A stretch of DNA of 64,000 nucleotides from Epinephelus fuscoguttatus (lineage: Eukaryota > Chordata > Actinopteri > Perciformes > Serranidae). Below are positions 1 through 64,000 of this stretch, one piece after another. A program made the position numbers and the translations under genes. The notes below the pieces were generated by a model. The model made no database searches and was not told where the DNA came from. It saw only the letters and a list, made by a program, of their open reading frames with translations. The DNA is taken from NCBI RefSeq assembly GCF_011397635.1, contig NC_064761.1, forward strand, positions 41,442,143-41,506,142, given 5' to 3'. Every line of letters starts with the position of its first letter. Position 1 is the stretch's first letter.

Positions 1-780
1 AACATGTACGTAATTCTTAACACAATGTTTGTATAAAATAATATAAAGTAATATAAAAAAATGTTGAATCTTAAGGTAAATGTTAAATCTAAATCCAAGT
101 ATTAAATCTAAATGTTAAATCTAAATAAGAAATATAAATCTAAATGTCAAAATGTTAAATCTCAACATTTTGAGTCATTATTTATGTTATCTTATTTAGA
201 TGTTAAATATTGAATCAAAAATAGTGAATCTAATGGTAAATTTATATCCAAATATTAAATATAAATGTTAAATATAAATAAGAAATATAAATCTAAATGT
301 CTAAATGTTAAATCTTAATATTTAGATTCATTATTTAGATCAGATTAGATTATTCAAATGTTGAATCTAAAAATTAAACTAAGGTTAAAGCTATATGTTA
401 AATACTGACTCTAAACCTAAAGGTTAAATGTTGAATCTTAAAATCTAAATCCAATATAGATATAAATGTTAAATCTAAATCTGAATGTTAAATCTCAACA
501 TGACATATGAATCTAAATGTTAAATGAGAAACTTAATATTAAATCTCAGTCTAGTAATGAATCTTAAAGCTAAATGTTAAATGTTAAGAATAGTGTTAAA
601 TCTATATGGTAAATGTTGAATCTTAAATGTTGAATCTAAATAATAAATCAAAATTTAAATATTCAATCAAAATCTAAATGCTAAATATAAATCAGTTAAA
701 AGTTAAATCTTGATATTAACATTAACATTTAACTTTTATTTTTTACACTGACATGAATTTCCATCTCAAATGTGAGTAAA
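1..780. repeat. AT-rich short-period tandem repeat in lama3 intron
   Basis: Degenerate repeats of the type AAATGTTAAATCTAAAT fill nearly the whole stretch, with units of about 6-20 bp. No exon before 891. Confidence 0.85.
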
Positions 781-890
781 AAGCTGAATATTCAAAATTA
801 ATCAGCTAGAAAAGTGTAACCACATTTTTACAGTCGCGCATGAAGCTTAGAGCAGCCATGAATCCTGCTCATCTCTTTGTGGTACTTTAC

Positions 891-3800
891 CAGTAGTGAA
901 ACTGGACATCTGTCGCTGACACCAATCGTCCTGATGTACTCAGCGATCTCAGCGTCTACTGTCAGATGATCCACACATCCTCTCAGTGCTGGAGCTGTGA
1001 CGTTGTGTCTGAGATTCAAAGGTGTAAATAGACAGACAAACAACAAATATACAAATTTTTAAAAAGGCTAATCTGAAGAGCTGAAGCTGTGAATGCTACA
1101 CATACCTCTGTCTGAGCTGTGCTGGTACACCCCCGATGTAAAAACTCATGTAGTTTGTTTGATTGTGTTCTGTAGAGATCTGCTGTGGTCCACAGTGCAC
1201 AGTGAACCTGTCTGCAATGGTGATTGCAAAGGGTTTGTCCTGAGACAGGACACATACTGTTAGTTTATAAATGGAACAAAAACATGAATTCAGAAAGCTT
1301 ACACTGCTCAATAATCAATATGTTGAGTTAATAATTTTAGATGAGCTTACGAATAGAGACACTTTGTCAGCACTCTGAACTCTGAGATCTCGACCTGCTT
1401 GCTGTCCTTGAAGCACCAGGAAGCCTCTTTCCACAAACACACAGAAAAAAGACCCCTGTAACAAACAGAACACAAACTCAGTACCATACATTGTTTTTAC
1501 TCAATGATATTACATTTTCTATTTGCAGAGCATAAAATTATCAGTAAGTGTTACGGCTGGGTGATATGGACAAAAATTCATATCTGGGTATTTACAGGCT
1601 GACTCAGTGTTTTCTACAAAATGGGCTACAAGTTCAGTTACAAATCAAAGCCACATTTGTGATGGCAGGCCGTTTAAAAAAACAGACTGTCATCAAAATA
1701 AAATGCAAAGAAAGGGATTTTATTCCCCTGTTTGAAAGTATGCAGCTGCACAACAGCTACAGCTCCGAAACACAGTCGGCAGTGGAAGTGCTGTAAAGTT
1801 TCGTTGATTCAAAACACTCCTAAAACATTGGCTTAATAGAGACAACTTCAAACCCAATTACACAAATCGGCTTCATTATAACTCGCAGCATTCACAGACA
1901 AACACTTGTCTTTATCTGGACACATTTTCTCCACAACATGCTAATGTTTTTAGCACAAGCCTATGGCATTTTTCATTGTATAAATTAGCCTAGCAGCTAG
2001 CAGACTTTTCCTCCACTCATATAAAGCCAGGGACAACAGCAACATTTAACAAAGGTAACATTACAAAATTCAGCTCCATTACAACTCACAAGGCTCACTG
2101 ACAAAACAACTGTCATACTAAACATGTTTTCCAAACAAATACAACATGCTAACGTTATTAGCACAAGCCTATGGTATTTTACATTGTATAAAGTAGCCTA
2201 GCAACCAGCGGCGATTTCCTCTACCTATATGAAGCCAGGATAAATGACACACAGGACATAAATTGCTATTTTGTGGGGCTTTAGGCTATTGTCTTCACAA
2301 TTTATTGTTTCTTATCTGTGAAATTAAAGTAAATAAAAGTTTCCACTGAGGTAAAAGGTTTGAGCTTACAAAAATAGACAGGAGGTCTTTATCGCCACGA
2401 CGTGCAGCTACATTTCTAGGGAGGTGCACGTCAGGCTACAGCTCTAAAAATTGTTGCTGGAGAACTTGTGAGTGAGTGAGTGAGTGAGGCAGAGCTGTGC
2501 GGAGAGGGTGAGAGAGGAGAGATGCACACTGGTACGTGTTATGTAACGCAACTTGACCCTATATCGATATAAACTGTGTTGTCTAAATTTATATCTTGCT
2601 TGAAAATATATTGATATACCGTACATAGTCGTTTTATCGCCCAGCCCTAGTAAGTGTTTGACTGGTGCTTCTGCAAATCAGTTCAACTCAGGCAGAAACA
2701 TCTTACTTCATTTCCGATGAAGAACAGCATGGCGTTTGTCTCTCGGCTGTTAGTGTGAAATCTGAACAGTCTTCTCTTAATCTTGTGTGGCTCCCTTATA
2801 ATCGCCATGCGGTAACCTGTTCCATCGTAATAATCCGACACCTCTGAGAGGGGAATCCTGAACAAATAAAGACAGGTTTCATCCTTATTTTACCTTTTCT
2901 AGTCTTTGTAACAACACATCTCTGTGTAATGCAGCGTAGCTTTAGCGTTTCCAAACTTAAATAATGCTTACTTGATGGGAGGCTGCTTTGCATCCATATT
3001 GACGGCACGCTTGTAGTTAAACAGACTCACAGGGTTGTCGTTTATGTAGGAGAGCTTCATTGCTCCTCTGTACTGTGGGTAACGCAGCTGCACTGGAGGC
3101 TACAAAAGTCAGAGGAAGAGAGTCTGAAGACATTAACATGTCATGACTGGATGAATTCACCAAGTAGATTTTCATGAGACTAGACATAAGACCATCTATT
3201 GGATCTTTGACTTTGATGTATTGGATCAGTGTCATTTTTATATGGAAACCCATTTCAGCCAAGAAAAGAAAAAAGTTTGACATGATAAAAAGACAGTAAA
3301 GATAAAAAATAATACTAATGGTATGTAACAATTACCATTATTACCACTTACTTGAGCACTCCGAAGTCGTCGAAATCCGACACTTGGGCAGTGACTTGCG
3401 GCATCAGAAACCAACAAAAAAAGGCAACCTTTATCATCGACATGATACACGGACTGTTGCCATTATAGTTTAACGGCACCCGGCGACGTCGTGGGAAAAC
3501 ACGGTGGTACAAGGACGAAAGTGAAGGCAGTGAAAGTCTGAGTAGGGCGAGCAGGAGGGGAGGTGGATGGGTCCAACAAAGACCGACTTTCACCTGAGAG
3601 AGTGGTGCTCACGTGCCGTAAGATTCTAAAGCTAAACCCTGTTCTTTTTCCTAGACCTAACCATGAACTTTTGTTGCCTAAACCTAACCATGTGTGTTTG
3701 GTGTACCCCTCGGGGATTAATAAAGTATATAGCCGTTGCAATGCTGTTGCAGCTAGTTATTGGCACAGTGGGCACTTTTTACCTGCCATACATACAATCC

Positions 3801-6800
3801 TCTCAGCTCAGCTCCTTGCCAGATTTATCGTCGCCCACATGCAAGACTTTCCAGCACTTCTTACTTGCCTGATCTCCCATGGCCAACCCTGCCTGCCTCT
3901 GACCCGCCTGCATCATCTGTTTCCCCTGAACCCAGAGACTGTGCGTGGACTCTGAGCCTGAAGATCAAACTGTTACCTGTATTTCTTGATCTGCACAAGT
4001 GCCTTCTTTGCCTGTGTTTCATTAAAGGTCACTACCAACTGTCACAGACGTCTGGAGTGCTGCATTTGGATTCAAATCACACACGTTACAGGTAGTTTGA
4101 GATGGTAAGTCAAAATATTGTCTCTTGTCAAAATTATTGGTTAAAAATAAAAACTACTCACAGTCAAAATGTGGCCTTACCATCTCATAGTCTTGAAATA
4201 GTAAGTCAACATTTTGACAAACCATTAGTATTTTTTTATTCTTCGTCATGCCAAACTCATCTTGTTTTTTGTTTTTTTTCTTTTGTTGATGGAAGTGGGC
4301 TTTCATAGCCTAAAGAAACTCCAGTGTAAAAAAAAATGAAATACACTGTGGCATAATAAAATGACAGCAGGGACTCATTACCATAAAGTTTTTAGGATAA
4401 CCGCCCACGTAGAACACAATGCTGTCTGGATCCAGTTCAAGGACACCGGTCATTGTGTTTGGATGGTTACGTTTAGGTAAGCGGTGGATCGGATTCTGTG
4501 ATGTGAAGTTCCCTGTGACGTTCACTTCAGCATCTTGGTAAACTCTGCAGGAAATATTGACTTAGAAATAATCTGCTAATTACACTTGCTATGAACGTTT
4601 AGCTAGTAAATCCATGTTTTGCTTTCTAAACTTCCGTCGTGTGCATGAAGTACCTGTGGAAGATAACCCTGTCAAAGTCCGAGGAGTTCACATTAGTGGT
4701 TGTTGTTATTGGGCTGGTAACAATCTCATGGACGACTCCACCCAACTTGTAGACACAAGTCAACACGTTGCTGCTGATAGCCATCCCGATGTAGTCTCCG
4801 GAAGCCTGAACATGAAACAAATACATGACAAATAAAATGAGAAACAAATTTGCTCTGTCACTTAAAATGACTTCCTGCTAATCTGACGTACATCAGCTGT
4901 ATTGCGACACTTGACAGAAGCATCTCTGTGCACATACTCACATCTTTGTTACCCAGGTAGAAAACAAACATGTTGGCATCTCTGTGTTTGTTCTGCCGTC
5001 TCTTCCGTCTGTAGTTAGCCTTGGAGGGATTGTTTTGATGGCGATTGAGAAGCAGATCAACGGCTGTAAATGCTTTTATGTCGTCAAGGTTTCTCGGAGG
5101 ACGAAGCTCAACGTGACCTTTTCCGTTGAAGGTGGTGGCAACTGAGAGCTGTGAGCAGATCAGGGAAATGGCAAACAGTTGCTTATTTACATCTAAGTCA
5201 TGCTTGTGTCCATCTGATGAATAAAAGTCAAATATTCTCTCTGTTTTAGCTTTGTTTTTGGTCTCCACCAACTCCAGAGAATAAATCTGGCTCATTAGCA
5301 GCTAAATGCAGCAATACGTTCACCTGTTAGCGGCTAACTTTGCCATTTGTTGCTTCGCAGATGGCATCCAGTAGGTTTTTAGGGTGTTTTTGGTGAAAAT
5401 AGCTGCCTGCTGCAAGACCATGGTCTCTCTCCAGAGTCGTCGAAAACCGGCACTTGGGCAGTGACTTGTGGTGTCAGAAATGTGTCCTTTAATGTCAGCA
5501 TGATATGCAGCTAGTTGCCGCTTTTGTATGGTGGCTTCAGGGGGAAACGCAGAGGGACAAGGAGTGGTGGTGGATGGGTCCAACAAATATCGACTTTCAC
5601 CTGAGACAGCGGTGTTTGTGTCGCGTAAGATTGTAAAGCCAGACCCTGTTCTTTTTCCTAAACCTAACCATATTTTTGTTATCTAAACCCAACCATGTGT
5701 GTTTGTTGTTGAAGGGAAAAAAACGGCAATTTGCGGTGTTGTACCGACGTAGTGCCTTTATGAGACTGTATGTAAATGTTAAATTTCCTGTGAAAATGGA
5801 AGTATATCTTGAAAGAAGAGAACTTGACACAGTATCCCAGAACATCAACACCCAACACACCCAGGGTACCTTACACGTCGTATGTAAGTCCATGACCAAA
5901 CGTCAATATGTGATGAGGTCGGAGTGAGGATGTGTTGTCTGCAACTGAAAACGATGTCATGATGACAGTGAGCCCAAACTAAAACAGTAAATTTTGCATT
6001 TTGTAAACCCAATACAATGAGCTGAAAGATGCTTTAAAACAAAGTCAGGTGATCCTTTGCAGATTTAATCACCATGAGCAACACCTTTCACATTACACAC
6101 CATCATTCGATCCATTGTTCATATATAAATGCCATTTATAGCAGATTTAAATCAAGCAGGTGAGAAACGACGAGTTAAGAAACTACTTTACCCTGTCAAC
6201 AAAGTTTCTTGTCTCCTCTATCACGTCCTTGATTCTCCTGATGCTTTCTGTCATGTTGGCACCGGGAGACGCCTTCTCACTGACAGCCTCAACTTGTGTG
6301 ATTTTGTCTTCCAACACAGGGAGGGCTGCGCTCAAGTTCTTCACTGAATAGACACAGGAAACAAAATCTAACATACAGTATATTCCAGCTGCAAGATCAC
6401 AATGAATTTGAAAAGTCTTGAAACAGCGGAAAAGTAAAATACTTTTAGAAGTTGATTTCTGCCATTAAACACTCACACGCTTGCTCTGCTTCAGCCAACG
6501 TATCATCTATATTCACACTGACATTAGTCAAAGATATTCTCTCCACATCCTGGCTGAGGTTCCTCACTCTCTCTGTTATATCATTGACGGTGGAGTTGGA
6601 GGCAGAGGCAGCTGTTTTTGCAGACTTTATCAGGACGTCTGTGTCATCTGAAATCAAAAGACAGCTATGATCTACTGTGACGCAGACATGGAATATCATC
6701 TCTTACTGTCAAGACATCCACCAACCTCTTTTGATCTTGTTGAGGTTGTCAGTGACGGTTGAGATGTCCGTTCTCAGAGATTCTCCTTTTTCCTTTTGCG

Positions 6801-9800
6801 TATTCACACAGTCTTTGAGGGTGTTCACTGTATGTGACAGCGCTGGTCGAAAGAAATTGAAAAGTCTTTTACTTTTCAGAACGGTTTCAGAACTTACTTC
6901 CTTTTTTCAACTTTAAATTATGTCCCCAAAGGAAAAAATTGTCAACGTCTGCTTTATCAAATACGATAAAGTTTTCAGTAGGTTCATCTCACTGCAGCCA
7001 TTTTTTTGCAGCCGCAAAATGTTTGTTGTGTTATGTAGTGTGAAGTTGAATTTGTATTTGTCATATTAATAACTTACATAATGAAAAAAATTGATTCTTG
7101 GAACTGTGTGACGATACTATACTGCCACACAAAAGTATCCTGACACTATGCTGTGTCAATATTTTCCCCCACCCCTACTGTTTACGCACTTTCAAGTTTA
7201 TGCTGAGTCTCGTTGGCTTCTGTCTGTAAATGAGTTGAATTATCTTTGAGTCCTTCGGCCCTGTTGACGAGGCCTCCCTCCTTCACATCCTAATGGACAG
7301 AAACAGAATCATATCAGTCTTTTATTCTCATTACCATTGCTAAACATTGAGGTTACATTACTAACAGCACCTGAGTAGGGCTGGGTATCGGTACTTGAAA
7401 TAACCCAGTACCAAGTGGTATTTTAACTTCTCCAGTCAAATGATAAATGCAGTTGATCCTTTTCGTACCCTGATCTGGAAAACAGTGACTACTTGGATGG
7501 TTTTGCTCGCAGCCAATCAGCACAAGCATTATTCTAAATGGCACCTGAGGTTAGCCCTCTACTGCAGCAGCTACAATCCATTTAAGCCCCGTTTCCACCA
7601 AGCAGTACGGGTGTGCATGGTACCAATAGAACTGTTCTATAACACCTCTGTTGGGGTACCTTGCACACAGATCTGGTACTAAAAGACAGAGCTGTGAACA
7701 CTGCAGTCTGATTGGTCAGTAGATCATCTTCAAGCGTTTATATTAATTTCGACCGGGTTGCGTGAACTGGTTCCAAAGGTACCATACCGAAAGTGTTTGG
7801 TGGAAACGGGGCTTTAGTCTGTGGTGTATTGAAGTTGTATGGATCAGAAGTTCAGCGTGCCAAGATGCCGCCAAAATGTTCAAAAGAATGGTATAGTGCA
7901 CACCTGTGGCATCTGGTGGCATTTTACGCAACCAAGTGCTTCCACTCATGTGATGGGTATCAAATAAAGTTGGAAAAAAAAGTATCAAATGAAGTAATAT
8001 TGATATCTTAAAGGGTACTGGTTTCGGTACTGGTATCTTAATTTTTTAAACGATACTCAGCCCTACACCTGAGTTACCTTTGAGGCCTGATCAACAGCCT
8101 CTCTGGACTGATTTGCTGCCATCTCTGCCTCTTCTAAGGCCTTTATGATGTTATTATAGACTCCTACACCCAGCACACTGTGCAGGTCAGTACCGTTGGT
8201 AGAGTTATGAAGCATCCTGCAAAAACATAAAGTCAACATAAACACTACAGTTTTATCTATCCACTTTCTTTAGCTCCTCTGTTTCACACTCACTGCTGAA
8301 ATTCTGCTGCTTCTCTGTTGAGCTTCTCTGCATGCTCCTCAGCTTTGTTAACGATATCCACCTTTGTCTTAATCTGGGCGATGTTGTTTAACTTCTTTAA
8401 GAGTTCCAGCTTGGCACCGTCTAACTGAGCTGCGTGATTCTCAAATTCCTGCAGTGTAAAGACAATAAACTCAGTTTGAACACTCAAAATCTTGCCTCCT
8501 GTAATCATGGCAGTAAAAGATGTCTGCTTACGCTCTTAATTTCCTCAAGCATTAAAAAGACGTCGGTGGTGTTCTTTAGCAGGTCTCTAGTCATTCCAGT
8601 CACAGGAAGGAGCGCACTTTGTTCCCCCTCCAGCTGAGACTGAAGATGCTGGCAAACGTTGAACAAAGAGAGATGAAAACATCAGTGTGATGCTACAAAG
8701 AGAGAGAACTGTATGATCCGACATTATATGCCAGCTATGTTTCATGTCACCTCCAGATGCTGTAGGGTAGCACCACTCTTCAGGTTGAGGCTCTGTGTCC
8801 TGTTGACTCTGTCCTTCGTGTCTGACAGCAGCACAGCCACTTCCCTCAGAGCAGAGTCTGAGGCCATCAGTGACTCTGCAGTCTGATTTAACACAGCCTG
8901 GTTGGTTTCCACAGGATCTGTCATGTTCCTGATTATGTCCAGCACTGAGGAGGACACACAGACTTTGGATTTTACAAGTTGAGACAATCTACACTGTTGC
9001 ACTGATGGTAATTTGCAAGATTGTAGATCATGATTATTGAACACTGACTAAAAAAACGTCTGTTTCTCAACAACCAGAGCTGCATATTTATATTAACCTA
9101 CAATAACATTTTATCTTTGTTGACCTTTTATTCACTGGTTTAATTGTTCATGTCTTTTGTTCATTCAAACGTGAAACAACCCAATCGCCAGAGCAAATGT
9201 TGGCACTGAACCTTTTTGCAAACCAGGTGTATGTCATTTGTATGTTTCATATGTAGCAGATTATGTTGAAACTAACATGTGATTACAAACACGGCTGGAA
9301 ATGTCCTGAACTCTCAATAAAATATCCACTTTCGAAACTCGGTCTGATTCTGAAGTAGCTGAATACCGGCGCTTGGGTAGCGACTTCTGCATCAGACACT
9401 GATGAAAAAAGCCATCCTTTCACTTTGGCATGAAAGGCTGCTGAGCGCTGTTGGTCAGTAGCACCGCCTGACAGTGTCAGAGAGAAACGCAGCTGGACAA
9501 CAACGTAAGGGGCAAAAAGTCCAAGTAGGGCAGGGTGTTGGATGGGTCCAACGATGACTGACTTTTACCCTAGAGGCCAGTGTTCACTTTCCGTATGAAT
9601 GTAGAGCCATACCCTGTTATTATTTTGTAAACCTAACCACCTGCTTCCGTTGCCTTAAAGGGATAGTGCACCCAAAAATGAAAATTCAGCCATTATCTAC
9701 TCACCCATATGCCGATGGAGGCCCTGGTGAAGTTTTAGAGTCCTCACATCCCATGCGGAGATCGGTGGGGGGAGCGGCTAGCACACCTAATGGCAGACGG

Positions 9801-12800
9801 CGCCCCAGACTAACGTCCAAGAACACAAAATTGAATCCACAAAGTATCTCCATACTGCTCGTCCGTAGTGTTCCAAGTGTGCTGAAGCCCCGACATAAAA
9901 AGTTGTTTGGAAAAATGTCATATGAACTCTGTTTTTAGCCTCACTGTAGCCTGTAGCTCTGACTGCTTCTCTGTGCTCCGCGCTCATGTGTGTGTGAGAC
10001 CAGTGAAAGCATGAGCTTTGCTCACCCGTGTTTACATCACAGGACACGTGCACCACAGGGAGACAACAGCAACCACAGTAGCTAAAAGATAATTTGCACT
10101 ACGGTCTTTTAGCAAAGGACAGCCCAACATGTCTGAAGACGTTGAAATTGAGGAGGAACAGCATTTCTTTGTTGAGCCGTATTTGTTTGAGCCCGAGTAT
10201 ACGGACGGAACTCAGGCTACTGGACGAAGCAGCCGCCGCAGCTCATGAGCCTCAGCCACCCGCGGAATACCAGAGTCAAGCACTGGAAACCTGGTGGTGT
10301 AGTTGTTTCAAATGCAAAGCAGTGCCAATGGATGCTGCTCAGACTGGGAATTGGCGATGCCTGCACTTGAGAATCTGGACATCAGTACTGACGAGACTGC
10401 TGCTTTTCAGAGATCACCGATCATCCTGAGCACGCACACGTGAATGCGGAGCACAGAGCAGTCAGAGCTACAGGCTACAGTGAGGCTAAAAACAGAGTTC
10501 ATATGATGTTTTTCGAAACAACTTTTTATGTCGGGGCTGAAGCACACTTGGATCACTACGGACGAGCAGTATGGAGATATTTTGTGGATTCAATTTTGTG
10601 TTCTTGGACGTTAGTCTGGGGCGTCGTCTGCCATTAGGTGCGCTAGCCGCTCCCCCCACCGATCTCCGCAAGGGATGTGAGGACTCTAAAACTTCACCAG
10701 GGCCTCCATCGGCATATGGGTGAGTAGATAATGGCTGAATTTTCATTTTTGGGTGCACTATCCCTTTAACCTAACCACGTGCATGTGTTGACTAACCGTA
10801 ACCACGGTGCATGTGTTGTTGAAGGGAAAAAATATCAAATTCCGATGCTGTACCATCGTAGTTCATTTATTTTGAAAGGGAACTGCACATTTCCTCTCAA
10901 AACCGAAGTGTATTTTGAAAAAACAGAATGCGTGTAAAAGGCTGAAGTTGACATGACATCAACTACAGATGCACCCAGACAACAGATGCACCCAGGCTAC
11001 CTTACACATCATATGTCGACATGGAAAGTCGATGACCAAGCAGCCCATTGTGACGTAGTTGTTGGTTTTTATGGCTACAAACACAACTGAAAATGTCCCA
11101 AACTCTGGTTAAAAAACATCCATTTTTGTCGTTAGAAACATGGCTGAAAATGTAACATATTGGTGTTTTGCAGAATCTTACAATGCCAGCATTTCAACAT
11201 TTGCAGAGATAGTTGGGGTTAAGCACTGACCTTGGTTGATTAGGCTCAGGATGGCACCTGAACAAATCCAGTTTCTGGTACGGATTGGTGGCAGTACCTC
11301 TAAAGATCAGTCCAGGCTAGCTGTTTCCCCCTGCATCGAGGCTTTATGCTAAGTTGTACCATCATATTTAGGGTACGGATATAAGAGCACTATCACTCGT
11401 CCTTTCTAGGTCTTGAAAAAAGTAAATACTCCCAAAATGATGGGGAGTACTAAATCAAGATTTTAGAGTCCAAGTTTTTTCTTTTAAAATGAGTTATTTT
11501 TCTGCGAGTGCCGCTGAGAGGGTTATGAATCTTCTTGAAGAGAAGTGTTTGTTGTGGTGGTTGCAGCTTTAAAAGTGGGAGAGTTGTGAATCGTTGTAAG
11601 TGGCTGCCCTAGATGTGCCTTCTGCTTCACATCATTGTGAAGTGAGTGTGATTTGCATCATCATGGTGAGGAGCCAAACAACAGGTGCACCATTTCACTC
11701 ATGAGCTCAGCATAACCTCTACGCCAGAAAACAACCAATGAATACATTTCAAGGAAAATCTCACAGTGGTGTGCATCCTCCTGCTCTCTGCCAGCCCGGC
11801 CTCTCTGAGCAGCGCAGCCTCGCTCTCTCATCTCCTGCACGATGCGCTGAGCCTCCTCCATCATCCTGGCTCTGTCACTTTGAGACTGAGTAGCCGACTC
11901 TCCAGGTTTCACCTCAGTTTGCTGCTTTATCAAATCTGACACATCACAATAACAGAGACACTGCTCTTAATGACACACCTGAGGCCAATTCAGTTTCCTT
12001 TCTAGTCCTACAAAGTCACAGACCACTCTCAGGCTTGGCCCAGTCTGACTTCAGCCAGCCCACAGAGCAGTGGGTAATGTCACAGCAGTGTAAACACATC
12101 AATCATACTAATGTTAACTGATGTACCTTGTATTGCTTTGAGGAGAGTTTCAGCTTCAGAGAGAAGATCCTCCGCCTTTAACTTTGTTTCACTGGCATTC
12201 TGCAAGACTTCCTCCAGATCTGATACAGCTTCAAGTGTCTGGATATGTGATAGAAATGTCAAAATTGTGTCAACATGTGCTTTTAGATGAATTTATGTAC
12301 ATTAATGCAGCATTCTGTGGATGAAATGTGCTGTACTGAAAATGCAGTTATTCTGGTGGAGTTTTAGTTTTTAATTAACTGTTGGAAATTCACTCCAGGT
12401 ACCTCGTCAGTCAGTTGACTCAAGTCATCTCTGACAGCATCCACATCTGCTTCCAGCTGTTCAACCTTTGGATCCAGGTGTCTCATGGCGGTGCTGTACC
12501 TCCAAACCCGAATCTGCAAAACACGGGAGGTGGGAAGTTTTTTCTTTTGGCAAATGCTTTGGCACGCACTTAAGAGACTTTTTTAAAGAGACAGTTCACC
12601 CTAAAATTAAAAATACATATTTTTCCTCCAACCTGTAGTGCTATTGATCAGTCTAGATTGTTTTTGGGTGAGTTGCCAAGTGTTGGAGATATCACCAGTA
12701 GAGATTTCTGACTTCTTTAAAATAACGTAGATGGCACTTTGTCTCTTTTCAGAAATCATGACTCAAGATAATCCACAGACCTTGAGCAGTTTCATGTCGG

Positions 12801-15800
12801 AACAATTTTCTGTCTACCGAACGACACCTGCCAACTATCACTGCGCTGAAGGAAGCGTGCATCTATCGTCAAGAGTCTTGCGTCTGTGACGTGAGATGTA
12901 AACATTAACAGCGTCCTCCTCAGCTGAGCTGTAGCGTAGTTAGCTCAGTGGTGCTAGGTGAGCCGGCAGTAGATGCACACTTGGTATTGGGATAGTTCAT
13001 AACCACACACACACCGCAAAACCTCATCAACTCTACCTTGGTTTCAGAAATGTTAGCCTGCAGGTCGTTCAGCCTGAAGATGGAACCAGCGCCATCAGAG
13101 ACGTTCTGCAGCTGCTGCTTCTGCTGAGCCAGGACATCATCCATCCTTTCCAAGTCGAGCAGTAAGGACACAGTACAGCTGTCACATTCTGTCAGTAAAT
13201 ACAAAGAGAGGATGAATCAGAGTAATACAGTCGAATTGTTTATGTAACATGATTGTGAGATGAATCTTGAGCACAAACTCACCATGGCAGTGAGCACCAC
13301 AGCTGCTGTTTCCAGATGTGATGCACTCTATTAAAAGGAAAGGATATTAAAAAACAAATCTCATCACATCAAGGCCAGTTTACCAGTCATGAGCAGCACT
13401 ACTCAGCCTGCGAAAATGGTTGTATAATGGCCGAGGAAATAACTCCTCAGTTCAAGCTTTGAGGCTACAAATTTATACCAGAAGGCCTCTGTTACAAACT
13501 GTAGCGTGGAGTTACCCTGCATTCACGTTGTGTCGGAATAATCACAAAAATGAGTTCCCAACAGGGAAAATTCACATTAACGCCTCCTCGAGTCGGAACA
13601 TCTCGGAAAGTTAGTGAAAATTTTGGTACGTGAGTTGGCAAGTTGACTTTCTATATCCAGAAACATGGCGGCAAAAATAAACACTTTGTAGATAGTAACA
13701 AACATTTTATCAATCTACATATTGCATGTTCATTTTTTAGGTTAAATGGATCTCTTCCTAGGAAGTTTGAGCGATCTGCATGAAACTGGGTGAACATAAT
13801 CTAGGGACCAATATCTAAAGTTCCCTCTTGGCAAAAGTTGGAAAACTTACTAAAACTGAGCTTCTATAAGGCAATGAATATTGCGGAGGGCGTGGCTCAT
13901 CACATAAAGGTGTATAACATCTCAAGGGTTTCACCCATCACCACGCAACTTTGTAGGCATATGACCACACATAATCTGAGGGGACCCCTCCATTATTGAC
14001 CCCATCAAACAAAATGGGGGCGCTAGAGAGCTCATTTCTTATCTAGGCCTAACCGCCATATGGATTTTTACTAAACTTGGTAGATATGTAGAACAGGATG
14101 CCTCAAGGTGACTGGAGAAGTTTAACTCTAATTGGCAACTGGGTGGCGCTATAACAACAGAAAAATGCTTCAAAATGGCTAAAATGCGACCGATCGCTGT
14201 GGCTCCCCCTGTGGACCAATGTTGGTGTTGTTTCTAATGTTTGGTATGACTAAGTCATGGTATGGTATGCTGTACATAATCACGGAAACTGTCAGTGTGT
14301 CATTCTGTCAGTCAGTCATTCTGTCTGTCCCACGTTTTTCTACTCACTGACGTGGTCAATCTATGTGAAACTGCACATAGGCATTGAGGACTGGCATAGG
14401 TAGAAGGTGACAAAGCTACCAATGGGTAAGGACTAGTCTTAATGGTGTTTTGGCGCTTGACCATACTGGGGACCAAAAGTTAGGATATCTCAGCCTCTGA
14501 AACTTTGATTTTGACCATTCTTTTTAAAATCTGTCTCGTATGACTCCTCCGACTTTATGGAGGTCCAATATTAAATCGTCTGTCCCTTCAAAATAAAGTA
14601 ATAAATTGTACTGATCGACCTTCGGTTAAGGATAATCACACATACTCGGAAAACTGACTGTTAACTTTGTGTTTAACTGAAAGACATTTCAATCTAACCT
14701 TTATTTGTCTGTATTTGTATGAAATATATATTTACCTCCAGTCAGAGAATCACAAATGTTTGAGCTGTCCTTGCAATTGCAGGGCTTGCAGCTGCCTCCA
14801 TACACCACTGGGTTACCATAGTAACCAAATGCACATCTTAAAGAGAAGGAAAATAGGAGGGTAAACTGTAATTTTTTTATTGTCAATCCTACATGCGACT
14901 ATAATTAATGTGCCTTGCATCGAGCAGTGGACAGTGGGGATTAGGGTGCAACATTTGGTTATGTGTCACTTCCTCAGCAGCAGACAAACCTCTCACATCT
15001 GGCTCCACTGTAACCACGTTTACACAAGCACTCAACCACTCCTGAGCCAATGTCCAGGCAGGCCAGAGCGAAACTGCAGAGACACATAATAAGGTCTTCA
15101 CACTGATGCAGAGCAGAAATCAGGTGAACTTGGCTGAGCTAGGTAATAAAAAAAGAGACCGACTTGTTCCATGTAAAGGGGCACGGACAGGCACGGCAGG
15201 TCCTCTCAGCTGCGTTTCCATAGTAACCCCCTTTACACCGTTCACAGCGGTCCCCGGTGGAGTCAAACTGACAGTTCTGGAGGTGAGTTAGATCAAACAC
15301 AACATGAGCAACATGTTTTCTGTTTGGGTTGGCCCACAAATGCCACAGCCTTTAAAGGTCCAGTGTTAGCGGGATTTAGTGGCATGTAGAGGTGACGAGT
15401 GCAGACTGCAGCTGAAACTTCTCCTGCTTTTAATTCCTCATTTGTTCATTGCTCTGGAGGATTTTACGTGGAACCAAATGGTCTATAGAGGTTTCCTTCT
15501 CCTCAAAATAAACAGAACAGGTGATTTAAACCCAAAAAACCCAGAATAAAGCAGTTTGACGTTTAGAGAAATCTGTGGTTTCATTGTGGAAGGGACTATG
15601 AACCACAGTGGCCAACGTGAAAGCACAAATGGCCCTATCCAGAACCAGTGTTTGATTTGTCCATCCTGGGTTACTGTAGAAAAACATGGCGGTGCAACAC
15701 TGATTAATCAGTGATCTCTGTAGATGTGGACCCGCTCCCTATGTAGATAAAAATGGCTCATTGTAAGGTAACAACAACACAATGGTTCTTACTTTCAGTC

Positions 15801-18147
15801 ATGTTTAATCTGCTTCCTGTTTTATTTTGTAGATTCTCTCCTCATGTGTCGTGTCTGGTTTTACTTCCTCTCTTTATATGTTTTCCCGCCTGTTTTCTGT
15901 CACACCTGTCTCGTTAGTCCTTCCCTGTTCCCAGAGTCTCCCTTCACACCTGTTCTGTGTTAGTCTTGTTTGCTCCACCCTAGTGTTCCCACCACAGCCT
16001 GGTTGTTAGCCAATCCCCATTTCCTTCCTTCTGCCTGTGTCCTCCTGTTCCAGCTGTGTCTCATTCTTGTGATTAGTTTTCTGTGTATATATATATACCT
16101 GTATGTTTCCCTGTGTTCCTTGTCAGCTTGTCTGTGTTCATGCCTTGTGCTCATTGCTGTGTTCTTGCTCTGTTTCCTGCCTGCTCTTGTGTTTGGATTT
16201 TTTATACCTATTTTCATCGTATTATCCCGGTTGGTTTTCAGTTTAGTTTTGGTACTGCTGTCATTTGGACTTTCAGTTACCTGCCTGTTCTAGATGTTTC
16301 TCATCAGCTTTATTTTAGCTCACTTTTTGTATTGTACTGTATTTCTTGATCCTTGCTGAACAACAGTTTTGTGCGAAAGGAATTAAAGGGATAGTGCACC
16401 CAAAAATGAAACTTCAGCCATTATCTACTCACCCATATGCCGAGGGAGGCTCAGGTGAAGTTTTAGAGTCCTCACATCACTTGCAGAGATCCAAGGGGAG
16501 AGGAGGTAGCAACACAACTCCACCTAATGGAGGCTGACGGCGCCCCAGATTCAAACGTCCAAAAACACATAATTGAAACCACAAAATATCTCCATACTGC
16601 TCGTCCGTAGTGATCCAAGTGTCCTGAAGCCTCAACATAAAAAGTTGTTTGGAAAAACGTTATTTGAACTCTGTTTTTAGCCTCATTGTAGCCTGTAGCT
16701 CTGACTGCCTCTCTGGACACTGCGCTCATGTGTGTGCGCTTGCGCGAGACCGTGAGACGTGGGCATCATGTGTGTTCACGTGCTTTCGCTGGTCTCGGGG
16801 CTTCAGGACACTTGGATCACTACGGATGAGCAGTATGGAGATATTTTGTGGTTTCAATTATGTGTTTTTGGACGTTTGAATCTGGGGCGCCGTCAGCCTC
16901 CATTAGGTGGAATTGTGTTGCTACCTCCTCTCCCCTTGGATCTCTGCAAGTGATGTGGCATATGGGTGAGTAGATAATGGCTGAATTTTCTTTTTTTGGG
17001 TGCACTATCCCTTTAAAGGCCTGTCCTAAATATAGGCTTGTCGATTTCACTGATTTAAGCAATCATATCCCGGGCTATTAATTGAAGTTTTACAGTTTAT
17101 ATATATATATTATGGGTCCTCGATAAATCATGGGAAAGTTTTTAAATTTGGTCCATGAAAATGAGGAGGAATCCTGAGTTAAGAAAACACACTTATTACA
17201 TTATATTCCGTTTCTGCCGATATATCTCCCTAAATCCTTCACACTGGACCTTTAAGTGTGCTGTAAATCAACAATTGTGCCATTGTATGTGTGCACGTGT
17301 GTGAGCACCGACCACACAGTTCCCTGTTCGCTCATCACACTCATTGGAGAGTCCATTGCAGCTACATGGCACACACTGACCCCGGTATGGTCCAACCCGC
17401 TCTCTGTAGAAGCCGGAGCTGCACCTCTGCACAGACACAGAGAGCTGAACAGTCGACTGTGGGACAATTAACACAAGCAAACACTCCAACCCCACTGACC
17501 TGCTCAGGAGAAACCTTTTATCACTAAGTAATCACGCTGCAAAGTGATTAACGGCAAGAACATGTGGATTTAATCATATTAAATACATACAATATCAGAT
17601 GCATTTGTCACAAAGGAAATTAATAGTCTCCAGTGAGTTGTAAATCAGGGTGTGACGTGGAGGCAGAAGGAAATTCACATGGTGATATACACACTAAAGA
17701 GAGAGTTTGCATTAGAAATGGATGCCATAAAGAGTTTTTTTGTTCTAGAGGCATAATAAAATGCACATCTAATAGTGATAGTAGCTTTATCAACCCACAT
17801 CAGCATAAAATTAACTTTCTAAAAGGGGTTGGAAGAGTATTAGGTGGAGCATTAAATTATTCCATGACATTATTTTGCAGCACAGTCTGCAGTGTAATCT
17901 CCTTACGGACAACAAGTGTAAAATAAATATAGGAAACCCCAACAAAGCGTTGTGTTACCTGTGTGATGGCGCCTGCTGTCTGGTTGCTGAATGAAGGATC
18001 ACAGAACTTTTTGGTGCTGTGTGTCCTCTGACGGATCTGACTGTGTCTGTCATACGTACACTTTGAGCGTTTCTCAGTAGAAACCGGAGCCAAGCAAAGC
18101 AAAAACAACCACACTGCACTGCAAAGCAAAGATTTATTCCACTGCAT
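891..18147 (-). CDS. lama3: Laminin subunit alpha-3 (short, A-type form), 5' part; continues beyond the left edge
   Basis: Secreted basement-membrane laminin alpha chain. Exons read on the minus strand: 17959-18147, 17313-17426, 15164-15276, 14990-15073, 14736-14836, 13283-13327, 13037-13188, 12403-12513, 12127-12238, 11765-11935, 8751-8944, 8532-8648, 8294-8448, 8078-8216, 7190-7289, 6726-6842, 6477-6647, 6192-6343, 4942-5148, 4654-4805, 4382-4544, 2972-3099, 2707-2857, 1351-1455, 1106-1239, 891-1008. They sum to 3495 nt, 1165 codons, in frame. Seen: a signal peptide (about residues 1-25, hydrophobic LFLLCLAP); three Cys-rich laminin EGF-like modules (about 64-200, with RACPCP and GGSCKPC motifs); a long heptad-rich domain I/II coil (about 215-780); LG1 (about 781-995); and LG2 (to 1165). 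LG3-5 must lie outside the window, since the last exon ends at a clean donor (gtaaag). LG1 motifs such as NMFVFYLGNKD and DYIGMA fit LAMA3 better than LAMA4, and ankrd29 lies head-to-head upstream as in human. Oddities: both LG1 disulfide cysteines are missing and LG1 carries a basic insert. Exon edges are my reading and a few may shift by some bases. Confidence 0.93.
1551..2648. mobile_element. hAT-like MITE in lama3 intron between the exons at 1351-1455 and 2707-2857
   Basis: The ends are near-inverse (GGCTGGGTGATAT at the left; ATCGCCCAGCC at the right). The flanks are a perfect 8-bp direct repeat, AGTAAGTG, at 1543-1550 and 2649-2656, the size hAT elements make. There is no transposase. 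The interior holds two diverged copies of a roughly 210-bp unit (about 1860-2045 and 2075-2245). Confidence 0.85.
3357..3720. repeat. Interspersed repeat family R1, copy A (lama3 intron)
   Basis: Shares CTTGGGCAGTGACTTG, a GTCCAACAAAGACCGACTTTC-like stretch and CTAAACCTAACCATG with the copies at 5433, 9345 and 23836. Unclassified; the 3' part is missing here. Confidence 0.7.
5433..5927. repeat. Interspersed repeat family R1, copy B (lama3 intron)
   Basis: Runs from the GTCGTCGAAAACCGGCACTT region through GTTGTTGAAGGGAAAAAA and CCATGACCAAACGTC to GAGGTCGGAGTGAG. It is one of the two most complete copies. No terminal repeats or coding capacity recognised. Confidence 0.7.
7376..8065. mobile_element. 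hAT-like MITE next to the lama3 exon 14 splice donor
   Basis: Termini TAGGGCTGGGTATCG and CGATACTCAGCCCTA are inverse with one mismatch. The 8-bp target duplication CACCTGAG is perfect (7368-7375, 8066-8073). It has no coding capacity and carries a second, nested element at 7585-7813. Confidence 0.88.
7585..7813. mobile_element. PIF/Harbinger-like MITE nested in the hAT-like MITE
   Basis: Inverted ends AGCCCCGTTTCCACCAA and TTGGTGGAAACGGGGCT are near perfect, with TTA at both flanks (7582-7584, 7814-7816), the 3-bp duplication of Harbinger-type elements. The length of about 230 bp is non-autonomous. Confidence 0.8.
9345..11065. repeat. Interspersed repeat family R1, copy C, split by the foldback element
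   Basis: The left half (9345-9654) and right half (10770-11065) together match copies B and D; the foldback element at 9659-10765 separates them. This gives the relative age: R1 first, foldback later. Confidence 0.7.
9659..10765. mobile_element. Foldback TTAA-site DNA element, long arms, in lama3 intron
   Basis: It begins AGGGATAGTGCACCC and ends with the exact inverse, flanked by TTAA at 9655-9658 and 10766-10769. The inverted arms run about 330 bp (9659 to about 9990 against about 10432-10765) and are nearly identical, so mirror-image open frames appear on opposite strands. The middle of about 440 bp is unique. The TTAA target suggests the piggyBac or Kolobok superfamily. It sits inside an older interspersed repeat whose halves flank it. 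Confidence 0.85.
13744..14437 (+). repeat. 0.7-kb repeat R2, left member of an inverted pair
   Basis: Almost identical to the reverse complement of 37337-38014, with only scattered differences. Lies in the lama3 intron between the exons at 13283-13327 and 14736-14836. No coding capacity or known family recognised. Confidence 0.85.
15356..17251. mobile_element. Outer TTAA-flanked element holding nested insertions
   Basis: Left end AGGTCCAGTGT and right end ACACTGGACCT are exact inverses, with TTAA on both outer sides (15352-15355, 17252-17255). The interior holds a pyrimidine-rich stretch of about 15800-16330, sequence shared with 19195-19340, and the foldback element at 16387-17012. It fills most of the lama3 intron between the exons at 15164-15276 and 17313-17426. 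Confidence 0.6.
16387..17012. mobile_element. Second foldback TTAA element, shorter
   Basis: Same terminal sequence as the element at 9659-10765 and same TTAA flanks (16383-16386, 17013-17016). Arms of over 200 bp meet near 16680-16800. The right arm lacks about 32 bp present in the left arm (after GTGATGTG). An unoccupied copy of its target lies at 19195-19340. Confidence 0.85.
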
Positions 18148-18246
18148 TATGAACTATACAGTGAGCCATGTGAGTCTGATGGTAATAAAGAAAGCCTCTG
18201 AGAGCTCCTCCTCCCAGGTAAACCCTGCAAAAGGTGAACCTTGGAG

Positions 18247-18256
18247 CTTTTTATGC
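18247..18256 (-). promoter_or_regulatory. TATA-like element upstream of lama3
   Basis: On the minus strand a CATAAAAAG-type sequence lies about 100 bp before the lama3 ATG. It is a weak match to a TATA box, given as a candidate core promoter only. Confidence 0.3.
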
Positions 18257-19194
18257 GAGACACATAAAAAAAAGCTGGACAGTGAGAAATAGTAAGTGTG
18301 ATGAGCGTGGTGCACAGTTGGGCTCAAGGTTCAGAGAGGTGTGGTTGAGCTTGCAGTCATTATGGTCTTTTGGAAGCAGTGGCGCATGTGTTTAGTTGAA
18401 CAATGCAAAGTGCAGATAACACGACAAATACACACAGGAGAAAATGGTTATCACTTTATTATCAGTCAGTCCACAGGTTAAGACATGTCGGCTGATCCAG
18501 TAAGTAACTGATACAATATTGTTTATAATGGTAGAAAAAAAAGCCACAGGAAAGAAAACTGAAACATTTATTTGCATAGAAAATAAAAAGTTTGTTCTGT
18601 TTCAAAACACATTCAAGCTGAAACACTGAAGCCACCAGGCTTATACTCTATTTCATAATGTGTGTCCCCCACCAACACCACCACCAACACCTCCCCTTCT
18701 CAGTTTGTCATTTTCTACCACGCATAATAAAAGTTATTGCAACAAAAATACCAAAGGTTTGCAGTCTATAGATATAACAAAGAGAGTGAAAAATAAACTG
18801 TGGCACACATTGCTCAGTGAGTCATTCGGTATCCACAGAAGTGTGATGTGTTTAAAATTCACAAAATGTACATTGTTTTGTAGACTCTACAAAATTAAAG
18901 GGTGTGTATAATGTTAATGAATAACATGGGGGGAGATGTCCCTTTCTGAGGCGTCCTGCATCAAAACATTAGTTACTTAGATTTTCTCGTACTGTAAAAA
19001 TTCAGTTTAACACCCAGTCCCTTTTACTAACCCAGTGTGGCTACACATTTTTGACAAACTAAGTCCTGTCTCAGTTAGAGGCCTGGTCTGGTCTTTTTTT
19101 TGTAGTTCTTCGGATGTATAAAAGCAGATTGTTGGCTACCTCAAATGATGTGTCCATTCCTCAATTACAATTATTACTCATACTGGTTTAACTA

Positions 19195-19340
19195 AACAGT
19201 TTAAATGTATTTCCTGATCTTTGCTGAGCAACTGTTTTGTGTAAAAGGAATTAACGGCCTGTCCCAAATATAGGCCTGTTAATTTCAGTGATAAAAGCAA
19301 ATAATAGCCCGGGCTATTGATTTAAGTTTTACGGTATGCT
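19195..19340. repeat. Empty-site copy of the repeat hit by the 16387-17012 foldback
   Basis: The sequence around GGAATTAACGGCCTGTCC matches the two flanks of the foldback element (about 16330-16386 and 17013-17095) joined at a single TTAA (19251-19254). Confidence 0.8.
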
Positions 19341-19361
19341 TGTATGTACCTGTTATAGAGT

Positions 19362-20612
19362 GCTCCAGGTATGAGTCCTAAAGGGTAGATGCCTGAAATA
19401 AGGTCTGTGGTTAACACAAGCTTAAGAGACTGTCACGTTTTGTTCTACCACATAGAATACGTCAGTAAATACCCAACTCATGAAATTTTTAGTTTATGTG
19501 TCTTCATCTTAGAAAAGGCGGTTGCTAACCAAGTGGCAACCTCCAGGGATGACGAGTGAAGCCAATGTGGAAGTGCCAAAAACTGCAGTTCATTGAATGA
19601 CCACTTGATGCAGGCTCCAAAAGCGAGTCAATCCCCATAGACCCCCATGTTAAAATGTTCAACTTTACAGCAGAAATAAACATGTTTACAGCCTCGTACA
19701 AAAAACGGTTTTGGTCTCTATAGTTAATTTCCTCACCCCCTGTACAGGTGGTGATTTTTTTATAACTCATCCGTTTAAATTTTATTAAGGCTTAAAGTTG
19801 CGCATAATTAAGGGCATGGTCACTCTGAGTGACAGGTGGTGCCATCACGGGTTGCTAACTAGCTGCTGGCTGTCTGCTAGGCCTCATCTCAGCTAATTCG
19901 CAAGTCTTTGTACCTGAGCTCTCAGCCGTGTTTGTGCCTTTTGGATAATTTGTTTCGTGAGGGAGCTGGCACCAAGTGGGAGCATGAGTGGGAGCAGCCA
20001 ACGCCACAGGGCTAGCCAAAGTAGCCTAGCTTGTTAGCCATAGCTAACTTAGCAGCTTCGAGCGTGGTGTGCGTGTTTAAGCAACCAGGCTCCATTTGGC
20101 CCACTTCTTTGCCCATTTTTGATTGGCCAGGAGTTGGGCGGAGTCAGGCTCTGCCAAGATGGCGATGGACAGAACTGCCTACTTTGAGCTTCAAACCCGC
20201 TCCTCAGAAACCAATGGGTGACGTCACGATGACTACGTCCATATTTTATACAATCTATGTTGCTAACAAGTGGCTAAATGAGATTACAGATCGTCATCAC
20301 ATGGCTTCGAACACAACTTCAGGCCTACTGTCATGTTACGGTGGTCATGTTGCATCATGCGAACACAGTGTAGTTTGTTTATAGTCTAGCGTTAACTTTT
20401 TACTGCTGACAAATGCATTAGTCTTCAGAAATCATAAGAGCGGTGTGAAGATTATCTTGCTGAACACGTTTCATAAACATTTGTTTGCCACAGAGTTTAT
20501 TTTCTGCAATAATCCAAAATCCAATTAAAAAATCCCACAGGCTTTTATGACGAGGAAACCAGTGTGACGCTAACTTCTGCATCGGCCTACAGAAAAGCGT
20601 CATCCCTGGAGC
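19362..20612. repeat. Interspersed element R3 with nested insertion, between lama3 and cathepsin
   Basis: Ends GAGTGCTCCAGG and CCTGGAGCACTC are inverse. The outer parts match the reverse complement of 31655-32328. The central part of about 19520-20270 is extra and looks like a separate common fish repeat. No protein-coding gene seen. Confidence 0.6.
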
Positions 20613-21425
20613 ACTCTACATAATAGGCTTACATACCAACATGTAGTAGTAGTATAGTATTGTAGTTTCATTGGCTTGCTAGCAATCATTAGCATTGCTA
20701 GCTATCTAGAAGAGCAAACATTTTTAGCAAACTCAAATAAAAACGATTAGCCTGAAGGAAAGGCTACAAGGCTTTTAGATAATCTATTAATGGATCGGGA
20801 GGTCAATTAAGTTAGTCATTTTCATTTTGAGCTCAGGGCTTATTTTAATTATTATTTTTGTGCAACTACAAGTTAGACTAATCAATAGAATTTTAGGAAG
20901 TATCTGTGGCCACAGAGGCTGGTATGTGTACGTCCCTGAGAGAAGCAATGTGTTCATTGTTAAAGGTCCATATGAGCACCAAACATTATCCACAGTGTCA
21001 CAAAGGATGGTATGGAGGACAAAAGAATGCCAAAGACAAACATAAATAAATAAATGACTGGACAAATAAATTAATATTTCCCTTTATATAATTTCACTAT
21101 TTATTTACTTTCCTATTTAGGTTTTCTTTTTATTTAGTTATTTCATAAATCTTAAAATTTATTTAGCATTTTTTTAAATTTCAAATGTATTTATTTATTT
21201 TTTTGTTATTTTTTTTATTTCAGTATTTCTGCATTTATTTATTGATGATTACATTTCTTTATTTTTTATTTTTATTTTGGTAGCTTCCATCCTCCATAAA
21301 TTTCATTAGGAGGTTCAAAAAGTATGGATAAAATGGGCTGTATCAGTAATGTCTGATGCTGTTTGAGGTCCTCCGACACTCCAGTGAGTTTATCATTAGC
21401 ACACAACTGAGGCATCTGATCAGAA

Positions 21426-24400
21426 TCATAGAACAGGGTACAAGGCGTAGCTCGCAATGCCACATGTGTTTCTGCCGTCTCTGATCATTCGCATGTAGCC
21501 GCTTTCACCCCAACTGCTTCCCCAACTAAAAAAAACAAAATAAAACAGGGATTCATATTAACGAAATACAAGAAAAGTGTACATGTGATAACAAAAAATG
21601 TTGTGTTCAACAAAATCAACCCATGTTACTATATGGAGGGAAGGGTTCTCTGACCTGTTTTTGATGATCCAGTAGTCTTGGCCTCCCTCAGAGCCATAGC
21701 CAACCAGCAGCACCGCGTGACTCAGATTGTTCGGATTACAGTTGGGCTCATCGTATATTCCTGCAAAGGAAATTTCAACCTGCATTAATTTATTGTTTGG
21801 CCACTTGGGGGCAGCAGAAACAAGCTGTAAAGACAACACTGACATATTATCACCTTTTAAGGCATAGTTGCTCAAAGTGCGGCCCATTAGCAGCCATTGT
21901 GTGTCACCTCCAAATGTTACATGAAATGCATCCATTACATTTTAATCATCCACGGGCAATTTCAATAATTTTACCTGCAATATCTCACATTTAATACGCT
22001 ACTCCACTACTGCATCAAACTATAGCTCCCTAATGAGCGTCTGTCAGGGTAGGAATGACAGCTTGTAGGAAACCTTGCTAGTGTTGCGGAAATCACATTA
22101 GGTCATCAATGTTACAGCTAAAATAAGTTAGCTTAGCAGACAACTTTAATGTGGAGGTGAGCTGGAAAAAGCCACAATAGCAAAACACTGTATGGTTGAG
22201 AAGAAACGGAAGTTTCGGGAAAAATGGATTAACTCTCACTTCATCGGACCTCAGGGGACAGTCATCTGCAAACAGGTTGATGCAGAGCTCAAGGAAATTA
22301 TTGTTTAACGCCATTATGGGACAAATCATAAATCCTATGGCAAATTCATGAGTTAAGAGTGCAAATGTAAGGTTGAACAGTTTCAACCAGATCAGTACAA
22401 GTTAATAAGACAAACCTGTTAGCACAGGCTACAGTTAAAGACATCAGGTAAGGAGTGACAGTACATTTCATTAAGAGGCATGTTTACGTCCACTTGATGA
22501 TTCTAATTCCAATTTTCATTCTTCTTTTAGCTCTGTCATACATGGCTTTTTCCACAGTTTTTGTCTGCTCTTTAGCACTGAGCAGGGAGCGTACAGTGAG
22601 TTTATCAGAACCAAAAACAGTGAAGTTGCAGACTAAAACAATGAGCTGAAACATGCTGCAAAGCTCACTACTGGTTTGTCACTTTGAGCAACATAAGTGA
22701 TTTGATTCCTTTGTTAGTATGAAAATATTGATTACGCCAGCTAAAAAATATATATAAACATTAATCACTAACATAATGATTGTATAGAGGAAGTATTTTA
22801 ATATTAACCTGAGCTGTAGAACAAGAAGCTTGCATGATCTGCATCAACAGCTACTGTGATTGGACCGATAGTTGCCACGGCATCAGCCAGAGCCTGCTCA
22901 TCTCCTTTGGGTATGAACCTGTAGTCTCTGATATGTGCAACTGCAAGTCTGCTGTCGTAGTAACAGGGCTGGGTGTCCTGTGGAGAGAAATACAGAGCGA
23001 GAAATTAACAGACACAGGTTAATTAACTGGTTTATGCTGCTTTGAGGCGGAGTTAGCAGCCTCACCACTGAGGTGTATGGGTAGGTGCTGGTCGACTGCA
23101 GCCCGTTGCTGATCACATAGTCGTAGGCGTTGGCCATCCAGGCACCGTTGCAGCCATAGGTACCATAAGATCTGGAGCAGTCCACCAGGTTTTGTTCACT
23201 CAGAGATACAAGCTGACCTGTCCTCTTGTATATTTGTCCCTCAATAGCTCCTGTAGTGCTGAAGGCCCAGCACGAGCCACAGTAACCCTGTGAACATCAT
23301 TTAAAACATAATGTAGATTTGAAGGTGTTCATAATTCAGTCCACATAAAACCCACGTAATATGAATTTATACATTTCTTACCTGGTCTTTCACCTCAGTG
23401 ACATAACCCTTTTTCCTGTAGTCCACAAACAAAGTGTCGTACTTCTTAGCATTGTTACGCAGCCTCCTGGCCGAGACGGTCTTCCCTCTCTTCACAAATT
23501 GGGAGTCGATCACGGCACCTTGCAAAACGTGGTACTCTTGTCTCGTCTACACATGGAGAACATCAGAAAGATTGTTCAAAGGAGGCGTTTCATATCTGGG
23601 GAAATTCACTAACTTATTCTGCATTACCACTGCATGGGACGGCACGGCTTAACTCAACTCACAATATTTTGTTTTTCTACACGAAAAAGTTGATAGTACC
23701 GGGAACCTGATTTTTTTTTTTTGTGGCACTACCTCAGTCGAGATTCCAAGCGAGCTGAATCAATTACAGGAGGTGGAGTCAAAACACTGCAGACCACTGA
23801 CATCCTGCACAACCCCACTATTTTTAAATACAACTCAGTCTCACTCCAAAGTCGTCAAATACCGGTACTTGGGCAGTGACTTCCAGCATCAGACAAAAAA
23901 TGCTATCCTTTCACGTTGGTATGGTACGTGGCAACCTGGCGGCATCAGGGGAAACACAGCCAGACAACAACATAAGTTAAGAGGGTGAAAGTCAGAGTAG
24001 GGCAGGTGGCAGGAGTGGCGAATGGGTCCAACAACCACTGACTTTCACCTTATAGGTTGGTGTTCACTTCCTGTATGATTGTAAAGCCAAACCCTGTTCT
24101 TTTACCCTAAACCCAACTACCTGCATGTGTTGGCTAAACCTAACCATGTGCATTTGTTGTCGAAGAAAAAAACAGCAAATTGTGGTGTTGTACTGTCGTA
24201 GTGCTTTTATTTTGAAAGAGACTGTATGCAAACTGTACATTTCCTGTGAAAACGGAAGTGTATTTTGAAAACAGACAATGCATGTAGCAGACTGAAGTTG
24301 ACATGGTGTCACAGAACGTCAACAACCAACGCATCCAGGGAACATCCGTCATATCTCAACATGGAAAGTCCATGACCAAACGTCGATATGTGAGGAGGTC

Positions 24401-27323
24401 GGAGTGAGAATGCGTTGCGCAAAACTACGCCATATACTACAACATAAAGTATGTACACTACACCGCACAATTGATGTAGTGCAGTCGTTCTCTGGCTGCT
24501 GATGTAAGCCGCTGGTGTCACTGTAGTGATAAGCTGAGAATCCAGCCTACATTTAGGAGGTTCTGTCTGCAGTGGAAAATGAAATAGAGAAAAGAACCTG
24601 GTGCTAAAAGAGAGCTGATTGGAGTCGAGCAGAGCCATGCAGTGGACATGAGGCATAACTTTCTGAGAGTTGGATTAAAGGATTGATATCATTCTCAGGT
24701 TTTTGAGGTAAATATGAAGCCAGAGCTAGGAAACGATTAGCAGAGCTTAGCACTAACACTGAAAACACGGGAAACGGCAAGCCAGGCTTTGTCCATAGCT
24801 AACAAAATCTGCCTACCTGCACCTTTAAAACTCACAGATTAAAGGTTCATTAATGCTCAATGTTAGATCTGTATACTGACACACATGGATCTTTCTATGC
24901 ACAGGCCTACACTGCGTTCGTGTTATCCATTATTCCACATCCTTCCTAAAAGCTTAAGGATACAGACAAAATTGAGAATAACCACCAGAAACAGTGGAGG
25001 TGGTGTAGCATAGTTCAAGCAAGACATGACCATATGAGGGATTATGTGCTGAACTGTTTCCTTGGCAGGAAGCAGTCACTTTCAAGCCAGACCAGCTGTT
25101 TCCACCTGTTGCTAGTCTTTATGCTAAGCCAAGCTAACTGGCTGCATGCTTGAACTTCATTTTGGGTAGACGGGAGAGTGGTATCAATGTTTTGATCTAA
25201 CTCTTGAGAGTCACCTTTATTTTGACACTTTTCCTGCTTTATGTCGCAGTTCATAAAACAATAACTGAACAACATTAGTAGCATAGTAAGTGTATCTAAG
25301 TTTAAAAGGTTGTCGCTTTGGACAGATGCGTCCAGATGAATGCAAATAAATCTAATAAATGCATTTTGTATTGACTGATAATCTGTTTATCAGGATTTGT
25401 ATTGAAAATACTAAAAACATCTTGGCTCAATCACGGATTTATCTCAGTCTTTACTGTTAAGGATTATCAATAGTTCAGCCATGTTGGGAATTTCGAATGT
25501 TATCAGTAAACTTATGATAAGTTTGTTAATGCCATGAAGTTTTTACATTTACTTAGGAAAACTCTGATTAAGGCTTTAAGCGGTGGAACTTTTAGCACAG
25601 AGAGAAATTCACTCCTCACCAGGTCTCCATATTTATTCATGGCCATAGTGAACGGCCTCATCCCCATGAAGAACCCTTGATTGTTGTCTTCAATCATCTG
25701 TTTGTTTTGCTCCCAGATAGCCCTCCTTTGCATGTCGTCCTGCAAAACACATAACAGAGAGAGTCACGTGAATCAGATCATGTATGCATTTACTGTTGAT
25801 GCATGGAGTCAGCCTCACCATCTCTTCATAGGAGACGCCATGGCTGGTCTTCCAGATCTGCCACTCAGTCAGGACGGCCTCGTCTGAGTCTGAGGACACG
25901 TGCTGAGGGCCGCACAGCAGGATGGAGAGCAGAGCTGCTCTCAGCAGGAAGCTGGCCTGCTGGACTATGAGGACAAGAGCATCACATCTTTTATTTGTAC
26001 CTAAACAAATTGTTATTGTTACAGCTTGTGAATTGTTCTGTCATAATAGCATAACCAACAGCATAAGCACGGCACAGTTCTGTTGAAATGCTGTTTTTTT
26101 ATTGACTGAAATTTGGATTTATGGTCAGTAGTATCATCAAATCAAATGCAAACAGCAGAAATTACTATAAACTAGGGCAGCTGTGGCTCAGAGGTAAATT
26201 GGAAGATGTGTGTGAATGGTTACTGAGCACCACGTGGCATCCTGTATGATAGCCAGTGTGTGACATGTAGTGTAAAAGCACTCTGAGTGGTCGGAAGACA
26301 GGCAAGACACAAGTGCAGTCCATTTAGCATTTACTCAGCAGTGGCTAATGCAGCCTTAATATCCAAAATTTCCAAATAAACCGTTTTCTTGAACAGTTTC
26401 TTTCTGGTTGAATTGTTGTGTGCAGCTGAGAGGAAGACGCCTAACATTTCACCTGCAGGGTGAGGAGGCTGTGAGACTGCAAACAGCTGTAATCTTAACA
26501 AAACAGGTAATACAAAGAATTGCAGTTTAGAGATGCAAGAATAACTTGCTTTAGTTGTGAGAAAAATAAAGCACCTTGTCTGTTCTATGCAGCAGTTTAC
26601 TCGTTAACATTAGGCTGTAATTTTATGCAGGGTGGTAACATCAGTTTTGTGACTGCTACAGCTTCCGTATCTTCTTTTGAAAACCTCTGCCAAATCCAGA
26701 ATGCACCATTTTCGCCAGTCAACATTTTCAGCACTTCTATAACAAAATGTGCTCTGTACTTAATAGATTGTTGAGTGCAAAGATAAGACAGCAGCTGTCT
26801 ACAGTAAAAATGCAAGGTGTGTGTTCAAAAGTGAAAAATATATTTGTTTCTAAAGTGGGGTTGGTGCTCGCTGTCTTATGAAACTGTGCTGAAAATTCTA
26901 ATTTGTTAAGGCTACATGTTCTTCACAGACAAACACAGTCACTCTCACGACTGAACTCTCACTATAAATGCACTCTGATGTAAAAATATATAACATGTCT
27001 GATGTCTGATCTATCATAAATGAGGACTGTGTGATGTCAGTGCATGATGACACAAACTTTACATGTTGCTGCGTGTACAAAGCAGATTGTAAGCTCAAAT
27101 ACACAAATGAGTTTTGTGGCAGAGCCCAAAGGCCAACATATTGTCTGCTCAGAAACAGCATCCATAGACTATAGACAGGACATTAAATGAAACACTGAAT
27201 CTGCATTTTAAATGGAAGTTGTCTTAAAAATAAAAGGTACACAGTCAGATGTCTTTTCTAACACCATACTCCATATGAAAAAACCAGCTTACCTGCACTG
27301 ATGTGAGTCTGTTTTGTTCCCAT
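21426..27323 (-). CDS. Cathepsin L/K/S-type papain-family cysteine protease
   Basis: Lysosomal or secreted cysteine endopeptidase made as a preproenzyme. Exons on the minus strand: 27293-27323, 25819-25964, 25620-25739, 23382-23546, 23066-23287, 22809-22977, 21655-21760, 21426-21525. They total 1059 nt, giving 352 aa plus TGA. Order of parts: a hydrophobic signal segment ([13 protein letters not shown], about residues 14-26); an I29 propeptide with an ERFNIN-like run (R-x3-W-x2-N-x3-I-x3-N) and MAMNKYGDL; then the mature enzyme beginning near [10 protein letters not shown]. The oxyanion Gln (VKDQ) ends exon 4, the catalytic Cys is in CGSCWAFS (exon 5), the His in [11 protein letters not shown] (exon 7), and the Asn in KNSWG, split between exons 7 and 8. 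All catalytic residues are present, so it looks functional. The L-like subfamily (cathepsins L, K, S) is clear, but I cannot name the ortholog. It lies between lama3 and ankrd29, on the lama3 strand, behind a good TATA box. Confidence 0.93.
23836..24412. repeat. Interspersed repeat family R1, copy D (cathepsin intron)
   Basis: Full-length-looking copy between the cathepsin exons at 23382-23546 and 25620-25739. Uninterrupted at the place where copy C holds the foldback element. Confidence 0.7.
26170..26335. repeat. Short interspersed repeat in cathepsin intron 1
   Basis: GGGCAGCTGTGGCTCAGAGG followed by AAAAGCACTCTGAGTGGTC and a GTCCATTTAGCATTT end, a pattern seen as a dispersed fish repeat. 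The start recalls a tRNA-type box but no tRNA folds here. Confidence 0.4.
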
Positions 27324-27378
27324 GTTCTGACAGGGACTCTGGGCAGCGACACAGCGATAGACTCCCTGTCAACCTTCC

Positions 27379-27386
27379 TTATATAG
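27379..27386 (-). promoter_or_regulatory. TATA box of the cathepsin gene
   Basis: On the minus strand CTATATAAGG spans 27378-27387, about 56-65 bp upstream of the cathepsin ATG at 27323. The spacing allows a start about 30 bp downstream and a short leader. This supports the first-exon ATG. Confidence 0.65.
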
Positions 27387-27613
27387 CTTTGCAGTAAGTG
27401 CATGTTTCCACTATACTTTAACGAATCCTTTAATCAGCACTTCTGCCAGCACCTGAGAAGGACATTAGTCAACCAAAATAAGATGCTTTCCCTGCTCCTC
27501 CTCCGTAATATCTCTATTATCATTCAGAGAGAGAGCTAAAGCTGCAATATTGTAAATCCCTCAATAACCGGTTTATAATTGAGCCTTACACCTGACATCT
27601 AACTTTCCCAAAA

Positions 27614-29136
27614 CAGTGGTGGAGGAAGAACGCAAATCTTTTGCTTACGTAAAAGTACCTTAATGTAAAAAAAGCTTCACTGAAAGTAGAAGTCCTGCAT
27701 TCAAAACCCTACTTAAGTCAAAGTATAGAAGTACAATTAGAAAAATGTACCCAACGCATCAAAAGTAAAAGTACGTATTCTGCACAAGTTATATTATTAC
27801 ATGTTACATTGTTGGATTGTTGATGCAGCGATGTGTAAGCAGCAGTTTGCTGTTGTAGCTGGTTGAGCTGGAGCTGCTTTATATACAGTCAGGTAGTCCA
27901 GCGGCTCTCAGTTTAAGGGGTCAGGAGGTCATAAAAACATCAGTGACATGATTACTGGGTCAGAAAAGAAAAATATACAAAGTTCTGCTACAGAAGTTAA
28001 TATTTAAGAAACAAACTTTTTTTTAATAATAATGTATGATTTGACAATCTTGCAGCAGAAGTGTAAATCACTCTTGAAACAACTCAACACCTAGACACTA
28101 AAGGCGAAGACGGTAAAACTTCAGACTGATAAATGTTACCATGAAACCTTCCCAGCTGATTACATATATTGAGGTTATATTTTTATGTGTTACAACTTTT
28201 CTAAAATATCATGTTTAATTATGCAAAAATCAGGACACATCTTATTAAATATGCACAATTTTGCGTACATTTTGGACAAAGCCAGGTTCAGAGTCGTGTT
28301 TCATGTTGTTGCCGTTCAAGAGTTAAAGGTTTTTGCCACGAGAATTTTTTAAATCCCATATATTTTTAGATTAAAAAAACACACAGATAAGTAGGGTAAA
28401 AATGTTAACTCACGGATTTCACCATGAAACTTCCCCAGTTGATTATTTAAATTAAGACGTTTAAGAGATTTAAATATGCATATGAGGCATTATTTAATTA
28501 AATATGTGCTTTCTGCATACATTTCCAGAACAGAAATCTGAACTAAGATAAACATAAATGTGTATTTTGGACAGTTTCTTTCCACTCGTCTAAAAAAAAA
28601 AGACATATAATGGTAACAAAATAGCCCAAAATCTCAAAATTGACCAGTGCATGATTTTATCTACAGTGTCTCCCTTTAAAAATTAAATCTGATGGGCAAT
28701 AACTGACTGTAATGGGCCACAAGCCAAAAAAGTTAAGGATGACTCAATGTATTTTATATGTTTTTCATACATTTAGACTTAGACTTAGAAGACCTTTAAT
28801 GTCTCCGGGGGGCACAATACATAAAACACATACATGTACTCTGTAGATACGACGACGCACATAGATTACACAGACATATCACACATAAATTACACATATA
28901 CACACAGAATAAATAATGATAATAATAGTCTAACCAATAAAACTTTGCCCTTGCTTAAGATGCACTGCTCATTTGTTTTAAATTTGATAAATAAATACAT
29001 TTGTTTATTAAATTAAATTGTAAATTAACTTGTAACAACAGCTGTCAAATAAATGTAGTGGAATAAGAAATACATATAGCAACTCAAGCAGTCCAACAAC
29101 AGTTGAGTAAATGTACTTAGTTACTCTCCACCACTG
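27614..29136. mobile_element. DNA-transposon-like repeat R4 upstream of ankrd29
   Basis: Inverted ends CAGTGGTGGAG and CTCCACCACTG. Inner motifs AAAAGTAAAAGTAC and AAATGTACTTA near the ends are shared with 54665-55923. AT-rich interior with no gene. It ends about 270 bp before the ankrd29 ATG. Confidence 0.6.
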
Positions 29137-29403
29137 AACCAGTCCACCTGTCTCCACACGGTCAGATGCCTCTGTGTGCTCAGCAGCGCCACCCAGCGGC
29201 CTGCTGTGTGTCTCCTCCGTCCGTGCAGCACTGACTGCAGAGGATGAGCTCAGCTGACCGTCTGCCTGTTATTATGTCCGCGAACAGGCGCCGCCAACAC
29301 CCAAACTCAGTGCGGCAAAACAGGCGAGTGGCGCTCAGCTCAGCATCGTCTCTAATGAACGAGTGCGCAGGAAGAAACATGAGTCACGAATGAGGTCTGC
29401 AGG

Positions 29404-32400
29404 ATGTCTTTTAAGGTGAGGCAGCCTTTTGCATCCATCATTCTCTGCACGCAGCCCCACAGGGCCTCAGCGAGGAACAACATCATCCCAGCTTCCTCTT
29501 TAAAGTGTACACTTGTTCATTTTGAGGGTTTATTTAACGATGTGGTGTTTAAAAGTGAGCTGGAATTAACTGGGCTGCTTTCAGACTTTAATGCAATCAT
29601 ACCGTCTAGCAGTGTGTCTGTGTGTGTGGGTATAATGGGGTATGATTTGGCCTGTGGTCCTGCTTAGATTTCATATAATCCTGTATAGTGTGCACGTGCT
29701 GTTTGATGCAAAACACTTCATTCAAATCCCTCATGTCTATTCTGAGAGAGAAGAAAGCAGTGTATGTGTGTGTGACACTGTAAACCTCTACTTCTGCAAA
29801 GGACACTGTTGTGTTTTCACTGTCTCCTCCACTGCCAGTGTGTGTATAATACCATAATGGTGGTTTAAGGTCACTGGTTGTTGTGTGTATTTACCCTGCA
29901 GAAGGAAACACCCCTGGCTAATGCTGTGTTTTGGGCAGCGAGGAAAGGGAACCTGGCTCTACTTCAGCTGCTGCTCAACAGTGGGCGCGTGGACGCAGAC
30001 TGCAGAGACAGTGTACGGCCGCTGCATGTCCTGGCTGCTCAGCTGCACGCTTTAACCATAACCCACCTGTGGTAGGGAGACAGAGAGCTTCAAGCCTTAC
30101 CTCTGTGGTTGCATGTGTGTGCTGAGTACCACCCTTTTATTTTTCTCATCATAATTAAGGGTGAGGGTTTCATGTGTTTAGTTTGGAAAAATCTGCAGAA
30201 TTAAGCAGTTTCATCAGCTCATGTTCAGCATGCTGTCTAGACGTCTACAATAAAAACACCAGCAAGGTTGCTAATTAATTGTTGCCGTGTTTCTTTTCAG
30301 TACGGAACCACAGCGCTGATGGTGGCGTCCTACAGCGGCCATTATGATTGTGTCAAAGAACTTATCATGCAAGGAGCTGACATCAACTACCAGAGAGAGG
30401 TATGATGGGAAAATAACTGGCTCTCCCATACAAAACAGTATAAGACTTTTTTGGATTACAAACCAAAGGTCACAGTAAATCTGGAGTCTCTTCGTCACTA
30501 AAGGGTTACCAGTTGAATAGTAGAGACTCCAGTAAGTCACTGCTCCCAGCCAAGAAATAGTCTGTCACATAACCCCCCTGTAATACGGCAAATTTTGATT
30601 TTTTTCAAGGTGCTAGTTGGTAGATTTATTTTTTATTTAAGCTACAGACAGTGTCAGGCTAACTGTTTCCCCTGTTCCCAGTCTTTGTGCTAAGCTAAGC
30701 TAACTAGCTGCTGCAGACTCCAGGAAGTCACTGCTCCCAGCCAAGAAATAGCCTGGCACATAACCCCCTGTAATACAGCACATTTTAGTTGTTTAAATGC
30801 ATTAGGTATAGCATGTTAAATAGTGAGCTTTCAAGGTGCTAGTTGGTAAGAAAAAAAAAAAAAAATTAGCTGCGGACAGCGTCAGGCTATTTCCCCTGTT
30901 CGTAGTCTTTGTGCTAAGCTAAGCTAACTAGCTGCTGTAGACTCCAAGAAGTCACTGCTCCCGGCCAAGAAATAGTCTGCCACATTACTCCCAGTAATAC
31001 CACAAATTTTAAGTTTTTGATCACATAAACAAACAAAGATACAACGTGTTAGTTAGTGAGCTTTTGAGGTGCTAGTTGGTGGATTTTTATTTTATTTTTC
31101 TAACTACAGACAGTGTCAGGCTAACTGTTAACCCTGTTTCCAGTCTTTGTGCTAAGCTAAGCTAACTAGCTGCTGCAGACTTGAATTAAACAAACAAGGT
31201 ATAGCATGGTAGATAGTGAGCTTTCAAGGTACTAAAAAAAATTTTAGGTGCGGACAGTGTCAGGCTAACTGTTTCGTTTGTTTCCAGTTTTTGTGCTAAG
31301 CTAAGCTAACCGGCTGCTGGCTGCCAGAGGAGACCCCAGGAAGTCAGGAAATAGTCTTGCACATAACTCCCAGGAATACTGCATATTTTATTTTTTTAAA
31401 CGCATTAAACAAACAAGATATGGCGCGTTAGTTAGTGAGCTTTCAAGGTGCTATTTGTCCGATGTTTTTGCCAGGCTAACTGCTCCCCTTGTTTACAGTT
31501 TTTGTGCTAAGCTAAGCTAATCAGCTGCTGGACAGTCCAGGAAGTCACTGCTCCCGGCCAAGAAATAGCACTTATGTTGCACTTGCGTTAATATTTAACA
31601 CAGTTTTGTATAGAAAGGTGTATTATGCAGGATTTCCTAAAAAATATAGCCTATAGTCCAGGGATGACATTTTTCAGTAGGCTGACTCGTCGTTTTCTAT
31701 TGGATTTTGGATTATTTCAGAAAAAAAGCTCTGTGGCAACAGATGTTTATGATACTTATACATGTTTTGTTCAGCAAGATAATCTTCACTAATGAACACT
31801 GATATTATTTTTGAAGCCTAAATGCAATCACCAGAAGTAAAAAGCTAACGTTAGGCTATAAATGAACTGCATTACTCTACACTTCGACCACAACGAAGCT
31901 GTAAAACTGTGTTCAGTATGATGATGTTCCGTAGTCTCAGTTGGCCACTTGTTCAACCACCTTTTCTAAGACACAAAGAGAGTTCACAAGTAGGGTATTT
32001 ACCAGTGTATTTTGTGTTGTAGAACAAAACGTTAAAGTCTCTTAAGCTTGTGTGAACCACAGACCTTATCTGAGATATCTAACCAAAAATCCAGTGACTT
32101 TGAGATGAGGGAACCGGGAGTGGTAAAATGCTAACTCATCTCTGGGTTTTAGGACTCCTTACTGGGCAGTGTTTGCCACAGCTTCTTTTTAACTCTCTTG
32201 TTACATCTCCAGACTGCAAAACTTTGTGTTTTTGTCACAAAAACCTTTATTATAGTTGGTAGAAAATGGCATATTGAGAAGGGGAGGTACAGCAGGAATG
32301 CTAACTTCCTTTCCTGGAGCACTCTAGACTTGTAAAATAGCATTCCCTCACAATGGACACTTTTAACCAACTTCTTATTTTTCTGTGTCTGGGATGTTTC

Positions 32401-35400
32401 TGGGCACAACACGCAGGTGAGGACAACTGGTAGTAGATCATAAGCAGCACATGTCAAAGAGGAAGCTATGAAAATTGCTGACACAGTGCAAAAAAAGCAA
32501 ATATAGCAAGGAGAACCGCCAAGCAGACAAAGCTGGGGTCGGCCTTCGCTTTCACTGGCGATAGTGTTTACAAACAGTAGCTGACAATTCCTGCATAGTA
32601 TACCTTTAAACAAGTAAGTTTCCAGTCTTTGTGGTAAGCTAAGCTGTTTTTCCTCTGGCTGGACATATTTAGCGTACAGACATGAGAGTGGTGTTGATCT
32701 TCTCATCCAGCTCTCTCTGTATTCCCCAAAATGGCCTTTCATCAGTGCTGTGGTGGCAGCTGATGAGGTGGGTGTATGATTAGGTAAAAGGGTAGGTAAC
32801 CAGAGAGGAGATGAGGGTATACTCTCCTTGAGTGACCAGGGAGGAGACCAGGGCTGCAAACTCTGTCTCGTCTTTTAGATTACTTTAAGAAAACACTTTT
32901 TAAAATTGCTTTTCTGTGAATTCACTCAAGTTTTATTAAAGTTTATTTGACAGTGTGTTTTTCTTTGTGCTCAGTTTTTGGCTCTTTAGTTCATTTCACT
33001 CTCTGTATGTTTTTAAATGTGTTCTGTTTGTATTGTGAGGGACTTTTTAACTGTGTTTTAAAGGCGTTATATAAATAAAGTTTGGTATTATTATTTATTA
33101 TTTTCAGACAGGTTCCACTGCCCTGTTCTTCGCCTCCCAGCATGGACACAATGAAATTGTGAAGCTCCTCTTTGAATTTGGTGCCTCTACTGAGTTCCAG
33201 ACAAAGGTATGCTGCAGGGCACAATGACGTGTATCACAGTCTGTAATACTGGGTGTGATGGAGACTGCTGCATCTCCGCTGTGACTCAGAGTGCTTCATG
33301 TCGAAATAAAGAGACAAATATGATGCAAAAAAATATGCTGAACACTTAAGAGACGCTCTCTCTGCAGCCTGTAACACACAGTGGTGACTTTAACAATCAT
33401 TCTCACTGTCAGCTTGTTTTCTTGTGTGTTTTGTGGCAGGACGGCGGCACAGCTCTCACAGTCGCTTCCCAGTACGGACACTCCAAGGTGGTGGACACCC
33501 TGTTGAAGAATGGAGCCAATGTTCACGACCAGCTGAATGTGAGCCAAGTCTTCTGTCCCCTCTCACTGTCAGTACCTCTGTCTGTCAGGAACATGATGGT
33601 TAGTTGCACACAATGTCCCAGCAGCTGGAATCCAGCCGCTCAGGTTTCTGCAGACTGCTGAGTCAGACCTGACTGACATTTGGCAGGATTAGCGTCTGTC
33701 CTCAGGCCGGGGAAAACAACCTGACTGCACATACATATATTTATAGAATAGTATTAAAATAGCAACATGTTGTGAATGCACTTTTTATCAGCTGGAAGGT
33801 TTCTTAACAGTTTTTAGAGATCCTGGTACAGCAGGAAAGTGTTACCCTGCATGTGACATGATTCTTTTATGTTTCAGGATGGTGCCACCGCTCTGTTTCT
33901 GGCTGCCCAGGAGGGTCATGTGAATGTGATTCGTCAGCTGTTGTCATCCGGTGCCAAGGTTAACCAAGCGAGGGAGGTAATGTCCTCACCTCTCTAGCAC
34001 CTCTCTAGATTTAAAATACACAGTCACACATACGGTCACCTCTTTAGCTCACAGCTCCTCCTCCTCATCCCTCCATGCCTGCATCGACTCTAACATTTCT
34101 CTCTCTTTTCACCTCTTCCCTCTTTTGTCTCTGCATCCCTCCCTCGTCTATGTGTCCTCCAGGATGGCACTGCCGCCTTGTGGATGGCAGCTCAGATGGG
34201 TCACAGTGAGGTGGTGAGGGTGCTGCTCTTACGTGGTGCTGATCGGGATGCTGACAGACAAGTATGTAGTTCTTTTAGAATTATCTTAGTACATAAAAAT
34301 GAACATAAAGGGATTACTGATTGATGTAGATTAGTCAAGAACATTTGTATTCTATAGGCCTGTGTACTACTCGTACAAATAAAATGATGTCACTCTATTT
34401 CTATGATACTATTACACACATAATATCTCAGAGTTTGAGCATCTGCAGAGCAAACGCTTTCTGCTGATGAGGACCATGTAATATAGCCGAAAGCCTCAGA
34501 GTGAGTGAGTAAGAGGACCTTGAGTCCTGACTGTTTTGTTAAATGATTGTATGCGTTCTCTTGTCTTTCAAGGATGGATCAACAGCGTTATTCAAAGCCG
34601 CGTATAAGGGACACAACAGCGTCATCGAGGAACTTCTCAAGTTTTCTCCTTCAGTTGGACTTCTCAAGGTAAAGCATGCTGCTATTGACTTTAACATTTT
34701 GGGAAATTTGCTTACTCACTCACAAGAGCTGAGTGAGAAGATCAATACCACTCTAATGTCTGTACGGTATATTACGTAGCTACAGCGAGGAGATGATGAG
34801 CTCGGCATACACGATAAGACTCCAGGAAGTTCCTGTACCGGGCCAAGAAATAGTCTGACACAAAACACAAACCTCAACTCATTCGAGTTTTATTGTACAG
34901 GGTTAAATCAGATGATTGATACCTCTCTCGCATCTATTTATTCAAAGTTCCAGCCAGCAGCCAGTTAGCTTAGCTTAGCATACAGACTGGTAACAGAGGG
35001 AAACAGCTTGGCTTTGTTCAGAAGGTCAGAGCCCACAGCCAAAAAGTTGATTCTGCATACAAACATATTCGTACTAAAATATTTAGTATTACATGTTTAC
35101 AAGTAAATGTAAAGTTACTCTTCCACTATATTGAGACAGACGCATCACTGCTACATAAACTAGCTGTAGAACAGTGCTTGTGTAGACAGGATATTTTAAT
35201 GAGAACGAAAAACAATACCCATGTATATGTGGACAAGGCCTAAGTATGAAGTAAAATTAAGCATCTGGAATCTGGCGCTTTGGAAAGCAGAGCTAGATGA
35301 TAAACAAACATGGCAGCACACCGGTAAGGTAAGACAACACGTTTACATGTCATTTTCTATATGTTCTCTGACATTTATCCTAACGATATGAGGCGGTCTT

Positions 35401-36870
35401 TGTGGAAAAAAAGCTTGTTTAGTGGACTAACTTTGCACTTGAAGGTTGCCCGTTCACTTACATTTTAACAGGTCTGACGCTACTATGCGCCCCGGCTGTA
35501 TCTAGGCTAACGGCTAACATGCTAACTATTTTTTCTATGTCACTAGTCACTTGAAACAAATTTAGGACGATAGGAGACAGGTTGAAATAAACCGAAATTT
35601 CCCTTTAAGGTGCAGTTAAGAGGAAAACCTCTGGAGCTCACATAAATAATAACAAAATATACATTTCATAATTTAAATTTGCCTTAAAATAATGCTGGAC
35701 AATATTAATTCAGGTTGAAGAGGTCATGTTGAGTTACATTTGTACATCCATCCATTTTCAACCACTTATCCGAAGCTGGGTCACAGGGGCAGCAGGCCAA
35801 GCAAAGTATTCCAGACGTCCCTCTCCCCAGTGACGCTTTCCAGCTCCTCCTGGGATACCCGAGATGTTCCCAGGCTAGACGGGATATGTAATCCCTCCAG
35901 CGTGTTCTGGGTCTGCCCCGGGGCCTCCTACCAGTGGGACATGTCCAGTAAAACCTGATCAGATGCTTGAACCACCTCAACTGACCCCTTTCAACGCAAA
36001 GAAGCAGCGGCTTTATCTGAGCAGCCTCCGGATGTCCGAGCTCCTCACCCTATCTCTAAGGCTGAGCCCAGACACCCTTCAGAGGAAACTCATTTCGGCC
36101 GCTTGTATCTGTGACCTCATTCTTTCGGTCACTACCCAGAGCTTTTGACCATAGGTGAGGGTTGGGTTGTAGATGGACCAGTAAATTGAAAGCTTTGCCT
36201 TCCAGCTCAGCTCCCTCTTCATCACTGCAGACACTGAGCCAGACCGCTGATCCATCTCACGAAAGATGGATTTACATTTGTGGTAGATAATTTTTATTCA
36301 ACTGTAACTCAGACCAGTAATGTTGTGGTGAATACAGTCAAAACAACAAGGGCTTGACACACAAGATAAAACCACACATAGATAACCACACATAAGAAGA
36401 AGAGTCAGTCACCTTTAGGCAGAGCCTAGCAGCTGTTTCCCCCTGTTTCCAGTCTTTGTGCTAAGCTAAGCTAACATGAGAGTGGTGTCAGTATTCTCAT
36501 CTAACTCTTCACAACAAAGGGATTAAGCATATTTCCCAAAATGTCAAACTATCCCTTTAATACTAACCCTGCAGCACTGGATAACATTTATGTGTTGTCT
36601 CCAGAATGGCTCCACTGCCCTACATGCTGCTGTTATGGGTGGAAATCTTCGATCTGTTTTGCTGCTGCTGGAGGCCAACGCAGACCCCACTCTACCCAAC
36701 AAGGTAAAGCACTTACATTTGAAGGCTGAGCTGATGATAAGTAGATGACTTCAGCTTTTAAACTATTTCTCGTATGTGTTTTGCAGAATAATGAACTCCC
36801 TGCAGATCTAACAAAGAACGACCGCATCCTAAAGTTGTTAAATCCAAAAATGTTAAATGGAGACAGCTGA
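29404..36870 (+). CDS. ankrd29: Ankyrin repeat domain-containing protein 29
   Basis: Ankyrin-repeat protein of poorly known function, presumably a protein-binding scaffold. Exons: 29404-29415 (MSFK), 29902-30012, 30301-30399, 33108-33206, 33440-33538, 33878-33976, 34163-34261, 34573-34668, 36605-36703, 36787-36870. The total is 897 nt, 298 aa, close to the human length of about 301. The start is supported by the MSFKKETPLANA N-terminus, which matches ANKRD29. Almost the whole protein is ankyrin repeats of the form DGxTALxxAxxxGHxxVVxxLLxxGA. Most internal exons are 96-99 nt in phase 0, so each encodes one 33-residue repeat. The short C-terminal exon ends in NGDS then TGA. The gene is divergent from the cathepsin and, as in human, head-to-head with lama3. 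Intron 3 (30400-33107) carries a satellite-like array, and intron 8 (34669-36604) an L2-like LINE end. Confidence 0.95.
30510..31565. repeat. Tandem array of ~150-240-bp units in ankrd29 intron 3
   Basis: The core TTTGTGCTAAGCTAAGCTAA recurs at about 30688, 30910, 31146, 31295 and 31502, with AAGAAATAG and GTGCTAGTTGGT motifs recurring between. That makes about five diverged units. Single units of the same family lie near 25070-25150, 32610-32650, 34800-35010 (inverted) and 36420-36480. Confidence 0.8.
31655..32328. repeat. Interspersed element R3, second copy (ankrd29 intron 3)
   Basis: CCAGGGATGAC at the left and CCTGGAGCACTC at the right, with GGATTTTGGATTATT and AGCAAGATAATCTTCAC shared with the reverse complement of 20390-20600. 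It lacks the central insertion of the other copy. Confidence 0.6.
35745..36265 (-). mobile_element. L2-like LINE 3' end, minus strand, in ankrd29 intron 8
   Basis: The minus-strand translation contains PTGRRPRGRPRTRWRDYISR and a downstream tail of GGATG repeats, the typical C-terminus and 3' end of fish L2/CR1-clade reverse-transcriptase ORFs. Only the last part is present and frames are broken: a 5'-truncated dead copy. Confidence 0.75.
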
Positions 36871-37029
36871 TGACCGACCTGACTGCTGCCTTCCTGCCTG
36901 CCTGTACCACACCGGTGACGTGTACTGAGGGGAAACTAAAACAAACAATACAGCGTCAAATCTACTCAGCTACAATATGTCCATGGTGCTTGCTTTTGAT
37001 TGCAACTGAAATTAAGCTGTCATATGTTG

Positions 37030-37035
37030 AATAAA
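37030..37035 (+). terminator. Poly(A) signal of ankrd29
   Basis: AATAAA lies 160 bp after the ankrd29 stop. A second AATAAA at 37210-37215 is followed by a T-rich/GT-rich stretch. Either could be used. Confidence 0.55.
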
Positions 37036-37336
37036 ACCTGGACAAAATCTAGAGCTACACAACGTGCAACCAAAATGCATCTGTCTGCCATGTGCATCAT
37101 CTCCTTTACTCTGTTGTTCTACAGTTTATGCATTTATTTTTGTTTACCCCAGGTGTTGTAAGATTTCTAGATATTTTGCACACTTTTTATTTGCCTTTTT
37201 AATAGATGTAATAAAGTGTAAATTTGTTATTCAATCCTTAAGTTGCAATGTGCATGTTTATTAAATGTGTGAGGGTCAAGTCATTTTATTTTCAAAAGTC
37301 AGACGTTCTGATTTGTATTTTAGTATTAAAATAGAT

Positions 37337-38345
37337 ACTAGTCCATAGCCATTGGTAGCTTTGTCACCTTCTACCTATGCCAGTCCTCAATGCCTATGTG
37401 CAGTTTCACATAGATTGACCACGTCAGTGAGTAGAAAAATGTGGGACAGACAGAATGACTGACTGACAGTTTCCGTGATTATGTACAGCATACCATACCA
37501 TGACTTAGTCATACCAAACATTAGAAACAACACCAACATTGGTCCACAGGGGGAGCCACAGCGATCGGTCGCATTTTAGCCATTTTGAAGCATTTTTCTG
37601 TTGTTATAGCGCCACCCAGTTGCCAATTAGAGTTAAACTTCTCCAGTCACCTTGAGGCGTCCTGTTCTACATATCTACCAAGTTTAGTAAAAATCCATAT
37701 GGCGGTTAGGCCTAGATAAGAAATGAGCTCTCTAGCGCCCCCATTTTGTTTGATGGGGTCAATAATGGAGGGGTCCCCTCAGATTATGTGTGGTCATATG
37801 CCTACAAAGTTGCGTGGTGATGGGTGAAACCCTTGAGATGTTCTACACCTTTATGTGATGAGCCACGCCCTCCGCAATATTCATTGCCTTATAGAAGCTC
37901 AGTTTTAGGAAGTTTTCCAACTTTTGCCAAGAGGGAACTTTAGATATTGGTCCCTAGATTATGTTCACCCAGTTTCATGCAGATCGCTCAAACTTCCTAG
38001 GAAGAGATCCATTTGAAGTGTTTTTCAAAAAATTCAAAATGGCGGAAAATCTATATAAGCGGAAGTTATGGGTTCTTGAGGCAAATGTGTTCCTCATGAG
38101 GAGAGGCATCTCTGTGCAAAGTTTCATGTCTCTACGACATATGGGGCATGAGATATGCCCATTCAAAGTTTGACATTTCAGTGGGTTGCTATAGCGCCCC
38201 CCTTTGGCCAATTGATGTAATATTGCTTCATTGGCATCCTCCCATGACCCTCTACCACTGTGCCAAATTTCACATGGATTGACCAAGTCAGTGAGGAGAA
38301 AAACATGGAACAGACACACAGAGTTTTTGTCTTTATATAGTAAGA
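37337..38345 (-). repeat. 0.7-kb repeat R2, right member, with a 330-bp extension
   Basis: The part 37337-38014 pairs with 13744-14437 in inverted orientation. The rest to about 38345 looks like more of the same element (it repeats the motif of a heading ATTGACCA…GTCAGTGAG) and ends in a TTTATATAGTAAGAT tail. It lies downstream of ankrd29 and is unclassified. Confidence 0.75.
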
Positions 38346-40438
38346 TTACATATTCTAGCAACAATATTATTTAGCTGATTTTAATTGAATGACTAATACT
38401 CACTTGAACCGTGGTTCCTAACTGGAGGTCTTTTACTACTTTTGGTGGTTCAAAAGTGGGTCGCAGGTCCATTCTGAATGCACTGCATGACTCATGAAGG
38501 TGTCAAGTTTGTAAAAAACACTATATTTTGAAGTACAGTGAATTTCCAGCACAGAGCTTTTATTTTGAAGTGCTTTTTCCTGTTGTTGAGTGAGTGACAA
38601 ACAGACAGCTCCTTAACAGAGACAGTAAACCGGCTTGATGACATGGCAAAACACAAGTATGGCGCTGAATATATTACACTGTGTGACTAAAGACTAATGA
38701 CTAAAGAGAAATCCGGACCAGTTGGGAACCACTGCACTAGATGGCAGTATTTTCAGATGTACACCTGCCTCACACCTTCAACACAATTTTATTGTGTTTG
38801 ATTTATTTAATAATAATAATAATAATACGTTTTATTCATAGGTGCATTTCAAAGTACTCAAGGACACCTTACTAGACACAGTTTAAAACAAGCAGCTAGA
38901 TCATAAGGTCAAAGAAATCAGTAATATATGGTAAAAAAAAAATAAAAAAAAAAATTAACACATTAACTAGACAAAAATCATTATTATCAAAAGTAGGTTA
39001 AAATAAATCATCATGATTAAGTCATTAACAGTGCAACATCTCTGTAGTAACGCTGAATTATATTTGTTTTCAAAAGCATAACTGATTTTTTAGTTCTTTA
39101 ATATATCGAACATAATACACATTCAGTATACAGGGGTTAGTATACAGAGAGCTAGGGGTATATAACACCAGACAAAAATATTATAAAACATGCAGATATT
39201 AATTGTGTTGATGCATTTTTTTTTTAAACGTAGAATTAGAAAGTAGTTTCACATATCGCTCCTTATTGACAACAAATGCTTTTTTATTGTTGAATTTTTA
39301 TAATTCACGTTTTTTATTGGTTTGAAAGGCTCAGTACATGGCATACACATATTATTTTCCGGGCATACAAGAATACAAGGCACATATGTTTTATAATATG
39401 GAGGTGGACTCCAATTCATAATTATGTAGGCTTATCTTCCACTTTGATATGAGTCCATAACTGGTCCCAAGAAGATACTCCTTTCTCCTGATTGCCATTC
39501 ATTCCACTGAGCATATTCATAAGATGCTTTTATCACCATTGCATTAACCTTTAATTAATTCTTTCAATACCATCAAGGCTGTTGTTGTCTCCCAGTGTCT
39601 TAGAATAACTCGACATACAGTTATTAGATCCAAAATAATAACAGAAAATGCACACTTGGATCTTTTCTTTCAAAAATATGGGAAAGTAGTTTTAAAAAAG
39701 TGAGAGAAAATCAAAAACAAGAAAATCTGTAAAACAATTAAATAATAAAAAATAATAAAATAAAAACTAACAATAGTAAAAAGGAAAAAAAAGTTATGCC
39801 TTAAAAAACTTCTTTTTTTAAAAAAAAATAATTTTATAAATCCATTTTTTTTCTTTTTGCAGTTTGTGGGACATATCTTACCAAGTTGCTTGTTGCCTTT
39901 TTCCCGTGGTCTTGAGATAAAACGCACCAATGTTCTCAGAGTTTTAGGCTTTAAATACTTGAGAGAGGCGTCTTAAAACAGCACAAGAAAAGTGGTGTTG
40001 CTCCAGGTTTCAAAGGGTTAAAGATATGCTCGGTGAGAGATGCAGTTGGGAGACATTTTCCTCGAGGGCTTTCTACCAGAAAGGATCTCTTGGTAAAGAC
40101 TGGGAGTTAAAAATGTAGAAGTTTGGGTTCAAGTGATCAGGTTTCTGTGAGACAGGAGTTTCCTGTAGAAAGCCTTTAATGAACGCTCCTCCCATGTGCC
40201 TGTGAAACCAGCATGACTGAAACATGACCTCACAGCTGCTGAAGGAGACAAAAACATTGTCACGTGACCACCCCGGAAGTGACAAACAACTTTGTGTTGA
40301 TGCGGAAGAGACTTTGCGACTGAAGTTGTTGTGTGCAATGAAACTGAAGTTGTAGGCGACAGGATAAATAAACAGTTAGCGGGTTCACAGGTTTATTCAA
40401 CGCGACAGGTTTAAGTTTGACCGACTCATCTCAGGCTA
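38346..40438. other. Intergenic, ankrd29 to vps4b
   Basis: AT-rich, with TAA and poly-A/T runs at 38808-38830, 38930-38960 and 39690-39850. No exon seen. The last roughly 170 bp (40270-40438) is less AT-rich and should contain the vps4b promoter and 5' UTR; no TATA box is evident. Confidence 0.5.
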
Positions 40439-49198
<8,760 letters not shown>

Positions 49199-50802
49199 AA
49201 ACACTCGCACTCTACTCGTTAATAAGACTGCAACTAACTATTCTTTTCACTGTCAGTTGTGCTTGTGATAAATTGATTCATCGTTTGGTCTAAAAAGAGT
49301 AAAAAATGGTGGAAAATGTCCATAAAAGGTTGACTGGAGCCCAAAATTCTTACTTTTCAAATTTGATTGGCGATCAAAAATCTAAATTAAGTTACTGCAT
49401 CCAGGGGCAGGACTTAGCGAAGGGTCAATAGATAGGGCATTAAGTGTTCCTTTAAGGTTTAAGTTGGATATGAAATTGCTGTTTTTACTGGAGAACTGAC
49501 TAAAACGATTAATCAATGATCAAACACCTAATTGTCGACTTTTTTACCAATCCACTAATCAACTGTTTCAGCACTGTTTATTAGTCAATCCACTGATGCT
49601 CTTGTTTACATCCACTCTTTTCTTAGCTTATATATTTCTTTTACTTGCTGGTTTTATTTTGCATCTCTCAGACCAAAGTCATAATCTTGAAAGAAAACTT
49701 AATCACTCACTGTCCTTCAACATATACATCAGGTAAATGCACACTCATCACTACATACCTCCTGATATAGTCTAAGGGGGTTATATTGCACTCAACAGAA
49801 TCAGTTTCAGGGTTTGCTTTTGAAAATGGGAATTTATACTAGAATATTTAAGAATGTCAGCTCTCTTTTAAACATGTAAAACACCTTTGGAGGGTTTCTA
49901 TTGAGTTACTGAATTTAAAGGAATCAAAATTTTGCACAATATTCCTTTAAAAGCATCTTTAAATTCTGTCTTTGCATACATGTTCTGCTCTCATATAGTT
50001 TCAGACCTCAGTAGTCAGTTGCTGTATGTTCTGAAATATGTCTTTATTTAAAGAGTCTGTTTTTGGGGTTCAGAGGTTTCTTACGGTTTACATAAATAAA
50101 ACTTGTGAAGGTGGTCATTTGCACTTTTGTTGTATCCTCTACGACATGTTCTGTGAACTCAAGTCTCAGGGTTAAATAAATAACACAAAGAAAAACAACA
50201 GGAGTCCTCGTTAATTAACTTTGTGAATATATTTAATTGTTAAAATACATCTCTTAGTTAACTGTCATATTTGTACTCTAAATGCAGGATAGATCATAAT
50301 TTAATTAGTACATTTGATAGGAGAAATATAACAGGTTAATTTCACATCTTTAAACAATTTGAGACCTGTAGAAAAATGACATCAATGTTATGCTGCTTGC
50401 ACAAGCTGATGCTGAAATGAAACGATGTGGAACTAGAAGTCTTAAACATCTTGTGTGTTAGTGTCATTAATAAAGATATGCAGAGTTTTTGAAGAGCAGA
50501 CCAAATTGTTTTCTACTAAGCAGAAGTTGATATTTCAAAGTGAGTAAATGCTGTCATAAGTCACGTGAATAATGGAGAAAACGTACAATATTTAAGTCAT
50601 TTGGAGTGATAAATAAAAGTCCAGGCCGACTGAAATGTAACTGAAACTCAAAAGACTCATCGACCTGACTGGTGTTTGAGTAAACTGCTGCACTGAGCCT
50701 GCTGAAATGAAAATTCAAACACATTTTAAATGAAATAAAACGTATGATACAACAGCTGCCAATGAAAAAAGACCATAAATAATGCATGCAAATATGCATG
50801 CA
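49199..50802. other. vps4b 3' UTR and intergenic
   Basis: No coding exon. AATAAA motifs at 50095 and beyond suggest the vps4b 3' UTR covers much of 49199-50120. The rest is AT-rich unique sequence. Confidence 0.45.
50095..50100 (+). terminator. Candidate poly(A) signal of vps4b
   Basis: AATAAA about 900 bp after the vps4b stop, followed within about 30 bp by a GT-rich run. Other AATAAA motifs occur near 50175 and 50470, so the true 3' end is uncertain. Confidence 0.4.
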
Positions 50803-50805
50803 TTA

Positions 50806-51168
50806 TGCTGCGTTCACAGGGAATCAGGCGGTAGACAGCAGGCGGGCAACACACGGGGAAAACAGCCCGACAGAATGGTATGTTGCAATGGCGATGCCAT
50901 ACTGCCTACAAAGAATTATTTATATTAAATAAAATAATTTCAGGTTAATTATTTTATGTATTTTTTCTAGAAATGTCCAGATCATCTGTGTTTTAAGGAA
51001 GCTATGTAACATCCGGCTCTAAATTTCATCGTGGAGGATGGCAAACGTTAAAATATTTTAATATTTTGCCATCTTCCATCTCACCAAATATTACCGTCCA
51101 GCTCTCGTCCACTAAAATGATCTCCAGTTTGCCGTCTGCCGTCTCCTTGATTTCATGTGAACGCAGCA
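50806..51168. mobile_element. PIF/Harbinger-like MITE between vps4b and plekhb2
   Basis: TGCTGCGTTCAC and GTGAACGCAGCA are perfect inverse ends, and TTA flanks both sides (50803-50805, 51169-51171). About 360 bp, non-coding. Confidence 0.78.
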
Positions 51169-51479
51169 TTAGGAGTGACGTCCCTTTTCACTTCAAAGCA
51201 CATTGTTGTAACGCCAGTGTTTCCTCACACATAGACTTAATTGTGGTGACGACATCAGGCATCCATCACGACCAGATTTCAAACAGGTACCTCAAAACGC
51301 TACAGTGTAAGTGATTATTGCTTTATGTGTGTCTCGTCTCAGCCTGCCTCCACCACAAATAACCTGAAGAGCTGAAGGAAACACTGCATATTCACGACCA
51401 TAACAGACAAGTTATACATGTTAAAGTAAAGTAAAAGGTACCGAGGCAAACTCAAAACCTGTAAAAAAAAAAAAAACAA

Positions 51480-51481
<2 letters not shown>

Positions 51482-51538
<57 letters not shown>
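51482..51538. repeat. (CA)n microsatellite
   Basis: About 28 uninterrupted CA units, preceded by an A-run, in the vps4b-plekhb2 intergenic region. Confidence 0.97.
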
Positions 51539-51539
<1 letters not shown>

Positions 51540-51966
51540 TTATGGCTATTAAGATACTTAGATAAATATAAAGGACAAATGTGCTCCATGAAACAGACAT
51601 AACTTGAAAAACAACAAGGACCTGAAATATACAGTACATATAAGGAGTAGTGTTTTTCCTGTTGTTTAAATGACTCTTAAAAAGTGAGTAATAGTTGTGT
51701 TTTTTGGTTAAGAACATTCATATTCAGACAACACAAAGAGGGTTGGGAAGCTGCCACACAGGGCATATGAGAAAGTGCTAACAGTATTTACTCTGTATAT
51801 ATAGAACACATAGGGAGGAAATCACTGCCCATCACAATCATGCTTCATAGATGGTAGTAGCCCAACAGACACATTTCACTCCGACTCCTGTGACGGCACA
51901 GAGAAGAAGCCAAATGCTGCTAATAAGAGGGGACGCTGTGCTAATAGTTGTACGTTAATCCTGACA

Positions 51967-54900
51967 CTAGAAGACTGAGAAGAGAGAGCCGAGGGCCAAA
52001 CCAGTCGCTGCTCCGGCGAGCATGCCCAAAGCCACGTCTCCTCCGTCTTCACGCTGGCGTTCTCGGATCACAACGTGGTTCACTCCAGGAGCGGGGTACG
52101 CACCTAGAGAGATCAGAAGCAACATGACATCTCAGTCAAGTTTGGTATGATGGTTTCCTCCTCCATGTACTCTGAGAAATGCTTAATATTTACCTTGGTA
52201 CTGGTAAGGATATGCTACAGCGTAGGGCTGCCCGTCAGCAGAGTATACAATCTGTGTGGCATGTGGTGGAGGTGCAACATATTCTCCGTACGGGCCTGGG
52301 GCGTAAACCTGCTGAATAATGACAGACAGAAACACCATGACAACTCTACTGATCCTTTTGGGGATGCCAGCAAGCCATTCACATTGTTTGATTCAGTGTT
52401 AAATGTCATAAACGCTGCTTGGTGGAGCTTTTAAACACTTCCATGATTCCACCAGTAGATGGTGGTAGGCTTTAACTTTGTCTGTTGTTAGGCAGCAGTC
52501 TTTTTGTTGTTGTTAGCTTGGTTTTCCCTAAAGGGTGGGCCCATCTGTGCTCATGTCTGTGTTCTACAAATGGAAACTCCCACTCAGCCGTTAGTGAAAA
52601 GCAGTGACATAGGTTACAGCCCTGAGGCCCTCCCTCAACCCCACATGCCGTTCACTGACAGTGTTAGACGAGAGAAGGAGGAAAGTGTTAGCTGGGAAGG
52701 TTTGAGCTTGGAGGGAGAAGGTGGTGCTGAGTGAAGACACTTTGAGATTCAATATAATCTAACAATGCTTTTTCACTGCAGATGGCACAGCACAGACGTT
52801 AGTTCGGATCCGAAAGTCACACAATAACACAAACAAACTAAACCAATCAGAGGCATCAGAGGCCCAGCAACTCCTTGTGTCCTGCGAGGTCAAATTACTG
52901 AGTCTGTCAAAACAGTCTGGTGGCTGTGGACGGGGGCAGCAGCAACATGTATTTTAGCCACCTTGAAATATTAATATCAGTTAAAGTGTATGCTATATTT
53001 ACATTATTTTTACTGCTTAACCCTGCCAGCAGAAACCCTGATCTGAGAGGGGACTGGAGCTGTTTATGACCCCCTTCAAAGTCACCAGACTCCACTGACA
53101 GACACATATTTTTTTAAGTTTAGTTGCTTTGTGTTGTTGTGATTTTTAAAACCTCAGCAACAGTTAACAGTCTATATGTAGCAATGTAATCATGCAGACA
53201 CCTATGGCAGATCACGTGGGAGAACGTTTTTAGACAGGCTTGGGAAAATAGCATTCTGACACTAAAATAGACTAACTTACACAAAAATTTGAATTTCCAG
53301 ATTTGAATAAATAAGCAACACTACTAGGAAGCTATAGAATGATATAAAGAAAGATTCTGGAGCAGCCCTTTGAGAAGGATCACCTCAAACCAAACCTTAC
53401 TGTGTTGTACAACATATAAAGCGAAGGTGATGCAGCGTGCAAATTCTAAATACAGTAAATCATATTGTGCATAACCTAACCAAAAGTTTAGTTTTTGATG
53501 CCTTTAACCTTGCCTGTCAGCTGTTGCAGATGCACATAGTGACTTGTAATTATAAAGACTTTTTCCTGTAAAACATTCATAACAATACTATTCAGGGATT
53601 CATAAAATTCAAAATGTGACCAATTTATTGGGTAAAGGAAACCATGCTTTAGCCTGCAATACACAGGTACATAAAACATCTGTGTGAAACATCTTTACCT
53701 GAGGTGGAGGAGCATATTCTGAGTAGGGTGGGGGAGCAGATGCCATCACGTCCTGTGCAAAGCCGATCTGAGGTGCAGTGACCATCTAAAAAAAAAAAAC
53801 ACAAATGAAGCCACCTCACCTGAAGGCTGGGAATGAACACGAACATAACTGAGCTACATCATGTTCGGACAAACAGAGGAGAATCCTGGAAAACCCACTT
53901 AAAGACACTGGTGTGCATGGGCGTAGCGGACGCGGGGTATGCGTGGGGCATGTCCCCCGCACTTTTTACAGCTGTTCCTGTCATTATTTTGGTAAACAAG
54001 TCATGTGATTCAAGATGTGGCAGAAACTCACCGCATTAATTCTGGCATCCTGAAGTGCCATGGTCCACGCCCTGCAACACAAAGTGAAAGTCATCTTGGA
54101 TGTAAAATAATATTAGACTAATACCTTAAACTACAACATTCAATCAGGCCAAAATAATTCATCAAATTGATATAACGCCTCAGTATGTATGTGTTGTCTT
54201 ACAGGGCATCGTCTGCACTGTCCGCACACAGGCTGATGACCCGTCCGTCTCTGCACACTATCTGGAGCAAGGCATCGCGCATCTTCCCCTCCGGTGGGTT
54301 CAGATCTGAGAGGCAATACAGCAGAACAAACAGAGAGGTGACACGGTTAAAATTATGAACAAAAGTTTCATTCAGCCAATGATATCCTCATGTGGCAGAT
54401 GACAAGCACCTTGACAAGCAGCAGAGTTGCGGATGTTAATGCAGTCGACCCTCATGTGGATGTCATCCTCCATGTCACGCCGCTGTTGATCATTGTAGAA
54501 CACGAGTCGTCCGTCAGCCCACAAGTCAAACCAATTCCTCTTCCACCGACGCAGTATGGTACCTTTAATGAAAATATGACACAGTCAAGTTCAATCCAAA
54601 CTTATTTTGTTTATACTATGTATCACACCAAGAGTACCAGCATCTTTAGACAGCATTTAATGAGCAGTGGGGGAAGAAGTATTAACTAACACTGTGATAG
54701 TACTCCACCATCAGTAGCCTGTGAGTCCTGCATTCAAAACCTTACTTCAGTAAAAATATGTAAGTATAATCAGCAAAATGTACTTAAAAGTACAAAAAGT
54801 AAAAGTACTCTTTGTGCAGTAACTACGTCACTATAATATCACGGCTACATTAATGTGTATGTTGCATTTTACTGCCGTAGATGTTTAAGGCCATGCCAAT

Positions 54901-55995
54901 TTTTACTCTATTACATACGGCTGGGTTGTTTAATTCACAGCAATGCATCATACGAATACACAACGATTCTTAGTTTTATGTGATTATAAACTAATGAAAA
55001 CTAATATATTCCATATATTTCTGTAACAGATGCTCCTGAATCCAACACACTGGACCTTTAAGAAGTAGGAGAATTTTCTTAACACACTCTCAATGCATAC
55101 TTTTTCTTTTTACTTTGAGTAGGTGCTGCAGCTGCCCCTAAAATGTACGTACTGTTGCATGCAGTATGCACACAATCAGGACATACTACTTTCTCACATC
55201 ACACCCTGAACTTTGACCTTCTTGCTTTTATATCCGTTACCTTGGAGATAAAACAAACGCCACTCACCAAGTTCGCCAGAGATGGAAATCAACCCAGAGA
55301 GCTGTGCTGTTGTTACTTTGCAATATATGTTTAACTTTTAAGTTATAACTGCACAGATTGTAGATTCGAACATATTTTATTTGCGACAGTGGAGTTATGT
55401 CATTGTTATTTTTATAGTTGTGTCCTGTTTGTAATATTTGCTAATGTTTGATGGATGGCTTGAGTGTCATCTGTCATTGCGACTTCTGACAGCGGTCAAT
55501 GAGATGTCAAGCCGTCTTCTGTGCAGAGGACGGCATACTGCAAAATACAACCAGTTGTACTAGAACATCCTGGTACTTTTGGCATGCTGCGTTTCACATA
55601 GTGTGTATTGGGACATACTAAGTCTTTTTCTGGCATACTATAAAGTATGGCAGTGTGGGTATTGGAACGCAGAGATTCAGTTTATCACAAACATTCAAAA
55701 TCAATACATCTGGAGATACAGAAGGGGTATGGAAAACTGTGATCTGTAAAGTAACTACAGCTGTCCAACAAATGTAATGAAGTAGAAAGTACAGTCTTCT
55801 CCTCTGAGATGTAGTGGAGTAGAAGTATAAAGCTGCATTCAATAGAAATACTCAAGTAAAGTACAAGTACCTTGAAGTTATTCTTAAGTACAGTAATTGG
55901 GTAAATGTACTTACATCCCACTGTTAATAAGCTGTTGATGCTATTTCTGAATACTCACTCTGTCGATGAAGCCAGCCACTCTTCACCATAGCCAT
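51967..55995 (-). CDS. plekhb2: Pleckstrin homology domain-containing family B member 2 (evectin-2)
   Basis: Small PH protein of recycling endosomes. In mammals its PH domain binds phosphatidylserine and it supports retrograde and recycling traffic. Coding exons on the minus strand: 55959-55995, 54410-54562, 54203-54305, 54032-54071, 53699-53785, 52194-52308, 51967-52103; 672 nt, 223 aa, in line with the family (about 222). The PH domain covers about residues 3-110 (KSGWLHR start, NWFDLWADGRLVFY, AWTMALQDAR end). A Pro/Tyr/Gly-rich linker follows (APPPYSEYAPPP), then a hydrophobic C-terminal segment (ALGMLAGAATGLALGSLFSVF) that could anchor it in the membrane. The coding exon has a short 5' leader to 56009, and a separate 5'-UTR exon ends at a gtaagt donor at 56770. 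It converges with vps4b and diverges from ing5. Confidence 0.95.
54665..55923. mobile_element. R4-family element in plekhb2 intron 1
   Basis: Left end CAGTGGGGGAAGAAGTATT and right end ACATCCCACTG, with the same AAAAGTAAAAGTAC and TAAATGTACTTAC motifs as 27614-29136. Non-coding interior. Confidence 0.55.
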
Positions 55996-56770
55996 CTTAG
56001 AGTTAACACCTGAAACAGTATGACATCATGTCAGTCAGTGCACACACTGAGGGCTGATGACTGGGTGTGACGTTGCCAAAACAAACCTCGTGACTGTTAG
56101 CACTGTTAGCATAAGTACACAATTAGCTTATATTTTCATAACTACATAGATAAGTTATGAATAAGGCTTTAAAGCAGAACTTTATTTATTCACAGTTTCA
56201 GATATAAAGCCACCACACGAGCTTATTATCACCAGTTCTGACTTTACAACTTCACATGAGGACATGAATAGAAACATTTGACACCATATGGTTATTAGTG
56301 ACAGCATTATTGGATGGTAACGTTAGATAACTGTCACTGTCAGGTCTGTTAAGGTTCGTTTAAGCACTCAATTATTCATCCAGCTGTTTTGGTGTCATCG
56401 CACCTTAGCTAGCTAACCTAACCTGACGGTAACATAATGGCTTCAAGTAACAACAGGCCACTTGTGAATAGGTCATCCTCATTTCTTATTACCACAAGTT
56501 AGACCGGAGAGACTATGTTTAATACTGGTAATGTAACGTGAGGCACAATATCAGTAATCACTTGTAGCAAACAAGTTTAGCTAATGTTTCCTCACTGGTG
56601 TCAAACGCAGTCGAAGTTAGCTAGCGTTAACTAACGTTTGTTTATACATGGCAGCAGCGAGTTCAGTGTTCAACGTTAGTTAAAATAACCAACACTGGTC
56701 CTTATAACCGGTGATAACGGCACATTAATTAGATACAGACATATAAAAATGGTGTATTTTGGTTACTTAC

Positions 56771-57000
56771 TTGTTTATTTGTATGTTTTATGAGAAGATG
56801 AAGTATTTCGTGAGAAGACAGCAAACACGGAAGTGAGATGTACAAAAAAACGAAGATGCCCACTTCGGAGTCAAAAAGCTTGACCAGCAAACCGAGTGGA
56901 CACAGCGTGTCTGCGGCCGTTATTTGATCTTCGATAGTTGCTCTTAGCCCCGCCCACGCAGCATCCTCGCGTACGTTGAGCATCTTCGGAGAAGGAGGCG
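56771..57000 (-). other. plekhb2: Probable plekhb2 5'-UTR exon and CpG-rich promoter edge
   Basis: On the minus strand a strong donor (gtaagt, 56765-56770) lies upstream of the acceptor at 56010-56011 that precedes the plekhb2 ATG. The exon between the donor and a GC-rich stretch near 56940-57100 is therefore inferred to be non-coding. The outer limit is a guess; no transcription start can be read from sequence alone. Confidence 0.55.
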
Positions 57001-57011
57001 TTTGGTTCGCG

Positions 57012-57019
57012 TGACGTCA
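57012..57019. promoter_or_regulatory. Perfect CRE palindrome in the plekhb2 promoter region
   Basis: TGACGTCA, the full CREB/ATF consensus, sits in a CpG-rich block just upstream of the inferred plekhb2 first exon. A GC box (GGGGCGGG) lies about 80 bp further out, near 57094. Function is inferred from position. Confidence 0.5.
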
Positions 57020-57143
57020 CCCATCAGGTGACAGCGTTGGAAAGTGCGAGCAAACTCAGCGAGGGGCGGCGCGCTCGTTTGTGTGTGTCCTGAGCGGGGC
57101 GGGTTCATGTGTGTAAACAGATGAGTCCAACATGGTTTGTACC

Positions 57144-57610
57144 ATTAAATTAAATTAAATTAAATTAAATTAAATTAAATTAAATTACAAAGTCAAAGAA
57201 AACAAAAGAAAACCATTACATTAAATTAAATTAAAATTAAATACAATACAATAAAACAACATAAAATCAAATGAAATGAAATAAAATACACCCCAGTACA
57301 ATACAATACAATAAAACAACATAAAATAAACAAAATTAAATTAAAAAAAGTCAAAGAAAAGAATACAATAAAATCAATAAACACAATAAAATAAATACAA
57401 TACAATAAAATAAAGTCAAAGAAAAGAATACAATAAAATGCAATAAATGCAGCACAATAAAATGAAATAAAAATAAAACACATCACAATACAATTCAATA
57501 AAATAAAATTAAAAAGTCAAAGAAAAGAAAACAATACAAAACAATGAAACAAAACACATCACAGTACAATTCAATACAATGCAATAATATAAAATAAAAA
57601 AAAATAAACT
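57144..57610. repeat. (AAATT)n microsatellite and A-rich low-complexity tract
   Basis: Perfect pentanucleotide ATTAA units to about 57187, then a degenerate AATAAAATACAA-type tract with a repeated AAAGTCAAAGAAAAGAA segment at about 57190, 57345, 57413 and 57515. Open frames here are low-complexity shadows. Confidence 0.9.
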
Positions 57611-59068
57611 AAAATAAACCCTTGATGATCCCCAGTGGAGAAATTCTGTTGCAGTGTTACAAGCATACAAGTATAGAAAGTAACAGAAACAGATAATAAG
57701 AAGTAGCCTACATAAACTATAGAATATAAGAATAAAATAAAAATACAGGAGTATTTGGAAACAAAATAATATGGTGAAGTCATAGTGGTGCTCATAAAGT
57801 GACAGGAGTGCGCACGGGTGCAGCAGCAAATTCTGGGCCCTGTGCATAAGCAGTCTCTGTGGGGCCCCCACCCATCCTCTCTCGAACCGTGTCTCTCACA
57901 CACCTTTAGATTTTTTATTTTTGTAATGAAGGCAGATTGCTCTCTTGCCCTATCTTTCTTTCTTCCTTTTCTTTTACAGAACAATGATTCGCCTGTCTTG
58001 GGGAAAGACATGACAGTGTACGTTGGTGCTCCGACAGCATAACCAGTCACGTTTATGGTGCATTACATTTACCTCAGAGGGCCGGGGTTGGGAATGACAT
58101 CACACCTGAGTTGATCATGTTTCAGTGCAACAAGACGGAAAACCATGATGTTATTAGCATTACCAATTCATTTGCTAGCAATGCCAGCTGATAACAAAGC
58201 AATATTTTGCTCAAGCTTAGTTTTTGCTGTTAGCTGTTGGAAGTGTTCGCTGCGCATATGTATTCCGTGGGAAGTTTGAAGGTCCCACAATAAAGTCTGT
58301 TTTAACAGTTTTTCTTTCTTTTTTCAATTATAAACATAAGATTCAGACAATGTTATTAATCCCAGCAGGGGCAATTTGTTTGAACAGCCTGCGGTGCACA
58401 CACACTGCAACATACAGTAACATGTTGACAAATAAATAGATGAGAAATAATTAAAAAATAAAAAATATGCCAAGGAGTTCAGTGGAATAAATGAGTCTAT
58501 AAATAGCAATTTTAAAAAGTTAATAGACTGATTATCAGTAAAAGAGATTTTAAAAAAACTGTATGTGCCTCCCTGAAGCCAAAATGTAAACATAAGTGCC
58601 TCCCCAGTGCTTAAAAAATATTTGATGTGTTGTCCCCAGTTTGCACCTCCCTTCCCTCTCAACAGTTAAGGACAGTCCCTAACTGTAATTAATTACAAAT
58701 CCATTTATCTTATAATTTAATTACACATTACTAGTTTCATGTAACTAGTTACTCCCCAACACTGAGTGTAGTATACATTATAGTATGGGATATGAGACAT
58801 AGTATAACGTGTAGTAGTGTAGTAACCGTGACATAACATGTAGTGTTTCAGATCAGGGTTCATGTTAGAGGCCCGTGCCTGCCAGACAGGAAGGAAACAC
58901 AACAAACAAACTGCAAACCCACCACAGCCTCTCTGAGCCTCCACACATGTGCCTGTGTGTTGGAGGGAAACTGATCCTGCGTGACTGCAGCAGCGAGTCC
59001 GCGTCGCTTCATCACCGTCCGCCAGAGCCAAGTGTCTCCGAGCCACTGACCGCCGGGGGACGCTGGGG
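57611..59068. other. Intergenic between plekhb2 and ing5
   Basis: Mostly repeat-derived: CTTGATGATCCCCAGTGGAG near 57620 and a second LINE-tail-like motif (TTATTAATCCCAGCAGGGGC) near 58350, followed by ordinary AT-rich sequence. The last 100 bp is GC-rich promoter sequence of ing5. No exon seen. Confidence 0.45.
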
Positions 59069-59076
59069 TATAAAAG
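59069..59076 (+). promoter_or_regulatory. TATA box of ing5
   Basis: TATAAAAG preceded by a G-run, 74-81 bp upstream of the ing5 ATG and followed by a plausible short leader. It is a textbook core-promoter element by position and sequence; use is inferred. Confidence 0.6.
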
Positions 59077-59149
59077 AAGCACAACAACTCTCCGGCCAAC
59101 AGTTTGAGAGCTAACGAGAATAACGCAGGAGCCAAACAGCTAACCTGAA

Positions 59150-62100
59150 ATGGCGACGGCAATATACTTGGAACATTACCTTGACAGTGAGTATTCGGTG
59201 ACACACTGTGCTGGTATTAACGTTTCGAACATGTGACGTGTGTTTGAGGTTTAGTTTGACTGTATCGAAGACTTTTTCGCTCGGCGGATGACTGGCAGAC
59301 AGCAGCATAGCGCGTTAGCAACTAGCTGCTAGCTCGCTAGCTAAGTGGTTAGCATCGCGATATAATCGTTGGTGGTATAAAGTTAGGCAAACTCCACATG
59401 CATGGTGTTAAACTCTATCTGGGGGCAGTGTGCGCTCCACCTGGGCACATGTGAGATATTTAATAGAGTTTGTAGTCAGCTGTCAGTGTCGGGCTCTGTC
59501 ACAGGAGCTTCCTAGGTGACCTAGAAATTAGCACTGGTTTTATAAGGTTGTTTAAAATGATAGTTATACTCAGTGCTATGAGACTTTAAAACTGCATCCA
59601 TTTTGGTGTAAATGTGTGTTTGTTGTAGGAAGGCAGACACCGTGCATTTACAACCTGTTGATAACCGCGTTTCCCGTAAGCATTACGCGCCGGGGCGGGG
59701 TTTTTGAAGCCATATAGCATAACGTTACTGAGCTGTCAGACAGTGGGTAGCCCTGTAGGCTGCAGCCAGCTCACACGTCTCTCCTTTAGGTCAATATTAA
59801 TCTATATACTGTTAGATATATTATACACTTATCATGTTATATTAACATTATCATCAATGTCAATATAAATCGAGTTATCCTGCATATACTGACTGTAATG
59901 TTGAGGTGACTGATGGTATAGGATCAACAGGAAGACACAACTATCTTAAAACAAATGTGTGTTAAAGGTTTAACAAAAAACTTATTTTGCAAATGTGAAA
60001 TTGGTTTTGTAAGTGGCAGAAATGTACATTTTATTACATTTCAAATAATTACATTTCTGGACAATAATTTATTTTAGGGTGTATAAATCAAATCAAGTTT
60101 ATTTATATGGCACATTTAAAAACAACCAAGTTGAACAATGTGCTGTACAAATTAAAAGAGTGACACCAGTAAGAACGGTTGCATATGTAAAAAGGATGAT
60201 ATAATAAAATAGTGTCAGTGGAAGGAGAGCATTTGATTGAGAGCTTTGGAGCAGCTACTGCAAAGGCATGGTCTCTGTCACCCACCAGTCTCGATCGTGG
60301 GACAGTTAAAAGTCATTGTTCAGAGGATCGAGAGATGGTAAGAGGTCGGGAGTTGGAGTAGGGGTAGAGAAGTTTAACAATATACTGGGGTGCCAGCCCA
60401 TGTTTGGAGTTATAGTTTGTAATTGATCATATAGCCCTGTGTCGCCCTAAAAATGCATTAATCTGTGAATTTGCATTCAGTTACAGGCTAATTATGTGTT
60501 TGCACATTTTTAAAGGTCCCATATTATTAGAGATGTACCGATACCACTTTTTCCTTCCCGATACCAATTCCAATCCCTGAACCTTAGGTATCTGCCAATA
60601 CCGAGTGCCGATCCAATACCAGCGCGAAAATAAAAATGGATGGGATATGAATTGTTGTATGTGTCAACTCCTAAAACTCTATGTAAAATATTAAGAAATA
60701 CATACATAGTTTTAGGTGCATACTTGCATTTGGGTTCCCTACTAGAAAATGTTTACATGTTTGAAGGTGAAATAAAAATACATTTTTTAAATATACCTGC
60801 AGTCAGCCTGTGTTTGAAATCCTCCAGTTTCACACCTGTCTCTTTAAGCCCACCTCCTGAGAAAGCCCAGTTTGCTCTGATTAGGGTTGCAACAGTTTAC
60901 CAGTTTCACGTTATACGATGATATTAAAATTAATGGTTATCGTACCATGCACATTTGCTTATCTACAATATTAGCAAAAAATGCGACTGGACAGAAAACC
61001 TCAACTTTGTTTTCCAGTGGGAGATTTTTTTACACATACTTCCATTAAAAATGGTTTGAGTTTCAAATAATGTGATAATAAATTGTTTGTTATATAACCC
61101 TTCTGTTTTAATTCCTTTAAGGGTCATTCTGATTGTTGATAATAATACTAGTAATAATGTAATTATCATCTCAGCATCTCTGCATAATCACTACAGCCTG
61201 GGAATGACAGTAACGGCACTGTAGCGGCAGTTTCTACCATTGGATAGTATAATTGTGACATCACAGCTTCACAGACGTCCTGATGCCTCATTCAAAGTAG
61301 GGATGGGCAGCACAAGCAAAAACACTATTCGAAAATCGTGGCAACTATTTGACAATTTTTCGAAGTCTCTGCATGTTTCTCCTGTTGGTGGAAGAAAAAC
61401 CAACTGTAAAAGCTGAAGAGGTATATAAGCAAGAATTGTGCCTGGTTTTCCAACTGTTATAATCCTATTGTTGTGCAGAAAAGAAAAGTGAGATTGACAA
61501 ACTGGCTGAAGAGTACATAGCGAAGGTGAAGAACCTGGCCTCAGAGCAGAGAGTGGAACACCTGCAGAAGATCCAGAATGCCTACAGCAAGTGCAAAGAG
61601 TTCAGTGATGATAAAGTCCAGCTTGCAATGCAGACATATGAAATGGTCAGTCCAAAATGTATAATCTGGTTATGATATATTCCTGATTTGGAGGTGAAAC
61701 CGCACACATGGTCAAATTGTAATCACATGATTATTTTTTTTTTATTGTAGGTGGACAAACATATCCGCCGACTGGATGCAGATCTGGCGCGGTTTGAGAA
61801 TGAGCTAAAGGAGAAACTGGAAGTGAGCGGATACGAAAGTACAGATGGAAGAGCACTGAAAAGTAAGTCGAGGCTTTTACTGTGCGACCAAAACGGTTTG
61901 ATGCACATTTATAAATGTAAATCCTTTCCACAGAGGGTGAATCCCGTGGACTGAGAGAGAAGCGAACATCCAGAGGAAGAGGAAGGAAAGGTTCTGATGA
62001 AGATTCTCCCAAAAAGAAAAAGCTAAAAAACAGGTATGTTTGGTGGCACAGTCAGACTGAGAATTTACCTGTCAGAGTCTGCAATACACATTTTTATCAG

Positions 62101-63570
62101 ACCTGAAAATCCTGTATTACTCTAACCAGTGGTAACTCAGATTACCAATGGCACATTAATTTGCCTCCAATTTAAATTTGTTTATTTCCAATCATTCGGG
62201 GTGGAAATCTCCAGGTGCCTCACGATGTGATTATGATTCAGAGGGTAACAATTCGATAATACAACGATTATTGATGCATCACAATGTTTGATTTCAACAC
62301 ATGGCTTCTTTTTCTCTTTCTTTTAAAATATAGCAGACTGCATTTTTGGTGATCCATAATTAAATTAACAGATTATTTTACTTGCATACAGCGTGGCTCT
62401 TGTCCAGGTCCCTTTCCCCTTCAACCTCCATACCCTCACTTTTAAACCAGGGGGCAACAGTTGGATTGTATCTTCCTGTGGATGCTCACGCTTGTCCATT
62501 GTGGGATTTACGTATATATGGGATGTACACACACCTGCATAGGGTCCAGTGTTTGCATAGCCTACTGTAATATTTCCCCTAAAACAGTTTGCAACTCAAG
62601 TTCTGTTCAATAATATATGGTCTGCATGCTTTTTATTTTGAAAAGTCAACTGCATTGATTCATGACTGAATAGATTTGAAAGCACCTCACAGTCTCCTGT
62701 GTGTAGCAGAATAACATGAGGGGGAGGCCGAGTGCTCTGTTAGTGCTGGTGAAAGCCAAGACACTAAGCAGGTCAGGCACAGGGTCTTTAAAGGTAAAAC
62801 AGACTGAGCAGAGTTATTTTCTTCACCACAGAGGTGTTTTCATTTGGTTAATGCTGCAGCGTGTGTTGGTCAGCTGGTTCACATGCTGATCACTGCTCCC
62901 CTCGTTGATGTATACCCAATGTTCACCTCGCAAATGTAATTGTTTAGACATTAAATTAAAATTAAAAGCTGCAACTGCTGTCGTTGTCATTGTGCTGCAC
63001 TGACTTTGCAGTTGAGTTCCGCCTCCTTTGTTCCGTCAACATCATGTGATGAACAGTTACATAATCGATTATTGACATTTGGAATCGTCCACGTCTGCAT
63101 TGTGATGCATCTAAGCATCGATTTATTTCCCTCCCTTTCCAACTAATCATGCTGTGTGTTTGATGTTGGACCTTCAGCCCAGACCTGAGTGACGCCCTCC
63201 TGCCCATGCAACCATCAGACGTTTTGGACATGCCAGTCGATCCCAATGAGCCCACGTACTGCCTGTGCCACCAGGTGTCATATGGAGAGATGATTGGATG
63301 CGATAACCCAGATGTAAGATTTTATAGAGTTTCTTGTTGAAATTAAATTTGTTTCTTTACCATCAGAACCACATTACTGACCTTGTTTTTCATCCCTCAG
63401 TGTCCTATTGAGTGGTTCCACTTTGCTTGTGTTGATCTCGCCTCAAAACCCAAAGGAAAATGGTAAGAACTCTGAAGGATGTTAACCTAGAGTTGTTCAT
63501 GAAAATATTATTAGACCCCGATCACACAGAAAGCGTTTTCCACGTTGCAAAACACGCTGCGCTGCACTGC

Positions 63571-63602
<32 letters not shown>

Positions 63603-63843
63603 GATTGCCACTAGAGAAAGAAAAAAAGGTTTATCACGTCACGAAAACCGCGAGCAAAAAGCTTCACTCTCATTTAAAACAATTACAAAAAGCCGCCAGC
63701 AGCTGCTAAAACACTTTGTGTGATGGGGGCCCTACTAATGCAGACTTGTCATGATTGTCCTCTTTGCTCTCAATCTTTTTCCCTCCCCTGTCAAATCTCA
63801 CAGGTTTTGTCCGAGGTGCACCCAAGACAAGAAGAAGAAATGA
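59150..63843 (+). CDS. ing5: Inhibitor of growth protein 5, with one expected exon not found
   Basis: Nuclear PHD-finger subunit of HBO1 and MOZ/MORF histone acetyltransferase complexes that reads H3K4me3. Exons seen: 59150-59186, 61479-61645, 61751-61862, 61934-62033, 63178-63313, 63401-63462, 63804-63843; 654 nt, 217 codons. The N-terminus [12 protein letters not shown] and the helix with [15 protein letters not shown] are typical of ING5. A basic nuclear-localisation region (RGRGRK, PKKKKLK) follows, then a complete C4HC3 PHD finger (CLCHQ, CDNPDC, HFAC, CPRC) and a short lysine tail. About 24 residues between exon 1 and the exon at 61479, the conserved leucine-rich dimerisation stretch, are absent: I found no matching exon in 59187-61478 on either strand. 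Both flanking junctions are phase 1, so the shortened frame stays open. Could be ing5a or ing5b. Confidence 0.92.
60065..60430. repeat. Interspersed repeat in ing5 intron 1
   Basis: Starts with AAATCAAGTTTATTTATATGG and continues with TGTGCTGTACAAATTAAA, a very common fish repeat type. A related start occurs near 38825. No coding exon here. Confidence 0.5.
63512..63735. mobile_element. Short MITE in the last ing5 intron
   Basis: Inverse ends GACCCCGATCACACA and TGTGTGATGGGGGCC, with a run of about 25 T in the middle (63571-63597). About 220 bp, sitting between the exons at 63401-63462 and 63804-63843. Confidence 0.6.
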
Positions 63844-64000
63844 GAATCCTTACTTTCAAAAATACTCAGCTAATAATGTATGTATTTTTGGTGTAGGTTA
63901 TAGTGTAATATATATATATTTCAGCCCTATAACTCTCCATAGATGGTGGGTCATACAGCTTTTTTTAAGGCCTAATCCAGATTCAGTGTATAGCTACGCT

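Follow-up and report, generated by a model that had tools for sequence, protein, structure and literature searches.

A splice form of human ING4 that lacks exon 2, ING4-delta-Ex2, is known (Raho et al. 2007, cited in PMC6356015), and according to PMC6356015 every ING4 variant is still nuclear, interacts with p53 and forms the HBO1 complex. A review describes ING4 as a dimer in which each PHD finger binds H3K4me3 independently of the other, ING5 is a dimeric, bivalent reader according to the title of a paper in a reference list, and BRPF1 interacts with the N-terminal region of ING4/5 (PMC9454415). In the fish ing5 gene described here, exon 2 is missing as it is from this splice form of the closest paralogue. 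However, ING4-delta-Ex2 is one splice form of an intact gene, whereas in ing5 the exon is missing from the genomic sequence itself. The shared exon structure of the two genes suggests that the exon boundaries are the same.

The gene lies in a 64-kb window, the whole stretch of DNA that was analysed (C10:41442143-41506142 of a chromosome-scale assembly of 1.047 Gb in 26 contigs), where it occupies positions 59150-63843 of the + strand. The genes and repeats of this DNA suggest a teleost. When joined at canonical donors and acceptors, the seven coding exons of ing5 give one open frame of 654 nt, which ends with TGA and encodes 217 residues, as the earlier note on this DNA had anticipated in stating that the remaining exons read in frame. 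Exon 1 (59150-59186, 37 nt, donor GTGAGT) encodes 12 residues and one further base, and its peptide matches the N-terminus of human ING5 with an I/M exchange as the sole difference. Exon 3 (61479-61645), preceded by TTGTGCAG, is followed in the same frame and on the same strand by exon 4 (61751-61862), exon 5 with the basic region (61934-62033), exon 6, where the PHD finger starts (63178-63313), exon 7 with more of the PHD finger (63401-63462) and exon 8, which carries the TGA at its end (63804-63843). The exon 3 peptide aligned end to end with the human ING5 chains of PDB 5me8 and 5mto (81.8 and 80.7 bits) and reached 66.2 bits against ING4; judged by these scores, the locus resembles ING5 more closely than ING4. 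As in the human protein, a basic region is present and so, probably, is a PHD finger: the profile PF00628 scored 23.9 bits, slightly short of its cut-off of 24, and the Cys/His ligands are seen by eye in the translation. The ING N-terminal domain PF12998 was matched with 63.3 bits (cut-off 23.9) but only over profile positions 32-102 of 102.

Between exons 1 and 3, where two introns and a 72-nt exon 2 are expected, a single phase-1 intron of 2,292 nt was found (59187-61478, + strand). Exon 1 closes with the first base of a codon, and the other two open exon 3; thus the exon 1-exon 3 join stays in frame, and the expected exon 2 is 72 nt long with phase 1 on both sides. The junction predicted from the genomic sequence reads ...CTTGACA|AAAAGAAAAG... 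In human ING5, 24 residues separate the peptides of exons 1 and 3, and these are absent from ing5 here; ing4 of the same genome (contig C8) has a 72-nt, phase-1/phase-1 exon 2. Both comparisons agree with the claim that the junctions are phase 1 and that the missing piece amounts to about 24 residues, or 72 nt.

We scanned the intron on both strands and in all frames with the 24 exon 2 residues, ungapped, for a maximum possible score of 124. The best full-length score was 15, and 100 mononucleotide shuffles gave a mean maximum of 18.0 (sd 4.5, max 33), so that no exon 2 is recognisable in 59187-61478, as had been claimed. Shorter ungapped pieces of exon 2 reached 27 at best, within the range of 40 shuffles (21-31, mean 25.65). 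When DNA sequences were compared, exon 2 of ing4 from this genome scored 11 against the intron, a value equalled or exceeded by 63 of 100 shuffled exons, while in the control comparison ing4 exon 3 reached 60 against ing5 exon 3, where shuffles went no higher than 15. The ing5 exon 3 match of the whole-genome protein search described below takes in about 30 nt of the intron, in which FQLL and a stop face the FQLM of exon 2. This stretch was rejected as an exon 2 remnant: it belongs to the acceptor region and scores 18, and all 40 whole-intron shuffles reach at least 21. No N-run marks a gap, again in agreement with the earlier note, the whole 64-kb window containing zero N.

Outside the intron, the best full-length score anywhere in the window was 30 of 124, and eight flanking 10-kb loci (40 kb on each side, 80 kb in all) gave best scores of 19-33. 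With nothing above 33, a move of exon 2 to a nearby site was dismissed for the window and 40 kb on each side. The tblastn check that had been proposed for the locus, run here on the window, found exons 1 and 3 and then matches with E of 0.29 and above, among the matches listed, which hold no rows for exon 2 alone as query. As controls, the full-length protein scan gave 113 for ing4 exon 2 and 62 each for exons on contigs C13 and C23, which we take to be ING1/ING2-like.

The whole-genome protein search, run with a query containing exon 2 and E up to 10, scored its seven first-look candidates and reported five places: ing5 exon 3 (C10), ing4 exons 3 and 2 (C8), and N-terminal exons on C13 and C23. 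The exon-2-type matches had identities of 69% (ing4), 46% (C13) and 45% (C23), and no ing5 exon 2 was among the five reported. Exons of 45-46% identity were within reach of this search, so that an ing5 exon 2 on these contigs would be expected among its matches, although it scores first-look candidates alone. The Pfam ING profile gave seven matches over the genome, including an ING3-type exon on C22, and ing5 exon 2 was not among them either. Exon 2 is therefore present in ing4 and has counterparts in three other ING genes of this genome (C13, C23, C22), and it is absent from the assembly at ing5 as far as the searches of intron, flanks and genome reach; with it, the first part of the N-terminal coil, which exon 2 encodes in the ING family, is absent from ing5 as assembled. 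The whole-genome protein search reported a single ing5 exon 3. This result fits the figure legend in PMC4007551 that presents a second ing5 as an Ostariophysi lineage-specific paralogue. The literature found, judged by titles and the opening lines of abstracts, held no report of a loss of ing5 exon 2 in fish.

The claim that the intron is rich in repeats was borne out, identified repeats making up about 36% of it (about a third), or 49% if a 284-bp stretch at 60885-61168 is counted in. A first old dispersed repeat (60085-60407, + strand) has listed copies of 71-84% identity in its right block and 75-93% in its left block. Its 3′ edge, 60407, is a possible scar of the exon loss; the window copy has diverged or ends slightly early there, and the edges of the seven copies vary. 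A second old repeat spans 60509-61297 (+ strand) in three pieces (60509-60524, 60710-60884 and 61169-61297), with listed copies of 69-86% identity over 60709-60900. Its left edge, compared by eye and with MAFFT to six of the seven fetched copies (L047 was left out), is AAAGGTCCCATATTAT, 16 bases at about 60509-60524. The right block, 61169-61297, is matched collinearly in three of the seven copies, where about 30 bp separate the blocks, as against the 284 bp of 60885-61168 in ing5. Most simply, the second old repeat is one copy split by two nested insertions.

The first of these insertions is the remnant of a young and abundant short DNA transposon with terminal inverted repeats (60525-60708, + strand), of which the left ~185 bp of ~490 bp are present and the right ~300 bp are missing. 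With the intron as genome query, 3,045 first-look candidates were obtained; 40 were scored, and all 39 non-self matches fell on 60525-60708, with 92-95% identity. Eight of nine fetched copies run on to the right terminal inverted repeat, and 8-bp flanking duplications were seen by eye around several other copies. Because nearly all copies keep their right end, the truncated transposon at first looked promising as the scar of the exon loss. It was dropped since the enclosing older repeat resumes right beside it, at 60710, and the missing tail is most simply a local loss. If all pieces of the second repeat are one copy, exon 2 did not lie between 60509 and 61297; collinearity supports this without proving it, and the exon probably lay outside that interval. 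The breakpoints are then most likely in 59187-60084, 60408-60508 or 61298-61478, and other junction sites may be an edge of the first repeat at 60085-60407 or a crossover inside it.

Of the three options that had been put forward (real exon loss, assembly collapse, or an exon diverged beyond recognition), the first two stand about equally likely. We give an even chance to the reading that the sequenced haplotype carries a genomic deletion of exon 2 and some flanking intron, in what is apparently the only ing5 gene. Such a real deletion is suggested by the intron scans, in which neither exon 2 nor a remnant of it exceeded chance, by the lack of a good match in the window and flanks and of one in the genome protein search, by the retention of exon 2 in ing4 on C8 and of ING-type counterparts on C13, C23 and C22, and by contiguous sequence free of N-runs in which the other ing5 exons form an open frame and have canonical splice sites. 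It also accords with the sole junction seen in the young repeat, which looks local and has no collapse signature, and with the skipping of exon 2 that occurs in human ING4 (PMC6356015). On the other hand, human ING5 and ING4 are nearly identical over the exon 2 stretch, which points to strong constraint and argues against a tolerated loss. The intron also showed no clear deletion scar.

A real possibility, a little short of even, is that the animal has a normal exon 2 and that the stretch of intron 1, exon 2 and intron 2 was dropped from the assembly, collapsed, or left on an unplaced scaffold. Assembly omissions are generally commoner than the loss of a strongly conserved exon, and the near-identity of the exon between human ING5 and ING4 speaks for an omission, as does the repeat content of the intron. 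In addition, the exon 1-exon 3 junction has this one assembly as its sole source, a crossover or collapse within the first old repeat (60085-60407) would not be readily visible afterwards, and the assembly searched may be without unplaced scaffolds. Against an omission, the window has no N and the assembly is of chromosome scale, and the other long repeat pieces are so diverged (mostly 69-86% identity) that they would not readily collapse. The youngest repeat found is also a disfavoured site for a simple collapse, since it sits in an older one that resumes beside it. If the stretch was omitted from the assembly, a chromatin regulator may come to be annotated with a wrong, short protein.

A deletion that is real but polymorphic, present in the individual or haplotype that was sequenced and absent from others, which have exon 2, seems improbable, though a single assembly is the basis here and the loss of one exon in frame could have effects mild enough for the deletion to segregate. 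Least likely of all, to the point of being very improbable, is the reading that exon 2 has diverged but is still there, sits elsewhere in the locus or has given way to another in-frame exon: the intron does hold 24 in-frame open AG...GT cassettes of 60-90 nt, against a shuffle mean of 12.7 (range 6-25, 50 shuffles), but many overlap one another and inspection by eye showed no likeness to exon 2 and no strong donor in any of the 24, nothing exon-2-like rises above chance in the intron, and the window and the 80 kb around it hold no good match, so that a diverged exon, within the reach of similarity searches, finds no support in the protein, DNA or shorter-piece scans.

Should the deletion be real, exon 1 would splice straight to exon 3, exon 2 being a multiple of three with equal phases, and an exon 1-exon 3 transcript would presumably be made. 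Its product would be a protein of 217 residues consisting of residues 1-12, a K, the rest of the N-terminal coil, the basic region and the PHD finger. The loss of 24 residues from the coil would leave the first helix much shortened, and dimerisation would probably be weaker or altered. By analogy with the human ING4 form without exon 2, the protein would still read H3K4me3 and join HAT complexes, and we would expect a working but less dimeric ING5 rather than a dead gene. The earlier note had implied a loss of HAT-complex assembly; this is not established, as ING4 variants including delta-Ex2 still form the HBO1 complex according to PMC6356015. Some effect on complex binding is also possible given the BRPF1 contact of the N-terminal region (PMC9454415).

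A real loss would be a fixed genomic version of a state known from the human ING4 splice form. A more tentative and, on balance, doubtful reading is that the loss has become fixed in a fish lineage with a single ing5, so that all its KAT6/KAT7 complexes using ING5 would carry a short-coil, possibly monomeric H3K4me3 reader. A fixed loss would be an experiment of nature on whether ING proteins need to dimerise: if a vertebrate lives on a single ing5 without these 24 coil residues, bivalent reading would be dispensable for ING5 there, or ing4 would cover for it.

The remainder of the window holds further genes and repeats. Upstream of ing5 are exons of a papain-family protease (21561-23296, - strand), an ankyrin-repeat protein exon (33350-33658, + strand) and a Vps4 C-terminal domain exon (48782-49054, + strand). 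A Tc1-type transposase at 40952-42170 (+ strand) consists of two overlapping frames of 273 and 171 aa from stop to stop and is apparently disrupted; the first frame matches Pfam HTH_Tnp_Tc3_2, and the second was judged by eye. The open reading frames 9558-9938 (+ strand) and 10486-10770 (- strand), in opposite orientation, have KGIVHPKMKIQPLSTHPYADGGPGEVLESSHP and more in common and are two copies of a dispersed repeat, lying inverted to each other within about 1 kb. A long AT-rich simple-repeat tract of TTAAA- and ATAAA-like units lies at 57130-57600, about 1.5 kb upstream of ing5.
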